The notes under the pieces were generated by a model. It was given only the letters and a program-made list of their open reading frames with translations, was not told the DNA's origin and searched no databases. From contig JAIOYW010000003.1 in assembly GCA_021740915.1 (NCBI GenBank), positions 62,001-126,000 of the forward strand: a stretch of 64,000 nucleotides of DNA, written 5' to 3'. The stretch's first letter is position 1. Every line of letters begins with the position of its first letter. Positions 1-64,000 of the stretch are shown piece by piece. The stretch is from Ignavibacteriales bacterium. GTDB taxonomy: Bacteria > Bacteroidota > Ignavibacteria > Ignavibacteriales > Melioribacteraceae. The position numbers and the translations under genes are program-made.

Positions 1-879
1 AAAGAACAATTAAATTCTTTGCGAAGTCTTAAAAAATTATTTGAGGTATCACTAACTTCAAAAAAAAATGCAGGTTATATATCTTGTCAACTCGTAAATT
101 TAAGAAATGTTATATTCCCTAAGCTAGCAACAAGATCGTCGTTTAATTTATTTGTCGATAATAGTTTTAGGTATTTGTCTAGTAGATATTATCATTATAG
201 AATATTTCTAAAGACCTTAAAGCGATTGGACAGACTTATTTTCTATAGAATAAATTCTATTACTAAAATCAACGATGAGGACAAGTTTAAAATACTTTTC
301 GCGCTGCACTATGAACCTGAACTTGCTGTATTTCCACTCGCTGGAGAGTACCATAATCAATTGGAAGCTATTAAATCATTAAGTAAAAGAGTTGGAGATT
401 CAGCCGCTATATATGTAAAAGAACATCCTTGGGTATTTGATCCTTCAAAAAATAGAGGAATTGTTAGAACAAAATCCTTTTATCAAGAGATACTCTCACT
501 TTCAAATGTAAGATTGATATCTTATAATATTAATTCTTTTTTATTAATGGAAAAATTTGATTGTATTGCAACTTTGACTGGCACAATAGGATGGGAAGCT
601 TTTCTGAATGGAATACCAACAATTCATTTCGGTTATGCTTGGTATGGTGGATTGCCTTTGACCGCCCAATTCGATGCATCGTTTAATGTTCTGCAGTTTA
701 TTAGAAAATCTCAATTATATAAACAAAAAATAAACTATTCACTTGTTTTAAAAACCTTAATGAATGACTTGGAAGATTTTTACATTCGTTCAAAATATTC
801 GAATAATGAAAAATATGAAGAAAAAGCTGTTATTATGAGAAACGCAATAAATAAAATGATTGGGTTTAAGAGTGAATAG
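1..879 (+). CDS. Capsule-type glycosyltransferase, 5' truncated by window edge
   Basis: The reading frame is open from base 1 to the TAG at 877-879, so this is the 3' part of a longer gene; a TTG at 19 is a possible but unlikely start. The visible part carries KEHPW near residue 140 and TGTIGWEAFLNGIPTI near residue 193. This arrangement is seen in the C-terminal half of capsule polysaccharide biosynthesis (KpsC/KpsS-like) and related GT-B glycosyltransferases, where the second motif helps bind the nucleotide sugar. It would act in the cytoplasm on a lipid-linked glycan. The next gene overlaps its end, so the two are probably co-transcribed. The family is fairly clear; the donor and acceptor cannot be read from the sequence. 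Confidence 0.6.
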   Translation, partial: KEQLNSLRSLKKLFEVSLTSKKNAGYISCQLVNLRNVIFPKLATRSSFNLFVDNSFRYLSSRYYHYRIFLKTLKRLDRLIFYRINSITKINDEDKFKILFALHYEPELAVFPLAGEYHNQLEAIKSLSKRVGDSAAIYVKEHPWVFDPSKNRGIVRTKSFYQEILSLSNVRLISYNINSFLLMEKFDCIATLTGTIGWEAFLNGIPTIHFGYAWYGGLPLTAQFDASFNVLQFIRKSQLYKQKINYSLVLKTLMNDLEDFYIRSKYSNNEKYEEKAVIMRNAINKMIGFKSE

Positions 880-2128
880 AAGAAGTGAAATTCTGTTTTT
901 AACTTCTATTGCGAGTCTTCAGATATCAGGTTTTTTGCAATCAGGAAATCCCGAGTCAATCATTTCAGGCGATAATTTGCTTTTAATCCCCGGATTTTAT
1001 ATTGCTTTTCTTAATAAAGAGATTAAAAAAGTAAAATTAAATTCTATTTCAGTTTCGGCATTTATGTTCGGGGTTATTACAATTTTATTAGTTCCTTTAT
1101 ATGTGGACATCAAAGATAGCGTCGTTTTTGGAACAGATGTTAATATGATGAAATTTGTAAGGACCGGAATACGACTATTTATGGTGTATTCATTTGTGAG
1201 CTATCTCAGTATTAGTGTTAGGAATTTTAAATTAGGCGTTCTTGTTGTTTTAGTGATGGGTTCGATAATTGCTATCTCAATGTATGTTCCTGAGTTTTTC
1301 GAATCACTTGGCTTTTCTGTTATTCAATGGGGTATACAGGATGACATGAGTAATCCAGAAAGATTTGCAGGAATTAGTGGGGCAAATGTAAATGCTGCAG
1401 GAGCCATGTTAACTACTTTATTTGCAGCAACTTTGTATATGCTTCAGATGAAGCTAATCAAACCAAAAACTGCCTTCATGTTGTCTGCACTCTTCTTTAT
1501 TGGAATATTCAGGACCGCCTCCAGGACAGCTATAATAATCACTATTGTGATATATATAATTTATTTGTTTCAAAGTCAGAAAAAAATTAATATAAAAAAG
1601 ATCAGTCTCAATTTTATTGCGTTGGCGGTTTTCATTATATTTTTCTACTATTACGGTGAGACAGTTTTGACTAGATTCGAAACAAATCAAAAGGCAGGAT
1701 ATGGTGGTTTAGGCGGCAGAATGAGTTATTGGGTCATGTATCTGAATGATATCATAAATAACCCCCATTATCTTTTAGTTGGAAATAATAAACCATCTAC
1801 TTATGAACGATCACCGCATAATAACTACATTTGGATAATGTTTCATGCAGGAGCTGTATTCCTTATTTTTGCGTTTATGAATCTGAGAAAAGTCTTTGGA
1901 CTGAGAAAAAATGTTATTAGAAATACAATTTTGATAAGTATTGACCCACTTTATATTGCTACTCCAATATTATTATATTGGGTGACAGGCACATATCCAA
2001 TCTCATGGTATGGTTTAATTTTACTAATGGCTACAGGGATATTTCTTAATAAAAACTTGGAAATTACAGACTTATTAAAAGACAGTAATCATTCCAATAT
2101 TTTAGCCATATCTAATCGGAGAAACTAA
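872..2128 (+). CDS. O-antigen polymerase/ligase-like membrane protein (Wzy/WaaL type)
   Basis: A polytopic inner-membrane protein of about 418 residues with roughly ten hydrophobic segments. Near residue 310 is SPHNNYIWIMFHAG, the Arg/Pro-His-Asn loop motif of the Wzy_C/O-antigen ligase family, in the long periplasmic loop before the last helices. Such proteins join undecaprenyl-linked repeat units or transfer the finished chain. I chose the GTG at 872, which overlaps the previous stop by 8 bases; a TTG at 860 in the same frame adds four residues. A second protein of this class lies at 36116, so the locus may make more than one polymer or one of them may be a ligase. Polymerase and ligase cannot be separated from sequence alone. 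Confidence 0.7.
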   Translation: MNRRSEILFLTSIASLQISGFLQSGNPESIISGDNLLLIPGFYIAFLNKEIKKVKLNSISVSAFMFGVITILLVPLYVDIKDSVVFGTDVNMMKFVRTGIRLFMVYSFVSYLSISVRNFKLGVLVVLVMGSIIAISMYVPEFFESLGFSVIQWGIQDDMSNPERFAGISGANVNAAGAMLTTLFAATLYMLQMKLIKPKTAFMLSALFFIGIFRTASRTAIIITIVIYIIYLFQSQKKINIKKISLNFIALAVFIIFFYYYGETVLTRFETNQKAGYGGLGGRMSYWVMYLNDIINNPHYLLVGNNKPSTYERSPHNNYIWIMFHAGAVFLIFAFMNLRKVFGLRKNVIRNTILISIDPLYIATPILLYWVTGTYPISWYGLILLMATGIFLNKNLEITDLLKDSNHSNILAISNRRN

Positions 2129-2129
2129 A

Positions 2130-2978
2130 TTGAATAATCATAAATTGCCGCTCAAGTTACCTTTGCCTTCAAATCGTTCGTATGAAGAACTTCTTAATCA
2201 TTTTATGGTTGAGAAACATCTTGCACAAAAACTTAGAACCGCTACCAGGGCAATGCGCACAAAGATATATTTAACTATGTATGATGAACTATTCAGTAAA
2301 GTTCCAGATCATCCGAGACTAAAAAGGAGGAAATCAAAAGACTTAACAGAAAGGGCGATTAAGGATAAATATTTACTTCTAAAACCCTTTATTAGAAAAA
2401 ATATGATTATTGGAGAATTTGCACCTGGTGATTGCATGTTTATTAACCATTGCTCATCCTTGGTGAACAAAAGCTACGGAATTGATATTTCGGATCAAAG
2501 AGAACCTATGACAGAGTCACCAGAAAATTTCGAGTTCATTATTTATGATGGATATAATCTCTCAAGGATTCCGGACAACTCGATCGATCTCTTTTTTAGT
2601 GATCAATTGATAGAACATTTTCACCCCGAAGATACCGAACTACACTTTAAATTAGTGATATCAAAGTTAAAAGATGGTGGAAAATATATTTTTAGAACTC
2701 CGCATGGATTGACCGGTCCTCACGATATTTCGAAATATTTTTCTGATGTTCCGGTAGGATTCCATTTGAAAGAGTGGACACATACTGAACTTAAAAAACT
2801 TGTTATGGATTTAGGTTGCAGTAATTACATAACTTATCGTCGCATAAAAGGTTATCAAATAAAAGTTCCATTTCTATATTTTGCTATAAACGAATTCCTC
2901 TTTTCAACTCTTATGAAGAATTGTAAATTGCTCAAAAACAAGGCTTTAGGCTCAATTATTTCAGTTTTGGTGAAGTGA
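2130..2978 (+). CDS. Class I SAM-dependent methyltransferase
   Basis: A soluble 282-residue protein. The glycine-poor SAM loop IGEFAPGDC lies near residue 95, followed by the acidic ribose-binding strand GIDIS and then the post-motif IDLFFSDQLIEHFHPED near residues 150-165, which is typical of Methyltransf_11-like enzymes with the Asp-x-Leu-Ile-Glu-His element. The start is TTG at 2130, two bases after the upstream stop, with GGAG at 2118-2121 as ribosome-binding site. It lies between a polymerase and a glycosyltransferase, so methylation of a sugar in the repeat unit is the likely role. The exact position methylated is unknown. Confidence 0.7.
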   Translation: MNNHKLPLKLPLPSNRSYEELLNHFMVEKHLAQKLRTATRAMRTKIYLTMYDELFSKVPDHPRLKRRKSKDLTERAIKDKYLLLKPFIRKNMIIGEFAPGDCMFINHCSSLVNKSYGIDISDQREPMTESPENFEFIIYDGYNLSRIPDNSIDLFFSDQLIEHFHPEDTELHFKLVISKLKDGGKYIFRTPHGLTGPHDISKYFSDVPVGFHLKEWTHTELKKLVMDLGCSNYITYRRIKGYQIKVPFLYFAINEFLFSTLMKNCKLLKNKALGSIISVLVK

Positions 2979-4093
2979 AAACAGTACGAAAGATATATTT
3001 TCTTGTGCCTCATATCTATCCATGTGGTAGAGGCGGGATGGAAATATTTTACTACTCTTTAATTGATTCTTTCAGTAACTTAATACCCTTAGGAATTCTT
3101 ACTAGTTGCATTGAGTATCAAAATTCTAACGTTTCCACTTTAAGGTTCAAAAAGAGATTTTTTGGCATACCGGGAACCGGTCGCTTTTATGCAATTATTT
3201 CGGCATTTGTTAAGATAATTATAAATAGAAAGGAAATTAAGCTAATCCATTTTCCATACACGGGTAATGCGGGGAAATGGGGGTATGTCTTCTATTTTGT
3301 AAAAAAAATTCTCAAGCTCGATTTTATTTTGATGATTCATGGTGGTGGGATGCTCAAATGGGAAAAATATGATGGGAATAGGCTTTTGTTTAAGCATGCA
3401 AAAGAAATAATTGCAGTTTCACACCCAATTAAAGTAGAATACGAAAAGAGGACAGGAAGAAACATGCAAGTGATTTTCCCTCTTGTTCCATTCAAAAAGT
3501 ATAATAAAACTCAAGCTGATGCTAAAAAGGAAATTGGATTATCCGAAAACTCCCTGGTCTTAGTGTTCATTGGGACACTAAAAGAGATTAAAAATCCTCT
3601 TAAACTTTTCGAGGCGGTTAAATATTTAGGCATCAACTTTGTTGAAAAACATAGCATAAAGTTAGTCTATATCGGTACGGGACCATTGGAGACAATTCTC
3701 GCAGATGCCATAATAGAGGCAAAAATGGAGGAATATATATCCCTTAGGGGTTATAAAAAGTATGAAGAGGTACCTGTGTATTTTAGGTCTGCGGATATTT
3801 ACATTATTCCTTCACTATCCGAAGGTACATCTAAATCATTACTGGAAGCAATGTTTAATCAACTTCCAATTGTTGCTTCGGATGTATCGGGTATTAATAA
3901 TGTATTGACTGATAAGTATGATGCTCTTTTGTTTAACGAAGCGGATCCTCATGATTTAGCAGCTAAATTAAAACTTGTGGTTGAAGGAATAGTGGATCGG
4001 AATCTGCTTGGGAAAAATGCTTTTGATACATATAATAGGCTTTTTTCGTATGAGAAAATGATGGCAGAATTAGAAAAATTTTACAACAAATGA
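2975..4093 (+). CDS. Glycosyltransferase family 4
   Basis: A 372-residue GT-B enzyme. The N-terminal half carries a GRGGMEIFYYSL acceptor-side loop; the C-terminal Glycos_transf_1 domain shows FIGTLKEIKNP and the retaining-enzyme EX7E motif in SLSEGTSKSLLEAM near residue 285, followed by LPIVASDVSG. The GTG start at 2975 overlaps the methyltransferase stop by 4 bases (GTGA), implying translational coupling. It transfers one sugar from a nucleotide donor to the growing lipid-linked glycan on the cytoplasmic face. Donor and linkage cannot be assigned. Confidence 0.85.
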   Translation: MKTVRKIYFLVPHIYPCGRGGMEIFYYSLIDSFSNLIPLGILTSCIEYQNSNVSTLRFKKRFFGIPGTGRFYAIISAFVKIIINRKEIKLIHFPYTGNAGKWGYVFYFVKKILKLDFILMIHGGGMLKWEKYDGNRLLFKHAKEIIAVSHPIKVEYEKRTGRNMQVIFPLVPFKKYNKTQADAKKEIGLSENSLVLVFIGTLKEIKNPLKLFEAVKYLGINFVEKHSIKLVYIGTGPLETILADAIIEAKMEEYISLRGYKKYEEVPVYFRSADIYIIPSLSEGTSKSLLEAMFNQLPIVASDVSGINNVLTDKYDALLFNEADPHDLAAKLKLVVEGIVDRNLLGKNAFDTYNRLFSYEKMMAELEKFYNK

Positions 4094-4102
4094 ATTATTG
4101 AT

Positions 4103-5173
4103 ATGAGAATTGCTATACACCTTTCACCAAGTAGGACTGCGTCGCAGGAGTTTTTAACATATGAGAGAATTCTTCAATATAATCAAATAGAATCAGTTCG
4201 TGTTCATATCGACGATATTGACTTTTGGGATAAAATCAAAGAATGTGATGCTTTTGTTTTTAATTGGCATCATTTTGATGACCAAAAACAGATTGCAACC
4301 ACAATTTTGCCTGTTATTGAAAACGAATATCAGATCAAATGTTTCCCGGATTACAAAACTTCGTGGCACTATGATGATAAAGTAAAACAGTATTACTTAC
4401 TGAAGAAATATAACATACCTATAATTGAGAGCTGGATATTTTTTAATAAATCTGATGCATTAAATTGGTTAAGCACAGCAAAATTCCCTGTGGTTTTTAA
4501 GCTAAAAAGTGGTGCCGGTTCACTTAATGTTGCTCTAGTTCGGACTTTTTCAGAGGGTCGAAAATTAATACTAAAAATGTTTACTTCCGGTGCTCATTAT
4601 GGAAAATTGCCGATAAAAGACACAACTGCTTCGGTTGATTTTAATCTTTATAAATATGCTCGCAGGATACTGGGGAATGTGGTAAGGAAAATTAAAGAAG
4701 AGGGGAGATATCGAATTTGGGCTATCAATATGGGATATGTAATGTTTCAAAAATTCATCCCAAATAATTTTCATGATACACGCATAATTGTGATTGGGAA
4801 TCATGCCTATGGCGAAAAAAGATTAAATCGAGAGAATGACTTCAGGGCCTCCGGAGGAGGGAGATTAATCTTTGACAAGGAAGAAATTGATTTACAATTT
4901 GTAAAATTAGCATTTGAAATTTCGAAAAAGATGAAATTTCAATCGATGGCATATGATTTTATGTATGATGTCGATGGTTCACCGGTTATTTGTGAGATAA
5001 GCTATACTTTCCCCCATCAACTTTTTTATGAAAAATGTCCCGGCCATTGGGATGAAAATCTTGTTTGGCATGAAGGAAATTATTCTCCACAACTTTTTGA
5101 GCTGGAAATCCTGCTTGGTACTGACCTTTTGCAACCAGATTTTTTCAAGAATCCAATCCCAAAAGTATATTAA
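4103..5173 (+). CDS. ATP-grasp enzyme, RimK-like, substrate unknown
   Basis: A 356-residue protein with a pre-ATP-grasp N-terminal region and an ATP-grasp body. FPVVFKLKSGAGSLNV near residue 130 is the small-lobe lysine/glycine loop; RIIVIGNHAYGEKR and the late MAYDFMYDVDGSPVICEISY, where the Glu coordinates Mg-ATP, close the domain. ATP-grasp enzymes activate a carboxylate as acyl phosphate and form an amide or similar bond. It sits among glycosyltransferases and upstream of an asparagine-synthase-like protein and a second ATP-grasp protein at 8010, suggesting amino-acid or amide decoration of a uronic acid or sugar. That role is inference. The downstream gene begins two bases after its stop. 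Confidence 0.7.
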   Translation: MRIAIHLSPSRTASQEFLTYERILQYNQIESVRVHIDDIDFWDKIKECDAFVFNWHHFDDQKQIATTILPVIENEYQIKCFPDYKTSWHYDDKVKQYYLLKKYNIPIIESWIFFNKSDALNWLSTAKFPVVFKLKSGAGSLNVALVRTFSEGRKLILKMFTSGAHYGKLPIKDTTASVDFNLYKYARRILGNVVRKIKEEGRYRIWAINMGYVMFQKFIPNNFHDTRIIVIGNHAYGEKRLNRENDFRASGGGRLIFDKEEIDLQFVKLAFEISKKMKFQSMAYDFMYDVDGSPVICEISYTFPHQLFYEKCPGHWDENLVWHEGNYSPQLFELEILLGTDLLQPDFFKNPIPKVY

Positions 5174-5174
5174 A

Positions 5175-6284
5175 TTGATCTCAGCAAAGATAAAACTGCT
5201 TCACATTATTGATAGTCTGAAAGTTGGTGGTAAAGAGAGGCAATTATTAAACTTGATAATGTACCAACAGCATCACTACGATCTATTCATTCTGATTGCT
5301 AATTCTGAAGTAAGTTTATCAGAAATATATGAAGCTAAAGTGCATTTGGGATTTTTGCCCGTCAAACGCAAATCAATAGGGTTCCAATTTTTTCTTAAAA
5401 AGTTCATTGAACAAAACAAAATAAATCTGATACACACATGGGATGCAATCTCAACTCTAACTGCTTTGCCTAATTGTATTCTGAAAAATATTCCGTTAGT
5501 GAATGGTTCGATTAGAGGAAGTGCAAAGATTAGTAGTTTTTCAAAAAAATTCTTTATAAACAAAATAAATTTTTGGCTATCCGCGATAAATATTTCAAAT
5601 TCTTTGGCTGGGCTCAATGCTTTGGCTGTATCTAAATCAGAAAAGTTTGTTGCAATTCATAACGGGTATCTTCCGAGAACTATCAATAGATCCGTCAATG
5701 ATGTCAAAAAAGAATTAAATATCAATGCTGAAAACGTAGTTGGTATGGTCTCTAATTTTAGATCCGGGAAGGATTTTGATACTTTTTTCTTTGTAGCTGA
5801 TTCAATATGCCGGGTAAGAGATGATGTCGTTTTTGTTGCCGTTGGTGCAGGTCCCGATTTTGAAAAATATCAGCAAAAATATCGTGGTCTTTCTTCTAAG
5901 ATTCTACTTCTCGGTCACAAAGAACATCCTGAGGAATATATGAATTGTTTTGATATTTCAGTACTGCTTTCATATGAGTGTTCTGAACACGGTGAAGGAA
6001 TCTCAAATTCAATTATGGAGTATATGGCCTTAAAAAAGCCAGTCATTGCCACTAGAAGTGGAGGTAATCCGGAAATTGTGTCACATAACGAAACAGGTTT
6101 ATTAATTGAACCCAAGAGTACCAGGGAGTTCGAGAATTCTCTTCTTTTTCTTCTGACCAATCCAAAGATAGGTATTCAAATGGGAGAAACAGGGTACAAC
6201 ATGCTTTCAAGCAATTTTTCAATTGAAAAAATGGTTTCATCCTACGATAACATATACTTAAGAATATTGGCACGCTACAAATGA
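5175..6284 (+). CDS. Glycosyltransferase family 4
   Basis: A 369-residue GT-B protein from the TTG at 5175, immediately after the upstream stop. A longer frame upstream would run 146 bases into the ATP-grasp gene and lacks family similarity, so it was not used. The start gives the usual N-terminus with LLHIIDSLKVGGKERQLLN, the GT4 glycine loop. The C-terminal domain has VGMVSNFRSGKDFDTF, LLLGHKEHPEEYMN and the EX7E motif in EHGEGISNSIMEYM. It ends in an ATGA overlap with the next gene, so translation is probably coupled. It is a retaining sugar transferase of the repeat-unit assembly line with unknown donor. Confidence 0.82.
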   Translation: MISAKIKLLHIIDSLKVGGKERQLLNLIMYQQHHYDLFILIANSEVSLSEIYEAKVHLGFLPVKRKSIGFQFFLKKFIEQNKINLIHTWDAISTLTALPNCILKNIPLVNGSIRGSAKISSFSKKFFINKINFWLSAINISNSLAGLNALAVSKSEKFVAIHNGYLPRTINRSVNDVKKELNINAENVVGMVSNFRSGKDFDTFFFVADSICRVRDDVVFVAVGAGPDFEKYQQKYRGLSSKILLLGHKEHPEEYMNCFDISVLLSYECSEHGEGISNSIMEYMALKKPVIATRSGGNPEIVSHNETGLLIEPKSTREFENSLLFLLTNPKIGIQMGETGYNMLSSNFSIEKMVSSYDNIYLRILARYK

Positions 6285-8023
6285 ATTGGATCATTACCAA
6301 CTACAAAATGAATCTTGACAACGCATTTAGTCAACCAAATTATATTGTCCATACTTCAGAGACAGGATCCATAATTTTTTGTGAAAGGGGCACTCCGGCT
6401 TTTATTATAGATGGTTACATACTCCCTCGTGCAGCGGTTGCCAGCCAATATGTAGGAATGACACAACAGGAGTTCCTTTGCACGGTCTTTGCACAATATG
6501 GAGATGATTTTATTAAGTTCACTAAAGGTTCATTTAACCTCATTGTGCTTAAAGATAGTTCATTCACTATCTATAATGATACGCACTCTATAAAAAAATT
6601 TTTCGTCTATCAAAATGGTGACAAATTCCTAATTTCGAATAACCTAAAAAGTCACTCTAGCTATTTGGAGTTAAAAGTTTCAAAAGAAAATCTTGCCATT
6701 TTCCAATTGTTTAATCACTTCATTGGTGGATACACACTCTTTGAGGGAATTCGTTACAGTCTGCCGGCAACATGTTTGCGTCTGAATGGTAAATTAGAAT
6801 CATTTAACTATTGGAGTCCACAAGATCTTTTTGAGGGGCGAATCACTCCAATTGACATTTTTGATTTTGCACGTAATTGGGAAAAGTCTGTCAGAGGGTA
6901 TGTAGAATTCCTGAAGCCGAGTGCTATTTCTCTAACTTTGACGGGAGGGAATGATAGCAGAATGGTACTCGCTGCATTACTCCACAGCAATATAAAGCCA
7001 AAAACTTTCACTTACGGCGAGCCTTTATCTGCCGATGTGGTCATATCGAAAACTATAGCTGAGCAAACAGGACTCAGTCATGATTCACATTTTGTAAAAG
7101 AGCCCTCAATGGATTGGTTCTCTTCTCAAGCAAAAAAAATAATTGAGATGGGTAATACTTTGATAAATATTCACCGGGCACATAGACTGGATGCAGTTGA
7201 ACGAGAATCTTCACAGGTGAATTCCGAGATGTTGTTTACAGGATTGGTCGGAGGTGAGTATATCAAAATTCCGAGGATCAATGGTGTTACTATTCCAAAA
7301 TTATTTGTGGATTTGGACCAATTAGATGACAAATTCAAACAAAATTCTTTGGTAACACAGAGTCTCCAAGCAATAGGTATTAATACAGCCAATATTGATA
7401 CTGAACAAGTCCTCGATAAAATTATTGAGGTTATTGCCCCTTACTCCAAACTGACAGACATTCAGAAAAGATTCTGCTATACCCACATTTATTATGCAAC
7501 AGTTCACCACACCCAAGACCCGGTTATTTTTGGCAGTCAGTTTAAATATGTTGTTAATCCTTTTATGGATATTGATTTTATGGAATTGCTTTCAAAATCA
7601 AAGTTTTGGTATATAAACAGTAAATGGGTATTTTTTCAGACTATTTTTCATTCTTATCTTCACGTAAAAGTAACCGATATCCTCTATCCTCAACTGTCAA
7701 CAATATTCTATGCGAAGAATGGCGCTTATACCGGTAAGGAATTTCTAAAGCACCCCTTGAGATCTATACTTAAAAGATTTATTAAAAGGTTACTAAAATC
7801 AGGTTCAACATATCCGCCGAACTTTACTTTAAGGGAGTGGGTGTCTGAATATTCCTCATCTGAGTTAATAAAATTACATACATCTGTGAAAGAAGTGTTT
7901 GATGTTCAGTTTTTACAAACATATTTGATGGATGTGAAAAAAATGACTACGGAAGAAAAGTGGAGCAAAATCACAAATCCAATAAACCTCTCACTGAATC
8001 TCCAATACTATGAAAAAACATAA
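6281..8023 (+). CDS. Asparagine-synthase-like amidotransferase lacking the glutaminase cysteine
   Basis: A 580-residue protein with the two-domain plan of asparagine synthase B-like enzymes. An N-terminal Ntn-hydrolase-like domain (about 1-190) shows GSFNLIVLKDSSFTIYND, and the ATP-pyrophosphatase domain carries the PP-loop TGGNDSR at residues 221-227. The mature N-terminal Cys that hydrolyses glutamine in true asparagine synthases is absent: the protein begins MNWIITNYKMNL. It therefore probably uses ammonia or another amine, or acts as an adenylating synthetase as in beta-lactam or lasso-peptide relatives. It starts by ATGA overlap and ends inside the start of a second ATP-grasp gene. Substrate unknown; amidation of a sugar acid is one possibility. 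Confidence 0.7.
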   Translation: MNWIITNYKMNLDNAFSQPNYIVHTSETGSIIFCERGTPAFIIDGYILPRAAVASQYVGMTQQEFLCTVFAQYGDDFIKFTKGSFNLIVLKDSSFTIYNDTHSIKKFFVYQNGDKFLISNNLKSHSSYLELKVSKENLAIFQLFNHFIGGYTLFEGIRYSLPATCLRLNGKLESFNYWSPQDLFEGRITPIDIFDFARNWEKSVRGYVEFLKPSAISLTLTGGNDSRMVLAALLHSNIKPKTFTYGEPLSADVVISKTIAEQTGLSHDSHFVKEPSMDWFSSQAKKIIEMGNTLINIHRAHRLDAVERESSQVNSEMLFTGLVGGEYIKIPRINGVTIPKLFVDLDQLDDKFKQNSLVTQSLQAIGINTANIDTEQVLDKIIEVIAPYSKLTDIQKRFCYTHIYYATVHHTQDPVIFGSQFKYVVNPFMDIDFMELLSKSKFWYINSKWVFFQTIFHSYLHVKVTDILYPQLSTIFYAKNGAYTGKEFLKHPLRSILKRFIKRLLKSGSTYPPNFTLREWVSEYSSSELIKLHTSVKEVFDVQFLQTYLMDVKKMTTEEKWSKITNPINLSLNLQYYEKT

Positions 8024-9074
8024 AGTTGTAATACTCGCTAACGAGAACCCAAATGACCATTCTTTATGGATCGACGCGTGCAATGACTACAAAGATAGCG
8101 TTGACTATGCTGTTGTTAAATTGACTCGTAGTGATTGGTTTGAACAGCTATGTATGTTACCGTGTGATTATTTATTGGCACGACCTCCTGGTATCTCTTC
8201 GAATTTTAAGTTGTTATATGATGAAAGAATAAAACTAATAGATGAAATTCTCAAAATTCCCATATTTCCAACACCAAAAGAGATTTATTTATACGAAAAC
8301 AAGAGATTTCAATATTCTTGGTTAAAGCTTAATAATATCCCCCATCCGAGAACCGATATATTCTATGACAAAAATGAAGCTTTCGATTTCTTAGCTCAAG
8401 CAACTTTTCCAATTGTGGCCAAATCGAATATTGGTGCTTCTGGAAGTGGTGTTAAAATTTTCAAAGACAAAAAGCAGTCACTCGAATATATTTCGTCAGC
8501 ATTTTCCGAGAGGGGCATAACACGGCGATGGGGACCAAATCTTGCGAAAGGTAATTTACTCTCACGTGCCTCCCATTATTTTTTCAATATGAAAGATATT
8601 AAGACCAAGATCAGTGGTTATGCTGCAGTTAGAAAGGCAACTCAGCAAGGATTTGTGATTTTTCAGGAATTCGTTCCTCACACGTTTGAATGGAGAGTCG
8701 TTGCGATTAATAATTCTTATTTTGCACACAAAAAACTGGCCATTGATGGTAAAGCAAGTGGCACACTCTTGAAGGATTATGATCGCCCGCCACTATATTT
8801 GTTTGATTTCGTTGAAAAGATTGTCTCCGCACACTCATTGACCTCTCAGGCGATTGATCTTTTTGAAAATGAAAACGGAGAGTTTCTTGTTAATGAAATG
8901 CAATGCATCTTTGGCCAGTCTGATCCGTATCAAATGTTAGTAGATGGTGTTCCTGGCAGATATTTTAAAAAATTCGGAAAATGGGAGTTTGAAGAGGGGG
9001 TGTTCAATAAAAATGCATCTTTTAACCTGAGATTGGATAGTGTCTTGGAACTTATCTCAAAATCCAACGATTAA
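8010..9074 (+). CDS. ATP-grasp enzyme, RimK-like, substrate unknown
   Basis: A 354-residue protein overlapping the previous gene by 14 bases. The small lobe shows FPIVAKSNIGASGSGVKIF near residue 133; the body has VIFQEFVPHTFEWRVVAINN, the strand that pairs with the ATP lid, and the C-terminal FLVNEMQCIFGQSDPY, with the metal-binding Glu followed by Met-Gln instead of the usual Ile-Asn. It resembles the enzyme at 4103 in plan but is clearly a different paralogue. Together with the asparagine-synthase-like neighbour it suggests two or more amide-forming steps in this glycan pathway. The stop at 9072-9074 ends the first overlapping gene run; an 82-base gap follows. Confidence 0.7.
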   Translation: MKKHKVVILANENPNDHSLWIDACNDYKDSVDYAVVKLTRSDWFEQLCMLPCDYLLARPPGISSNFKLLYDERIKLIDEILKIPIFPTPKEIYLYENKRFQYSWLKLNNIPHPRTDIFYDKNEAFDFLAQATFPIVAKSNIGASGSGVKIFKDKKQSLEYISSAFSERGITRRWGPNLAKGNLLSRASHYFFNMKDIKTKISGYAAVRKATQQGFVIFQEFVPHTFEWRVVAINNSYFAHKKLAIDGKASGTLLKDYDRPPLYLFDFVEKIVSAHSLTSQAIDLFENENGEFLVNEMQCIFGQSDPYQMLVDGVPGRYFKKFGKWEFEEGVFNKNASFNLRLDSVLELISKSND

Positions 9075-9156
9075 ATCTTTTCATCACAGGTCAATTTAGA
9101 GTGTTTCATAATAACCTACTAAGTTAATCCTTACATGCCTAGAATTTAAGGAAAAT

Positions 9157-10134
9157 ATGCCGTCCAAAAATAAACTTCGTGTTTTATTTGTGTCAAGTGG
9201 CAATTCCCCGCAAGGTATTTCGCCATTGGTTCTTTCTCAGGGTAAATCCATGGAAGAACAAGGGATGGACATTGTTTATTTTACTATTAAGAAATCTGGT
9301 TTAATAGGATATGTCTCAAGTATTCCTTCGTTAAAACGAATTATCGGGATGCAAAAACCAGACATTATTCATGCTCATTACTCTTTATCGGGTTTTGTGT
9401 CTGGTTTGACATTTACCAATACTCCGATCGTTGTCTCTTTGATGGGGTCAGATGCAAACATGGGATCAAACTATAGTTCTTTAATCAGAATATTCGCAAA
9501 AAAAATATGGTCTCGAGTTATTGTAAAAAGCGCTTCCATGAACAGAGATTTGAAACTTAGTAATGTAAATGTTATTCCCAACGGTGTCGATTTAAATCGG
9601 TTTAAATGCTTGGATAAGGCGGAATCTAAAACGCTTGTGAGATTTGCGACTGACAAGATAGTTATTTCATTCTTTTCAGACCCAGCCCGATATGAAAAGA
9701 ATTTTAGTCTAGCTCAAGAGGCGGTTTACAGTTTCGAGAATGCAAAAAATATTGAATTCCGAGTCATTTACGATATCCCCTTTGACTCGGTACCAATTTA
9801 TCTTAATGCAACTGATATATTAATATCTTCTTCATTATGGGAGGGATCACCTAACATAATAAAAGAGGCTATGGCATGTAATGTCGTCGTAGTGGCTACT
9901 GCCGTTGGAGATATCCCTGAATTATTTGATGGAACATCAGGGTATTTCCAATCTTCACATGATTTAAAAGATATGATCGATAAACTTAATAATGCATACG
10001 ACCACATTGTCAATAAAAGAGCGATTAATGGGAGAGAGAAGATTATTGATGCATGTTTAGATTCAAATTCTATCGCTGCAAAATTGTGTATGTTGTATAA
10101 TGAAGCGAAAACAAGAAATTCAAGTGGAAGTTAA
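9157..10134 (+). CDS. Glycosyltransferase family 4
   Basis: A 325-residue GT-B enzyme, slightly short for GT4. It has the early PDIIHAHYSLSGF strand, the interdomain VIPNGVDLNRF near residue 145, and the EX7E motif in SSLWEGSPNIIKEAM, followed by VVVVATAVGDIPEL. The ATG at 9157 is preceded by AAGGA at 9148-9152. It opens the second run of overlapping genes and its stop shares one base with the next ATG (TAATG). A retaining transferase adding one residue to the lipid-linked glycan is the expected role. Confidence 0.85.
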   Translation: MPSKNKLRVLFVSSGNSPQGISPLVLSQGKSMEEQGMDIVYFTIKKSGLIGYVSSIPSLKRIIGMQKPDIIHAHYSLSGFVSGLTFTNTPIVVSLMGSDANMGSNYSSLIRIFAKKIWSRVIVKSASMNRDLKLSNVNVIPNGVDLNRFKCLDKAESKTLVRFATDKIVISFFSDPARYEKNFSLAQEAVYSFENAKNIEFRVIYDIPFDSVPIYLNATDILISSSLWEGSPNIIKEAMACNVVVVATAVGDIPELFDGTSGYFQSSHDLKDMIDKLNNAYDHIVNKRAINGREKIIDACLDSNSIAAKLCMLYNEAKTRNSSGS

Positions 10135-11219
10135 TGATCATTATGAAAGTACTAATTGATATAGGCCACCCTGCTCATGTGCATTATTTCAAAAATCTTA
10201 TAATTCAATTGGTGAATTTTGGTGAAACAGTATTGGTCGTCGCACGCGACAAAGAGGTTTCACATTTGTTACTTGATAGCAATAATATACCCTATTGTTC
10301 ACGTGGGGCTGGCGGCACTTGGTTTTTGAGTAAGGCCTTATATCTTTTTATTGGCACCTGGAGGGTACTGAAGGTTGCACAAAAATATAAGCCTGATGTA
10401 TTCCTTAGTGCTGGTTCAATGTATGCTTCTGTTGCTTCAAAAGTTATGAATAAACCACATATTGCTATTGAAGATTCGGAAAATTTGGAACAGATCAGGA
10501 TTTACAAACCTTTTACTGACTTAATCATTTCTCCAAAGTATTGCAAAAAGAAATTTGGGGCAAAAAATATTAGAATTAATGGATTTTTGCAAAGTGCATA
10601 TCTTAGATCAGAATATTTTACACCTAATGAGAAAATATTTGAGGTGCTTGGATTGCAATTTGGAGCTCCATATTTTATCTTAAGATTCGTAGCTTTGGGA
10701 GCCTCCCATGATAGAGGATTAAAAACTTCCAATATCCACGAGCGTTACTTATTGGTTGAGGAACTAAAAAAGCATGGTAGGGTATTTATCAGTTCAGAAG
10801 GATTGCTGCCGGATTCACTGTTGGAGTATGCAATAAAGATTCCACCGCATCAGATGCATGATGCAATTTACTATTCTAAAGCTGTTCTTGGAGAGAGTGG
10901 TGCTATGACTAACGAAGCTGCATTTTTAGGAGTACCAAGTTACCTCTTAGTCGATCCCAATCTTGGTGTTCATTATGGATTTAGAGATCTTGGATTGAAA
11001 AAAATATTTCAAGGTTTTTCCGACACATTCAAGAACGAATTGAAAACTGATTTAATCAAGTTAGATTTAATTCAGGAAAACAATAGAACGATTGCATTGG
11101 AATATCAAAAAAAAAGTTTAGATCTAACAGTTTTTTTACATTGGACATTAAATAATTTGCCAAAATCTCTAGACTTGGATTTCATAATGCATTCTTACTG
11201 GAGCGATAATGTACAATAA
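10134..11219 (+). CDS. DUF354 family protein (GT-B fold, possible glycosyltransferase)
   Basis: A 361-residue protein recognised by its N-terminal VLIDIGHPAHVHYFKNL and by GESGAMTNEAAFLGVPSYL near residue 255, both hallmarks of DUF354. The family has a GT-B-like fold resembling UDP-GlcNAc 2-epimerase/MurG and is common in polysaccharide loci, but I know of no firmly assigned reaction. ATG 10134 overlaps the previous stop; an internal ATG at 10143 would start directly at the conserved block and is equally plausible. The adjacent gene encodes a PIG-L deacetylase, so an N-acetylhexosamine may be handled here. Confidence 0.75.
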   Translation: MIIMKVLIDIGHPAHVHYFKNLIIQLVNFGETVLVVARDKEVSHLLLDSNNIPYCSRGAGGTWFLSKALYLFIGTWRVLKVAQKYKPDVFLSAGSMYASVASKVMNKPHIAIEDSENLEQIRIYKPFTDLIISPKYCKKKFGAKNIRINGFLQSAYLRSEYFTPNEKIFEVLGLQFGAPYFILRFVALGASHDRGLKTSNIHERYLLVEELKKHGRVFISSEGLLPDSLLEYAIKIPPHQMHDAIYYSKAVLGESGAMTNEAAFLGVPSYLLVDPNLGVHYGFRDLGLKKIFQGFSDTFKNELKTDLIKLDLIQENNRTIALEYQKKSLDLTVFLHWTLNNLPKSLDLDFIMHSYWSDNVQ

Positions 11220-11835
11220 AATATTAATTCTTGCACCTCACACTGACGATGGAGAACTTGGTTGTGGAGGAACAATAGCTAAATTTGTTGAAGAGGGTAA
11301 ACATATTACGGTTGCTGCTTTTTCAACAGCCGAAGATTCTGTACCCGAAGGTTTTCCAAAAAATGCACTTGAGGGAGAATTCAAATCAGCAATGTCGGTA
11401 CTTGGAGTTCCCGAGGAAAACCTAATAATTTATAAATTTAAGGTTCGACATTTCCCAGCATTCAGACAAGAAATTCTTGAAGAATTAGTTAAAATACGTA
11501 GCAAAATTAATCCAGATCTTGTGTTTGTCCCATCTCCTAATGACATCCATCAAGATCATCAAGTAATCACGGCTGAAGGATTACGAACTTTTAAGAAAGT
11601 TTCTATCTTAGGTTATGAATTACCATGGAACAATATAGTGTTTGAGACAAAGTGTTTTGTGCCTCTTGAACGGCGGCATATAGAGAAGAAAATTCTGGCA
11701 TTGGAGTGCTACAGAACTCAACAGCACCGGTCATACCTTAGTAGCGAATTTATAATTGGGTTGGCAAAAACAAGAGGAACTCAGTTTGAGAACGCATTTG
11801 CAGAGTCATTTGAAGTACTACGGCTAATTTTATGA
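11209..11835 (+). CDS. PIG-L (LmbE-like) Zn-dependent deacetylase
   Basis: A 208-residue cytoplasmic protein with the zinc-site motif APHTDDGELGCGGT (residues 9-22, the AHPDDE-type motif) and the later FVPSPNDIHQDHQ, which supplies the third metal ligand and the second catalytic His. The family removes N-acetyl groups from GlcNAc-containing conjugates and related small molecules. Its start overlaps the DUF354 gene by 11 bases and its end overlaps the GNAT gene by ATGA. A deacetylase followed directly by an acetyltransferase suggests that one amine is unmasked and then re-acylated, which is inference from order. Confidence 0.85.
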   Translation: MYNKILILAPHTDDGELGCGGTIAKFVEEGKHITVAAFSTAEDSVPEGFPKNALEGEFKSAMSVLGVPEENLIIYKFKVRHFPAFRQEILEELVKIRSKINPDLVFVPSPNDIHQDHQVITAEGLRTFKKVSILGYELPWNNIVFETKCFVPLERRHIEKKILALECYRTQQHRSYLSSEFIIGLAKTRGTQFENAFAESFEVLRLIL

Positions 11836-12251
11836 TTTACAAGATTAGCAAGCAATTTTTGGAAGAGAATATTGATGAGTTTTTGGCTTTAATTCAAGAT
11901 GTTGAGCACGAATATTGGTCGAATGAAAATTTTTTTATTGAACTTCCCGGTAAATGGGAGTTCAGTTTTTATTTTAGAATGAATGATGTGATTGCGGGGT
12001 TTATTATAGTTTCCGAGAAAGGAAATTGTTTGCATATTCACAAATTAATGGTTAGAGAGGATTTACGTGGCCGCAATGTTGGAAAAAAACTGCTTGATAA
12101 ACTTTCTGTGGTTGCCATAGAGAAATTTAATAAGTTGTCACTGAAAGTTTACTCAAATAATCTTCGTGCTATACACTTTTACGAGAAAAATGGTTTTTCA
12201 CAAATAAACCTTTTTAATGACTTAATTTATATGGAGAAACAGATAAATTGA
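11832..12251 (+). CDS. GNAT family N-acyltransferase
   Basis: A 139-residue GNAT protein. HIHKLMVREDLRGRNVGKKL near residue 65-85 contains the acyl-CoA pyrophosphate loop (R-x-x-G-x-G/N type; here RGRNVGKKL), and NNLRAIHFYEKNGF near residue 115 is the usual C-terminal acetyl-CoA motif. It probably acylates an amino sugar, in view of the PIG-L deacetylase just upstream. Starts by ATGA overlap, and the next gene starts by TTGA overlap at 12248, so the four genes form one translationally coupled chain. Confidence 0.8.
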   Translation: MIYKISKQFLEENIDEFLALIQDVEHEYWSNENFFIELPGKWEFSFYFRMNDVIAGFIIVSEKGNCLHIHKLMVREDLRGRNVGKKLLDKLSVVAIEKFNKLSLKVYSNNLRAIHFYEKNGFSQINLFNDLIYMEKQIN

Positions 12252-12925
12252 GAATTGGAATTCACCAACCCAATTACATGCCATACCTCGGATTTTTTGA
12301 GAAATTTGTCAAATCTGATGTTTTTGTTATTCTTGACCATGTTCAATACACTAAAAATGGATTCCAGAACAGAAACAAAATTTATACTCATAATGGTCCC
12401 ATTTGGTTGACAGTACCGGTTCAATACAAGCTTGGGATTGAAACGAGCAGCATAAAAATCGATAATACAAAAAAATGGCGAAAACAACACCTATCTTCAA
12501 TTAGTCAAAATTACTCAAAATCTCCATATTTTGATGAAATTATGCCAGATCTGACAAGGATATTTTCTAATGAATGGGTCTACCTTAAAGATTTGAACGA
12601 ATCATTGTTAATGTATGCTTTTTCTATTCTGGACTCTGCTAAGAGGATAATACACTCGTCGGATCTTGGATTAAAATGTACCGGATCTGACCTGATTCTG
12701 GAAATTTGTCAGCAAGTGAACGCCACGGATTACTACTCAGGTGCATCAGGGATATCATACCTCAATTTGGAACATTTTAAAGATGCAAAGATAGATGTTG
12801 TTTTTCAAGACTTCAAGGCACTCGCCTATAAGCAAATGCATGGCAATTTTGTCCCAAATCTCGCATTCATTGATTTTCTTTTCAACGAAGGCATTCATAA
12901 TTTCAAATACAATATTTTTTCTTGA
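12248..12925 (+). CDS. WbqC-like family protein
   Basis: A 225-residue protein starting with GIHQPNYMPYLGFFEKF and continuing with DHVQYTKNGFQNRNKI, the diagnostic N-terminal block of the WbqC family. WbqC proteins are frequent in O-antigen loci and are thought to help install unusual modifications, but their chemistry is not settled. The TTG start at 12248 overlaps the preceding TGA, which is why an ATG is absent. It is followed after 6 bases by the FemAB-like gene, a neighbour that could supply an amino-acyl transfer. Confidence 0.82.
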   Translation: MRIGIHQPNYMPYLGFFEKFVKSDVFVILDHVQYTKNGFQNRNKIYTHNGPIWLTVPVQYKLGIETSSIKIDNTKKWRKQHLSSISQNYSKSPYFDEIMPDLTRIFSNEWVYLKDLNESLLMYAFSILDSAKRIIHSSDLGLKCTGSDLILEICQQVNATDYYSGASGISYLNLEHFKDAKIDVVFQDFKALAYKQMHGNFVPNLAFIDFLFNEGIHNFKYNIFS

Positions 12926-12931
12926 GAGCAA

Positions 12932-13870
12932 ATGGATCGAATTAATTTATTCCAAATTGAGAATATTAAAAATTTTTGGAATAATCAGGAATCACATCTG
13001 ACTGTAACAGTTAAGTTTGAAAGGGATGGGCATTTGTTAGGCATCCTGCAAGGGTTGTTATTTAACGACCCAGGCTTAAAAGGTAAATTTAGTCGTAGAT
13101 GTATTGTTTGGGGGGGGCCAGTTATTGCCGAAACAGCCAAAGATAAAAATGCAATTTGTTGGGAACTGCTCGAAAATTTTCTGGTTCAGATCAATAGTAG
13201 GGCAATTTATGTTGAATTCAGAAATTTATTCGATTGTTCCAAATATCGAGAAATTTTCGAGGAATTTGGCTTTGAATATTATGACCACTTGAACTTCATC
13301 AATTTAATAGATGACGAAGTTTCCGTTAAAAAACGGATTAGCCAAAGTAAACTTCGACAGATTAAAAAGTCAATAAAAGCAGGGGCTGAAATCATTGTGT
13401 CAACCGATGAAAATGAAATCAGAGAATTCTACCGAATCCTCTCAGAACTTTACCGTTCCAAGATTAAAACACCACTACCCGACATTGACTACTTCCTCAA
13501 TTTCACAAAATATAAAATTGGTGTTTATCTTTTAATAAAATACCAAGATCGAATCATCGGGGGTCTGATGGGTGGAGTTTATGGTGATACAATTTATGAA
13601 CTTTATGTATGTGGTGAAGATGGTAAATATAAAGATGTTTATCCGAGTGTTTTAGCTACGTATGCCGCACTTGATTATGGCCTGAAAAATAATCTAAAGT
13701 ATTTTGATTTTCTTGGCGCCGGAAAACCGAATGAGGATTATGGTGTGAGGGAATTCAAAAAAAAATTTGGCGGTGAATTGGTCAACTATGGCCGTTTCAA
13801 ACTGATCCTTAACAAGCCTTTATATAAAATTGGTGAACTTGGGATAAAATTACTTAAGAAATATGGTTGA
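12932..13870 (+). CDS. FemAB-like / BioF2-like GNAT acyltransferase
   Basis: A 312-residue protein with two GNAT-like halves. The second half shows SKLRQIKKSIKAG near residue 135, GVYLLIKYQDRIIGGLMGGVYGD near residue 195 and the C-terminal YFDFLGAGKPNEDYGVREFKKKFG, a FemAB/PF13480 signature. Relatives transfer amino acids from aminoacyl-tRNA to peptidoglycan precursors or act on exopolysaccharides in PEP-CTERM/XrtA loci. Its end overlaps the CE4-like gene by 8 bases. An amino-acyl transfer to the glycan would match the ATP-grasp and asparagine-synthase-like genes upstream, but the substrate is unproven. Confidence 0.75.
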   Translation: MDRINLFQIENIKNFWNNQESHLTVTVKFERDGHLLGILQGLLFNDPGLKGKFSRRCIVWGGPVIAETAKDKNAICWELLENFLVQINSRAIYVEFRNLFDCSKYREIFEEFGFEYYDHLNFINLIDDEVSVKKRISQSKLRQIKKSIKAGAEIIVSTDENEIREFYRILSELYRSKIKTPLPDIDYFLNFTKYKIGVYLLIKYQDRIIGGLMGGVYGDTIYELYVCGEDGKYKDVYPSVLATYAALDYGLKNNLKYFDFLGAGKPNEDYGVREFKKKFGGELVNYGRFKLILNKPLYKIGELGIKLLKKYG

Positions 13871-14642
13871 TTTCACACTCCGATATTTGAACAGACTACT
13901 CTATCTCCTCAAGGAAGTAAATTTTGATTTTTATTCATTTGTCGATTTTATAAAAAATCAGCAAAAAAAACTCGTCCTCCTCCGTCACGATGTCGATCTC
14001 AAGCCAGAAAACTCCCTTGCTACAGCTAAGCTTGAACATTCTCTTGGGATACAGGGCACGTATTACTTTCGTATAATTTCGGAAACATTCAAACCTGATA
14101 TCATCAAAGAAATTTCTGATCTTGGTCACGAAATAGGTTATCATTACGAGGATATGGATCTTGTTGAGGCTGCCGATTTGGAAAAACATATCGATCTTGC
14201 CTATGAGAGTTTTTGCAGGAATCTTGAGAAATTACGCAAAGTAGTTCCAATCAATACGGCTTGTATGCATGGCAGTCCCCGGGCAAAATACGATAACAAA
14301 ATGATCTGGTCAAAATTTAATTACCGGGAGCTCGGCATTATCGGCGAGCCCTATTTCGACATCGATTTTAACGAATTCCTATACCTTACCGACACCGGGC
14401 GGCGCTGGAATGGTGATAAAGTAAGCGTAAGGGACAAGGTTAATACAAAATACAATTTCAATTTTAAGTCCACACAGGACATAATCAACGCGATTCCTCA
14501 GTTGCCCGATAAGATCATGATCAATATTCACCCACAGCGCTGGAATGACAAACTTATCCCTTGGACAACAGAACTTGTGTCGCAAAATCTTAAAAATATA
14601 GTTAAATACTTCCTGATACGTTCCCGTAATAGCAGATTTTAA
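13863..14642 (+). CDS. Polysaccharide deacetylase-like protein (CE4-type fold)
   Basis: A 259-residue protein with LVLLRHDVDLKPENS near residue 38-52, a CE4-type Asp-bearing motif, GHEIGYHYED near residue 90 as a candidate metal His motif, and the C-terminal MINIHPQRW near residue 220. No signal peptide is visible, so it probably works in the cytoplasm on a lipid- or nucleotide-linked sugar, or is a catalytically altered relative. It ends the second overlapping gene run. Its last 115 bases are repeated about 1 kb downstream, on the other side of the hicBA pair, which suggests a rearrangement at this gene end. Confidence 0.72.
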   Translation: MVDFTLRYLNRLLYLLKEVNFDFYSFVDFIKNQQKKLVLLRHDVDLKPENSLATAKLEHSLGIQGTYYFRIISETFKPDIIKEISDLGHEIGYHYEDMDLVEAADLEKHIDLAYESFCRNLEKLRKVVPINTACMHGSPRAKYDNKMIWSKFNYRELGIIGEPYFDIDFNEFLYLTDTGRRWNGDKVSVRDKVNTKYNFNFKSTQDIINAIPQLPDKIMINIHPQRWNDKLIPWTTELVSQNLKNIVKYFLIRSRNSRF

Positions 14643-14993
14643 TCCTCTTTTACCTGCCTTTTTGTAAGCCCTATTTTTTCTATTTGATTTTCACTTTTTG
14701 GAGCCAATCCTTTTTGGGTTTTCCGAAGGCATTCTGGTTCCTGTTTGCTCAGTATGCTTTCACTAATGTAATTAATATGCAACTGACCAGCCCTTTTTCT
14801 GGCGTTTTTTGATTATAATCTAAAACTCAGGGAGCAAAACGTCATACCGCAATACTACATTTTATTATTAAGATTCTGCGCGCCAACCCGGGTTAAATTT
14901 CAGATTTGAGGACCGAGTCTTTTTTTGAATCCTGTCTCTTTGCAGTCTGTTGCGAAATTTCCTTATATTTAGAAAATATAAAGTGAAAATATT
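14643..14993. other. Intergenic gap before hicBA
   Basis: A 351-base gap with no gene I can support. Bases 14831-14852 resemble 57231-57252 (18 of 22 positions identical, including the shared CATACCGCAA/TATACCGCAA core). The second copy is the right part of an attC-like dyad, so this could be a relic of a recombination site ahead of hicBA. There is no clear intrinsic terminator after the CE4-like gene. The hicB start is preceded by A-rich sequence rather than a strong Shine-Dalgarno. Confidence 0.4.
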
Positions 14994-15245
14994 ATGAGTG
15001 ATATTAAACAAAAATCAATCCGCAAGAAAAAACAACTGCCAATAATTATTGAAAAGGACGAGGATAATTTTTATGTGGTCGAATGTCCGGTATTTGAAGG
15101 CTGCTATTCACAAGGGGCTACTCTCGATGAAGCTTTGAAAAATATCAGAGAAGTTGTCGAGTTAATTCTGGAGGAAAAATCCAATTATAAAATCCTTAAG
15201 GATTATAATCCTTCAGAGATCAGTTTACATACAATAACAATTTAA
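14994..15245 (+). CDS. hicB: HicB-type antitoxin
   Basis: An 83-residue HicB_lk protein. KDEDNFYVVECPVFEGCYSQ (about 22-41) followed by GATLDEALKNIREVVEL is the typical partly degraded RNase-H-like HicB fold, which binds HicA and usually autoregulates the operon. A positively charged N-terminal KQKSIRKKKQ precedes it; no separate C-terminal helix-turn-helix is evident. The toxin gene follows after 3 bases. The antitoxin-first order is common. Embedding in a polysaccharide locus is best explained as mobile or stabilising cargo. Confidence 0.88.
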   Translation: MSDIKQKSIRKKKQLPIIIEKDEDNFYVVECPVFEGCYSQGATLDEALKNIREVVELILEEKSNYKILKDYNPSEISLHTITI

Positions 15246-15248
15246 ATT

Positions 15249-15464
15249 ATGTCCGGATTACCAATAATTCAAGGTAAAGATGTTATTAAAGCTTTGCAAA
15301 AAATTGGCTATGAAAAAACCAGGCAGAAAGGTAGTCATATCAGATTGCAGTGTACCGGCAGAAAATCTATTCTTGTGCCAGACCATACTATTGGCAGGGG
15401 TTTACTTCGCAAAATATTAAGAGATGCAAGTATTTCTCCCGAAGATTTTATTAGATTGCTGTGA
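15249..15464 (+). CDS. hicA: HicA-type mRNA interferase toxin
   Basis: A 71-residue HicA with the dsRBD-like fold. GKDVIKALQKIGYEKTRQ leads to KGSHIRLQ near residue 30, where the His is the catalytic residue of the family, and PDHTIGRGLLRKILRDA near residues 48-64 is the conserved second half. HicA cleaves mRNA when not bound by HicB. The gene is intact and its catalytic His is present, so the pair is probably active. The stop at 15462-15464 is followed by an A/T-rich perfect inverted repeat at 15479-15497. Confidence 0.88.
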   Translation: MSGLPIIQGKDVIKALQKIGYEKTRQKGSHIRLQCTGRKSILVPDHTIGRGLLRKILRDASISPEDFIRLL

Positions 15465-15478
15465 AATTTTAGACATAA

Positions 15479-15497
15479 TTTATTTTAAGCTAAAATA
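15479..15497. repeat. A/T-rich inverted repeat after hicA
   Basis: Arms 15479-15486 and 15490-15497 pair perfectly (TTATTTTA and TAAAATAA) around a 3-base AGC loop. It lies 15 bases past the hicA stop. It might be a weak bidirectional terminator, but it has no G:C pairs in the stem and no long T tract, so its stability is low. Confidence 0.35.
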
Positions 15498-15525
15498 ATA
15501 ATTCGTAAAAACTTTATTTTGCAGG

Positions 15526-15648
15526 GATGATAAACATTCATCCACAGCGCTGGAACGACAAACTTATCCCCTAGACGACAGAACTTGTTTCGCAAAATCT
15601 TAAAAATATAGTTAAATACTTCCTGATACGTTCCCGTAATAATAAGTA
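15526..15648 (+). pseudogene. Remnant copy of the 3' end of the CE4-like deacetylase gene
   Basis: Bases 15526-15640 match 14517-14631 with 8 mismatches in 115, and the last ~45 bases are identical. Read in frame it gives MINIHPQRWNDKLIP, then a TAG where the intact gene has TGG (Trp), then the same C-terminal residues and an altered ending (NNK instead of NSRF). It is therefore a dead fragment. It forms a direct repeat with the live gene about 1,009 bases away, with hicBA between the copies. Either a second deacetylase gene was destroyed when hicBA arrived, or a duplication accompanied the insertion. Confidence 0.8.
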
Positions 15649-16594
15649 ACAAATTCCCTCCTTCTTCTGCAGTAATAGCCACATTCCTTTAAGAATTAAT
15701 TCTTCAGTCTCCCCATTTCAATTATTCCTGTTTCCGATCCCAATGCTACTCATTGTTTTTGTAAAGAAGAGAATCCGAAATCCCTTTCCTTTTGTAATCA
15801 ACCAAAAGGCATGCAATATTTAGCCCATTATCAGCATAATCTTATATTATTCGATAAAATTCTGAGCGCTTAATCCCAAGAAATATCACTTGTGAAATTT
15901 CCGTCAAAGAAATTGATGATAATTACATAAATTTGCGAAACAAATATCTCTGGATATGTCAAAAACTCTTGTGACTTACGGGGCGGAGCTGTATCCGGAT
16001 TGCTGTAGTTTTTAAAGATAATTGAACCGATTATCGATTTACTTCATATTCATACCTTCCCAAAAAATTTCATAATCTATTGATCAATACACATTAATAA
16101 TAACCGACTATTGATATTTATTCTATAGTTTCGAAGAGTAATTACTATTTGTTCTTGGAATTCTAAAATACTTGGATATTGATAAATTAATGTGAGAGTT
16201 CAAAATCCGTTTGGATTTGCTGAAAAGGAATTGGTAATAGGATTACCGGGGTAATTATTTAAATTGGATTCTTTTCGTGCAGTTTAGCTGTATTTGAAAT
16301 ACATCCTGATATCCGTTCCACCAATTAAATTTCCGAATTTACAGAAACGCATCTAGGCTGAAATAATGGAAGACGAATAGACAACAATATCCAGCCGGAT
16401 AAACAAGATGGTTTATATACTTGATTAGCAAAATGAGAATAGTTCAATTATTAATTACAAAAACAGTTTATACAAGCACTGTATTATTCTAATCCCTTAA
16501 ATACCCTTTCGAATAGTTTAGAGATTTTTATACGAGTAATTATAAAATTTGCGGCTATATACTTATGTGCGTCTAATAATGGAATCAATTCAAA
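15649..16594. other. Intergenic gap before cysQ
   Basis: About 946 bases with stop codons in all frames and no protein I recognise. The composition is A/T-rich and looks like decayed or non-coding sequence. No tRNA, clear riboswitch or strong hairpin was seen by eye. The promoter of the cys operon is expected near the 3' end, but I could not identify it with confidence. Confidence 0.4.
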
Positions 16595-17365
16595 ATGCTT
16601 GAAGAATTAATCGGAATTGCAATAGAAGCGGGAAGAGCCGTGCTGGAAATCTATACTTCTGACACATTTTTTGTAAAAGAGAAAAGTGATAAGTCTCCTC
16701 TCACACTTGCCGATGAAAAATCGCACGATATTATTTATAAAAGATTGACCGCAGTTTTTCCTGATATACCTGTGATATCTGAAGAGGGAAAAGATATAGC
16801 ATACGATCTTCGAAAAGGGTATGAACGATTTTTTCTCGTTGACCCACTGGATGGCACAAAAGAATTCGTAAATAAAAATGGCGAATTCACTATAAATATA
16901 GCCCTGATTGAAAATAACCTGCCTGTTGCCGGGGTTATTTATATTCCGGTAAGTAATGAAACATATTACGGATCGGTTCACCTTGGTTCCTTCAAAATCG
17001 ATTCAGCGGGAATTGTTTCTCCGATCAACGTCAGCAGCAAATCGATAGACGACGAATTGGATGTTGTCCAAAGCAGATCACATTCCGGCGAGGAAGAATC
17101 ACGGTTTTACTCCAAATATAGAGTCCGAAATAAATTATCTAAGGGAAGTTCACTTAAAATTTGCCTTGTGGCAGAAGGAAAAGCAGATCTTTACTTTAGA
17201 AGCGGACCGACTTATGAATGGGATATCGCTGCAGGACATGCAATTCTTCTTGGTGCAAATGGGTTTTTTGTTACAAAAGATTATGAAAAGCAAAACTATA
17301 ATAAGCCCGCTTTGCTTAATACAGGATTTGTTGCTTCCTCCTTTCCTGTCACGGGTCTGAAATAA
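16595..17365 (+). CDS. cysQ: 3'(2'),5'-bisphosphate nucleotidase CysQ
   Basis: A 256-residue inositol-monophosphatase-fold phosphatase. KSPLTLADEKSHDII (about 30-44), VISEEGKDI near residue 60 and DPLDGTKEF near residue 83 are the metal-binding motifs, and YEWDIAAGHAIL near residue 208 is the C-terminal motif (WDxAAG). CysQ removes the 3'-phosphate of PAP, the by-product of PAPS-dependent sulfation, and so relieves product inhibition of sulfotransferases. It leads a five-gene sulfate-activation run, with cysC next. Two sulfotransferase genes lie at 30532 and 41749, which would produce the PAP. Confidence 0.92.
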   Translation: MLEELIGIAIEAGRAVLEIYTSDTFFVKEKSDKSPLTLADEKSHDIIYKRLTAVFPDIPVISEEGKDIAYDLRKGYERFFLVDPLDGTKEFVNKNGEFTINIALIENNLPVAGVIYIPVSNETYYGSVHLGSFKIDSAGIVSPINVSSKSIDDELDVVQSRSHSGEEESRFYSKYRVRNKLSKGSSLKICLVAEGKADLYFRSGPTYEWDIAAGHAILLGANGFFVTKDYEKQNYNKPALLNTGFVASSFPVTGLK

Positions 17366-17392
17366 TTGTGTGCGAGGAAAAGAGTAGCCGGT

Positions 17393-18010
17393 ATGGTAAA
17401 CGAATCTGAAAATAATCTGCTCTGGCATCCTAATAGTGTAACACGAGAAGACAGGGAAAAAATAAATTATCAGAGGGGAGTATGTCTCTGGTTCACGGGA
17501 TTAAGCGGTAGTGGAAAATCAACTATTGCGAACGAACTTGAGCGACACTTGAACCATTCGGGTTATAGAACTTATTTACTGGATGGTGACAATATAAGGT
17601 TAGGTCTAAATAAAGACCTTGGTTTTTCAGAGAAGGATAGAACAGAAAACATCAGAAGAATCGGTGAAATTGCAAAATTATTTGTTGATGCCGGAATAAT
17701 AGTTCTGACTGCTTTTATATCTCCATATAGAATAGATAGACAAAATGTCCGCGATCTCTTAAGTCCGGGCGATTTTATTGAAATTTTTGTAAATGCTGAT
17801 ATTAGTGTATGCGAAAGTAGGGATCCGAAAGGGCTTTATAAAAAAGCACGTGCCGGTAAGATAAATAATTTCACAGGTATTTCAGCTCCGTATGAAAAAC
17901 CATTAAAACCCGAGTTAAATCTGATAAATGCTGACGAGGGGGATATTATTCAAAATACCGGAAAAATACTTAACTTTTTATACGAAAGAAACATCATAAA
18001 AAATACTTAA
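17393..18010 (+). CDS. cysC: Adenylyl-sulfate kinase (APS kinase)
   Basis: A 205-residue kinase from ATG 17393; an in-frame TTG at 17366 directly after the cysQ stop would add nine residues. VTREDRE near the N-terminus, the P-loop WFTGLSGSGKST near residue 34 and YLLDGDNIRLGLNKDLGFS near residue 60 are diagnostic. FVDAGIIVLTAFISPYR and DPKGLYKKARAG complete the family pattern. It phosphorylates APS to PAPS, the sulfate donor for sulfotransferases. It is a free-standing protein, not fused to CysN as in NodQ. No APS or PAPS reductase is in the window, so the route here points to sulfation rather than cysteine synthesis. Confidence 0.93.
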   Translation: MVNESENNLLWHPNSVTREDREKINYQRGVCLWFTGLSGSGKSTIANELERHLNHSGYRTYLLDGDNIRLGLNKDLGFSEKDRTENIRRIGEIAKLFVDAGIIVLTAFISPYRIDRQNVRDLLSPGDFIEIFVNADISVCESRDPKGLYKKARAGKINNFTGISAPYEKPLKPELNLINADEGDIIQNTGKILNFLYERNIIKNT

Positions 18011-18039
18011 ACTAAACCATTCAATTAATTTAACGAAGT

Positions 18040-18945
18040 ATGGAAAGATATTACATAACACATCTTAAAGAACTAGAATCAGAATCAATTTATGTGCTGC
18101 GTGAAGTTGCTGCACAGTTTGAAAATCCCGTACTCCTTTTCTCCGGAGGCAAGGATTCTATCGTCTTGGGGTGGTTATCCAAAAAGGCGTTTCATCCGGC
18201 TAAAATTCCCTATCCGCTTATGCACGTCGATACAGGGCATAATTTTGATGAAACAATGGTTTACAGGGATAATTTTATTAACCTACTTGGAGCCCGTCTG
18301 ATTGTCGCTTCCGTTGAGGCATCTATACGAAAAGGGCGAGTCAGCGATGAGACCGGGAAATATGCTTCCAGAAATGTTGCACAGACAACTACTTTACTCG
18401 ATGCAATAGAGGAGCATAAATTTGATTGTGCTATTGGTGGTGCCCGGAGGGACGAAGAAAAAGCAAGGGCGAAAGAGCGATTTTTCTCTCATCGGGATGA
18501 ATTTGGTCAATGGGATCCCAAAAATCAGCGCCCTGAACTGTGGAATGTTTTTAATGGAAAGAAAAATCCGGGAGAGCATTTCCGTGTTTTTCCATTGAGT
18601 AACTGGACGGAAATGGATGTTTGGCAATATATTGCAATGGAAAATATCCCGATTCCTTCAATCTATTTCGCTCATAAAAGAAAAGTGGTTCACCGCGATG
18701 GTATCATGCTTGCGGTTTCACCTTTTGTTCAAATTGATAAGAGTGATAATGTTGAGGAATTAATGGTCCGGTGCCGAACAGTAGGCGATTTAACCTCAAC
18801 GGGTGTCTGGCGTTCTGATGCGGCCACTATTGAAGATATAATTAATGAAGTCGCAGCCTCCAGAATTACGGAAAGAGGGGGAAGATTTGATGATAAAAGA
18901 TCGGATACCTCCATGGAAGAAAGAAAGATTAAGGGATATTTTTAA
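18040..18945 (+). CDS. cysD: Sulfate adenylyltransferase subunit 2
   Basis: A 301-residue ATP-pyrophosphatase-fold protein. LLFSGGKDSIVLGWLSKKAF near residue 30 is the PP-loop, MHVDTGHNFDETMVYRD follows near residue 66, and AIGGARRDEEKARAKER near residue 132 is the conserved CysD arginine-rich block. With CysN it makes APS from ATP and sulfate. Length and C-terminal ending (MEERKIKGYF) are those of a full-length enzyme. It lies 29 bases after cysC and 73 bases before cysN. Confidence 0.95.
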   Translation: MERYYITHLKELESESIYVLREVAAQFENPVLLFSGGKDSIVLGWLSKKAFHPAKIPYPLMHVDTGHNFDETMVYRDNFINLLGARLIVASVEASIRKGRVSDETGKYASRNVAQTTTLLDAIEEHKFDCAIGGARRDEEKARAKERFFSHRDEFGQWDPKNQRPELWNVFNGKKNPGEHFRVFPLSNWTEMDVWQYIAMENIPIPSIYFAHKRKVVHRDGIMLAVSPFVQIDKSDNVEELMVRCRTVGDLTSTGVWRSDAATIEDIINEVAASRITERGGRFDDKRSDTSMEERKIKGYF

Positions 18946-19018
18946 TCAAGATATTTATTAAAAGTTTATCCAGGATAGAAATCTAATTGTGATTTATAAG
19001 TATTGATGAAATAATCTT

Positions 19019-20290
19019 ATGCACGCGAAGACATATTTAGATATGGAATTACTCCGGTTCACAACTGCAGGATCAGTTGATGACGGAAAATCGACTTTGA
19101 TTGGAAGACTTCTCTTTGATTCAAAAGGTATTTTTGAGGATCAGTTGGAAGCAGTTAAAAGGACCAGTGAAAGAAAAGGACTGGAAACAGTTGATCTGGC
19201 ATTATTGACCGATGGTTTACGGGCCGAAAGAGAACAAGGTATTACAATAGATGTGGCTTACAGATATTTCGCGACACCGAAAAGAAAATTTATAATCGCT
19301 GACACCCCTGGTCATATACAATATACCAGAAATATGGTCACTGGAGCTTCGACGGCAAATCTGGCGCTTATTCTTGTTGATGCGCGTAAAGGTATTGTTG
19401 AGCAGACGAAACGTCATTCTTTTATTGCTAGTTTATTAGGCATACCTCATCTGGTGCTGTGTGTTAATAAAATGGATCTTGTTGAATTTTCGGAAGAGCG
19501 GTTTGATCAGATCGTGGCTGATTATAAAGGCTTTGTGGCAAAAATGGATATTAAGGATGTACGCTATGTTCCAATTAGCGCATTAAACGGTGATAATATT
19601 GTCGAAAGATCAACGAATATGGACTGGTATAAAGGTGCGACACTTTTACATCTTTTGGAGACAATCCATATTTCGAGCGATTACAATCACCAGGATCCGC
19701 GTTTCCCGGTTCAGTATGTAATCCGTCCACAGAAAGTGGAAGGATATCATGACTACAGAGGATTTTCAGGCAGGATTTCCAGCGGGATATTCAGGGTTGG
19801 AGAAGAAATTATGGTGCTTCCTTCGGGGTTTTTATCAAAGATCAAATCCATTTCTTATGTCGGTCAGGAAGTAAATGAAGCTTTCCCTCCAATGTCCGTT
19901 AGTATTGAGTTGGAGGATGACATTGATATCAGCCGGGGGGATATGATTGTTAAACCGAATAATCAGCCCGAAGTAAATCAGGATATTGATTGTATGATCT
20001 GCTGGCTCGGTGAAAAACCTATGCAGATTGGCGGTAAATATATTTTAAGACATACTTCTGCCGAAGTCAGGACTATTATTAAGGATGTAGTTTATCGTAT
20101 GGATATAAATCACCTCCAGAGAGATGAAGAAGAAAAATCGATCAAAGTTAATGACATTTGCCGTGTTAAACTTAGGACGACCAAACCATTATTTTTCGAT
20201 TCTTACAAAAAGAACAGAATTACCGGAAGCATCGTTTTAATTGATGAAGCAACAAATAATACGATTGCTGCGGGGATGATCCATTCCTGA
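19019..20290 (+). CDS. cysN: Sulfate adenylyltransferase subunit 1 (GTPase)
   Basis: A 423-residue elongation-factor-like GTPase. G1 is AGSVDDGKSTLIGRLL near residue 17-32, G3 is ADTPGHIQYTRNM near residue 97, and G4 is VNKMD near residue 150. A SQ-ILRHTSAEVRT type C-terminal beta-barrel follows. GTP hydrolysis drives APS formation by CysD. No APS-kinase domain is fused at the C-terminus, consistent with the separate cysC. The ATG at 19019 lies 73 bases after cysD; the carrier gene follows after 31 bases. Confidence 0.95.
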   Translation: MHAKTYLDMELLRFTTAGSVDDGKSTLIGRLLFDSKGIFEDQLEAVKRTSERKGLETVDLALLTDGLRAEREQGITIDVAYRYFATPKRKFIIADTPGHIQYTRNMVTGASTANLALILVDARKGIVEQTKRHSFIASLLGIPHLVLCVNKMDLVEFSEERFDQIVADYKGFVAKMDIKDVRYVPISALNGDNIVERSTNMDWYKGATLLHLLETIHISSDYNHQDPRFPVQYVIRPQKVEGYHDYRGFSGRISSGIFRVGEEIMVLPSGFLSKIKSISYVGQEVNEAFPPMSVSIELEDDIDISRGDMIVKPNNQPEVNQDIDCMICWLGEKPMQIGGKYILRHTSAEVRTIIKDVVYRMDINHLQRDEEEKSIKVNDICRVKLRTTKPLFFDSYKKNRITGSIVLIDEATNNTIAAGMIHS

Positions 20291-20321
20291 AAATGACTAA
20301 ACCAATAAATATTAAAACAAA

Positions 20322-22115
20322 TTGCCCCTGAACTTCGATTTCCTTTATACTCTTTTTTTATTTCTTCTCCTGACTTTTCTTTTAGTTAAAGAGATACTTT
20401 CGCCGGAAATTTCTATCTTTTCAGTTTTGCTTTTGCTGTTGATCGGGGACATCATCTCCGTTAAGGAAGCATTCAGCGGGTTCTCGAATGAAGGTATGCT
20501 TACCATTGGACTTCTGTTTGCTGTAAGCGGTGCACTTCAGGCAACCGGAGTTCTGAATACTTTTATTAACTGGGTGCTGAAAGGAAGTCTGAATCATGGG
20601 GTGAAGTCTGTGATGGGAAGGCTGTTATTACCAATTGCAATTCTGTCAGCTTTTCTGAATAATACTCCAATTGTTGCTATGATAATTTCACCGGTTAAAA
20701 ACTGGGCTGAACGTAACAATTTACCCGCATCTAAATTCCTTATACCAATTTCGTATGCTACAATCATGGGCGGAATGTGCACTCTTATTGGAACGAGTAC
20801 GAATTTAATTGTCAATGGGCTTATGCTTGAAAATGGATATCAGGGATTTGGATTCTTCGAACTTACTTATATTGGATTGCCTGTAACTCTCTTCGGCCTG
20901 ATCTATCTGATACTTTGGGGAAATAAACTACTCCCTGAAGCCGGCAGCCTCGTAAAGGAATTCTCGAAAAGCAGTCGTGATTATGTTATCGAATTAAAAG
21001 TGCGGCCAAATTGCAGTTTTACAGGAATGTCTATAGAAGAAGCCGGATTAAGGCATTTGAAGGGTTTATATCTTTTCCAGATAGAAAGGAATCACAAAAT
21101 TATTGGGCAGGTACCTCCGAATGAGATTATTAAGGTAGATGACCGTTTATTTTTTACCGGACTCCCGGAAACTATTCTCGAATTGCAGAAAACTCCCGGA
21201 CTCGAAATTATTGAAGATTTCGAATTTGATCTGAAGAATTATGATTCAGATAAATTAAAATATTATGAAGTGGTGGTCTCTAATTCTTCTCCATTTAATA
21301 ACCTGAAGATAAAGGATAGCAATTTCCGCGAGAAATATAATGCTGTTATAATAGCAATTCACAGAAATGGTGGAAGGATACGAGAAAAAATTGGGAATAT
21401 TGAAATCAAAACAGGTGATACACTTTTGCTCTTGTCAGATAAGCAATTCAAGAATCAATGGTACGATTCCCGGGATTTTCTTCTCATTTCTGAACTCACC
21501 GGGGTCTATTCCAAACCAAGATGGCATGCATTTTTTGCAACCTGTGTATTTATTCTTTCTCTTACTCTCTCAATTATTGGACTTATTCCATTAATCTCAG
21601 CAGTTGGAATTGCTGCGGTCGCACTTGTTTTAGCAGGGACTCTTTCTAAAGAAAATGTCATAAATTCAATTGACTGGAAAGTGCTGCTTATAATAGCTTC
21701 CTCGTTTGGTATAGCTATTGCGATGGAAAAAACCGGAGTTGGTGGATTTTTTGCGGATATCATTCTTTCCGTATCTGGTAATTTCGGTATAATTGGAATT
21801 CTTACAGGGATTTATGTCGTGACAGCAATTTACACGAATTTTATTACAAATAACACAGCGGCAGTTTTAATGTTCCCGATAGCTTTTTCAATTGCACAGA
21901 GTATGAATCTCGATATCCATCCCCTGGCAGTTGCAATTGCAATAGGGGCTTCAAGCAGTTTTGCCACTCCGATCAGTTACCAGACGAATCTTATGGTTTA
22001 CGGCCCCGGAGGCTATAAATTCAAAGACTTTCTGAGGGTTGGTTTACCACTCCAGGTCATTGTTCTTTTAATCGCAATTCCTATCATTTATTTGGTTTAC
22101 TTTTTCGAGTTCTAA
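20322..22115 (+). CDS. SLC13/DASS family anion carrier with two TrkA-C domains, likely sulfate permease
   Basis: A 597-residue inner-membrane carrier. The first half has NNTPIVAMIISPV and MGGMCTLIGTSTNLIVNG; the last third has TNNTAAVLMFPIAFS and SSSFATPISYQTNLMVYGPG, the paired SNT-type substrate and sodium motifs. Between them, about residues 220-370, lie two RCK_C/TrkA-C regulatory domains. Proteins of this layout are common next to cysD/cysN and import sulfate. Start is TTG at 20322; no better start is close. Its position after cysN supports sulfate as substrate. Confidence 0.85.
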   Translation: MPLNFDFLYTLFLFLLLTFLLVKEILSPEISIFSVLLLLLIGDIISVKEAFSGFSNEGMLTIGLLFAVSGALQATGVLNTFINWVLKGSLNHGVKSVMGRLLLPIAILSAFLNNTPIVAMIISPVKNWAERNNLPASKFLIPISYATIMGGMCTLIGTSTNLIVNGLMLENGYQGFGFFELTYIGLPVTLFGLIYLILWGNKLLPEAGSLVKEFSKSSRDYVIELKVRPNCSFTGMSIEEAGLRHLKGLYLFQIERNHKIIGQVPPNEIIKVDDRLFFTGLPETILELQKTPGLEIIEDFEFDLKNYDSDKLKYYEVVVSNSSPFNNLKIKDSNFREKYNAVIIAIHRNGGRIREKIGNIEIKTGDTLLLLSDKQFKNQWYDSRDFLLISELTGVYSKPRWHAFFATCVFILSLTLSIIGLIPLISAVGIAAVALVLAGTLSKENVINSIDWKVLLIIASSFGIAIAMEKTGVGGFFADIILSVSGNFGIIGILTGIYVVTAIYTNFITNNTAAVLMFPIAFSIAQSMNLDIHPLAVAIAIGASSSFATPISYQTNLMVYGPGGYKFKDFLRVGLPLQVIVLLIAIPIIYLVYFFEF

Positions 22116-22170
22116 TTCACTGATCTATTTGCTTTTTGAAATAAAATTAGTTTGGAGGCATAGGAATTAG

Positions 22171-23304
22171 TTGAGCCATCATAACACAAAAAAACGAATA
22201 ACCGTAACACAGCCTTCATTGCCTCCTATTCAGGAATTTATTCCTTATCTCGAAAAAATTTGGGAAAATAAATGGCTCACGAATAACGGACCCTTTCACC
22301 AGGAGTTAGAGAAAAAACTCGCTGAATTCCTTGGAGTGAAATACATATCCTTATTCGCAAACGGTACCTTAGCCTTAATTACTGCTTTACAGCAGTTAAG
22401 GATCACCGGGGAGGTAATCACAACCCCGTTCAGTTTTGTTGCAACAGCTCATTCGTTATGGTGGAATAATATCCAGCCGATATTCGTAGATATTGAACCA
22501 AAGTATTTAAATATTGATCCCGAAAAAATTGAATCAGCAATTACACCTCACACAACAGCAATAATGCCGGTACATGTGTATGGTAATCCATGTAATGTTA
22601 CACGGATTCAGGAGATTGCTCAAAAACATAACCTGAAAGTTATTTACGATTCAGCACATGCTTTTGGTGTAAAATTAGACGGAGGATCCATCTTAAATTA
22701 TGGTGATCTATCCGTGCTGAGTTTTCATGCGACAAAAGTATATAATACTTTTGAAGGAGGCGCTATCATTTGTCACGATGAAAAGACAAAACAGCAGATT
22801 GATAATCTTAAAAATTTCGGATTTGTTGATGAAATTACTGTCGTTGCCCCGGGCATTAATTCGAAAATGAACGAAATCCAAGCGGCTTTTGGCTTGCTGC
22901 AACTAAATTACCTGAAAGCAAATATTGCAAAAAGAAAAATAATTACTGAATCTTACCAGAATGGGCTAAAAAATATTAATGGAATATCCTTCCTGAAAGA
23001 TATTCCTGCAGTGACTCACAATTATTCATATTTCCCGATTTTGGTAAATACTGACGAATACGGGATGAGCAGAGATCAATTATACTTTAAATTGAAAAGT
23101 GAAGAAATTTACAGCCGCCGTTATTTTTATCCTCTTATCAGTAATTTGCCGACTTACAGGTCACTGTTATCCTCAGCCAAAGAAAATCTGCCTGTAGCAA
23201 ATGAGATAGCAGAAAAAGTAATATGTCTTCCAATTTTCGATTCGCTTGATTCTGAAGATGTTTCGAAAGTAATCCAGTATATCCAGCACTTTTCCAGATC
23301 ATAA
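22171..23304 (+). CDS. VioA-like DegT/DnrJ/EryC1 sugar aminotransferase
   Basis: A 377-residue PLP enzyme. TVTQPSLPPIQEFIPYLEKI, then LTNNGPFHQELEKKLAEFLG and IMPVHVYGNPCNVTRIQEIA closely follow dTDP-4-amino-4,6-dideoxyglucose (viosamine) aminotransferases such as VioA. The PLP lysine is K189 in SFHATKVYNTFEGG. It would convert dTDP-4-keto-6-deoxyglucose to dTDP-viosamine (Qui4N) with glutamate as donor. No rmlA or rmlB is in the window, so the dTDP sugar must come from elsewhere. Start is TTG 22171 after TTTGGAGGC at 22150-22158. The downstream ACP, KAS III, reductase and acyltransferase could make and attach an acyl group to the new amine. Confidence 0.78.
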   Translation: MSHHNTKKRITVTQPSLPPIQEFIPYLEKIWENKWLTNNGPFHQELEKKLAEFLGVKYISLFANGTLALITALQQLRITGEVITTPFSFVATAHSLWWNNIQPIFVDIEPKYLNIDPEKIESAITPHTTAIMPVHVYGNPCNVTRIQEIAQKHNLKVIYDSAHAFGVKLDGGSILNYGDLSVLSFHATKVYNTFEGGAIICHDEKTKQQIDNLKNFGFVDEITVVAPGINSKMNEIQAAFGLLQLNYLKANIAKRKIITESYQNGLKNINGISFLKDIPAVTHNYSYFPILVNTDEYGMSRDQLYFKLKSEEIYSRRYFYPLISNLPTYRSLLSSAKENLPVANEIAEKVICLPIFDSLDSEDVSKVIQYIQHFSRS

Positions 23305-23534
23305 CATTCTTGTTCCAAATTGTTTGGAGATAATCTTTCTCGCTTAATTTTTCCTACCGTGAATCTTGTTTCCGTCTTTAATTACATAAACTTTATGCCG
23401 TTATCAAATATTAGTATCCTTTCGATAATAATTTAATGACCAAATAAAAATCGAACCTTTGCTTTCAGAAATTCAGGACTTTTTTCTAACTGCGGGTTCA
23501 ATAAACAACTCACTTATTTCACTTCATTTATTTT

Positions 23535-24773
23535 ATGAGTATTAAACCAATGCAGACTTCCTTAGATTACATTTATGACGTCTATCATCAAATCAGCGCA
23601 GAACAGGCAGCGATTCGTTATCCATACTATTATTTTCAGCCGGTAATTTTCACATCTGTAATGATGGATAATTTCAGAAAGCTTCAAACTATTCTTGTCA
23701 AGGCGATTAATTATTATGTGAAGAATTTTGAAGCGTTTGATCATATTACCGGACATAGTGATAAGGTGTATAAAATTGCAGAAATCGGACGGAAATATGA
23801 ATATAGAATTGGAGTGTTCAGACCTGATTTTATTGTCCGTCCTGATGGACAGATTTCAATAATTGAAATAAATGCCAGATATTTTCATGGGTATTTTCTG
23901 CATGGACTCACTGAAAATATTATGGAAAACAAGATGTCCTGTTATTCAACCATCGACTCTAAAAAACCTATTGATCTGATAATTGATCATATATTTAGAT
24001 ATTTCGGTGATTTTGAAAAGCTCATATATTTAAGAGGTGGTGATAGAGATGCTGATAACCGCTATTTTGAACATTTCTATAAGAAAATTGGAATTGACTT
24101 TAGGAATATTTCGCCTGATGATATTTCTTCAAGTCACAATTTATTAAAGGATGCTGCGATAATCAGTGGTTTTAATCAGATGGAATTGAAGAATTTATCG
24201 GATGATGATGTTGAGTTTTTATCAGCTTCTAATATGTTAAACAATCTGACTACAATCTTTCTTGTTCATGATAAAAGGTTTCTGGCAGTTTTGACGGATC
24301 AAGATTTCCAGGGAAAAGTGTTTACAAAGGATGAACAAAAATTTATCACACCATATCTTACTCCTACCTTCACAAGGAAGCAGGGCAAAGAGGTATGGGA
24401 AATTGCCCGTCGAAACCGTAAAGACTGGATTCTTAAACCGCAGCTTCTTGGTAAGAGCTATGGAATTATCCCCGGATTATTAGTATCGGACGAGAAGTGG
24501 GAATCAGTATTCAGATCATCCGATATTGAGCAGATGATTTTGCAGCCTATGCTTCCGCAACGAACCTTTACTGGAAATATTAGCAGAGATGGAAAAAAAT
24601 ACACAGATTATGCTACAGGAACACTTCTTTACTTTGATGATAAATTTTTTGGACCTGGGGAATTCAGAGCAACTTCGACTGAAGTAGTTAATTTTATTAA
24701 GGATGACAGAAAAATCGGGCCTTGGATTACTGATGATTATCAGGATTATAAAGATGGTTATTTCCTGTTATAA
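23535..24773 (+). CDS. Circularly permuted ATP-grasp (glutathionylspermidine-synthase-like) ligase, copy 1
   Basis: A 412-residue protein. FRPDFIVRPDGQ leads into E111-I-N-A-R-Y, the metal-binding strand, and the ATP lysine comes later at K301 in DWILKPQLLGKSYG, with the hinge MILQPMLPQRTF near residue 330. Metal strand before ATP lysine is the order of circularly permuted ATP-grasp folds such as glutathionylspermidine synthase. Such enzymes form amides from carboxylates with ATP. It is the first of three tandem paralogues; its C-terminal ~100 residues are almost identical to copy 2, while its N-terminus differs. No peptidase (CHAP) domain is present. Substrate unknown; a role near the ACP and amino-sugar genes is inferred. 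Confidence 0.7.
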   Translation: MSIKPMQTSLDYIYDVYHQISAEQAAIRYPYYYFQPVIFTSVMMDNFRKLQTILVKAINYYVKNFEAFDHITGHSDKVYKIAEIGRKYEYRIGVFRPDFIVRPDGQISIIEINARYFHGYFLHGLTENIMENKMSCYSTIDSKKPIDLIIDHIFRYFGDFEKLIYLRGGDRDADNRYFEHFYKKIGIDFRNISPDDISSSHNLLKDAAIISGFNQMELKNLSDDDVEFLSASNMLNNLTTIFLVHDKRFLAVLTDQDFQGKVFTKDEQKFITPYLTPTFTRKQGKEVWEIARRNRKDWILKPQLLGKSYGIIPGLLVSDEKWESVFRSSDIEQMILQPMLPQRTFTGNISRDGKKYTDYATGTLLYFDDKFFGPGEFRATSTEVVNFIKDDRKIGPWITDDYQDYKDGYFLL

Positions 24774-24848
24774 ACTCTGCCTTATTTTAGATCAGGGCAT
24801 TCAATTTTATTAATAATGTAATTCTTAACATTTTAAGATTAAAAATAA
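24774..24848. repeat. Repeated spacer between ATP-grasp copies 1 and 2
   Basis: This spacer and the one at 26073-26148 are near copies, sharing TTTAGATCAGG, TTATTAATAATGTAAT, CTTAACATTTT and AGATTAAAAAT before the next ATG. The similarity runs on into the 5' ends of copies 2 and 3. It marks the unit boundary of a tandem duplication. Confidence 0.8.
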
Positions 24849-26072
24849 ATGAAACATAATTTCAAAGATATTTTCGCTCTTTATCAAAAAATTTCAGCGG
24901 AAAAAGCAGAAGTACGCTATCCTTATTATTATTTACAACCGGTAATTTTCACTTCCGTAAGGATGAATAATTTTAGAAAGCTTCAGACTATCCTTGTAAA
25001 GGCAATTAATTATTATGTTAAGAATTTTGAAGCGTTTGATCATATTACCGGACATAATGATAAGGTATATAAAATTGCTGAGATCGGAAAAAAATATCAA
25101 TACCGGATCGGTGTATATAGACCTGATTTTGTTGTCGGTCCCGATGGACAAATTTCAATTGTCGAAATAAATGCCAGATATTTTCACGGGTATTTCCTTC
25201 ACGGACTGACCGAATTCATCATGGAAAATAAATTAGGCTGTTATTCTTATATTGATGGAAGAAAGCCGATTGACCTATTAATTGATCAGGTTTTCAACTA
25301 TTTCGGCAATTTTAACAGACTGATTTATCTTCGGGGCAATGACCGGGATGCAGACAACCGCTATTTTCAACAGCTTTTTGAAAAGAGCGGAATTGAATTT
25401 CTGAATATCTCTCCAAAAGACCTTTCATCCAGCCATAATCTGCTCAATGGGTCAGCAATTATTAATGGTTTTAATCAGATGGAACTTGACAATCTGACAC
25501 CAGATGAAATTGAATTGCTTTCCGCCTCAAATTTATTAAATAATCTTCGAACGATATTTTTGGTTCATGATAAACGGTTTCTGGCTGTATTATTCGAAAA
25601 AAATTTTCAGGCAGAAGTTTTTTCAAAAGAAGAGATCGAATTTATTAGACCATATCTCACTCCCACATTCACAAGAAAGCAGGATAAGGAAGTTTGGGAG
25701 ATTGCCCGCCTTAACCGTAAGGACTGGATTTTGAAACCAAATCTTCTGGGCCAGAGTGATGGTATTGTTCCCGGATTATTAGTATCTGACGAGAAGTGGG
25801 AATCAATATTCAAATCTTCCGATATTGAGCAGATGATTTTGCAGCCTATGCTTCCGCAGCGTACTTTCACAGGAAAAATAAGCAGGGATGGAAAAGAATT
25901 CACTGATTATGCAACTGGTACACTTCTTTATTTTGATGATAAATTTTTTGGACCTGGGGAATTCAGAGCAACCTCGACTGAAGTAGTTAATTTTATAAAG
26001 GATGACAGAAAAATCGGCCCGTGGATTACTGATGATTATCAGGATTATAAAGATGGATATTTCCTGTTATAA
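24849..26072 (+). CDS. Circularly permuted ATP-grasp ligase, copy 2
   Basis: A 407-residue paralogue with the metal strand E106-INARY and ATP lysine K296 in DWILKPNLLGQSDG, both conserved. The first 28 residues (MKHNFKDIFALYQKISAEKA and on through RYPYY) are the same as in copy 3, whereas the last ~100 residues match copy 1 almost residue for residue. So the gene is a mosaic of its neighbours. It has no signal peptide or membrane segment and should be cytoplasmic. Three active-looking copies suggest either three successive ligations or dosage; the sequence cannot say which. Confidence 0.7.
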   Translation: MKHNFKDIFALYQKISAEKAEVRYPYYYLQPVIFTSVRMNNFRKLQTILVKAINYYVKNFEAFDHITGHNDKVYKIAEIGKKYQYRIGVYRPDFVVGPDGQISIVEINARYFHGYFLHGLTEFIMENKLGCYSYIDGRKPIDLLIDQVFNYFGNFNRLIYLRGNDRDADNRYFQQLFEKSGIEFLNISPKDLSSSHNLLNGSAIINGFNQMELDNLTPDEIELLSASNLLNNLRTIFLVHDKRFLAVLFEKNFQAEVFSKEEIEFIRPYLTPTFTRKQDKEVWEIARLNRKDWILKPNLLGQSDGIVPGLLVSDEKWESIFKSSDIEQMILQPMLPQRTFTGKISRDGKEFTDYATGTLLYFDDKFFGPGEFRATSTEVVNFIKDDRKIGPWITDDYQDYKDGYFLL

Positions 26073-26148
26073 TCCCTGGCTCAGTTTAGATCAGGCCCTT
26101 CAGTTTTTATTAATAATGTAATACTTAACATTTTGAGATTAAAAATTA
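26073..26148. repeat. Repeated spacer between ATP-grasp copies 2 and 3
   Basis: A near copy of 24774-24848, differing by scattered substitutions and a one-base length change. It supports tandem duplication of a gene-plus-spacer unit. Confidence 0.8.
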
Positions 26149-27372
26149 ATGAAACATAATTTCAAAGATATTTTCGCGCTTTATCAAAAAATTTCAGCGG
26201 AAAAAGCAGAGGTACGCTATCCCTACTATCATTTGAATCCTGTTGTAATCACAAGTGAGAGAATGGAGAAATTCAGAAAATTACAAAAATTGCTTCTTAA
26301 GGCTTTTCACTACTATGTCAGGAACTATCAAAAATATGAGCACGTTGTTACTCATGCCGACCATGTTCATAAAATAGTGGAGATTTGTCAGAAGTATGAA
26401 TACAAAGTAGGCTCTTTCAGACCTGATTACCTTGTGGATACACATGGGGGAATCAAAATATGCGAGATCAATGCACGATATTTTGAAGCATTCTTTCTTC
26501 AGGGACTAACAGAATATATTATGGAAAAAAAAACCGGTTGTGTTTCATATATTGATGGAAAGAAACCGATTGAAGCATTCTTGGAGACTCTTTTTGAATA
26601 CTGGGGAAACTTTGAGCGCGTTGTTGTCCTCAAAGGAATGGATAGAGAAGGGGATATTCGTTATTACCGCCCATTCTTTGAAGAACTCGGGATTGAATTT
26701 GTCCAGGTAAAACCTGCTGATATATGCAAAAATCTAAATTTACTTGAGGGTTCCGGAGTAATCAGCGCCATGTCACAGATGGAACTTGATACATTGCCTT
26801 TGGAAGCGATTGAAGCCCTATCAGCTTCAAAAATAATTAACAGATTTTCTACTATCTACTTATTGCATGATAAAAGATTTTTAGCTTTACTATATGACAA
26901 CGATTTTCAGGAAAAAATTTATAACAAGGAAGAAAAGGAGTTTATTTTTCCATATTTGATACCTACTTACACAAGGAAACAGAATCCTGAAATATGGGAA
27001 ATTGCACGTAGTAACAGGGAAGGCTGGATCCTCAAACCACAATTATTAGGAAAGAGTGAAGGTATTGTACCTGGTCCTTTAGTCTCCGATCAGGAATGGG
27101 AATCGGTTTTTGATTCGCCGAAAATCGAAAAAATGATCCTTCAGTCGATGATTGATCAAAGGACTTTTACAGGTAAAATCAGTGAGGAAAGCAAAATTTT
27201 TACTGATTATGCAACCGGAACTCTTCTTTGCTTCAATGACAGTTTTTTTGGTCCCGCCGAATTCAGAGCTACATCTCAAACAGTTGTTAATCTGATTAAA
27301 GATGACCGAAAAATCGGCACATGGTTAACTGATGAATACCAAAATTTCAAAGGCGACTATTTTATACTTTAA
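26149..27372 (+). CDS. Circularly permuted ATP-grasp ligase, copy 3 (divergent)
   Basis: A 407-residue paralogue. After the 27 residues it shares with copy 2 the sequence diverges strongly (for example KYEHVVTHADHVHKIVEICQ against FEAFDHITGHNDKVYKIAEI), but the key elements remain: FRPDYLVDTHGGIKICEINARY, DWILKP-type WILKPQLLGKSEG, and the tail FFGPAEFRATSQTVVNLIKDD. Divergence in the region between metal strand and lysine suggests a different substrate. It lies 61 bases before the acyl carrier protein start, so it may be the copy that works with a carrier-bound substrate. Confidence 0.7.
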   Translation: MKHNFKDIFALYQKISAEKAEVRYPYYHLNPVVITSERMEKFRKLQKLLLKAFHYYVRNYQKYEHVVTHADHVHKIVEICQKYEYKVGSFRPDYLVDTHGGIKICEINARYFEAFFLQGLTEYIMEKKTGCVSYIDGKKPIEAFLETLFEYWGNFERVVVLKGMDREGDIRYYRPFFEELGIEFVQVKPADICKNLNLLEGSGVISAMSQMELDTLPLEAIEALSASKIINRFSTIYLLHDKRFLALLYDNDFQEKIYNKEEKEFIFPYLIPTYTRKQNPEIWEIARSNREGWILKPQLLGKSEGIVPGPLVSDQEWESVFDSPKIEKMILQSMIDQRTFTGKISEESKIFTDYATGTLLCFNDSFFGPAEFRATSQTVVNLIKDDRKIGTWLTDEYQNFKGDYFIL

Positions 27373-27433
27373 GACAAAGTTTATACTTGAAAACGGGCTA
27401 ATTTATTTTACAATAATTATATTGGAGATTACT

Positions 27434-27667
27434 TTGAACATGAATGATTTTATCGCAAAATTTTCTGACATTTTTGAAAACACAGACGTTTCGAAATTTA
27501 CACCTGAAACTTTGCTGAGTGATATCGATGAGTGGGATTCATTAACAGCTTTGTCGCTTATCGCAATGGCTCAGCAGGAATATAAGGTTAAAATATCCGG
27601 GGATGATATACGAAAAGTAACAACGATCAGGGATTTATTTGAAAAAATAAGTGAGTTGTCAAAATAA
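27434..27667 (+). CDS. Acyl carrier protein
   Basis: A 77-residue ACP. DEWDSLTALSLIAMAQ contains S36, the expected phosphopantetheine site, and ISGDDIRKVTTIRDLFEKI is the typical third helix and end. I chose TTG 27434 because GGAG at 27424-27427 sits 6 bases before it; an ATG at 27440 with a longer spacing is possible. Upstream start codons in the same frame lie inside the ATP-grasp gene and were rejected. It is a dedicated ACP, grouped with an SDR reductase and KAS III, so it probably carries a short 3-oxo/3-hydroxyacyl chain for the sugar rather than serving fatty-acid synthesis. Confidence 0.88.
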   Translation: MNMNDFIAKFSDIFENTDVSKFTPETLLSDIDEWDSLTALSLIAMAQQEYKVKISGDDIRKVTTIRDLFEKISELSK

Positions 27668-27769
27668 GACAACCGTTAGAATTAATGTCTTATCAATCTT
27701 TTGTCAGATTCCCGGTCTCCGGGTTTCCCCTGTATAATAGTCATTATTATATTCTGGAATTAATGAAAT

Positions 27770-28528
27770 ATGAACAATTTTAATCCTTTTAGTTTAGTTG
27801 ATAAGCGGATTTTAATTACTGGCGCCTCATCAGGTATCGGCAAAGGCATCGCTGAAATATTTTCCGCAGCCGGAGCAGAATTAATAATCACCGGAAGGAA
27901 TTCAGACCGTCTTAAAAAGACTATAGCAAGTCTTAATGGTGATAATCACAGACTTTTTACGGGTGATTTAACAAAAATTGAAGTGCTTGAACAATTGGTT
28001 TCTGAAATACCCCCTCTTCATGGCGTTATTCATTCCGCGGGTATAATTGAACTGATACCTTTCAAATTTATTACTTCGGAGAAGCTGGAAGAGATAATGT
28101 CTATAAATTTTACAGCGCCTGCAATTTTAACGAACAAATTATTAAAAGCCAAAAAGCTGCTTCCCGGAGCATCGGTTGTTTTTATATCTTCGATAACGGG
28201 GAATGAGGTTGGAACTGTTGGCGGATCAGTTTACGGCGCGAGTAAGGGAGCTTTAAAAGGAATGATCAAATCTTTGGCTATCGATCTTGCACGAAGCAAA
28301 GTCAGGGTGAACAATGTTGCACCCGGTATGATCGAAACCGAAGCAATTGAGGAGTTGGAAACTACTATATCAAAAGAAGCCCTTAATGAAGATATGAAAA
28401 ATTATCCATTGGGGAGATACGGCAATGTTTCTGATGTTGCTTATGCCTGTCAGTACCTTATATCTGATGCCAGCATTTGGGTGACAGGCACCACACTGGT
28501 TTTAGACGGTGGATTTACGACAAAATAG
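27770..28528 (+). CDS. SDR family reductase, FabG-like (3-oxoacyl-ACP reductase candidate)
   Basis: A 252-residue classical SDR. The cofactor motif TGASSGIG is at residues 17-24, HSAGI near residue 87 corresponds to NNAG, SS near residue 141 supplies the Ser, and Y155-x3-K159 (YGASK) completes the active site. VRVNNVAPGMIETE and the C-terminal VTGTTLVLDGGF are FabG-like. The likely reaction is NADPH-dependent reduction of a 3-oxoacyl group carried by the ACP just upstream. A CCCGG-TCT-CCGGG hairpin at 27711-27723 lies in the spacer before it. A role in sugar reduction is the alternative. Confidence 0.82.
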   Translation: MNNFNPFSLVDKRILITGASSGIGKGIAEIFSAAGAELIITGRNSDRLKKTIASLNGDNHRLFTGDLTKIEVLEQLVSEIPPLHGVIHSAGIIELIPFKFITSEKLEEIMSINFTAPAILTNKLLKAKKLLPGASVVFISSITGNEVGTVGGSVYGASKGALKGMIKSLAIDLARSKVRVNNVAPGMIETEAIEELETTISKEALNEDMKNYPLGRYGNVSDVAYACQYLISDASIWVTGTTLVLDGGFTTK

Positions 28529-28569
28529 AATTTAGTCCCTAATCATCTTTAATTATTTGAGAGTTACCT

Positions 28570-29583
28570 ATGGCATATATAAAAAAAATCAGTTATTACC
28601 TACCCGAAAAAATTCTTGACAATCAAGAGATCAGCAGAAAATTTCCGGAATGGTCGATGGAGAAAATTGGACAGAAAACGGGTATCACTGAAAGAAGGGT
28701 CTGCGGCAAGGATGAACTCTCTTCCGATATGGCGGTTAAGGTTGCAGAAAAATTTTTTGAGGAACATAATATTGATAGAGCAGAGATCGATTTTCTGCTT
28801 GTCTGCAGCATGAGCCCTGATTACCCTTTCCCGGCTAATGCCTGTTTAGTCCAGGATCTACTGGGCATGAAAAAATCAACAGCGGCGATGGATTATGCAC
28901 TGGGATGCAGCGGTTATCTCTATGGGCTGGCGGTTGCGAAAGGATTGGTGGATACCGGTATCAGTAAAAATCTGTTGTTGATTACTTCCGAGACTATTAC
29001 CAAATATATTCATCCGGAAGATAAGAGTAACATAACATTATTTGGAGATGCAGCCGCCGCCACATTAATTTCGACAGATGGCGAGTGTTCTTTGGATAAT
29101 TTCGTGTTGGGTACTGATGGATCGGGTAAAAAGCATATAATCATGCATCGTGGTGGTATGAGAAACCCCAGTATGATTGAAGTTGATGAGAAAATCGACG
29201 AGTTTGGGAATGTCAGAAATATTAACTATTTGCATATGGATGGTCCTGAAGTATTCAATTTTACTCTTGAAACTGTTCCTCCATTGATCAAGGAAGTCCT
29301 GGAAAAAGCAAAACTTGCCCTTGAAGATATTGATCTTTTTATTTTTCATCAGGCTAATGCATTTATGCTGGAGCATTTGCGGCGGATTTTGAAAATACCT
29401 AAAGAGAAGTTCTTTATGTGTATGGAGCATACGGGTAATACAGTGGCATCTACAATCCCAATTGCTATGTATGAAGCAGCTAAGCAAGGTAAAATAAAGA
29501 AAGGTGGTAAAGTTTTACTTGCTGCTTTCGGTACAGGCTACTCATGGGGTAGTTGTATTCTGGATTATGAAGCAGGGTACTGA
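28570..29583 (+). CDS. 3-oxoacyl-ACP synthase III family protein (FabH-like)
   Basis: A 337-residue thiolase-fold enzyme with the complete KAS III triad: C113 in ALGCSGYLYGL, H260 in FHQANAFMLEHL and N290 in HTGNTVAST. GITERR near residue 38 and FGDAAAATLI near residue 158 are further FabH motifs. It would condense an acyl-CoA with malonyl-ACP to give a 3-oxoacyl-ACP, which the neighbouring SDR could reduce. Similar ACP/KAS III/reductase sets are known in Pseudomonas syringae for the 3-hydroxybutanamido group of modified viosamine on flagellin. That parallel, with the VioA-like gene nearby, is the basis of my proposal. Confidence 0.88.
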   Translation: MAYIKKISYYLPEKILDNQEISRKFPEWSMEKIGQKTGITERRVCGKDELSSDMAVKVAEKFFEEHNIDRAEIDFLLVCSMSPDYPFPANACLVQDLLGMKKSTAAMDYALGCSGYLYGLAVAKGLVDTGISKNLLLITSETITKYIHPEDKSNITLFGDAAAATLISTDGECSLDNFVLGTDGSGKKHIIMHRGGMRNPSMIEVDEKIDEFGNVRNINYLHMDGPEVFNFTLETVPPLIKEVLEKAKLALEDIDLFIFHQANAFMLEHLRRILKIPKEKFFMCMEHTGNTVASTIPIAMYEAAKQGKIKKGGKVLLAAFGTGYSWGSCILDYEAGY

Positions 29584-29844
29584 TTAATTTTCGTTTTTTC
29601 ATTTTTTTATATTTATACACCGGGTAATAAACCCCGAAATCTTCCGTTAAATTGAGCATGCTGCATTCCAGATGCCGAATTCATTTTCTGACTTGTGAAC
29701 TGATTTATGGGCTATTTATCCTTTCGATCGGAAAACATTCAGAAAATATTCTTTAGCTGGCTTTCTTTCGGCTACATTAATAATTGTTATCAACAAATAC
29801 TAGTTCTTAAAATACTTCGCCGATTTTTTCAATACTAAAGCAAT

Positions 29845-30474
29845 ATGAAAAATCTAATAATTATTGGAGCACGTAATCTTGGGCGGGAAACATTCAGCCT
29901 TGCTAAAACATGTGCAGAACATAGCCGTGATTTTAAGATCAAGGGATTTTTGGATGACAAAAATTCGGCTTTAGACGGATTTAATTACCCCATAAAAGTT
30001 ATTTCGTCGGTAGAAAGCTATTCAATCCAGAATGGTGACGTATTTATCTGTGCTTTGGCGGAAGGCAAATATAAAGAGATTTATTCAAATATGATCCTGG
30101 AGCAGGGCGGCGAGTTTATCAGCCTTATTCACCCTGGCACTGAGATAAGTGAAAATGTAAGTATTGGAGCAGGTGCAATTGTGCAGAATAGTTGTATCCT
30201 CGGGAATGATATTCAAATAAAAGATTTTGTAACAGTGCAGTCCTTTTCCGCGATTGGTCACGATTCCATAGTTGAGGATTATGTGCATATCAGCGCTTAT
30301 AGTTTTTTAGGTGGCGGAGTGCATATGGCTAAAGGATCATTCACAGGAGTCCGGGCAACAATTTTACCAAATATTAAAGTGGGTATAAACAGTAAAGTAG
30401 GCGCATGCAGTCTGGCTGTCAAAAATGTACCTGAAGGATCAACAGTATTCGGGGTGCCGGCTGTCAGATTATAA
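29845..30474 (+). CDS. PglD/NeuD-like left-handed beta-helix acyltransferase
   Basis: A 209-residue protein with an N-terminal Rossmann-like nucleotide-sugar domain (LIIIGARNLGRETF, FLDDKN) and a C-terminal hexapeptide-repeat beta-helix from about residue 95. The catalytic His is in FSAIGHDSIVEDYVHIS near residue 137, as in PglD. Ending TVFGVPAVRL is typical. The family N-acylates UDP- or dTDP-4-amino sugars. It may serve either the VioA product or the 4-amino sugar made by PglF/PglE at the end of the window. A 261-base gap precedes it, so it may have its own promoter. Confidence 0.83.
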   Translation: MKNLIIIGARNLGRETFSLAKTCAEHSRDFKIKGFLDDKNSALDGFNYPIKVISSVESYSIQNGDVFICALAEGKYKEIYSNMILEQGGEFISLIHPGTEISENVSIGAGAIVQNSCILGNDIQIKDFVTVQSFSAIGHDSIVEDYVHISAYSFLGGGVHMAKGSFTGVRATILPNIKVGINSKVGACSLAVKNVPEGSTVFGVPAVRL

Positions 30475-30531
30475 ACGGTTACTCATTAATTTTTGCTGTT
30501 ATAGTAAAACTAATAAAAATAATTAAATGAT

Positions 30532-31248
30532 ATGAAATTTAATATCCCTATTCTGCCGATTACAATTAGTATTAATCGGAAAATAACACCGCCAGTTACA
30601 CGAATCAGGCGGGATTATAACAAAGTTTTCGTTATTGGTTTTAACAAAACCGGTACAACTTCAATGTATCACCTGCTGAAAGATTTTGGATTTAAGCTTG
30701 GTGATCAGACAACTGCTGAGATGCTAACTTTAGACCTAAAGAGCGATCATTTTTTGGACAGGCTGGTAAGATATTGCAAAACAGCTGATGCATTTCAGGA
30801 TATTCCTTTTTCAATGAGGCATCTTTACAAGGATCTGGATGCGGCGTTTCCCGGATCCAAATTTATTTTGACAGTTAGAGATAACGGGGAACAGTGGTTC
30901 AATTCCGTGAGGAGTTTTCACACTAAAAAATTCAGTTCTGATCCCTCTCGTCCACCAACGATTAATGATCTGAGATCATCTCTTTACAGGTACGAAGGAT
31001 TCCCATATGATGTTATTCAATTGCAACATAATATTCCTGAGGATAAAATGTATGTAATGGAAGAATATGTCAGTAGATATGAAAATCACATTGGGGAAGT
31101 GGAAAAATATTTTGCCGGAAGAGAAAAAGACCTCCTGAAGATAAATGTCGGGAAAGATGAAGATTTCACAAGGCTGACAAATTTTCTGCAGATCGAAACT
31201 GATATTAAAGGTTTTCCATGGAAAAAGAAGACCAAAGAAATAAAATAG
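30532..31248 (+). CDS. PAPS-dependent sulfotransferase
   Basis: A 238-residue sulfotransferase. VFVIGFNKTGTTSMYHLLKD (residues 32-51) is the 5'-phosphosulfate loop, and FILTVRDNGEQWFNSVRSF (111-129) with R116 and S126 is the 3'-phosphate binding motif. It moves sulfate from PAPS to a hydroxyl or amine, releasing PAP. The cysQ-cysC-cysD-cysN operon 14 kb upstream supplies PAPS and removes PAP. No membrane segment is present, so it should act in the cytoplasm, probably on the lipid-linked repeat unit. The acceptor is unknown. Confidence 0.85.
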   Translation: MKFNIPILPITISINRKITPPVTRIRRDYNKVFVIGFNKTGTTSMYHLLKDFGFKLGDQTTAEMLTLDLKSDHFLDRLVRYCKTADAFQDIPFSMRHLYKDLDAAFPGSKFILTVRDNGEQWFNSVRSFHTKKFSSDPSRPPTINDLRSSLYRYEGFPYDVIQLQHNIPEDKMYVMEEYVSRYENHIGEVEKYFAGREKDLLKINVGKDEDFTRLTNFLQIETDIKGFPWKKKTKEIK

Positions 31249-31397
31249 CCGTTTACATTAAGTCTTGTCTGAATCAGGCAGCTTCCGATTAATTTTCTTT
31301 CTTCGAATGAAATATTTCCTTATTAATATAATCTTACCATTACTTAATTATTCGCGACTAATTAATATTTACTCAAAATACGATTGATATCTTTATT

Positions 31398-32315
31398 ATG
31401 AAAAATAATTCACCATTGGTCAGTGTTTGCGTAATTGCATATAACCATGAAAAATATCTGGAAGAAACCATCATTGGCATTGTTAACCAGAAAACCACTT
31501 TTGATTTTGAATTACAGATACATGACGATGCTTCGACTGATTCTACTCCTGAAATAATCAGAAAATACGAAAAGCTTTATCCTGAAATTATCAAGCCCAC
31601 AATTCAAACCGAAAATCAGCTTTCTCAGGGTATTAAACCCCTTACACGATTTATCTATCCAAAACTCAAATCCAAATATGTGGCTTTTTGCGAAGGTGAT
31701 GATTATTGGAATGATATGAATAAACTCCAAAAACAGGTCGATTTTATGGAGGCTCATCCAGACTATTCTCTTTGTGCGCATGATACTAATTTCATTTTTG
31801 AGGAAGGCGTGAAGGTAAAAGAACAGTTTTATATTAAACCTGCAGAAGGAGATTTTACTTTTACATTTATGGATGAACTAAAAAATCACTTTATCCCGAC
31901 ACCATCCGTGCTTACCCGGCTTCAACTTATTTTGGAGATGCCGACCAATTTTAAAAGCATCGTTTCAGGTGATATTCAACTTGCCCTTTACCTTCTCAGC
32001 CGGGGCAAAGGATATTATTTCGCAGATAAAATGAGTACAAAGCGTAGGAATAGGGGCGGGATCACTTTTAATAAAGCATACATGAGTAAGGCATTCGAAG
32101 GAGCATATGAATTGCTTTTCTATATCAGTCAGTTTGCACCGCCTGAAAGCAGGCTGTACATAAGGAGGAAAATGGCTGAATATGAGCGGGCATTTATCAA
32201 AAAAAGGATGAAAATCAGACGTTTTGGATTCCCAATGCTTATTTTCAGAGCAATTATTAATAATCCTTCCTGGTTCATATATGGCTGGCATAATAAACCT
32301 GCAAATGGTAATTAA
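31398..32315 (+). CDS. Glycosyltransferase family 2
   Basis: A 305-residue GT-A enzyme. VSVCVIAYNHEKYLEETI opens the domain, QIHDDASTDST near residue 40 and FCEGDDYWNDMNKLQKQV near residue 98 supply the nucleotide and metal-binding aspartates. The EGDDYW pattern is common in GT2 members of O-antigen loci. It is inverting and cytoplasmic, adding one sugar to the lipid-linked chain. It lies 18 bases before the ABC flippase gene, so the two are likely co-transcribed. Confidence 0.88.
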   Translation: MKNNSPLVSVCVIAYNHEKYLEETIIGIVNQKTTFDFELQIHDDASTDSTPEIIRKYEKLYPEIIKPTIQTENQLSQGIKPLTRFIYPKLKSKYVAFCEGDDYWNDMNKLQKQVDFMEAHPDYSLCAHDTNFIFEEGVKVKEQFYIKPAEGDFTFTFMDELKNHFIPTPSVLTRLQLILEMPTNFKSIVSGDIQLALYLLSRGKGYYFADKMSTKRRNRGGITFNKAYMSKAFEGAYELLFYISQFAPPESRLYIRRKMAEYERAFIKKRMKIRRFGFPMLIFRAIINNPSWFIYGWHNKPANGN

Positions 32316-32333
32316 GCTATTGAGAGTAAAACA

Positions 32334-34139
32334 ATGCTAAAGAACATTAAGAAAATCCTAAGCCAGTATTTCTCTAATTTTTATTATTTCTTCAGATACC
32401 TCCGTTTCAGGATATTCTTCTTCCTTGTTATGAGTGTAATGAAAGGGATATTGGATGGGCTTGGGCTGGCGATGTTCCTGCCGCTGCTTAAGATGATCTC
32501 CAGTGAAAATGCAGATGCAGCAGACCATAATCTGGGGAATCTCTCATTTATTATTAACGCATTCGATGCCGTTGGGCTGGAAATGACTCTTTTCAGTATC
32601 CTCGGGACAATGCTTTTTTTCTTTATCCTTAAAGGTGTGTTTAATTTTCTTGAAGGATATCTGCAGATAAATAATCAGCAATTTTTTATACGCAGGATAC
32701 GCGTCTCAGGTATTACTGCACTTTCAGGATACAGTTATTCTTCTTTCGTGACAGCGAATGCAGGCAGGATACAAAACACTTTGACCGGAGAATCTGCAAG
32801 AGTTGCATTAGCGTATAGAAGCTATATGACGGTGATTACAAATACCGTCACGATATTTATTTATTCACTGCTTGCATTCCTGGCAAATCCTGAATTCGCT
32901 TTATTGGTGGGTGTGGGTGCATTTCTTACCAACATCCTGTTTTCTACTTTGTATCGTAAAACAAAATCTCTTTCAGAAGAAGTTGTTAATCATTCTCATA
33001 GCATTCAGGGGTTGGTGATACAGCAGGTTGCTTTTTTTAAATATCTTAAAGCCACCGGATTATCGCAGAAATATGCAGGGAGGTTGATAAAAAAAGTATA
33101 TGATATGGAGGACACACAGAAAAAAGTTGGGACTATCGGCGCTCTAATGACCGGAGTAAAAGAACCTATTCTGATGGCTGTTGTAATTTCAGTCATAATA
33201 ATTCAGGTGAGTTTATTCAAAGGCAGTCTCGAATTAATTCTGCTAAGCATATTGTTTTTTTATCGTGCGCTAAATAATGTGCTTCTACTCCAGACAGCCT
33301 GGAACCTTTTCTTATCGTATTCGGCATCTATGGTTAACTTCAAGAAATTTGAGCAGGAATTATTAACCAACAGCGACAGATTCGGAGATAAAAAATTTAC
33401 GGGACTTAGCTCTGAAATTGAACTTCGGAATTTGAATTTTAGCTATCCCGGAACTGATCTTCTTACAGATATTAATCTTAAAATTAAAAAAAATGTAACA
33501 ATAGCGTTTGTTGGGGAAAGCGGCTCCGGTAAGACAACATTATTAAATCTGGTCTGTGGTCTGCTTAGACCTTCTTCAGGAGAATTACTTGTCGATAAGG
33601 TGCCGATATCTGATCTGGATATTCACTCTTACTCACAAAAAATTGGTTATATCACGCAGGAACCGGTGATATTTGATGACACAGTATTTAATAATGTCAC
33701 ATTTTGGGATGAGAAAAACGAAAAAAATCTTCAAAATTTCAACATGGCTCTCAAGAAGGCAAATATTTTTGATTTTGTATATGATCTCAGGGAGAAGGAA
33801 GATTCCAGACTGGGGAATAATGGCATAAATGTAAGCGGCGGGCAAAAACAAAGAATTTCAATTGCGAGAGAACTTTACAAGGATATCGACATATTGATTA
33901 TGGATGAGGCTACTTCTGCGCTCGATTCAGAAACTGAGAAAAATATTCAGCTTAATATCGATTCACTAAAAGGCCACTATACAATATTGATTGTTGCTCA
34001 TCGGCTGTCCACCATAAGAAATGTTGATAGAATAGTTTTTCTTAAAGGCGGGATGATTCGTAAATCGGGTACATACAGGGAACTGATTTCCGAAGTCCCG
34101 GAATTTAAAAGAATGGCTGAGTTACAGGAATTGGGATAG
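32334..34139 (+). CDS. ABC transporter, fused permease and ATPase, PglK-like glycan flippase
   Basis: A 601-residue half-transporter with six predicted membrane helices (about 1-330) and a nucleotide-binding domain. Walker A GESGSGKT is at 394-401, the signature VSGGQ at 500-504, Walker B ILIMDEATSALDS follows, and VAHRLSTIRNVDRI holds the switch His. It works as a homodimer. In glycan loci such proteins (PglK type) flip a lipid-linked oligosaccharide to the periplasm; no Wzx flippase was seen in the window, which supports this role. MsbA-like lipid export is the alternative. Confidence 0.8.
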   Translation: MLKNIKKILSQYFSNFYYFFRYLRFRIFFFLVMSVMKGILDGLGLAMFLPLLKMISSENADAADHNLGNLSFIINAFDAVGLEMTLFSILGTMLFFFILKGVFNFLEGYLQINNQQFFIRRIRVSGITALSGYSYSSFVTANAGRIQNTLTGESARVALAYRSYMTVITNTVTIFIYSLLAFLANPEFALLVGVGAFLTNILFSTLYRKTKSLSEEVVNHSHSIQGLVIQQVAFFKYLKATGLSQKYAGRLIKKVYDMEDTQKKVGTIGALMTGVKEPILMAVVISVIIIQVSLFKGSLELILLSILFFYRALNNVLLLQTAWNLFLSYSASMVNFKKFEQELLTNSDRFGDKKFTGLSSEIELRNLNFSYPGTDLLTDINLKIKKNVTIAFVGESGSGKTTLLNLVCGLLRPSSGELLVDKVPISDLDIHSYSQKIGYITQEPVIFDDTVFNNVTFWDEKNEKNLQNFNMALKKANIFDFVYDLREKEDSRLGNNGINVSGGQKQRISIARELYKDIDILIMDEATSALDSETEKNIQLNIDSLKGHYTILIVAHRLSTIRNVDRIVFLKGGMIRKSGTYRELISEVPEFKRMAELQELG

Positions 34140-34859
34140 AATCCCACTTCGGATGTTTTATGAAAAATCGATATATTAAATTCAGATAGAATAATCACTT
34201 CAGGTATTTCCTGTCAATTAAAAAGCCCAGCTAATATTATTTGTTTGGAAGAACAAAAATGAAACTGAGTTTGCCAATAGCAAAATTGAATGAACTTATC
34301 AGCAAAAAAAATATATTGGCAAAACAATCGATTTTGCTGTATTGCTGGAGAATCTCGTAAGATGGTTATACATCACTCTTTGGTGAAAAATTTGATTTTG
34401 TGCAGATTGAGCAAATAAACCCGGATGAAGATTTTTTACACCCGTTGGTTATGAATGTTGTTTTGAGAAAAAAGTAAATTCTTATTAACGGAAACTGTTG
34501 TTTTTGGGGAAGAAACTGCTTTGTCGTTCATAAAAATATTTCAATTAATATTCCATCCAAAATTACTAATTTGCATTCCGAGTTCTTTCCCTTTCATATG
34601 ATAAGTGATTACCAGAGCACAAAGCCTTCAAACCATCATCATGTTGAAAAATTTTGTTGTTTGGTTATCATAATTGATAAGAATTAATTTATGGTTTTAA
34701 TCCCCCGGGAATCAATTAGTTACCGAAATGTTTTTAATGACTTGCTGGTTTTCAGCGTTAGAATTATTCGTGGATAAATTCTTATTTTATTAAGAAAAAA
34801 TTTTTAAATGTTATTATACCCGGTAATTCTCCTTGGTATTTTGTTGTTAAAACAATTTT
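34140..34859. other. Intergenic gap with gene decay
   Basis: About 720 bases with no intact gene. Bases 34259-34477 hold a broken coding fragment, listed separately. The rest shows stops in all frames. The next gene begins at 34860. No clear terminator was found after the ABC gene. Confidence 0.5.
34259..34477 (+). pseudogene. Frameshifted remnant, C-terminal piece of an unidentified gene
   Basis: Bases 34361-34477 read FGEKFDFVQIEQINPDEDFL and then HPLVMNVVLRKK to a TAA, a plausible protein C-terminus resembling the ends of some class I methyltransferases. The frame is closed upstream by a TAA, but the preceding stretch reads KTIDFAVLLENLVRW in another frame, so a frameshift explains the break. 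An ATG at 34259 opens a 33-residue frame that ends in a stop at the same place. The family call is weak; the evidence for decay is the frame change. Confidence 0.4.
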
Positions 34860-36113
34860 ATGACAATACTCTGGTTTACAAATACTCCCGCCAACGCAGC
34901 TGGTTTTTTTAAGGATCCGACTATCAAGGGGGGATGGCTTCAGGGACTTAATAAGGAAATTGAGGATAAGGTCAATCTTCACGTGGCATTTTTTAATCCA
35001 AAGGGACCTGCGGAGTTTACTTATGGTAATACTAAATTCCACTCAATAATCCCTAAGGATTGGAAATTGCGTCTGATTCTCAATTCTTTTTTTAATCTTG
35101 ATACAGATCGGAACGATAAAGCATTATATCTTCAAATAATTAATAAAGTTAAACCTGATCTGATTCATATCCACGGCACAGAAAACGGCTATATCAGTAT
35201 TTTATCAGAAACCCGGTTGCCGGTTATTGTTTCCCTGCAGGGTATTACTACTGTCATCTATAAGAAACACAATGCAGATTTTTCTCCACTACAGTTAAGA
35301 TCAGTTTCATATATTTCGGGCTTGAAAATGGCTTCGTTGCTGCCAAAAACTTATTTTAGTCAGAAAAAATCCTTCTTAAAAAGATATTTGAGGGAACAAA
35401 AATTCCTGAGTTCGGCTAAATATGTTGAAGGACGGACTGACTGGGACAAAAGAGTAGCAAGTATTCTCGCTCCCGGTGCGGAATATTTTCATGTTGACAG
35501 AATTTTGAGAAACGATTTTTATCAGCATACCTGGAAGAATCCGGGAAATAAAGTGCTGCAGATCCATTCAACTTCAGGCGCCGGTATATATAAAGGACTT
35601 GAAACGATTTTTGAAGCTGCTTACGAATTAAATAATATTGGGTTCAAATTTAATTGGAATATTGCAGGTGTATCCAAAGGAGATCCGATTCTTAGTCTAG
35701 TTAAAAAGCATCTTAAAAGTAAATATTCAGAATCGGGCATCAATTTTTTAGGAAAACAATCTGCCGGTGAATTAATAAAAAGTATGATCGTATCTGATCT
35801 TTTTGTTATGACTTCCCATATTGAAAACAGTCCGAATAACCTGGCGGAAGCAATGGTTTTAGGGATGCCTTGTATTGCCACACATGCAGGCGGAACATCA
35901 ACTTATATTAAAGACGGTGAAAACGGAATATTAATCCAGGATGGTGATCCCTGGTCACTTGCAGGTGCGATTCTGGAATTATGGAACAACAAAGAAAAAG
36001 CTCTCGCTCTGGCAAAAAAAGCAAAAGAAGATGCTCTCGAGCGTCATTCTGTCGGTAAGATTACTAATTCAATGCTGAAAATTTACGAATCGATAATTGG
36101 TAATAAAGACTGA
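34860..36113 (+). CDS. Glycosyltransferase family 4
   Basis: A 417-residue GT-B protein. TILWFTNTPANAAGFF opens it; LIHIHGTENGYISIL near residue 100 is the acceptor-domain strand; the C-terminal domain has the EX7E motif in SHIENSPNNLAEAM near residue 320 and CIATHAGGTSTYI. The EX7E motif carries Asn residues (ENSPNNLAE), as in some galactosyl- and fucosyl-type GT4 enzymes, but I would not assign the sugar. Two bases separate it from the polymerase gene at 36116. Confidence 0.83.
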   Translation: MTILWFTNTPANAAGFFKDPTIKGGWLQGLNKEIEDKVNLHVAFFNPKGPAEFTYGNTKFHSIIPKDWKLRLILNSFFNLDTDRNDKALYLQIINKVKPDLIHIHGTENGYISILSETRLPVIVSLQGITTVIYKKHNADFSPLQLRSVSYISGLKMASLLPKTYFSQKKSFLKRYLREQKFLSSAKYVEGRTDWDKRVASILAPGAEYFHVDRILRNDFYQHTWKNPGNKVLQIHSTSGAGIYKGLETIFEAAYELNNIGFKFNWNIAGVSKGDPILSLVKKHLKSKYSESGINFLGKQSAGELIKSMIVSDLFVMTSHIENSPNNLAEAMVLGMPCIATHAGGTSTYIKDGENGILIQDGDPWSLAGAILELWNNKEKALALAKKAKEDALERHSVGKITNSMLKIYESIIGNKD

Positions 36114-36115
36114 CC

Positions 36116-37459
36116 TTGAAACTAAGTCCTCTTGAAATAATCGAAATATTTTTTCATGTTATTGTAGCTTTTTTCCTGGTGACAGCATATCAGGAATATG
36201 GTGAATCATTTAAGTACTTTGCCGCACCATATGTGCTTTATCTTGTTTTGAAGGAAAATCCTAACTATTTCCCGGCGATCTTTATCAATGTTGCCGGAGG
36301 AAGCACAATTGCCATTGCGGTACTTATCGGATGTCTGATTCTAACAATAAAACACCTGCGTTACTTCTCCGATATCTTTGGCACGTGGTTCCTTGTATTT
36401 GTATTTTTACCCGGGCCTGTACTTTTATATCAGTCGTTTTACAGATACTATTTTATGGAAACAGATATTGTTAATAGTATTATTCCATTGGGTTTTTATC
36501 TGGGAATATTTCCATTCTTCTATGGTATTTTAATTTCAAGGAAATTTCCTGTCGATTTATTCAAAGTACTTTATCTCACATTTATTTTTATTATTATCTA
36601 CAATACTCTTACTATTACTGCTCCTTTGCGGATCGTGACTTTTGTTCTTGAATTATATACTGTAGTTGGAATACTTATTCTTCTTCCGGTAAAAATAAAA
36701 ATTGGAGTGAATATTTTTTACAAAATCACAGCATTACTTACACTCGTTGGAATAGCCACAGGTTTTCTGGAAGTTAAATTCCACTTTTTGGGGTCTATCC
36801 TTCTTGCTGTCTTTATGATTGTGATTTATTGGTGGAGGAATGATCTTCTCCTGAATTTATTGACCAATAAACGACTTATTGTTTTATTGGTACTTGTAAT
36901 GGCTTACATTATGTCTCAGACATATAATTATTCTCTAAGCAATGTGCCCTTATCCAGTTTTTCTTATACTGATATCACCAGTTATCCGGCATTCATTATG
37001 TACAAGGCATTTGCCGACAGAGGTGTTATATGGAATGCCGTCTGGAGCGATATATTATATTATCAGTACATCATGCCTCCCTATTTTGTTTCCGGTTATA
37101 GTTTTACTTCGATTTCAGGCTCACGTATTGAGGTTGAATATGGCGCGCATAATCTTTTTCTGGAATTAATGCGCCAGTATGGAATCTTATTCGGAATTAT
37201 TGTTTCAATTGTTTACATCGCCATCATTGTTTATCTCGGAAAAGTTTTTAAGACAAAATTAGATGATTTTTATGTGCTCTTCCTTTCCGCATCTGTCTTT
37301 GGTATGGGCGTCGTGGCAGGCTTAACAGGTATGTACACATTAATGATCAATTTCAGTTTCTTGTTTATCGGTCTGGCCGGAATTCTTTACGGACATGCAA
37401 TAGTTAATAATTATTCTGTTGAGCCTGAAAAGGTTCGCTTTTCCACCCGCCGGAAATAA
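36116..37459 (+). CDS. O-antigen polymerase-like membrane protein (second in the window)
   Basis: A 447-residue polytopic protein with roughly 11 hydrophobic segments. YGAHNLFLELMRQYGILFG near residue 345 is the Wzy/ligase periplasmic-loop motif with a conserved His-Asn. TTG start at 36116. It is unlike the protein at 872 in sequence, so one may be a polymerase and the other a ligase, or the locus may build two glycans. It acts in the inner membrane on the periplasmic side after the ABC flippase. Confidence 0.72.
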   Translation: MKLSPLEIIEIFFHVIVAFFLVTAYQEYGESFKYFAAPYVLYLVLKENPNYFPAIFINVAGGSTIAIAVLIGCLILTIKHLRYFSDIFGTWFLVFVFLPGPVLLYQSFYRYYFMETDIVNSIIPLGFYLGIFPFFYGILISRKFPVDLFKVLYLTFIFIIIYNTLTITAPLRIVTFVLELYTVVGILILLPVKIKIGVNIFYKITALLTLVGIATGFLEVKFHFLGSILLAVFMIVIYWWRNDLLLNLLTNKRLIVLLVLVMAYIMSQTYNYSLSNVPLSSFSYTDITSYPAFIMYKAFADRGVIWNAVWSDILYYQYIMPPYFVSGYSFTSISGSRIEVEYGAHNLFLELMRQYGILFGIIVSIVYIAIIVYLGKVFKTKLDDFYVLFLSASVFGMGVVAGLTGMYTLMINFSFLFIGLAGILYGHAIVNNYSVEPEKVRFSTRRK

Positions 37460-37542
37460 TTTTGCTGACTGATATCGAGGCTGCTCCGGTTCTCTTTGGC
37501 AATTATGATTTATTAATTTATCACCCTTATTTATGATTACAG

Positions 37543-38130
37543 ATGGTAAGAATTTTTAATCTGATTGGAATCTGGTCATCAGGTATCTTAAGCTTTATCT
37601 CAACGAGATATATGATTCTGGATTTATTATTACTTAATATTTCATTCGGAAAAAAGATCAGATTCTTCGGCAGAGCAAAATTTGTCAGGTCTGGTTCATC
37701 AAGAATAACGATTGGCGATAATTGTTCATTTCGGTCAAAACCGACATCTAATCTTATTGGTATCAACCGCCCGTGCATAATTACAGCAACAGGCAGGAAA
37801 AGCATTATCAGAATTGGTGATAACTGCGGTTTCAGTGGAACAGTGATAGGGTGTTTTAAGGAGATTATTATTGGAAATAATGTGCTTTGCGGGGCAAATA
37901 CACTTATTACTGATAGTGACTGGCATGGAAAAGATCCCCGCTCAGGCGAAAACAAAGCCGTTTTTATCGGGAATAATGTCTGGCTCGGTGAAGGAGTTAA
38001 AGTGTTAAAAGGAGTAGCAATCGGTGAAAATTCAGTGATTGGAGCAGGCAGTATTGTCGTTAAGAATATTCCACCGAATGTTATTGCTGCCGGCAATCCC
38101 TGCCGTGTTATCCGGCAATTAAACCAGTAA
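37543..38130 (+). CDS. Hexapeptide O-acetyltransferase (WcaF/maltose-acetyltransferase type)
   Basis: A 195-residue left-handed beta-helix protein. Repeats start near residue 60 (ITIGDNC, IIRIGDNCGF, IIIGNNVLCG), the catalytic His is in LITDSDWHGKDPR near residue 128, and VWLGEGVKVLKGVAIGENSVIGAGS follows. The family transfers acetyl from acetyl-CoA to a sugar hydroxyl. An N-terminal hydrophobic stretch (residues 5-30) hints at membrane association. It would add an O-acetyl group to the repeat unit. Confidence 0.82.
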   Translation: MVRIFNLIGIWSSGILSFISTRYMILDLLLLNISFGKKIRFFGRAKFVRSGSSRITIGDNCSFRSKPTSNLIGINRPCIITATGRKSIIRIGDNCGFSGTVIGCFKEIIIGNNVLCGANTLITDSDWHGKDPRSGENKAVFIGNNVWLGEGVKVLKGVAIGENSVIGAGSIVVKNIPPNVIAAGNPCRVIRQLNQ

Positions 38131-38171
38131 TTAATCCAGACCGATCCTGTATAATCAGTTTGCGCCAATTA

Positions 38172-38187
38172 TGATCAATATTGATCA
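38172..38187. repeat. 16-base perfect palindrome upstream of a GT4 gene
   Basis: TGATCAATATTGATCA is its own reverse complement. It lies 65 bases before the next start codon, in a 121-base spacer. It could be a regulator site, but A/T-rich palindromes of this size also arise by chance. Confidence 0.3.
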
Positions 38188-38251
38188 GGCATTGAAAAGT
38201 CCGCCTAACTCCCTTAATTTCTCTCAAATAATCTTTTTTATTTAACGATCT

Positions 38252-39373
38252 ATGAAAATCAGAATAATATTCGATAATAAATATCCGACTTTGGGCGCAG
38301 CTTCGAGACGCATTCAAAACTATGAACTCGGGCTCAAAAAAGTTGGCGCAGATATCGAAGTTATTTCTTTTCCACCACCGACAAATAATATTTTACTGGT
38401 CTTTTTAATTCCCTTCTACACTGTCAGACGTCTGATTAATCTGAATCTGAAAGCGGATATATTTTTTATCTATGGATTTGGGTGGTTTAGTAAACTTGCA
38501 TTTATTATTTACTCGCAGTTTTCCGGTGGAAAAGTATTTTTCGAGTTAAATGAGAAACCATACACTTTACATGGCAGCGGGCGACGGGAAATAATACTTA
38601 AATACACTAATTCAATGAGTCTTTTTTTACTTACAAATTTTGTTTACCGTTTTGCTGATGGATTCATAACTATTTCAGACCCGCTTTCTGAATTTGCTGC
38701 CAAGTATGCCGGAAAGAAGGCATTTATTAAGAAAATACCAATATTGATAGACACGGATTATTATTCTTCAGAAAAAATTAATCTGGAAATTTTACACAGA
38801 CCATATCTTCTTCATACGGCGATGCTGAATGATCACAAGGATGGAATTATAAACGTTTTTGAAGCCTTTGCGATAATTCACAAAACATATAAAATACAAT
38901 TACATTTTTATTTAACGAACAGGATTGGTTTACCACAGGATATCAAAGCCATTGACCGTATCGTCGAAGAGAATGGACTCAGCCAGTTTGTTCATTATCT
39001 GAAAAAACCTGATGATGATATGGTCCTTCAATATCAGCGCGAGTGTCTTTGCACTGTTTTGAATAAAAACAACACCGAACAAAACAGATTCAATTTTGCA
39101 ACAAAACTTGGTGAATATTTAGTATTGGCAAAACCTGTCATTTCCACAAAAATCGGAGAGGTTCAAAACTATCTCGCAGATAGAGAAAGCTGCTTTTTTG
39201 TAAATACAAATTCTCCCGAAGAAATTGCAGAAAAGATAGCTTTTACATTTAATAATCCAGAAGAAGCTGCAAGGATAGGTTTAAATGGTAAATCGGTTGC
39301 CCTGAAGTATTTTGATCAGAAAACGAATGCCAGTACTCTTTATGATTTTTTCACCCAGGTTATATCCGGGTAA
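38252..39373 (+). CDS. Glycosyltransferase family 4-like protein
   Basis: A 373-residue GT-B-like protein. LGAASRRIQNYELGLKKVGA at the N-terminus and GKVFFELNEKPYTLHG near residue 95 mark the acceptor domain. The C-terminal domain shows LNKNNTEQNRFNFATKLGEY and LAKPVISTKIGEVQNYL; the EX7E motif is degenerate. The family membership is clear from the paired domains, but the altered motif leaves donor preference open. It is followed by the twin CE4-like genes. Confidence 0.72.
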   Translation: MKIRIIFDNKYPTLGAASRRIQNYELGLKKVGADIEVISFPPPTNNILLVFLIPFYTVRRLINLNLKADIFFIYGFGWFSKLAFIIYSQFSGGKVFFELNEKPYTLHGSGRREIILKYTNSMSLFLLTNFVYRFADGFITISDPLSEFAAKYAGKKAFIKKIPILIDTDYYSSEKINLEILHRPYLLHTAMLNDHKDGIINVFEAFAIIHKTYKIQLHFYLTNRIGLPQDIKAIDRIVEENGLSQFVHYLKKPDDDMVLQYQRECLCTVLNKNNTEQNRFNFATKLGEYLVLAKPVISTKIGEVQNYLADRESCFFVNTNSPEEIAEKIAFTFNNPEEAARIGLNGKSVALKYFDQKTNASTLYDFFTQVISG

Positions 39374-39398
39374 TCATTGAAAATGAAACCATGTTAAA

Positions 39399-40538
39399 TT
39401 GGATAATGTTTTAATGATGCTGAGAAATATAATCTCAAGAGTCCAAACCAATCTGGGCGGCTGGAACACAAAAAGAAAGATAGTTGTGTTTGACTCAGAT
39501 GACTGGGGCAGCATCAGGATGCCCTCCGGAGAAGTATATGGTTCTTTACTCAGGAAAGGTATCCGGGTCGATCTTTGTCCCTATAACAGAAATGACTCTC
39601 TCGCAACTGCGCAGGATTTTGAGTCTCTGTTCCATGTCCTTTTAAAATTTAAAGACAGAAATGGGAATAATCCTGTAATTACCGCAAATACGGTTGTGGC
39701 AAATCCTGATTTTGAAAGCATACAAAAAAACGGATTTTCCGATTATCAATATGAACCATTTACCGCAACCTTACAACGCTATCCCGGTCATCAGAATTCT
39801 TTTGAACTATGGCAGCAGGGAATTTCCTCAAAGCTTTTTCATCCTCAATTTCATGGCAGGGAGCATCTTAATATTTTACTGTGGTTAAAATTGCTCAGGG
39901 AAAAACAGCCCATTTTTCTTGAGGGCTTCAGGAATAATCTTTGGGGTTTTTCTCCGGCAATTACAGGTAACAGATCATATAATATTCAGGCGGCTTTTGA
40001 TACAGATGATCAAAACGAGATTGAATTCCATAAAGAGATAATCAGCGATGGTTTGAACTTATTTGAGAGAATATTTGGTTACAGAGCAAGAGGTTTTGTT
40101 GCTAATAATTATATCTGGGACCTGAAATTAGAGAAAACACTTGCTGAATGTGGTATTGATACGATAAAATCGATGAAATATCAGAAGCAGCCAAAATACA
40201 TTACAGAGCGCCGCAAACTGATCCGTCGAAGAGTTGGGGATAAAAACAGTGCAGGTCAAATTTATTTAATCCGTAATGTTACTTTCGAACCGGCGCAGAA
40301 GTCTGCGGCGTTTGACAACGTCGGAATGGCGCTAAAAGAAATGAATGTTGCTTTTTTTCAGAATAAACCGGCGATAATTGACACACATCGGCTAAATTAC
40401 ATCGGCTCTGTTAATTTAAGTAACCGGATACGCTCCTTGCAGCTTCTTGAGGATTTTTTAAAAAGGAGCCTTGCAAAATGGCCGGATATTGAATTTATGA
40501 ATACAACTCAGTTAGCAGAAGAGATACGGGGCAATTGA
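39399..40538 (+). CDS. CE4-like barrel protein, tandem copy 1
   Basis: A 379-residue protein (TTG 39399; an ATG at 39414 would remove five residues). KIVVFDSDDWGSIRMPSGE near residue 28 and KLFHPQFHGREHLNI near residue 148 resemble the Asp pair and His motifs of polysaccharide deacetylases, and AIIDTHRLNYIGSV near residue 330 is a third conserved block. No signal peptide or lipobox is seen. The downstream gene at 40592 is a paralogue of the same length. The two may deacetylate different sugars, or one may be inactive. The deacetylase call rests on motif arrangement, not on a characterised relative. Confidence 0.6.
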   Translation: MDNVLMMLRNIISRVQTNLGGWNTKRKIVVFDSDDWGSIRMPSGEVYGSLLRKGIRVDLCPYNRNDSLATAQDFESLFHVLLKFKDRNGNNPVITANTVVANPDFESIQKNGFSDYQYEPFTATLQRYPGHQNSFELWQQGISSKLFHPQFHGREHLNILLWLKLLREKQPIFLEGFRNNLWGFSPAITGNRSYNIQAAFDTDDQNEIEFHKEIISDGLNLFERIFGYRARGFVANNYIWDLKLEKTLAECGIDTIKSMKYQKQPKYITERRKLIRRRVGDKNSAGQIYLIRNVTFEPAQKSAAFDNVGMALKEMNVAFFQNKPAIIDTHRLNYIGSVNLSNRIRSLQLLEDFLKRSLAKWPDIEFMNTTQLAEEIRGN

Positions 40539-40591
40539 TTAATAAAATCAATTAAGAAGGCAGATTTAACCTTCCTTTTATCTTAGATTTT

Positions 40592-41725
40592 ATGATATTA
40601 ATAAATAACTACTTAAAGAATTTAGTCGGCTGGCGAACAAATCGCAGGCTGCTTGTAATTTCAGTTGATGATTACGGTAACGTTCGTCTTGCCTCGAAGC
40701 AGGCAAGAGATTCTATGGACAGATCAGGGCTCAAAATACAGAACAGGTTTGATGCACTCGATACACTGGAAACATCAGACGATCTCGCATCATTATTTGA
40801 AGTGTTGTCAGCATTTAAAGATCAGAATGGAAATCATCCTGTATTCACAGCATTTTCAGTGCCGGTAAATATTGATTTTGAAAAAATGTCTGAAAATAAT
40901 TTCAGCGAATATCAATATGAATTATTACCCCAGACATACAGTAAATTAGGTGCAGTGGATGCCTCCGCATATAAGAATGGCTGGATTATTTGGAAGGAAG
41001 GAATCAGATTAAAATTAATTCACCCCGAATTCCATGGAAGAGAGCATCTGAATCTTAAAGTTTTTACTGAAAAACTTAAATGCAAAGATCCTGAATTGAT
41101 CACATCATTAAAGAACCGCAGTTATTCATGCATAAGTAACACCGGTTATCCAACAATTAAATATACAGCTGCTTTCGAATTCAATGATTTTAACGAGAAT
41201 TTTGCTTTTGAATCTATTATAACTGACGGATTGGAACAATTTTATAATGTATTTGGGAAAAGAGCTCTGCACTTTAATGCTCCCGGAGGCAGAGAAAATT
41301 CTGTAATTCATGAGTATCTTAAGAATAATGGGATACTTTTTCTCGATACACCTTTTATTAAATCAGAGCATCAGGGGAACGGAAAGTATAAAAAGTCTGT
41401 CAATCATACCGGGAGACATAATAATCTTGGACAGACTTTTATTGTAAGAAATTGCGTTTTCGAACCAACTGAAGAAAGAAATATCGACTGGGTTGAATAT
41501 ACTTTCAGTCAGGTTGAAGCTGCATTTTTTCTGAAGAAACCTGCCATAATCAGTTCGCATCGGGTTAATTTTTCGGGTTATATTGATGAGTCGAACAGAA
41601 GGCGGGGATTAGACTCTTTAAAAAGACTGCTGAATAAAATATTATTAAAATTTCCGGATGTTGAATTTTTCACAGCCCCGGAACTCGGCAATCTTATTAA
41701 TTACACTCATCGTAAAGTTGGGTGA
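40592..41725 (+). CDS. CE4-like barrel protein, tandem copy 2
   Basis: A 377-residue paralogue of the upstream gene. LLVISVDDYGNVRLAS replaces the DSDDWGS block, KLIHPEFHGREHLN is retained, and IISSHRVNFSGYID replaces DTHRLNY. The first Asp of the DSDD block is Val here (SVDD), while the Asp pair itself stays. It lies 53 bases after copy 1 and 23 bases before a sulfotransferase gene. Low overall identity with strictly kept His blocks points to an old duplication with separate functions. Confidence 0.6.
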   Translation: MILINNYLKNLVGWRTNRRLLVISVDDYGNVRLASKQARDSMDRSGLKIQNRFDALDTLETSDDLASLFEVLSAFKDQNGNHPVFTAFSVPVNIDFEKMSENNFSEYQYELLPQTYSKLGAVDASAYKNGWIIWKEGIRLKLIHPEFHGREHLNLKVFTEKLKCKDPELITSLKNRSYSCISNTGYPTIKYTAAFEFNDFNENFAFESIITDGLEQFYNVFGKRALHFNAPGGRENSVIHEYLKNNGILFLDTPFIKSEHQGNGKYKKSVNHTGRHNNLGQTFIVRNCVFEPTEERNIDWVEYTFSQVEAAFFLKKPAIISSHRVNFSGYIDESNRRRGLDSLKRLLNKILLKFPDVEFFTAPELGNLINYTHRKVG

Positions 41726-41748
41726 AAACTTAATTATATGTTCTTTTT

Positions 41749-42744
41749 ATGGGAAGAATTTCTTTGGAAAATTCGACAGTTTATATCTTAGCTTCAGAAA
41801 GGAGCGGCACTAATCTGCTTCAGCGGCTGATCTCTAATCACAGCAGATTTGGCGGACCAAAATCGTCTTTTATCATTAATGCTTTTTTCTATCAGCTCAG
41901 ATATTATTCGAAACTGAATGAAAGAATCCTTTTTGAGGATGTTCTTAATTTTTGTAATCAGGCTTTGGCGGACTGGAAGATGGATGCCGATTATCAGGAT
42001 TTTGTGAAAGAAGGCGGCAGCGGATTTTTGGACATTGTAAATTATCTGTATAAAAAGAAGATGCAGGAAATCGGGAAGGTTCGTTTAATTTCAAAAGAAT
42101 TAAATACTCACCATTATATGGGCGAATTGTTGCTGAAGGATCCAGGAGCAAAGTTTATTCATCTGGTCAGAGACCCAAGGGAACAGGTTGCATCTCAGTT
42201 AAAATCACCACAGAAGTTACGGGATGCATACACAGCTATAAATCATTGGATTAGAATCCAGTCTGAAATTATTAACAAACAAATCCTTCATAAGGATAAG
42301 GTTCTTACAATCAGATACGAGGACATCGTAACCGATACGAAAAAAACAATTGACTCAATTTTTGCTTTTCTTAACGAAATACCTGAACCGGCTTGTTATC
42401 AGAATCAGACACATGATTCCGAAAAAATGAAAAGCACTGAGATATGGGATGCTCTTTCAAGACCACTTGGAAATAGATTCGATAAACATAAAGAAATTCT
42501 CCATGAGGAAGAGATCCGTCTAATTGAACATTTAGCTGCCGAAGAGATGAGGATATTTAATTATACCCCATATACTACCGGTAAATGGAAAAATTCCATC
42601 GGGTTCCGGATAAGAAACAAATATTACAAACGGCAGGTCATAAAAAGGCTGAATTTCAAAGGATCTGATGTTTTTAACTCAAGACGCGAATTTGCCCGCA
42701 ATATTTTTGAACAGAGGAAGAAGGAATTCCTTAAAACACTCTGA
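41749..42744 (+). CDS. PAPS-dependent sulfotransferase (second in the window)
   Basis: A 331-residue sulfotransferase. VYILASERSGTNLLQRLISN (residues 11-30) is the 5'-phosphosulfate loop with the SERSGT form, and KFIHLVRDPREQVASQL near residue 140 is the 3'-phosphate motif. YEDIVTDTKKTIDSIFAFL near residue 190 fits the family C-terminal region. It differs strongly from the sulfotransferase at 30532, so two different positions are probably sulfated. The next gene starts 2 bases after its stop. Confidence 0.85.
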   Translation: MGRISLENSTVYILASERSGTNLLQRLISNHSRFGGPKSSFIINAFFYQLRYYSKLNERILFEDVLNFCNQALADWKMDADYQDFVKEGGSGFLDIVNYLYKKKMQEIGKVRLISKELNTHHYMGELLLKDPGAKFIHLVRDPREQVASQLKSPQKLRDAYTAINHWIRIQSEIINKQILHKDKVLTIRYEDIVTDTKKTIDSIFAFLNEIPEPACYQNQTHDSEKMKSTEIWDALSRPLGNRFDKHKEILHEEEIRLIEHLAAEEMRIFNYTPYTTGKWKNSIGFRIRNKYYKRQVIKRLNFKGSDVFNSRREFARNIFEQRKKEFLKTL

Positions 42745-42746
42745 TA

Positions 42747-43823
42747 ATGCAGATTGACGAAAAAAAAATTGCTCTCATTCTGCCGGGAATAGTTCCCGGT
42801 GGTCTTGAAAGGGTTATGGTTGAGCTTGCAAATTCTTTTTCTCTTGTTGATGGAATTGAGGTACACCTTATCTCACTTACAAAAGGCGAACAATTCTACA
42901 GGCTTGAAGATAAAGTTATTTTTCACGAACCATCCTTTTTTCACAGAAGTTTCGATAGAATAACTTTTACTGTCAAAACATTCAGATTCCTGCGAATAAA
43001 GTTAAAAGAAGTGAAACCACTTTCATTGTTAAGTTTTGGTGGAAAATATAATGCATTCGTCCTTTTGGCGGCAATGGGGATTGGTATCAGATCGTACATC
43101 TCTGACAGGAGCAGACCGAGGATAAGCTATGGAAAAATTCTTGATATTCTTAATCCGATACTATACAGGAGAGCTGCCGGAATAATTGCACAAACGGAAA
43201 AGGCGAAGCAGGTACATCTGGAAAGGACGGGGCATAAAAATATCAGGGTCATAGGAAATCCAATCAGACAGACCGAAATCTCCCCGGCATTGCAAAAACA
43301 AAACATTATTCTGAATGTCGGGCGATTTATTGCTTCCAAGCACCAGGATATTCTCCTCGAATATTTTGCTTCTGTCAACTCTGAGAACTGGAGACTTATA
43401 TTCCTGGGAGATGGCAAACTGAAGGTGGAAGTTGAGGCTAAGGCGATCAAACTGGGTTTAAAAGATAGAGTCGAATTTCCGGGGGCAGTAAAAAATGTTG
43501 ACGATTACTATCGGAAAAGTAAAATATTTGCTTATACATCTACCTCTGAAGGTTTTCCAAATGTTCTGGGTGAGGCAATGTCTGCAGGTTGTGCCTGTAT
43601 AAGTTATGATTGTGAGGCGGGACCTTCGGAATTGATTGATGATGGAATTAACGGCTATCTGATAGAAGAGGCGGATCACAAAAATTATAAGTCAAAACTT
43701 CAATCATTGATTGATGATGAAGAATTATGCATAAGATTTGGTGAAGCGTCTCGAAAAAAAATTGTTGAGAATTTTGGAATCCGGATTATCAGGAATAAAT
43801 ATCTCGATTTTATTACCGGATAA
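42747..43823 (+). CDS. Glycosyltransferase family 4
   Basis: A 358-residue GT-B enzyme. ALILPGIVPGGLERVMVELA is the N-terminal glycine loop; RVIGNPI near residue 170 links the domains; the EX7E motif is in TSTSEGFPNVLGEAM near residue 270, followed by GCACISYDCEAGPSELI, a pattern typical of GalNAc- or GlcNAc-transferring GT4 members in O-antigen loci. Directly follows the sulfotransferase and precedes another GT4 gene. Confidence 0.88.
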   Translation: MQIDEKKIALILPGIVPGGLERVMVELANSFSLVDGIEVHLISLTKGEQFYRLEDKVIFHEPSFFHRSFDRITFTVKTFRFLRIKLKEVKPLSLLSFGGKYNAFVLLAAMGIGIRSYISDRSRPRISYGKILDILNPILYRRAAGIIAQTEKAKQVHLERTGHKNIRVIGNPIRQTEISPALQKQNIILNVGRFIASKHQDILLEYFASVNSENWRLIFLGDGKLKVEVEAKAIKLGLKDRVEFPGAVKNVDDYYRKSKIFAYTSTSEGFPNVLGEAMSAGCACISYDCEAGPSELIDDGINGYLIEEADHKNYKSKLQSLIDDEELCIRFGEASRKKIVENFGIRIIRNKYLDFITG

Positions 43824-43902
43824 TAAGTGAATGTATTCAAACATTCTTTTGAATACAAAATCTGACATTGAAAATACTAATGAACAAAGAAATTCATTTA
43901 AA

Positions 43903-45030
43903 ATGAAAATTATTATTAATACGGCTCATCAGAGATTCGGGGGAGCAATACAGGTCGCTTTGTCTTTTATTTATGAGTGCCGTAATTTTCCGGAAAACGA
44001 ATACCACGTTTTTTTAGGACATGGGGTAAGGAAATCCTTAAAAGAATCCGATTTTCCGGAAAATTTTACTTTCTATCCTTTTGATTTCGGGATTCTCAAA
44101 TTCAGCACCACTTTTAAATTAAATAAAATTCTCAGTGCTCTTGAAAAAAGGATCAAGCCTGATTGCGTAATATCTACATCCGGCCCTACATATTTTCATT
44201 CTAATGCCCCTCAGATCATTGGGTATAATTTGCCATTGTATATTTATAATGAATCACCTTTTGTTCAGGATCTTTCGCTAAGGAAAAAATTCCGATTATG
44301 GATCAGAAAAAAAGTTCATTTTTACTATTTTAAAAGGGATGCCAGGGCTTTTACCACACAGACCGATGATGTTAATCTTAGAGTGAAAAAAGCGCTGAAA
44401 ACTGATCAGGTATTCACGGTGACTAATACTGCAAACGGGTATTATAACGACTGGAAAAAATTTCCTGATAAACTACCTCCAAAGCAGGATAATGAACTTA
44501 GATTCTTAACGATTTCTGCTTATTATAAGCATAAGGATCTTGAGATCATTCCACGGGTGACAAAAATATTACGCAGCAATGGAATTCGAAATGTGAAATT
44601 TGTTCTCACACTCGATCCGGTTGATTTCCAAAAGTATATTGGAAATGATGAAGATATATTGAATGTGGGTCCTGTTAAGCCGGAAGAGTGTCCATCACTT
44701 TATAACGAAACCGATTTTATGTTTTTACCAACACTGGCGGAGTGCTTTTCAGCATCTTATCCGGAAGCGATGATAATGCAGAAACCGATACTTACTACCG
44801 ATCTTGGTTTTGCAAGAAGCATCTGCGGTGAGGCTGCATTATATTATAAGCCGCGTAATGCCGCTGATGCTGCGGAAAAAATAATGAAATTGATAAATGA
44901 TGATACTCTCAGACGAAATCTCATTAAGAGCGGCACAAAGCAGCTTGAAATCTTTGATACGCCCTTGTCACGGGCAGAGAAGTACCTGAAACTTTGTCGG
45001 GATGTTCTCGTAACTAATGTAAATAAATAA
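43903..45030 (+). CDS. Glycosyltransferase family 4
   Basis: A 375-residue GT-B enzyme from ATG 43903; an in-frame ATG at 43831 would add 24 residues not expected in the family. IIINTAHQRFGGAIQVALSF begins the acceptor domain. The C-terminal domain has VGPVKPEECPSLYNETDFMF and the EX7E motif in LPTLAECFSASYPEAM, then PILTTDLGFARSI. Donor unknown. It closes the sulfotransferase/GT4 run before the sugar-nucleotide genes at 45079. Confidence 0.82.
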   Translation: MKIIINTAHQRFGGAIQVALSFIYECRNFPENEYHVFLGHGVRKSLKESDFPENFTFYPFDFGILKFSTTFKLNKILSALEKRIKPDCVISTSGPTYFHSNAPQIIGYNLPLYIYNESPFVQDLSLRKKFRLWIRKKVHFYYFKRDARAFTTQTDDVNLRVKKALKTDQVFTVTNTANGYYNDWKKFPDKLPPKQDNELRFLTISAYYKHKDLEIIPRVTKILRSNGIRNVKFVLTLDPVDFQKYIGNDEDILNVGPVKPEECPSLYNETDFMFLPTLAECFSASYPEAMIMQKPILTTDLGFARSICGEAALYYKPRNAADAAEKIMKLINDDTLRRNLIKSGTKQLEIFDTPLSRAEKYLKLCRDVLVTNVNK

Positions 45031-45078
45031 GTAAAATCTTAAAATTTTTATTAATTCGAAATTATTAAGGATTATTTT

Positions 45079-46047
45079 ATGGAAAAATCAGCTTTAGTAT
45101 TGGGCGCCGGTGGGTTTATCGGCGGACATATAGCAAACAAATTAAAAAAAGAAGGGTTCTGGGTCCGGGGAGTTGATGTTAAGCATAATGAACACCAGGG
45201 CTTACTGGTCGATGACTTTGTAATAGGTGATCTTAGAGACCCGCGGGTTGTTGAAAAAGTAATTGACCGCGATTTTGATGAATTATATCAGCTTGCAGCG
45301 GATATGGGTGGTGCAGGCTACATTTTTACCGGTGAAAACGATGCCAATGTTATGCACAATTCCGCATTAATAAATATGAATGTCGCCCACGAAGCCACCC
45401 TCAGGAAAGTCAAAAAACTGTTCTATTCTTCTTCTGCCTGCATGTATCCGGAACGTAATCAACTTGACCCTGACAACCCTAATCTTGCAGAAGATTCAGC
45501 ATATCCGGCTGAGCCTGACAGTGAATACGGGTGGGAAAAATTATTCAGCGAGAGATTGTTTCTGGCTTTTCAGCGTAATTATGGTCTTAATGTAAGAATT
45601 GCCAGATTTCATAACATTTTTGGACCTTTTGGAACATGGAGAGGCGGTAAGGAAAAAGCTCCTGCCGCAATGTGCAGGAAAGTCGCAGAAGCTCCGGATG
45701 GCGGTGAAATTGAGATATGGGGAGATGGAAATCAGACCCGTTCGTTTCTTTACATTGATGAGTGCCTGGAGGGTGTCCGCAGATTGATGGATTCAGATTT
45801 TATTGGACCCGTTAATATAGGTTCTGATGAAATGGTTTCGATAAATCAGCTGGCAAAATATGCGATGGAATCAAGCGGCAAAAATCTTAGTTTTAAACAC
45901 ATTGCTGGTCCCCAAGGTGTCCGAGGAAGAAATTCTGACAATAGACTGATAAAAGAGAAGTTAAATTGGGCGCCTAATCAGCCGCTTAAAGTTGGTATAG
46001 CTAAAACATACAAATGGATTGAAGACCAATTAAAGTCAAATGTCTGA
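45079..46047 (+). CDS. GDP-mannose 3,5-epimerase-like enzyme
   Basis: A 322-residue extended SDR. GAGGFIGGHIA (10-19) binds NAD; ADMGGAGYIF (74-83), SSSACMYPE with C121, and Y150-x3-K154 (YGWEK) match the active site of GDP-mannose 3,5-epimerases, as does RIARFHNIFGPFGTWRGG followed by KEKAPAAMCRK. The enzyme converts GDP-D-mannose to GDP-L-galactose (and GDP-L-gulose). The next gene is a small cupin that overlaps its end. GDP-mannose must be made elsewhere. The product would be an unusual L-sugar in the glycan. Confidence 0.85.
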   Translation: MEKSALVLGAGGFIGGHIANKLKKEGFWVRGVDVKHNEHQGLLVDDFVIGDLRDPRVVEKVIDRDFDELYQLAADMGGAGYIFTGENDANVMHNSALINMNVAHEATLRKVKKLFYSSSACMYPERNQLDPDNPNLAEDSAYPAEPDSEYGWEKLFSERLFLAFQRNYGLNVRIARFHNIFGPFGTWRGGKEKAPAAMCRKVAEAPDGGEIEIWGDGNQTRSFLYIDECLEGVRRLMDSDFIGPVNIGSDEMVSINQLAKYAMESSGKNLSFKHIAGPQGVRGRNSDNRLIKEKLNWAPNQPLKVGIAKTYKWIEDQLKSNV

Positions 46048-46351
46048 GGTTAAAACAAATCATGGAATCGGATCTAAAAAGATTCTGTTCCTGAGACAGG
46101 ATAATAATTCATCTCTGATTGAAGTAAGTCAGTACATCTTAAAAAAGCATGAGAGTATTGAAACGCATTCGCATATTTCAAAATCGGAAAGTTATATTTT
46201 CCTTCAGGGAAAAGGTGAATTAACCGTTAATGAAAAAACTTATTATGTTCAATCAGCCGATCATATTTATGTTGATAAAAAGAACAAACACTCTTTGACA
46301 AATATTGGAGACGATGAACTTTCATTTATCATTCATCATATTGAATGTTAA
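46040..46351 (+). CDS. Small cupin-domain protein
   Basis: A 103-residue single cupin barrel. ESIETHSHISKSESYIFLQG near residues 36-55 is cupin motif 1 with HxH and a downstream Glu, and DHIYVDKKNKHSLTNIGDDE near residue 75 is motif 2. Such stand-alone cupins resemble the C-terminal part of type II phosphomannose isomerases or WxcM-like proteins. It overlaps the GDP-mannose 3,5-epimerase gene by 8 bases, so a linked mannose-sugar step is plausible. Activity unassigned. Confidence 0.75.
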   Translation: MSEVKTNHGIGSKKILFLRQDNNSSLIEVSQYILKKHESIETHSHISKSESYIFLQGKGELTVNEKTYYVQSADHIYVDKKNKHSLTNIGDDELSFIIHHIEC

Positions 46352-46365
46352 TTTTCGGAGAAGCA

Positions 46366-47505
46366 ATGAAGAATAAAAAACTAATTTATGTTGACCAGTT
46401 AGTGCATTATATAAGTCTCGATATCGTCAATGCTTTTGCGGAAGAATTTGATGAGGTTATTTTGCTTACCGGGTTTATCAGGCAGCATGAGAGACCTCTG
46501 AAGGAAAATGTCAAGGTAGTAAAACTCAAAAAATACGAAAGGAATAGCTTTAGAAGCAGAATATGGTGCTGGTCTGTTTTTACGGTTCAGGTCTGGTTAC
46601 GTCTTCTGTTTTTATATAAGGGAGCAGCAGTTTTTTTTACAACGAAACCGCCTCTGACTCAATTCTATGGACTGATAACCAGGAGAAGATTTGCTGTCCA
46701 GGTTTTGGATGTTTATCCCGATATTCTAAAACTTTACAATATTGGTGAAAATAATCTTGTTTACAGGATTTGGGCGTTTCTTAATAAAGTTGTATTCAGA
46801 AGAGCCATCGAAGTTTCAACTATTAGTATTAGGATGAAAAATCTTGTAGATGAATACACTGAAGGTCGTGGTGCAGACATTATTCGTCTTTGGAGCGGAT
46901 TCGGGAATGTCGGACGAGTCGAAAGAAAGAACAACGAATGGGCAAAAAAACTTGGCATTCAGGATAAATTTGTTATTCAATATGCAGGCAATATTGGACA
47001 CGCACATAATGTTGAAGTAATGCTCGAGATTGCTGAAAAACTGAAGAATGACAATGAAATATTATTCCAGATAATCGGATGGGGTGAACGTTTCTCTGTG
47101 ATTGAGAATAAAATCAGGCAGAAAAATTATCCAAATGTTATGATGCTGCCGATGCAGCCTATTGATGTTGTTAATCAATCGCTCTCAGCAGCCAATCTTT
47201 CGGTTATTCTTCTCGAGGAAAAAGTGGCAGATGTCAGTTTGCCGAGTAAGATCTACAATTTGCAGAATTTGGGAATTCCTTTGCTATGTTTTGCTCCTCC
47301 GAGTTCTGAATTGAACACTCACCTCAATGAATTCAAAAATGGTGTCCGATTTCTGGAATCTGAGATCGATGAAATTGCGGGTTTCATTTTGGATTGCAAA
47401 AACGATCCTCTGAGTTTAGAAGTTTTTTCCCAAAATTCATTGCTTGCTGCTGCCAGTTTCTCGCATAATAATGCTAAGAAATTCGTTGAACCTTTCTTGC
47501 AGTGA
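46366..47505 (+). CDS. Glycosyltransferase family 4 (WbuB/WcaI-like)
   Basis: A 379-residue GT-B enzyme. I chose ATG 46366 because GGAG at 46357-46360 lies 5 bases before it; an ATG at 46345 overlaps the cupin gene. VFFTTKPPLTQFYGLI near residue 87 and VQVLDVYPDILKLYN resemble WbuB-type L-FucNAc transferases, and YAGNIGHAHNVEVMLEIA and LPSKIYNLQNLGIPLL near residue 290 complete the C-terminal domain. The EX7E motif is replaced, as in that subgroup. Donor identity is inferred only at family level. Confidence 0.8.
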   Translation: MKNKKLIYVDQLVHYISLDIVNAFAEEFDEVILLTGFIRQHERPLKENVKVVKLKKYERNSFRSRIWCWSVFTVQVWLRLLFLYKGAAVFFTTKPPLTQFYGLITRRRFAVQVLDVYPDILKLYNIGENNLVYRIWAFLNKVVFRRAIEVSTISIRMKNLVDEYTEGRGADIIRLWSGFGNVGRVERKNNEWAKKLGIQDKFVIQYAGNIGHAHNVEVMLEIAEKLKNDNEILFQIIGWGERFSVIENKIRQKNYPNVMMLPMQPIDVVNQSLSAANLSVILLEEKVADVSLPSKIYNLQNLGIPLLCFAPPSSELNTHLNEFKNGVRFLESEIDEIAGFILDCKNDPLSLEVFSQNSLLAAASFSHNNAKKFVEPFLQ

Positions 47506-47645
47506 CTATAGTCTTTTAGCGGCAGATATTTTATGAAATTATTCATCGATATTCTAACAAATAACCCGGACTGCTCCTTGCAGTTCACTTTGACTGGACT
47601 TTATGCTTATTATTCTGAGATTTTCCAAACTAAAATGATGTCTAA

Positions 47646-48653
47646 ATGATTAGTCGTTTAATTTATCTCGCATATTACTTCCGGCAGACCGACAAGAAAA
47701 AATTAGGTGTATTTCTCGATCATGCTTCCGCTTCGGCTAAGCGCAGCAGGACTTCATTGTTTATTTCAGCCATTGTAAATTCAGTGATTTATAATATTTC
47801 TATCCTGGAATATTTCCAGTTCAGGTTTTTTGAAAAAGAACGGAAGGAGAAACTGAAATGGGCTGGCACTGGCTTTATGTACGAATATCAGCTTAAAATG
47901 AATCCCAAGGCAAAAAGAGATATTCTTGATGATAAGAGGAAATTCTATAAAAAATATCAGAGATTTTTTATTCACAAGGTTTATGAACTAAGTGAATTGA
48001 AGAATAATTCAATAGCAGTTCAGTCATTATTGAGTAATAAAACAGGGAAAATTGTACTCAAACTTTCAGATGGCAAATGCGGTGCGCAGGTAGTTATAAA
48101 AGATGCTCTTGCTTTTAATGGTGAGGAACTTATCAGCTACATGGTGAGCAATGGATTTGATCTTGCCGAAGAATTTATCGAACAACACTCCGAAATGAAC
48201 AGACTTTCTCCTTCTGGGGTTAATACTGTTAGGATCATTACTCAGTTGAACAGTACGGATGAGGTTGATATTCTTGGATGTCGGCTCCGGATCACAGTAA
48301 ATTCTGCCGTTGATAATATGGCGGCTGGTAATATGGCGGCTCCCGTTAATCCTGAAACTGGTGTTGTCACCGGGGACGCTGTTTACAGCGATATTTCAAG
48401 AGTGGATGAATCTTTGCATCCTGTCACAAAAACGGAAATCAAAGGATTTCAGATACCTTTCTGGAAAGAAACTCTTGAATTGGCTGTAAATGCACAATTG
48501 CTGCATAAACAAAACCGTTCGATAGGCTGGGATATTGCAGTTACACCTGAAGGTCCCGATCTTATTGAAGGAAACCACGACTGGTGCAAACTTCTGTGGC
48601 AGCTTCCTGTAAATCAGGGAATGAAGTTTGTTCTGGAAAAATATATTAATTAG
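47646..48653 (+). CDS. Sugar-transfer-associated ATP-grasp protein
   Basis: A 335-residue protein of the ATPgrasp_ST type. IVLKLSDGKCGAQVVI near residue 138 is the ATP lysine/glycine loop, SGVNTVRIITQL near residue 192 is the lid strand, and GWDIAVTPEGPDLIEGNHDW near residue 295 carries the metal-binding residues. The family is found almost only in polysaccharide loci and is thought to form amides or esters on sugars. It is followed at 26 bases by the PglC-like initiating transferase. It is one of seven ATP-grasp-fold genes in the window. Confidence 0.82.
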   Translation: MISRLIYLAYYFRQTDKKKLGVFLDHASASAKRSRTSLFISAIVNSVIYNISILEYFQFRFFEKERKEKLKWAGTGFMYEYQLKMNPKAKRDILDDKRKFYKKYQRFFIHKVYELSELKNNSIAVQSLLSNKTGKIVLKLSDGKCGAQVVIKDALAFNGEELISYMVSNGFDLAEEFIEQHSEMNRLSPSGVNTVRIITQLNSTDEVDILGCRLRITVNSAVDNMAAGNMAAPVNPETGVVTGDAVYSDISRVDESLHPVTKTEIKGFQIPFWKETLELAVNAQLLHKQNRSIGWDIAVTPEGPDLIEGNHDWCKLLWQLPVNQGMKFVLEKYIN

Positions 48654-48679
48654 TATTAAAATTAATCCATTAAGATTAA

Positions 48680-49285
48680 ATGTATATATCATTTTTTAAA
48701 AGAATTATTGACATTTTACTTTCTGCCGCGGGGATAATCATCATCTCACCCTTATTATTGGTTGTTATCATACTATTATTGTATGCAAATAAAGGCAAAC
48801 CGTTTTTTGTGCAGGAACGTCCCGGGAAAAACGAAAAACCTTTTAAGTTGATTAAATTTAAAACAATGAGTGATAAAAGGGATTCCAAAGGCAACCTCCT
48901 TTCAGATAAGGAACGTATGACAAAAGTCGGAATATTTTTACGGGGATATTCTTTAGATGAACTTCCTCAGTTATTTAATGTGCTTGCCGGAAGCATGAGT
49001 CTTGTCGGTCCCCGTCCGCTGCTTTTTAAGTATATCCCGCTTTATAGTGAAACCCAAAGAAAAAGGCACGATCTGAAACCGGGTATCACAGGATTGGCTC
49101 AGGTGAACGGAAGGAATTCAATCTCCTGGACTAAGAAATTTGAATATGACGTTGAATATGTTGAGAATGTGTCGTTTTTACTTGATCTTAAAATTCTCTA
49201 TTCTACAGTTATCAGAGTAATAAACAGACATGGGATAAATCAGTCAGCAGAAAGACCAATGCTTCCTTTTAACGGATCGAATTAG
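48680..49285 (+). CDS. PglC-like undecaprenyl-phosphate sugar-1-phosphate transferase
   Basis: A 201-residue monotopic phosphoglycosyl transferase, PglC-sized with a single re-entrant hydrophobic helix (about 10-35). The catalytic Asp-Glu pair is D93-E94 in GYSLDELPQLFN, the same positions as in Campylobacter PglC. SLVGPRPLLFKYI and KPGITGLAQVNGRN are conserved substrate motifs. It transfers a phospho-amino sugar from a UDP donor to undecaprenyl phosphate and starts the repeat unit. The PglF/PglE pair at the right end probably makes its donor. Confidence 0.92.
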   Translation: MYISFFKRIIDILLSAAGIIIISPLLLVVIILLLYANKGKPFFVQERPGKNEKPFKLIKFKTMSDKRDSKGNLLSDKERMTKVGIFLRGYSLDELPQLFNVLAGSMSLVGPRPLLFKYIPLYSETQRKRHDLKPGITGLAQVNGRNSISWTKKFEYDVEYVENVSFLLDLKILYSTVIRVINRHGINQSAERPMLPFNGSN

Positions 49286-49316
49286 TTGTTTTTTAATAAA
49301 ACATAACAGGGAAATT

Positions 49317-50375
49317 ATGAATATCCTTATCACAGGGGTAGGCGGACCTTCACCAAAAAGTGTGTCCAGATCATTAAAATTTCATTCTAAATTAAAAGAT
49401 ATTAGGCTTTTTGGAACCGACAGTAATAAGTATGCCTATGGTCTTTATGATAAAAGTCTTTATAAAAAAACATTCCTTGTGCCGCGAGTTGATCATCCGG
49501 ATTACTGGAAAGTATTTTACGATATCATCCGGGAAAATAATATTGAATATGCGATAATTTTACCTGAACTTGAGGTTATCGAATGGTCGAAAATCAGTGA
49601 GACTCAGGGGTTGCCGTGTAAGGTTCTGCTTCCCGATCATGCATTTACGAATGCTGTTTACAGTAAAGCTAAGATGACAGATTTGCTCAGGGATTCCGAT
49701 CTTGTTCCCAGGTCATATGTATTAAAAAAAGATCTCAGTAATTTAGACGAAATAACAAACAACCTTGGCTATCCCTTTTGGATCAGAAGTTCCTCAGGCT
49801 CAATGGGACTTGGATCGTTAAAAATAGACAGTAAGGAGACATTAAAAAACTGGCTGCTTATTAATCCAAATGTCGAAGAATTTTTCGCCAGTGATTTTTT
49901 GCCGGGAAGGAATTTAGCCTGTAAGATGCTCTATTGGAATGGCAAACTTGTAAGGGCTGCTTGCGGTGAAAGAGTTTATTACATTATGTCCAAGGTGGCT
50001 CCATCCGGCATAACTGGAAACACTTCATTTGGACGATTGCTCAACGATGAGCTGGTTTTTAACAGAGCAAAGCGTGCTATGGATTCCCTTTTTGAAAAAG
50101 TCGGCGCAAAAAAACATGGCTTCTATACAGTCGATCTTAAGGAAGATAACGATGGTTTACCTTACGTCACGGAAGTAAATATCAGACATGTCGCTTTTTC
50201 TATCTGTTTTACAATCGGCGGAATGAATTTTGCGGAAGACACAATCCGCTTATTAATGGATGATCCGTCTTATGATAAGTCTTTCAGGCTGCATCAATTC
50301 GCGGAAAATGATCTGATCTTTCTGAGGGATGTGGATTCAGAGCCCCTCGTATTAAAGGAATCACAATTATTCTGA
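49317..50375 (+). CDS. ATP-grasp protein, carbamoyl-phosphate-synthase-like, substrate unknown
   Basis: A 352-residue protein. An N-terminal Rossmann-like region (ILITGVGGPSPKSVSRSLKF, IILPELEVIEW) precedes the ATP-grasp body with YPFWIRSSSGSMGLGSL near residue 155, VEEFFASDFLPGRNLACKML near residue 182 and LPYVTEVNIRHVAFS near residue 282, the metal-binding Glu-x-Asn strand. Relatives include CarB-, PylC- and PurD-like ligases. It lies between the initiating transferase and the UDP-glucuronate epimerase gene. A uronic acid could be the carboxylate it activates; this is only a guess. Confidence 0.75.
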   Translation: MNILITGVGGPSPKSVSRSLKFHSKLKDIRLFGTDSNKYAYGLYDKSLYKKTFLVPRVDHPDYWKVFYDIIRENNIEYAIILPELEVIEWSKISETQGLPCKVLLPDHAFTNAVYSKAKMTDLLRDSDLVPRSYVLKKDLSNLDEITNNLGYPFWIRSSSGSMGLGSLKIDSKETLKNWLLINPNVEEFFASDFLPGRNLACKMLYWNGKLVRAACGERVYYIMSKVAPSGITGNTSFGRLLNDELVFNRAKRAMDSLFEKVGAKKHGFYTVDLKEDNDGLPYVTEVNIRHVAFSICFTIGGMNFAEDTIRLLMDDPSYDKSFRLHQFAENDLIFLRDVDSEPLVLKESQLF

Positions 50376-50468
50376 CTGCGACGAAAACTGATGCTGACTT
50401 TAATATCGAAAAGCATTTGAAATTAGTATTTGCCCCATAATTATTAACCCGGACTGACACACCAGAAT

Positions 50469-51530
50469 ATGAAAAAAATACTGATCACAGGAGCTGCCGG
50501 ATTTATTGGGTTCCATTTGCTGAACCGGCTTATTAGTGAAGGTTACGAAATCATCGGAATGGATAATCTGAATGATTATTATGATCCGGCGCTTAAATTC
50601 GACCGGCTGACTGAATGTGGCATTAGCAAATCAGAACTGACCGCAAACAGGATCTGCAAAAGCACTTTGTATCAAAATTACCGGTTTATCAGATTGGATT
50701 TGTTGGATATCAGTTCGCTTCTTTCTTTATTCGAAGAAGAAAAATTTGATTATGTTCTTCACCTGGCAGCGCAGCCCGGAGTTCGGTATTCTCTTGTAAA
50801 TCCTCAGGCTTATATAGACTCAAATATAACCGGATTTCTGAATATTCTTGAAAGTTGCCGAAAATACCCGGTAAAACATCTGATCTTTGCTTCGTCAAGT
50901 TCAATATATGGTGTGAACACAAAAATGCCGTTTTCAGTCAGGGATAATGTTGACCACCCCGTTTCATTGTATGCTGCCACTAAAAAATCCAATGAATTAA
51001 TGGCGCATACCTATTCCCATCTCTTCAATATTCCTTCAACAGGATTACGTTTTTTTACTGTTTACGGACCATGGGGAAGACCCGATATGGCTTATTTTAA
51101 GTTTACAAAAGCCATCCTCGGGAATAATCCTATTGAAGTATTTAATTATGGCAATATGAAAAGGGATTTCACTTATATCGGTGATATTGTTGAGTCAATT
51201 TCCCGTCTGCTGCCAAAAGCTCCGCAACCCGATAAATCCTTCGACCATTACAACAATGATTCCTCAAGGAGTTGGGCAGCATACAGGGTTTTGAATATCG
51301 GCAATCATAATCCGGTACAGTTGAAGGATTTTATTCATGAATTGGAGAAAAACTTAGGCAAAAAAGCCGAAATCAATTACCTGCCTATGCAGCCTGGTGA
51401 TGTTGAAGCAACTTATGCCGATGTTGAAGAATTAAATAATTTAATTGATTATGCCCCGCGAATCGGAATTAACGAAGGCATACGAGAATTCATTGACTGG
51501 TATATCAGGTATTATAAAATCAGTTCCTGA
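50469..51530 (+). CDS. UDP-glucuronate 4-epimerase-like (CapI/GAE type)
   Basis: A 353-residue extended SDR. ITGAAGFIGFHLLNRLI (5-21) is the NAD loop; MDNLNDYYDPALKFDRL near residue 36, LAAQPGVRYSLVNPQAY near residue 97 and FTVYGPWGRPDMAYFKFTKA near residue 197 are the CapI/GAE signatures, with YAATK as the active-site YxxxK. It interconverts UDP-glucuronate and UDP-galacturonate. Uronic acids are obvious acceptors for the amide-forming ATP-grasp enzymes of the locus. Confidence 0.9.
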   Translation: MKKILITGAAGFIGFHLLNRLISEGYEIIGMDNLNDYYDPALKFDRLTECGISKSELTANRICKSTLYQNYRFIRLDLLDISSLLSLFEEEKFDYVLHLAAQPGVRYSLVNPQAYIDSNITGFLNILESCRKYPVKHLIFASSSSIYGVNTKMPFSVRDNVDHPVSLYAATKKSNELMAHTYSHLFNIPSTGLRFFTVYGPWGRPDMAYFKFTKAILGNNPIEVFNYGNMKRDFTYIGDIVESISRLLPKAPQPDKSFDHYNNDSSRSWAAYRVLNIGNHNPVQLKDFIHELEKNLGKKAEINYLPMQPGDVEATYADVEELNNLIDYAPRIGINEGIREFIDWYIRYYKISS

Positions 51531-52701
51531 AAAATTCCTTCAGGAATTTCAATTAAAACTCCCTTTACTTATCCTGCTGGCATTTGCAGCATCAGGAATA
51601 ATAACAAAATTTTTTGGATTCCAGGGAGTCCTGCTTTTTATACCGGCAAGCATAATTTATTTGAAAGTACTGAGTTTTGAGAACAGTTTTGTGAAAATAC
51701 TCGGAAAAGTCAATTTTATTACCCTAAGTGCAGTTCTTCTTTTAATAATGTTCCTTCTGTTCATGGTCATATATCCCGCAATAAATGATCCGTCACATCT
51801 TAACGGCAGCGATAGTGATGACGCTCTGAATATCGCCGCAGGCAGGATTTTACAGGGACAATATCCATATTATGAAAAAACTTATCTTAATAATTCAATA
51901 ACACCCCTGCCCGGGGCTATTTTTCTGGCTATGCCTTTTGTGATTGTATTTGGAAATTCTGCTTTTCAAAACTTCTTTTGGCTGGGATTATTATTCTTGC
52001 TTGTAAATAGGTACTACAAGGATAGAAGTGGAAAATCAATTCTCCTTATCACTACGTTTTTCTTTTTTCCTCTTATTCCGTATAATATCATTATTGGTTC
52101 GGATTACATCTCAAATTCAATTTATGTCCTCCTTGCCTGTGCCGTTTTTTGTAATTATTGTTTAAATCACTCTGACAGCAAATTCACTCCGCTTTTTGCC
52201 TTGATTTTCGGGTTTTCATTATCTTCCCGCCCGATTTACCTTTTACTGATTCCTGTATTATTTGTCTTCCTTTTCAGAAAACAGGGCTGGGAAAAATCCG
52301 TGAAATATTTTACGCTGATTATTATTGCGTTTACATCTGTCACATTACCTTTCTACCTTTTTGATCCATCCGGATTTTCTCCATTACATGTCAGTTACAA
52401 ATTGGATAGGTTTAATGATATTCTGCCGCACTCTGAAATAATTATCCCTATTTTTTCAATCCTTGCAGGTATTATCTGGGCTTTTTTTGCCGGAAAAACT
52501 TATGATCTGGATATTTTTCTGCTGATCAGCGCCTTTACTTTATTTATTCCGGTTTTTGCCGGCACAGTTCTATTAAGTATCAAAGCTGAATCATTTGATC
52601 CGGCTTACACTTATTATAGCTCGCTTTTTATATTTTTTGCACTTAGCCCGCTATTAAATTTATTCTACGTTAGAAATGGACGGGTAAAAACTAATGAATA
52701 G
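51493..52701 (+). CDS. GT-C type integral membrane protein, probable glycosyltransferase
   Basis: A 402-residue polytopic protein with about ten membrane segments. GSDSDDALNIAAGRILQGQYPYYEKTY near residue 115, in the first periplasmic loop, has acidic residues and a YPYY segment like GT87/GT39-like GT-C enzymes. The TTG 51493 start overlaps the epimerase gene by 38 bases; an ATG at 51445 overlaps by 86. A periplasmic transfer from a lipid-phosphate sugar to the glycan is likely. It is the last gene before the accessory island. Confidence 0.6.
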   Translation: MTGISGIIKSVPEKFLQEFQLKLPLLILLAFAASGIITKFFGFQGVLLFIPASIIYLKVLSFENSFVKILGKVNFITLSAVLLLIMFLLFMVIYPAINDPSHLNGSDSDDALNIAAGRILQGQYPYYEKTYLNNSITPLPGAIFLAMPFVIVFGNSAFQNFFWLGLLFLLVNRYYKDRSGKSILLITTFFFFPLIPYNIIIGSDYISNSIYVLLACAVFCNYCLNHSDSKFTPLFALIFGFSLSSRPIYLLLIPVLFVFLFRKQGWEKSVKYFTLIIIAFTSVTLPFYLFDPSGFSPLHVSYKLDRFNDILPHSEIIIPIFSILAGIIWAFFAGKTYDLDIFLLISAFTLFIPVFAGTVLLSIKAESFDPAYTYYSSLFIFFALSPLLNLFYVRNGRVKTNE

Positions 52702-52853
52702 CTTTTTTTGTGGCGTTGGTTTTCTGTCAATTTATAGACTAATTTTCTTTGTATGAATTCTAAAAATATTTTGAGTGATTTTTTTTTGATAACGAGTTAT
52801 TCCGACTAAAGTCAACGATTAAACAAACAAAAAGTAATAGAATTTTAGTCGCA

Positions 52854-52875
52854 GTTGGGATAAAGTAATCCCAAC
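52854..52875. repeat. Inverted repeat after the GT-C gene
   Basis: GTTGGGAT (52854-52861) and ATCCCAAC (52868-52875) pair perfectly around a 6-base loop. It lies about 150 bases after the polysaccharide run ends. There is no T tract, so a terminator role is uncertain. Confidence 0.35.
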
Positions 52876-52966
52876 AAGAACAAAAAAGTTCTTTCACATA
52901 GTGATAATAATGAATCGTTTACATCTTTTAAGAGAGGACAAGAGAATGAACCCGCAAAGAACGGAG

Positions 52967-53218
52967 TTATTCGTTATGGGACTTCATTTGTTTCACTCGT
53001 TTTTTGTTTTGCTTCCGTGAAACAGGAGCTACTGAATCGAAAAATTGAAATCTACGGTGTTTGAGTTCCAATGGCTTAATAACCGTAATGATTGTTATCT
53101 CGGAGTTCTGTTTATCAATCTCCTGATCGAACTTGGTCTTATGCTTGAGCATGCTATAGATGATTCTAAGTATTTTGTGCATAGCAAAACCAAAAGCGGC
53201 TAAACCGGTAATTGGCAA
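52967..53218 (-). mobile_element. Transposase remnant (IS110-like C-terminus)
   Basis: On the minus strand an 83-residue frame reads FGFAMHKILRIIYSMLKHKT and then KFDQEIDKQN, which resembles the conserved C-terminal end of IS110-family transposases. There is a TGA a few codons upstream in the same frame and no N-terminal catalytic domain, so it is a dead fragment. It starts with a TTG only by chance. No terminal repeats are visible, as expected for IS110. It is the only minus-strand coding trace I accept in the window. Confidence 0.55.
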
Positions 53219-53401
53219 ATAGCCCGTGCTTCAGCTTTACCTGCCTCTTTTCCTTATGTCTTAGCCGGGATTAAAAAAAATTCACAAGACACTCTATCCC
53301 ATTTTTGATCTTTCTGCATTATTTATTATGTTGGATTTTTTATAAGAGGAATTATTCATTGCAGGATTTTTCTTCAGTAATAACAGGGCAGTCCACTTCA
53401 A

Positions 53402-53461
53402 CGCTCAGTAATCTGAGCGCCTTTGAAAATTGTGCGGGGAAATATCTCAGCTTTTGAGATA
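53402..53461. repeat. Two short hairpins in the accessory gap
   Basis: CGCTCAG (53402-53408) pairs with CTGAGCG (53413-53419) around TAAT, and TATCTCA (53443-53449) pairs with TGAGATA (53455-53461) around GCTTT. Both are perfect 7-bp stems, 24 bases apart. Function unknown. Confidence 0.45.
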
Positions 53462-53720
53462 ATTATGGTCATAAAACAAAAACTTTTCAGAAATTTTGCT
53501 CTGCCTGTTACGGAAATTATTGAACATGTATAAAAATGAAATGCACTGTTTTAGCCGATTTGGGCGCAGGAATTATAATTCCTTTAGACGGATAAAAATT
53601 GAGGAATGTTATGCTGCAAACCAATGCAGGATAACATACATGTTTAATAAAGTATTAGGATTTGTAATATGTTGTTATATAGTAAGTTAATAACAAAATA
53701 TCAGAAAAATGACGGTTTTT

Positions 53721-53744
53721 TATCCGGCAGAATTCTGCTGGATA
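53721..53744. repeat. 10-bp hairpin upstream of the HXS operon
   Basis: TATCCGGCAG (53721-53730) pairs with CTGCTGGATA (53735-53744) with one G-T pair, around an AATT loop. It is followed 9 bases later by a second hairpin. It may end upstream transcription or be a regulator site. Confidence 0.5.
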
Positions 53745-53753
53745 ATATTCCAG

Positions 53754-53774
53754 GTTGCAACATTTTGTTGCAGC
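53754..53774. promoter_or_regulatory. Inverted repeat overlapping a putative -33 element
   Basis: GGTTGCAACA-type arms pair: 53754-53762 with 53766-53774 (nine pairs, one G-T), loop TTT. The TTTG of the candidate promoter (53764-53767) lies in the loop and right arm. A regulator bound here would cover the promoter; this is an inference from overlap. Confidence 0.4.
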
Positions 53775-53794
53775 TTAATTAATGGTTAGGTTTC
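53764..53794 (+). promoter_or_regulatory. Candidate Bacteroidota-type promoter of the HXS operon
   Basis: TTTG at 53764-53767 is followed after 19 bases by TAGGTTTC at 53787-53794, one mismatch from the TAnnTTTG consensus of Bacteroidota sigma factors. Transcription would start near 53800, leaving a leader of about 135 bases before hxsA. Confidence 0.35.
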
Positions 53795-53924
53795 TTGTAG
53801 GAAAATGAAATCAAAAAATACAACTTGAAATTAAATTTAGGTCTACTTTTTTAAGGGAGGTTTGTAAGAAGAACATCCTATAAAATTAGTCCCGAATTAA
53901 TTTAACAATATCTATAAACAAATC

Positions 53925-53930
53925 AGGAGG
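53925..53930 (+). promoter_or_regulatory. Strong ribosome-binding site of hxsA
   Basis: A full AGGAGG lies 4 bases before the hxsA ATG. Most genes in the window have much weaker sites, so the precursor is probably translated at a high rate. Confidence 0.75.
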
Positions 53931-53934
53931 CAAT

Positions 53935-54135
53935 ATGCCTATATCTAATCAGTTCTTTGATTTTGAAGAACAAGCACCAAATACGAATATTATTAACGAT
54001 GAATTAATAGTAATTCGTTCAAATGAAAAAGAGGACTATTCAGAAAATGAAAACTTTTCTCATGGTTCTCATGGTTCTCATGGCTCTGGTCATACTTCTC
54101 ATGTTTCTCATGGGCATACATCAGCAGCAGGTTAA
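53935..54135 (+). CDS. hxsA: His-Xaa-Ser RiPP precursor peptide, short HxsA-like
   Basis: A 66-residue peptide. Residues 1-41 form an acidic leader-like part (FFDFEEQAPN, then NDELIVIRSNEKEDYSENENF). Residues 42-66 are the core-like tail: three HGS units at 43-51, then HTS (53-55), HVS (56-58) and HTS (61-63), with G60 between H59 and H61, ending AAG. That gives six His-Xaa-Ser units and seven His in 25 residues. The downstream hxsD, hxsC and hxsB identify it as the substrate. It has no signal peptide. It is shorter than the long His-Ser-rich HxsA proteins I associate with the family. The leader cleavage site and the modification are unknown. Confidence 0.82.
   Translation: MPISNQFFDFEEQAPNTNIINDELIVIRSNEKEDYSENENFSHGSHGSHGSGHTSHVSHGHTSAAG
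54058..54084 (+). repeat. Tandem 9-base repeat coding for Ser-His-Gly units
   Basis: TCTCATGGT, TCTCATGGT and TCTCATGGC are consecutive 9-base units inside hxsA, each giving Ser-His-Gly. The same codons are used in all three, so the unit count could change by slippage or recombination. Confidence 0.85.
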
Positions 54136-54150
54136 TTCAAAATTGTTATA

Positions 54151-54182
54151 GGCAAGAAGTAATTAAGCTTCTTGCCATTTTT
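54151..54182 (+). terminator. Hairpin attenuator between hxsA and hxsD
   Basis: GGCAAGAAG (54151-54159) pairs perfectly with CTTCTTGCC (54168-54176) around an 8-base loop and is followed by A then five T. It has the form of an intrinsic terminator, lies 15 bases after the hxsA stop and 11 bases before the hxsD start region. Partial read-through would make much more precursor than enzyme mRNA, as in other RiPP operons. Confidence 0.7.
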
Positions 54183-54193
54183 ATGGAGAAAAA

Positions 54194-54466
54194 ATGACAA
54201 TAAAACTAGGTAAGAATGACTACCAAAAGGAAGTAATTGAAAAAACGATATTGCTTCTTGAATCAAAATATGACTTAATATTGGAAATCACAGACGACAA
54301 TTACATTGTTGTTTCAACAGGGAGCAAAATATCTAAAGAGTTATTTTTGAAAGAACTTTTATATAATGATTTGAGATATCAAATTGCACAAAAAACAAAT
54401 ACTATAAAAAAACTTATTGTTGGAAGGGCGCTATATGATTCCTGTATTAGATTGGAGCAAAAGTAA
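54194..54466 (+). CDS. hxsD: His-Xaa-Ser system protein HxsD
   Basis: A 90-residue protein. FLKELLYNDLRYQIAQKT (about 51-68) matches the LLNDYxLRE-type motif of HxsD, and TIKKLIVGRALYDSCI follows as in the family. HxsD is a small partner of the two radical SAM enzymes and may play the part of a precursor-recognition element, though that is not shown here. ATG 54194 follows TGGAG. The stop abuts the hxsC ATG, so the two are translated together. Confidence 0.85.
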   Translation: MTIKLGKNDYQKEVIEKTILLLESKYDLILEITDDNYIVVSTGSKISKELFLKELLYNDLRYQIAQKTNTIKKLIVGRALYDSCIRLEQK

Positions 54467-55651
54467 ATGCAATTAAAACTTACTGAAGTAAAATCAAAAC
54501 AAGAAAGTGGTTATTTGTATGGAATACTGACAAATGAATTTGATGCAATAGAGAAAGAAATAAAAATATTGTATCTTGAAAATCTATCCAAAGCACTACC
54601 TGCTGGATTTTTGGGTTATATATTATTAAAAAAAGATAATCATTTTATTAACTATGACATACCTAATCTTTTTACTATAGATGAGCCTTTCACTTTTAAC
54701 TCTAACCAGATAATAATCAAAATTGATTTTACTGAAAATGTTATTTGGCAAATAATTGATTTATCAAAGAATCATATTGATTTGTATCTTACAGGTAAAT
54801 GCACGCAGTTTTGTATAGCGTGCCCCCAACCACAAAAATTTAGAAAGGATTTGGAACCAAAAAATGAAGCTCTTATGATAAGTAAAGTTTTGATTAATCA
54901 GAAAAAACATATAAATATCTCAGGTGGAGAACCCACATTTAACAAGAGTTATTTTGTTGCCGTATTAAAAGCACTCCAGTCAAATTCACCTGAATCTAAT
55001 TTGCAAATTTTAACGAATGCACTCTCCTTTTCAAAAGAGGCTTTTATATTAGAAATGGTGGAGCAAGGGATTGTTTTTGAAAAGTTGTTTTTTTCAATAG
55101 CTATTTATGGTAGTAATCCTGAGATTCAGGATTTTGCAACAGGGTTAGATGGGAGTTTTTACAAACTTGAAAATGCAATTCAAAATATTAATAATCATAA
55201 GGCAAAGATCGAATTAAGAATTGTTATTAATAAAATTAATTTATATGATCTTGAAAATATTTCTAAATTAATAGTGGAAAAGTACCATGATAAAATCACG
55301 CGTGTAATTTTTATGGGTCTTGAAATGTCTGGTGATGCAGAAGTAAATCACGAAAAAGTATGGATCCCGTTTAATGAACATAAGCCATTTCTACTAAATT
55401 CCATTATTTACTTATTAACACATAATATAAATGTACTTTTATATAATTATCCACTCTGTTATTTGCCAAAACAATTTTGGAGTTTAGCCAAAGACAGTAT
55501 TTCGTATTGGAAAAAATATTTTCATTATGGATGTGATAAATGTCAAGTTAAAAGTATGTGTGCTGGTTTTTTTGAGAGCACACTTCCATACATAGAACAA
55601 GTCACACCAATATTAATTCAGAAGGACAAACATGAAGTTAAGACTTGCTAA
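54467..55651 (+). CDS. hxsC: His-Xaa-Ser system radical SAM maturase HxsC
   Basis: A 394-residue radical SAM protein. C112-x3-C116-x2-C119 in LTGKCTQFCIACPQPQKF is the SAM/4Fe-4S site, and HINISGGEPTFNKSYF near residue 145 is the GGE motif that binds SAM. The C-terminal YGCDKCQVKSMCAGFF gives three extra cysteines that may hold an auxiliary cluster. About 100 residues precede the barrel. It is expected to make a carbon- or sulfur-centred radical modification of the hxsA tail together with HxsB. It overlaps the hxsB start by 20 bases. Confidence 0.88.
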   Translation: MQLKLTEVKSKQESGYLYGILTNEFDAIEKEIKILYLENLSKALPAGFLGYILLKKDNHFINYDIPNLFTIDEPFTFNSNQIIIKIDFTENVIWQIIDLSKNHIDLYLTGKCTQFCIACPQPQKFRKDLEPKNEALMISKVLINQKKHINISGGEPTFNKSYFVAVLKALQSNSPESNLQILTNALSFSKEAFILEMVEQGIVFEKLFFSIAIYGSNPEIQDFATGLDGSFYKLENAIQNINNHKAKIELRIVINKINLYDLENISKLIVEKYHDKITRVIFMGLEMSGDAEVNHEKVWIPFNEHKPFLLNSIIYLLTHNINVLLYNYPLCYLPKQFWSLAKDSISYWKKYFHYGCDKCQVKSMCAGFFESTLPYIEQVTPILIQKDKHEVKTC

Positions 55652-57050
55652 TAATAAAATTTTACCATTTTATTTTGCGGAATTCGAGGACGATTATTTA
55701 GTTACAAATTTATTTAAGGAGTATATTTTCTTAAAAAAAGGAGAATTTTCACAACTTATTTCTGGTGAATTCACAGATGAAAAATTGCTTAATGTACTAA
55801 CTACAAAAAATTTTATTTATGAAGGCGAAGATGAATTAATCGCGGAAAAGTATGGCATTATATATAAAGAGCAGAATTCATTTTTATTTAGTGCAACTTC
55901 TTTGCATATTTTCGCAGTTACACAAAATTGTAACTTAAACTGTGTTTACTGTCAAGTTACGAGTAATATGAATACACATAAAAATACTTTAATGACAAAA
56001 GAAATTGCTCGTAAATCGGTCGATATTGCACTTGAATCGCCATCACATTTTTTAGCGTTTGAATTTCAAGGGGGAGAGCCATTACTAAATTTTCCAGTGA
56101 TTAAAGAAATTGTCAATTATGCTAAAAAAAGAAATAATAAAAAGAAAATTGAATATCGCTTAGTAACAAATCTTACTCTTATGACAGATGAAATTTTAGA
56201 CTTTATTGAAGAAAATAAAATCTCTATAAGTATATCATTAGATGGTGATGAATATATACAAAATATGAATAGACCCTATAAAAATGGGAAAGGGTCTTTT
56301 GAAAAAGTTATCTATTGGATAGAAAAAATTAGAAATAGAAAAAATATTATTATCTCTGCATTGCCCACCATCACAAAAGAGTCTTTATCTAGAATTGATG
56401 AATTACTTGAGACATATATTTCGTTAGGTTTTAAGAATATTTTTATAAGGAGTTTATCTCCTTTTGGTTCAGCAACAGCCAACTGGGATAATATTGGATA
56501 TAGTGCTTCAGAATTCTCACTATTTTATGAAAAAATATTAGACAAAATAATTTCATATAATACTGATGAAATTGTTGTTACAGAAAATTATGCTGCAATG
56601 GTATTAGAAAAAATACTCAATAAAACAGCTGTAAATTTTATGGATTTAAGATCGCCATGTGGGGCTGGTATTGGACAGATAGCATACAATTGGGATGGCA
56701 ATATTTATACTTGTGATGAGGGGAGAATGCTCTCAGTTGAGGGTGATCAAACTTTTAAAATCGGAAATATTAGTGAAGATAATTATCAATCATGTATGCA
56801 GAATGAAAATTTAGAATATGTTTTATCAGCGTCGGTATTAGATAGTGTTATAGAATGTTCAGATTGTGTTTATTCGCCAATTTGTGGTATTTGTCCAGTT
56901 TATAACTATAAGACGCAAGGAAAACTATTTATTCCTATGACAGATGATTTTCGTTGTAATGTTTTTAAAGGAATATATAAATCCATTTACTCTAAACTAA
57001 AATCAAATGATCCTGAAACTATGAAAATATTATTGAAATGGGTTCAATGA
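55632..57050 (+). CDS. hxsB: His-Xaa-Ser system radical SAM maturase HxsB (SPASM)
   Basis: A 472-residue radical SAM/SPASM protein. C100-x3-C104-x2-C107 is in VTQNCNLNCVYCQV; LAFEFQGGEPLLNFP near residue 140 is the GGE motif. The C-terminal part carries CGAGIGQIAYNWDGNIYTCDE near residue 343 and SDCVYSPICGICPVY near residue 417, the SPASM cysteines for auxiliary clusters. An N-terminal ~90-residue region may bind the precursor leader. GAAGGA at 55621-55626 precedes the start inside hxsC. One 60-base line at 56161 has only 13 G/C, much lower than the flanking polysaccharide genes, which suggests foreign origin. Confidence 0.9.
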   Translation: MKLRLANNKILPFYFAEFEDDYLVTNLFKEYIFLKKGEFSQLISGEFTDEKLLNVLTTKNFIYEGEDELIAEKYGIIYKEQNSFLFSATSLHIFAVTQNCNLNCVYCQVTSNMNTHKNTLMTKEIARKSVDIALESPSHFLAFEFQGGEPLLNFPVIKEIVNYAKKRNNKKKIEYRLVTNLTLMTDEILDFIEENKISISISLDGDEYIQNMNRPYKNGKGSFEKVIYWIEKIRNRKNIIISALPTITKESLSRIDELLETYISLGFKNIFIRSLSPFGSATANWDNIGYSASEFSLFYEKILDKIISYNTDEIVVTENYAAMVLEKILNKTAVNFMDLRSPCGAGIGQIAYNWDGNIYTCDEGRMLSVEGDQTFKIGNISEDNYQSCMQNENLEYVLSASVLDSVIECSDCVYSPICGICPVYNYKTQGKLFIPMTDDFRCNVFKGIYKSIYSKLKSNDPETMKILLKWVQ

Positions 57051-57450
57051 AAAATAAACAAAACCTAACAAGCTTTTCCACCCGACCGCCTTTTCATTGT
57101 GGCAATGGTTAAGTTTTTAGGTTTGGTAAAAAAAGTTAGCATTACTTGTAACGTTGTTCTAATAAATAAATTTGTTAAAAATATTTGGCTTGGGTTTTTC
57201 AATTCGTCATTGCTGTTATGGGCGGCGGCTGAAGCGCAACGTTATACCGCAAGTTGTGAATTCAAACTTGCATAAACACTCCCAGTAAATAGGGTAGGAA
57301 TATTTCCCTTTGTTTTATGACAGTAAGGTGTTGTTTTTAGTTGTAGTATAATTTATTTAGCAAAAGCAACAGGGGGTAGTGGCATTAAGAAATTAGATTT
57401 ATTAAATAAACACAAGAGTTTTGCCACCTTAAGAATAACGAGATGCATTT
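57051..57450. other. Gap after hxsB containing an attC-like dyad
   Basis: A 400-base gap. ACCTAAC at 57063-57069 fits the RYYYAAC end of integron attC sites, GACCGCC (57084-57090) and GGCGGC (57221-57226) can pair, and GTTATAC at 57241-57247 stands where GTTRRRY would be, though imperfectly. The span of about 185 bases is long for attC. Bases 57231-57252 are similar to 14831-14852 near hicBA. No gene was found. Confidence 0.35.
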
Positions 57451-58797
57451 GTGAAAAGTGCAATTGAATTTTCATTATTAGTTACTTTATTATTTTTTGC
57501 TTTCTCTTGTGAGAGTACCGAACCAGATGAAATAAATCCGGAAGAGAAAATAGCTCTTGAGATTATAGGCACAATGCCAGAGCAAGTTGAGCTAAAATTT
57601 ACTTCAACTACCATAAACTTAACTGATTCTATATCAATATATAGATCCGACCTTCTTCCAATTCCTCTAGCTACATTCCTTAATGATGTTGCCGAAACAA
57701 CCTTTATAGATAATAACAAAGGTCTTGGACTTGAATGGAATACTTCATATAGTTATTATGCTAAAATAAAGGGGGAAACTAATAAAGCTACTAAAGAAAT
57801 AACAACTTTTACTGGTGAGCCTGATACAACAACAAGAAATTTTTCAATTGAAGTATTTGAGTTTCCATCTGTTACTCCTGAGAGTAACTACCTTGAGGAT
57901 GTATGGGTCTTTGACGAAAGTAATATCTGGGCAGTAGGTGCAATAAATTCTTTTGAAAACGAAACTATGACATTTAATATTCTTCATTGGAATGGCTTTG
58001 TCTGGAAGAGGAAAGGAGGTTTATTTAATACATCAGGAATTGAAGATATATGGGCACTTGATTCCAATTTGGTTTATCTTATAACAGGCGGAATCGTGAA
58101 ATATGAAGATGGTAATTTTAATGTAATAGACCTTATAGACTTGGGTTTTGATGAAAATCATTCGTTTAGAGCCGCTTGGGGAGCCTCCAAGGACAATGTA
58201 TTTGCTGTAGGCACAAGTGGCGCAATTGTTCATTACAATGGCGAAAGCTGGTCCAGGATTAATTTTAGAGATGATGTTCATTTTCGAGGTATTTGCGGAA
58301 ATAATCAGACGGGCATTGCATATGCATACGGAATTTATATGGGGCTAGCTGGTAGGAATACAGTTGTTACAGAAATAACTAGTTCAGGAGTTTCCGAGAT
58401 TTATGATGATGGAGGATATTATAATTATACGAATTCTATATTTTCATTGAACGATAAGGTTTTTTGTACTTCATTGAAAATATCATCTGATGATATCTAT
58501 ACAATTGATCAACAAACACATCAAAGGGATATTATCCATCATGTTAAAGAGTATTTTGTAATAAAATCAGCAGTTGCAATTTCAGATAAGGATATTTTTT
58601 ACATCGGTCATAATAGTGAGTCCGGGAAGTTGTATCACTATAATGGTCAAGGCTATGATTTTTTGGATTTTCCAATACAGTCTCCAGCAGTTAATGGAAC
58701 ACATGGAGTAAGGAATCTCATAGTAAATGTGGGCTATATAAACAATAGTGCTTATATAATAATAATAAGGAGGGAAATATCAGCCAAATGGAAGTAG
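57451..58797 (+). CDS. Lipoprotein with propeller-like repeats, function unknown
   Basis: A 448-residue exported protein starting at GTG 57451. The signal peptide ends in a lipobox-like LFFAFSC near residue 20, so it is probably lipid-anchored. From about residue 140 it has repeats of the type VWVFDESNIWAVG, LHWNGFVWKRKGG, NVFAVGTSGAIVHYNGESW, and LYHYNGQGYDF, with W/F-x-x-G-x-I-x-H-x-N-G spacing as in Bacteroidota/Ignavibacteria beta-propellers. Residues 30-120 look like a fibronectin-type domain. No catalytic residues can be named. It lies 400 bases after hxsB and may belong to the same accessory island. Confidence 0.6.
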   Translation: MKSAIEFSLLVTLLFFAFSCESTEPDEINPEEKIALEIIGTMPEQVELKFTSTTINLTDSISIYRSDLLPIPLATFLNDVAETTFIDNNKGLGLEWNTSYSYYAKIKGETNKATKEITTFTGEPDTTTRNFSIEVFEFPSVTPESNYLEDVWVFDESNIWAVGAINSFENETMTFNILHWNGFVWKRKGGLFNTSGIEDIWALDSNLVYLITGGIVKYEDGNFNVIDLIDLGFDENHSFRAAWGASKDNVFAVGTSGAIVHYNGESWSRINFRDDVHFRGICGNNQTGIAYAYGIYMGLAGRNTVVTEITSSGVSEIYDDGGYYNYTNSIFSLNDKVFCTSLKISSDDIYTIDQQTHQRDIIHHVKEYFVIKSAVAISDKDIFYIGHNSESGKLYHYNGQGYDFLDFPIQSPAVNGTHGVRNLIVNVGYINNSAYIIIIRREISAKWK

Positions 58798-58830
58798 AAA
58801 TTTTTAGAGCACCGTATTACCAGAAGCGTT

Positions 58831-58851
58831 CATTTTCAGATTCTGAAAATG
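58831..58851. promoter_or_regulatory. Perfect inverted repeat covering the Wzi-like start codon
   Basis: CATTTTCAGA (58831-58840) and TCTGAAAATG (58842-58851) are exact reverse complements around a single T. The right arm ends in the ATG of the next gene, so start codon and ribosome-binding region would be hidden in an mRNA stem, or a protein could bind the DNA. The site leaves no other obvious Shine-Dalgarno. Confidence 0.5.
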
Positions 58852-60480
58852 ATTAGACAAAATTCCAGCAACATTGTATTTGTGGTGTTTTTCCTTTTGA
58901 TTACGGAAATTATTCCGCAAAGCAATTATCTGAATAATCAAAAAATCTACGATTTTTTGGATAGGATGGAAGTCAAAGGATATATAAGTTTAAATCATCA
59001 TCAGAAACCTTTTTCAAGACAAACAATCTCAGATAAACTGAATGACCTGGCCGAAAAAAACCTCAACGATATTGAAAAAAAGGAACTGAGTTATTTTATA
59101 AACGAATACAATCCTGATTTTGCTGTTTCACCTGAATTAGATTTAACTGTTTTCGCCAAAAATCAGAATGGAGCTTACCGGTTTCTGGAATATCATGACA
59201 GCCTTATTTACCTTAACCTGCTTTTTGATGGCGGATTTAAATACTCATTCGTCGAGGGCGGAAATTATAAACTGCGTTACTGGAATGGAATTAGTGCTTT
59301 CGGCAGCCTTAATGATAATTTCTCCTTTGATCTTAAATTCAATGATTTCTCGGATAAAGGCAGTTCATTGCGAATAAGCAGAAGATTTTCGAGGGAGCCC
59401 GGTTATGAGTTTGCCACTTCCAGAACTTCGACAAGCAGTTATAACTACGATAAAGTTGACGGCAACATCACATATTCCTGGAATTGGGGCAATTTATCTT
59501 TAATCAAGGATAAGAATATATGGGGAAACGGTTATAATGGATCAATAATTCTTTCAGATAAAGCTCCCTCTTTTGCACACATCCGTTTTAAAATGTATCC
59601 GACCGATTGGCTCGAGTTCACCTATATTCATGGTGACCTGAATTCGAATATTTTTGATTCCACCACATACAGAAACAGCGGCGGTAACAGAGGTCATATC
59701 CAGATGGTCCCAAAATATTTTGCTGCTCATATTCTTACCATTGATCCAACCTCCGATTTGAAAATCAGTCTTGGTGAATCGGTAGTTTACAGCGACAGGT
59801 TCGAACCTATATATCTTATCCCGGTGCTGTTTTTCAGAATTGCCGACCACTATCTTACCAATAAAGATGAGTCATCAGGCAATGCCCAATTATTTTCTTC
59901 AATCAGTTACAGATTCCCTTCAATCTCAACAAGACTTGATGCCTCTCTGTTTATTGATGAATTAAGTTTATCGAATCTCACAGGGAAATACCCTGAGGCG
60001 GTCGGCTATTCCATTGGTTTTACTAATTACGATCTTTTCCTTGCCAATTTCGGCATCAGGCTTGAATATACCAGAATAAACCCGTTTGTTTACGAACATG
60101 ACGATCCCGTCCAATCATATTTTAACCGGAATTATCAGATGGGACATTGGATTGGCAGTAATGCAGAACAGATATATTTTCAATCCTCATATCCGTTTAA
60201 TGAATATCTACGGGTGAAAGGTGAAATTGAATTCACGAGGCGCGGGGAAATATTCAATAAAGCTGATGAGCGTTACAAACGGGGGCAGAATTTCTTATAC
60301 GGCGGAAGGAGCCAGTATTTACGTTATTCTCTGTCAGCCGAGTATGAAATGCTGAATAATCTGTTTGTAACAATATCTGCAGTTTCCAGCACTGCACAGG
60401 GAGTAAATAACATAATCAATGTGAATGATTACAATTATAATGAAGTTTCCGCCGGTGTCAGGTTAGGTTACGACTATTAG
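58849..60480 (+). CDS. Wzi-like outer-membrane capsule assembly protein
   Basis: A 543-residue protein with a signal peptide (about 1-24, ending ITEIIPQ). After an N-terminal helical part (residues 30-90) the rest consists of short alternating strands with aromatic ends, for example YKLRYWNGISAFGSLNDNFS, YLIPVLFFRIADHY and the last residue pattern VSAGVRLGYDY, as expected for an outer-membrane beta-barrel. The arrangement resembles Caps_assemb_Wzi proteins of Bacteroidota, which bind exported polysaccharide at the surface. Its place next to polysaccharide genes supports that. No Wza or Wzc homologue is in the window. Confidence 0.68.
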   Translation: MIRQNSSNIVFVVFFLLITEIIPQSNYLNNQKIYDFLDRMEVKGYISLNHHQKPFSRQTISDKLNDLAEKNLNDIEKKELSYFINEYNPDFAVSPELDLTVFAKNQNGAYRFLEYHDSLIYLNLLFDGGFKYSFVEGGNYKLRYWNGISAFGSLNDNFSFDLKFNDFSDKGSSLRISRRFSREPGYEFATSRTSTSSYNYDKVDGNITYSWNWGNLSLIKDKNIWGNGYNGSIILSDKAPSFAHIRFKMYPTDWLEFTYIHGDLNSNIFDSTTYRNSGGNRGHIQMVPKYFAAHILTIDPTSDLKISLGESVVYSDRFEPIYLIPVLFFRIADHYLTNKDESSGNAQLFSSISYRFPSISTRLDASLFIDELSLSNLTGKYPEAVGYSIGFTNYDLFLANFGIRLEYTRINPFVYEHDDPVQSYFNRNYQMGHWIGSNAEQIYFQSSYPFNEYLRVKGEIEFTRRGEIFNKADERYKRGQNFLYGGRSQYLRYSLSAEYEMLNNLFVTISAVSSTAQGVNNIINVNDYNYNEVSAGVRLGYDY

Positions 60481-60517
60481 CAAACTGCAATTAAACTCAA
60501 ATAATTTTGGCAACACA

Positions 60518-61651
60518 ATGAATAAAAGAATCTGGCTCTCATCACCGCATATGGGCGGAGACGAAATAAAATTTGTACACGAGACATTCGAATCGAACTG
60601 GATTGCCCCTCTCGGGGCGAATGTTGATAATTTTGAGAAGGATCTGGGCGATTATACCGGGGTAAAACATGTTGCGGTTCTTACCTCAGGAACTGCAGCA
60701 ATCCATCTTGCTTTGATTATCCTTGGGGTCCGGCAGGGAGATGAAGTGATCTGTTCGTCATTTACTTTTTCAGCCTCTGCAAATCCTATAGTATATCAGG
60801 GAGCAACGCCTGTATTTGTGGATAGTGAAAGTACAACCTGGAATATGGACCCGCAACTTCTGAAAACCGCTATTGAAGCAAGGTTAAAACTGGGCAAGAA
60901 ACCCAAAGCAATCGTTATTGTGCATCTTTATGGGAATCCCGCGAAATTATCTGAAATTGAGGAGATTGCTGCCGGATTTGATATTCCCGTTATTGAGGAT
61001 GCTGCAGAAGCTCTCGGCTCCGAATATAAAGGCGCGAAATTAGGCTCGTTCGGAAAGATCGGTATTCTTTCTTTTAATGGAAATAAAATTATCACAACCT
61101 CAGGCGGTGGAGCGCTCCTTTCTGATTCACAGGAATATGTAGAAAAAGCTCGTTTTCTTGCAACTCAGGCGCGTGACGATGCCCCGCATTATCAGCATTC
61201 GCATATCGGATATAATTACAGAATGAGCAATGTGCTGGCCGGCATTGGAAGGGGACAGATGATTGTACTCCCGGAAAGGATCAGACAACGCAGATATAAT
61301 TTTGATTATTATAAAAATAAATTATCCGGACTTCCGGGTGTTTCATTTCTGGAAGAAGAAAACGGATCATTTTCCAATAAATGGCTTACATGTATGCTGG
61401 TTGACCCAAAGTTATCCGGGGGCATCACCCGCGAGGATATTCGTCTATATCTCTGGGAAAGTCAGATTGAATCCCGGCCGCTTTGGAAACCTATGCATGT
61501 ACAGCCCGTCTTTGAGCAATATCCGCGATACGTTAACGGAACTTCGGAAAAACTATTTCAGGATGGACTTTGTCTGCCCTCCGGTTCGAACCTTTTGGAT
61601 GAAGATCTTGAAAGGGTAACCAGCGGTATTTCAGAATTATTTATCAAATAA
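60518..61651 (+). CDS. PglE-like UDP-4-keto-6-deoxy-sugar aminotransferase (DegT family)
   Basis: A 377-residue PLP enzyme. WLSSPHMGGDEIKFVHETF with SNWIAPLGANVDNFE is the PglE-type N-terminus, and K190 in SFNGNKIITTSGGG is the PLP lysine. HLYGNPAKLSEIEEIA and VIEDAAEALGSEYKG are family motifs. It converts a UDP-4-keto-6-deoxy-HexNAc made by the PglF-like enzyme into the 4-amino sugar. The PglF-like gene lies 338 bases downstream and PglC is at 48680. It differs clearly from the VioA-like enzyme at 22171. Confidence 0.9.
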   Translation: MNKRIWLSSPHMGGDEIKFVHETFESNWIAPLGANVDNFEKDLGDYTGVKHVAVLTSGTAAIHLALIILGVRQGDEVICSSFTFSASANPIVYQGATPVFVDSESTTWNMDPQLLKTAIEARLKLGKKPKAIVIVHLYGNPAKLSEIEEIAAGFDIPVIEDAAEALGSEYKGAKLGSFGKIGILSFNGNKIITTSGGGALLSDSQEYVEKARFLATQARDDAPHYQHSHIGYNYRMSNVLAGIGRGQMIVLPERIRQRRYNFDYYKNKLSGLPGVSFLEEENGSFSNKWLTCMLVDPKLSGGITREDIRLYLWESQIESRPLWKPMHVQPVFEQYPRYVNGTSEKLFQDGLCLPSGSNLLDEDLERVTSGISELFIK

Positions 61652-61989
61652 AGTGTTTTTTAAAGTTTTGTTCTCAGACAGATATTTTATTGCTTTCCGA
61701 TAACATATCATTCCTCTTCAAACAAAAACCCGATCCTGAAAAAGCTGTGTGGTATCATTATCAAAATTCAGTCTTTCAGCATTAAATCTGAACACCTTTC
61801 ATGGAATTTATCTGACTTTATAATTGCCGAAAATTTGCCATTTGATTTTCCGGCTAATTATATATACCTTTTATTGTGCTTTGATTTAGTTTGTGATCAG
61901 GTTTTTTATGCTAAATATTTATGAGCCGGCATTAAATTGAATACCATTGAGTTTTATAAACCTTCCCGCCACCAGTTTTGGATTAGAAA
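61652..61989. other. Gap between PglE- and PglF-like genes
   Basis: 338 bases with no gene. A candidate promoter lies at 61841-61872. No hairpin terminator was noted after the PglE-like gene. Confidence 0.5.
61841..61872 (+). promoter_or_regulatory. Candidate Bacteroidota-type promoter of the PglF-like gene
   Basis: TTTG at 61841-61844 is separated by 20 bases from TACCTTTT at 61865-61872, one mismatch from TAnnTTTG. It lies about 120 bases before the ATG. A shorter leader is possible with another start site. Confidence 0.4.
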
Positions 61990-63930
61990 ATGAAAGGAAT
62001 TTCCTTGCCTCCCTTTAGAACCAACAGAATACTTTCGAGAATCAGGAACAGACATTTTGCCCTGCTGGATCTGTTAGTCTTTATCCTCTCCGTTTTTCTG
62101 GCGATACTTATCCGCTACGATAACTTTAGATTTCTGCACGCTCACTTCAATGAGATTGTCACTGTTTTTTCTCTTTTCCTCGTTGTAAAATTTACGATCC
62201 TTATAATATTTGGCATCTATCGTAGAATGTGGGTGTTTGCGGGCGTTGATGAACTTGCTCAATTATCAATTGCCGGAGGTGTTATTTTATTTGCTGAAAT
62301 CATTCTATTAGCGGTGCTGGAAATACTTTTTGACAACAAATTTGCTGCCGTTCCAAATTCGCTTATTATTATCGATTCATTTGTTTCACTGGCTTTTATC
62401 TCAGCGAGTCGATTCAGTATCCGATTATTAAAAAGGGCGCGTGAGCGGTTTTTGCTTCAGTCAGAGGGTGTCAGCGTTGTTATTGCTGGAGCCGGTAATG
62501 CAGGCATACAGGTTGTATCCGAGATTCAGAAAAATCCTCGTTTAATGATGAATCCGGTCGGCTTTATCGATGACGATCTTTCAAAATTGAAACTTCAAAT
62601 CCGTGGACTGCAGGTATTAGGTGACCGCAGATCACTTGTGCACGTGAAAAAGAACTATGGTGTAAAAAAAGTCATTGTCGCTATGCCGACAGCCCCGGGC
62701 GATGTGATCCGCGATATTATTCAAAAATGTGATGAATTGCAGCTCGAAGTACTGACTCTGCCGGGAATCTCCGATCTGATAGGCGGGAAAGTGACTATAA
62801 ATCGTCTTCGTAGTGTTAAAATTGAGGATTTGCTGCGTCGGGATGTGGTCGAGACTGATCTTGAGAGGATCAGACAGATGCTTAACGGCAAGGTTGTCCT
62901 GATTACGGGCGCCGGGGGATCAATCGGCGCTGAACTCTGCAGGCAGGTGCTTACAGGTGTTCCGTCAAAAATTATTTTATTCGGGCATGGTGAGAATTCA
63001 GTTTTCGAAATTGAACAGGAATTGTTGTTAAGGATTAGCCGCCAGCAGACATATCAGAATCCCAAAACCGAAATAGTAAGTAAAATTGCTGATATTAAGA
63101 ATATTGCAACTCTTGAACTGATATTTAAAACATTCCGTCCTGCTTATGTATTTCATGCAGCCGCCCACAAACATGTGCCGCTCATGGAATCAAATCATCT
63201 TGAGGCAATCTGGAATAATGTCATCGGGACAAAAAATCTTATCGAAGCCTCCATTAAATATGATGCCGAAAAGTTTATTCTTATTTCGACAGACAAAGCT
63301 GTTAACCCGACGAGTATTATGGGAGGAAGCAAGAGGATTGCCGAGATGCTTACTCTTGCTGCAGCGCGGAAATACAAAAGGAAATTTGCTCTGGTGCGTT
63401 TCGGGAATGTGCTTGGCAGCCGGGGGAGTGTAATAAGAACATTTAGCACACAGTTGGAAAACGGGGGCCCTATTACAATTACGCATCCCGAAATAAAACG
63501 ATATTTTATGACAATCCCGGAAGCTGTAAAATTAGTGCTCGAATCGTTCTTTCTTTGCAATGGGGGTGAAGCATTTGTACTTGATATGGGAGAACCAGTA
63601 AAAATAGTTGACCTTGCGAAAGATATGATCAGGCTGGCTGGTTTACAGGAAGATAGTGATATCCGGATTCAGTTCACGGGTCTCCGTCCTGGTGAAAAAT
63701 TGTTTGAAGAACTTTTTAACGATGGCGAGAATTATTCAAAAACTTCACACCAGAAGATTCTTATTGCACAAAATGCCAGTGAGTTCGTTCATGAACAACT
63801 TATTAGCTGGGTGCAGAGGTTTGAAAATTATTCTCCCAACTGGACACATGCCGAATTGGTAAATGCGATAAGAGAAATAATTCCGGAATTTGCGAATGAA
63901 ACGCATTTAAGGGAAAATAACCCTAAGTAA
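61990..63930 (+). CDS. PglF-like UDP-HexNAc 4,6-dehydratase with membrane domain
   Basis: A 646-residue protein. Residues 1-130 carry four membrane helices, residues 150-280 a first Rossmann-like domain (VVIAGAGNAGIQVVSEIQ), and the rest the catalytic extended SDR: GAGGSIGAELCRQV near residue 309, AAAHKHVPLMESN near residue 394, STDKAVNPTSIMGGSKRIAEM near residue 437, in which Met replaces the usual active-site Tyr (MxxxK) as in WbpM/PglF. The reaction is UDP-GlcNAc to UDP-4-keto-6-deoxy-HexNAc at the inner membrane. It feeds PglE just upstream and starts the amino-sugar route. Confidence 0.93.
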   Translation: MKGISLPPFRTNRILSRIRNRHFALLDLLVFILSVFLAILIRYDNFRFLHAHFNEIVTVFSLFLVVKFTILIIFGIYRRMWVFAGVDELAQLSIAGGVILFAEIILLAVLEILFDNKFAAVPNSLIIIDSFVSLAFISASRFSIRLLKRARERFLLQSEGVSVVIAGAGNAGIQVVSEIQKNPRLMMNPVGFIDDDLSKLKLQIRGLQVLGDRRSLVHVKKNYGVKKVIVAMPTAPGDVIRDIIQKCDELQLEVLTLPGISDLIGGKVTINRLRSVKIEDLLRRDVVETDLERIRQMLNGKVVLITGAGGSIGAELCRQVLTGVPSKIILFGHGENSVFEIEQELLLRISRQQTYQNPKTEIVSKIADIKNIATLELIFKTFRPAYVFHAAAHKHVPLMESNHLEAIWNNVIGTKNLIEASIKYDAEKFILISTDKAVNPTSIMGGSKRIAEMLTLAAARKYKRKFALVRFGNVLGSRGSVIRTFSTQLENGGPITITHPEIKRYFMTIPEAVKLVLESFFLCNGGEAFVLDMGEPVKIVDLAKDMIRLAGLQEDSDIRIQFTGLRPGEKLFEELFNDGENYSKTSHQKILIAQNASEFVHEQLISWVQRFENYSPNWTHAELVNAIREIIPEFANETHLRENNPK

Positions 63931-64000
63931 GTTTAGAATTGCAAAACCATGGAATATTCTTTCTTTATTGTTTTAACGGGTTCTGCTAATTATCATACCC

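Follow-up and report, generated by a model that had tools for sequence, protein, structure and literature searches.

The small gene cluster at positions 53935–57050 of the window (the whole 64,000-nucleotide stretch of Ignavibacteriales DNA analysed here) is a rare variant of the known Hxs system. What is new is its precursor, a peptide with a His-Xaa-Ser (HxS) tail that has no hydrophobic leader segment, whereas such a segment is present in all 69 of the other HxS precursors listed. Very probably the locus represents an operon for Hxs maturation whose precursor is signal-free, and it was possibly acquired. The four open reading frames, all located on the forward strand, encode the precursor followed by HxsD-, HxsC- and HxsB-like proteins. 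The features are:

53925–53930, +: AGGAGG located 4 nt 5' of the ATG of the precursor gene, for which it is likely the ribosome-binding site (from the sequence)
53935–54135, +: HxsA-like precursor, 66 aa, with an acidic leader (residues 1–41) lacking a hydrophobic segment and an HxS tail (residues 42–66)
54151–54176, +: terminator-like hairpin followed by ATTTTT, between the precursor gene and hxsD, possibly a partial terminator
54194–54466, +: HxsD-like protein, 90 aa (TIGR03976 below cut-off; structure model)
54467–55651, +: HxsC-like radical SAM protein, 394 aa (TIGR03977 below cut-off; placed in the HxsC clade)
55632–57050, +: HxsB radical SAM/SPASM maturase, 472 aa (TIGR03978 above cut-off; predicted N-terminal RRE-like domain)

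Operon layout and place among Hxs systems

A first-pass annotation had delineated the same four reading frames, six HxS units within the last 25 residues of the 66-residue peptide and CxxxCxxC motifs at C112/116/119 of HxsC and C100/104/107 of HxsB, and all of this was confirmed; the HxS units are located at 43, 46, 49, 53, 56 and 61. Its statement that the operon contains neither a peptidase nor an exporter gene is correct for the operon itself; a search for a C39 leader peptidase/exporter in the window's genome was negative as well, with the control search positive in 8 of 14 genomes. The hairpin behind the precursor gene reaches a z-score of -4.62 and none of 200 shuffles folds equally well, while a scan for the terminator pattern returned 2 such sites in the region versus 1.3 expected. 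The G+C content of the operon is 28.6% compared with 35.9% in the window.

An origin as integron cassette was considered and rejected. The attC-like CCTAACAAGC at 57064 and CGTTATACC at 57240 occur as exact boxes once each in the window, relaxed box matches are found at chance level, the DNA does not fold better than its shuffles (z 0.74) and the best integron-integrase match of the genome lies below the cut-off and is split around model positions 178–238.

With the known system (HxsA, HxsA2, HxsA3 or HxsA4 together with HxsB, HxsC and HxsD; NCBIfam profiles TIGR03976–TIGR03979, NF038296, NF038309 and NF038313) the window shares the HxS tail and the clustering with HxsD, HxsC and HxsB. The gene order D-C-B agrees with all genome loci that combine a true HxsC with an HxsD match (24 of 24), but D and C are directly adjacent in the window and 0.9–1.3 kb apart in those loci; plasmid loci (n=7) differ in showing the order D-B-C. 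All three proteins match their Hxs profiles as the first-pass annotation had proposed, although only HxsB surpasses the curated cut-off (TIGR03978, 506.8 bits, cut-off 370), whereas HxsC (TIGR03977, 246.6 bits, cut-off 267.9) and HxsD (TIGR03976, 35.8 bits, cut-off 50, E 7.7e-09, model positions 3–86 of 90) remain below theirs, as does the precursor. The HxS motif alone proves little, because PMC9062424 reports an HxS peptide next to radical SAM enzymes other than HxsB and HxsC.

The precursor peptide and its repeat rule

The window precursor surpasses no curated cut-off of the HxsA, HxsA2, HxsA3 or HxsA4 families. Among these NCBIfam profiles only HxsA4 matches, with 28.8 bits against a cut-off of 55 and over the tail only (residues 40–60). 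The six-HxS tail is not due to chance: when the window is scanned for stop-to-stop frames of 40 aa or more, the precursor is the only one of 560 with six HxS units, the next-best frame having 4 in 590 residues and all remaining ones at most 2, and only 2 of 20,000 shuffles of the precursor reach six. No second precursor besides the known one was found in the window's genome in a search at E up to 10.

The best 17-residue hydropathy of the window precursor is -0.05, which means that it has no hydrophobic leader segment. With two antisense frames dropped, this 17-residue mean is at most 0.61 in five of five precursors of the HxsB clade described below and at least 0.99 in the 69 others; nine HxS precursors scored later reach 1.65 to 2.76, a tenth not being scorable by the 17-residue rule. 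The mark of the group is thus the absent hydrophobic (signal or membrane) segment rather than shortness. The description as a minimal form in the first-pass annotation holds insofar as the peptide consists of a leader plus a repeat tail; its shortness is not new, as the catalogued models HxsA2 (96 aa) and HxsA4 (93 aa) are also short, and the window keeps HxsC while two relatives without HxsC beside HxsB are more reduced.

Across 667 HxxH steps in 74 precursors the residue at i+2 is S in 594, T in 31, N in 30, A in 8, D in 2, K in 1, Y in 1 and G in none; since these precursors were chosen by their HxS content, the prevalence of Ser at i+2 is in part a product of that choice, from which only the 73 non-Ser steps are independent. 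Glycine occurs in 219 of 667 cases at i+1 and, elsewhere in the tail, in 292 of 1052, as against 0 of 667 at i+2. As a pattern of residues this rule favours a putative crosslink that would connect His with the beta-carbon at i+2. Comparable motif logic, with an aromatic residue or His at position i and a beta-carbon at i+2, is described in PMC11002830 for enzymes forming three-residue cyclophanes: MscB joins i to i+2 between Phe and Ser, and HaaB, YhhB and ScaB connect C2 of His with the beta-carbon of Ala or Arg, again from i to i+2.

Maturation enzymes

HxsB retains seven of seven SPASM cysteines. Among the matches listed, the solved folds nearest to its predicted model are AnSME and CteB, with AnSME on top (Z 37.2, rmsd 2.6 over 360 residues). 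Both CteB (5wgg) and AnSME (4k38) share the predicted fold and the SPASM cysteines with HxsB, at 19–22% identity. The substrate of CteB is the SCIFF peptide and that of AnSME a sulfatase. Over the N-terminal part of HxsB only CteB (two entries) and TigE align among the 50 matches listed, and residues 13–58 are predicted to form three strands and two helices; from the model, HxsB is predicted to carry an N-terminal RRE-like domain.

The window HxsC is found within the true HxsC clade (support 98) on a long branch. The first-pass annotation had assigned SPASM cysteines solely to the second enzyme; HxsB indeed has all of them, but HxsC also possesses conserved C-terminal cysteines (C331, C356, C359 and C365, invariant in eight of eight HxsC proteins compared), so that both radical SAM enzymes are likely to hold an auxiliary cluster. 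For HxsD the model (pLDDT 91.6) gives the predicted order beta-alpha-beta-beta-alpha-alpha; in the winged helix of a PqqD-like RRE the order is beta-beta-beta-alpha-alpha-alpha. Its fold has no confident match in the PDB (best E 0.11 in the structure search and 0.29 in the sequence search), the best structural Z of 7.5 belonging to a designed protein.

HxsB clade and distribution

In the HxsB tree, calculated from 46 rows chosen from 103, the window protein falls together with those of L015 (Chloroherpeton), L029 (Quinella) and L034 (Fretibacterium) in one clade (support 100/98), and a quick tree of 88 rows recovers the same four loci (SH-aLRT 99). The clade comprises these four loci only; the three relatives are metagenome-assembled, with weak taxon labels and a contig of just 4,550 bases for L015. 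On the tree the signal-free trait requires a single change, thus one origin. In all three relatives a short precursor is found just upstream of HxsD, and as in the window it lacks a hydrophobic segment, shows an SHGSH core and is positioned 5' of HxsD and HxsB. The expectation of the first-pass annotation that the repeat tail is kept beside HxsD and HxsB in relatives was borne out. These precursors differ in being 40–59 aa long with 2–3 HxS units compared with six in the window, and none lies above the cut-off of any NCBIfam precursor model. In the L015 peptides, which have Cys beside the units, HNE or HSE takes the place of HxS in the middle; in the L034 peptide this unit is HSA.

All three relatives have a class I methyltransferase directly after HxsB, whereas no such gene was found 3' of the window operon. 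L029 and L034 have no HxsC beside HxsB and L015 has an HxsC4-like protein; as two of three relatives do without HxsC there, peptide, HxsD and HxsB form the shared core. A short-tail search recovered the 4 known peptides of the three clade loci, and in 24 precursor-less loci it returned a single, implausible frame. Between the leaders of the clade no likeness was detectable: 63 of 2000 shuffles are as good as the best cross-locus pair (window and L015a), and 125 to 1433 of 2000 as good as the other eight. Common descent of the peptides therefore rests on position, tail and HxsB.

Within the window's order, a single genome out of 164 has HxsB. Clade-like matches (over 760 bits) are equally sporadic, with this 1 of 164, 1 of 185 in the Fretibacterium phylum, 1 of 380 in the Quinella class and 1 of 245 sampled in the Chloroherpeton class. 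Other HxsB matches (6 of 185 in the Fretibacterium phylum, 9 of 380 in the Quinella class) reach at most 478 bits, and the precursors seen at such loci are of hydrophobic-leader types; four of these matches, the only ones included in the 46-row tree, are placed outside the clade together with L105. Also outside the clade, G157 (HxsB-like, 361.9 bits against the cut-off of 370) has a 158-aa candidate precursor without hydrophobic segment (0.73), but with only one HxS. A viral origin was rejected: nine relatives were found in viral contigs, five of them with HxS peptides, all having a hydrophobic leader (1.65–2.76).

Proposed mechanism and competing explanations

Taken as a whole, a signal-free radical-SAM RiPP operon of the HxS kind, with a leader-binding HxsB and joining of i to i+2, is the best explanation, and we consider it somewhat more probable than an even chance. 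The precursor would be synthesized in the cytosol and, as the hairpin follows its gene, may be made in larger amounts than the enzymes. Its acidic leader would be held by the predicted N-terminal RRE-like domain of HxsB, with HxsD presumably acting as a small partner protein, and HxsB, helped by HxsC in the window, would move along the tail and join each His to the residue at i+2. By analogy, the most likely bond would connect the imidazole with the Ser beta-carbon, forming a His-Ser three-residue cyclophane with a loss of 2 Da per unit. This cyclophane step is tentative and falls somewhat short of an even chance; HxsB is outside the profile families of the known cyclophane formers, scoring below the cut-offs of YhhB (95.2 bits, cut-off 445), GrrM/OscB (90.1, 310) and AmcB (74.7, 425), and its cyclophane activity is putative. 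A literature search found no measured chemistry of any Hxs enzyme. Without a signal the product would probably be cytosolic or released via a route not encoded at the operon.

The profiles of PapB (183.7 bits), CcpM (159.6) and nif11 maturases (159.1) outscore those of the cyclophane formers on HxsB, which speaks for another radical change, namely epimerisation, beta-hydroxylation, a thioether in L015 or something else, with HxS being mainly a recognition motif. The Cys residues beside the units of the L015 peptides and the added methyltransferase of the three other clade loci point in this direction, but the window peptide contains no Cys and its operon no following methyltransferase, and we regard this alternative as rather unlikely. 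Less probable still is an oxidation of the HxS serines to aldehydes by HxsB, formylglycine-like and without a crosslink. AnSME as top fold match, the complete set of SPASM cysteines and Ser in 594 of 667 steps would suit such a reaction; yet i+2 can also be T, N or A, and no aldehyde can arise from Ala by that route, the strict three-residue phase with His is left unexplained and an AnSME-like fold is common to many SPASM enzymes. A similarly low probability is given to a cytosolic, metal-binding, His-rich peptide whose modification is minor, a role that is compatible with a crosslink: the tail has 7 His in its last 25 residues, and according to PMC10206099 noursin, a histidine-crosslinked RiPP, binds copper. 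Metal binding gives no reason for the complete lack of Gly at i+2 or for two radical SAM enzymes, and no metal transporter or regulator was found among the 22 flanking window proteins scanned, which are part of the window's genes. Finally, decay of an ordinary Hxs operon, with the signal part of its precursor lost, would agree with the single, sporadic copy (one genome out of 164 in the order) and the low HxsC and HxsD scores, but it is very improbable given that all frames are open, the radical SAM cysteines intact and the signal-free form present, with one origin, in the other three loci of the HxsB clade.

Significance

The clade could represent a fifth class of Hxs precursors, a proposal we regard as speculative and well below even chances: small, signal-free cytosolic peptides whose HxS tails would be converted into His-Ser three-residue cyclophanes, at most six for the window peptide, by HxsB and HxsD alone in some lineages and with methylation in others; the natural product would be soluble and either intracellular or released, in contrast with anchored or secreted Hxs proteins. 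A search within a limited collection of papers found no experimental work on any Hxs product. The other precursors compared are awkward substrates because they carry hydrophobic segments, whereas the clade substrates of 40–66 residues should be soluble. With a short substrate that should be soluble and two relatives lacking HxsC beside HxsB, the action of HxsB and HxsC on HxS becomes a question of co-expressing three or four genes, and HxsC-containing and HxsC-lacking relatives offer a natural comparison that separates the roles of HxsB and HxsC.

The Hxs operon and its family assignment

The window contains an intact-looking operon of the His-Xaa-Ser (Hxs) system. It represents a rare variant with a precursor that is without any signal.

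53935-57050, + strand: four open frames, whose products are a peptide of 66 aa, a protein of 90 aa and two radical SAM proteins (394 and 472 aa); the two radical SAM frames share 20 bases
4 bases upstream of the peptide ATG, + strand: the sequence AGGAGG

The first-pass annotation had described a 66-residue peptide with six HxS units in its last 25 residues next to two radical SAM genes. These frames are present and the count is confirmed, with HxS at positions 43, 46, 49, 53, 56 and 61. No other of the window's 560 stop-to-stop frames (40 aa or longer) has six HxS; a 590-residue frame comes next with four, and all others have at most two. The shuffled peptide attains six in 2 of 20,000 trials. 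The proposed assignment of the three proteins to the Hxs profiles held fully for HxsB, since the 472-aa protein matches NCBIfam TIGR03978 with 506.8 bits (cut-off 370). The 394-aa and 90-aa proteins have HxsC (TIGR03977, 246.6 bits) and HxsD (TIGR03976, 35.8 bits) as best matches but stay below the cut-offs of 267.9 and 50, respectively. The peptide itself matches NCBIfam HxsA4 in residues 40-60 only (28.8 bits, below the cut-off of 55). In a tree of 71 HxsC-like rows the 394-aa protein falls inside the true HxsC clade (support 98), its branch being long and marked as uncertain; C331, C356, C359 and C365 are invariant in all eight HxsC compared.

The gene order HxsD-HxsC-HxsB is that of all 24 genome loci having true HxsC and an HxsD match, in which, unlike in the window, HxsD and HxsC are spaced by 0.9-1.3 kb. 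The order is HxsD-HxsB-HxsC in the seven plasmid loci examined, which were taken from 384 plasmid records matching HxsB. Klebsiella accounts for 315 of these 384 records, i.e. the Hxs cluster is widespread on Klebsiella plasmids in that collection.

Precursors with and without a hydrophobic segment

HxsB is sporadic: at E 1e-60 it turns up in two of the 395 genomes sampled from the phylum (including the window's own), and at E 1e-80 in 1 of 164 genomes of the order. The scan of named genomes gave at least 580 relatives, the best 80 of which were retained and represent 79 loci; in the flanking DNA examined, 55 of these 79 loci have a precursor and 24 have none. Compared precursors outside the signal-free group show a signal-like start or a hydrophobic segment ahead of the repeats.

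Precursor types of Hxs loci (type; length; features)
HxsA2; 95-96 aa; signal-like stretch or hydrophobic segment
HxsA; 211-253 aa, two annotated as peptidoglycan-binding; signal-like stretch or hydrophobic segment
Clostridial types; about 130-260 aa, L028 tested as HxsA3; signal-like stretch or hydrophobic segment
Elusimicrobia types; about 80-165 aa, L060 and L080 tested as HxsA4; signal-like stretch or hydrophobic segment
L015 (Chloroherpeton); two peptides of 59 aa each; directly upstream of HxsD, SHGSH then HSS
L034 (Fretibacterium); one peptide of 54 aa; directly upstream of HxsD, SHGSH then HSS
L029 (Quinella); 40 aa if TTG at 5552 is the start, 56 aa from the first possible start; directly upstream of HxsD, SHGSH then HSS

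Ahead of the first HxS, the highest mean hydropathy of any 17-residue stretch is -0.05 in the window peptide and at most 0.61 in the relatives of its clade, whereas the 69 other precursors all reach 0.99 or more (of 76 rows in total, two antisense frames were left out; L029 was taken from the 56-aa start). Nine precursors scored later gave 1.65-2.76; a tenth was not scorable by this measure. Because the precursor list required three clustered HxS, the 24 precursor-less loci were searched again with looser settings, which gave just one implausible 35-aa frame; on the three clade loci this search recovers all four of the known peptides. An outlier is L140, an HxsB-like locus (below cut-off) of genome G157, whose 158-aa candidate precursor lacks a hydrophobic segment (0.73) and contains a single HxS. 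In this locus (6170-6646 and 7799-9310) the candidate, which consists of a long leader and a tail rich in His, Cys and Gly, is followed by the HxsB-like and a second radical SAM protein. It is perhaps a different Hxs-related system also devoid of a hydrophobic segment.

Phylogeny of the signal-free group

The window, L015, L029 and L034 form a clade in a quick search with 88 HxsB rows (SH-aLRT 99) and, with support 100/98, in a tree of 46 rows picked from 103, to which HxsBs of Synergistota and Negativicutes were added. The signal-free trait changes once in 100% of 200 bootstrap trees of the 46-row set. The four added Synergistota loci possess HxS precursors with hydrophobic leaders together with HxsC and HxsD. 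A clade-like HxsB score was found once each in 185, 380 and 245 genomes from the relatives' own groups, and the clade looks rare.

Peptide, HxsD and HxsB are common to all four loci. The window has true HxsC and L015 an HxsC4-like protein (92.6 bits versus a cut-off of 500); in L029 and L034 no HxsC lies beside HxsB and nothing above 62 bits occurs genome-wide. A class I methyltransferase gene lies 3' of hxsB in L015, L029 and L034 and is absent from the window. In L034 it is followed (7808-8344) by a metallopeptidase-like 178-aa protein with HEIMH and no Pfam or NCBIfam match, possibly a leader peptidase.

Predicted structures and SPASM cysteines

In the HxsB model (pLDDT 91.3) residues 13-58 are predicted to fold into three strands plus two helices, and a further helix spans 67-81, an arrangement in the order of a leader-binding RRE domain. 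By VIA-align the model aligns with AnSME (Z 37.2 over 88-472), TigE (Z 27.3 over 6-460) and CteB (Z 36.3 over 2-460), the last of which carries an RRE. A section of PMC8326336 describes RREs as generally N-terminal in these enzymes. The HxsD model (pLDDT 91.6) has the order strand-helix-strand-strand-helix-helix, unlike an RRE, and no confident match among solved structures.

The full set of seven SPASM cysteines occurs in 82 of the 103 HxsB sequences, that of the window among them. In seventeen HxsBs from HxsA/HxsA2-type and related loci (L008-L014, L103, L104, L106-L113) two or all three of positions 343, 361 and 421 are not Cys; the remaining exceptions are one Elusimicrobia row without two cysteines and three rows with His at 442. 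The difference between the seventeen and the 82 perhaps reflects two biochemical types of HxsB.

Putative chemistry of the repeat

According to a passage in PMC9062424, after Haft and Basu, the maturation of HxS peptides is "putatively" the work of HxsB and HxsC; an HxS peptide adjoining unrelated radical SAM enzymes is also reported there. In 74 precursors with 667 HxxH steps (His being position i), Gly occupies i+1 in 219 steps, i+2 in none and other tail positions in 292 of 1052 cases. Position i+2 holds S 594, T 31, N 30, A 8, D 2, K 1 and Y 1, the Ser share being inflated because rows were chosen by HxS content; the absence of Gly among the 73 non-Ser steps is not forced by that choice. 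It suggests that i+2 must carry a β-carbon. Bonds of this kind are formed by known enzymes: PMC11002830 describes MscB as joining Phe C4 to the Ser β-carbon, and HaaB, YhhB and ScaB as joining His C2 to the β-carbon of Ala or Arg. Conversion of HxS units to a His-Ser cyclophane would be a possible outcome, put at somewhat less than even odds; the profile scores of HxsB, closer to PapB, CcpM and nif11 maturases, count against a cyclophane.

Expression signals and genomic setting

Between the peptide gene and hxsD a hairpin of ten pairs with ATTTTT is found at 54151-54176 (z -4.62, 0 of 200 shuffles), in a region where the pattern scan was near chance overall (2 found, 1.3 expected). L015, the other locus scanned, has a hairpin after its first peptide (z -2.18, 5 of 200 shuffles; 5 found, 2.2 expected). 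Such a hairpin could provide peptide in excess over enzyme.

The operon has 28.6% G+C versus 35.9% in the window and is embedded in a large surface-polysaccharide cluster (34860-63930) with glycosyltransferases, a sulfotransferase, a sugar transferase, ATP-grasp, epimerases, Wzi-like, DegT and Polysacc_synt_2 proteins. Low G+C and this position are consistent with acquisition of the operon. Two attC-like boxes directly 3' of hxsB (57064-57248) were considered as an integron attC site, for which tests gave no support; with the integron idea as the one tested, no mobile element was found at the operon.

Significance

Titles and abstract openings of the literature searched, comprising few subscription journals and no bioRxiv, report no Hxs product. 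The Hxs system itself is known; this rare signal-free variant of it is useful because it brings the biochemical problem down to a set of three or four soluble components.
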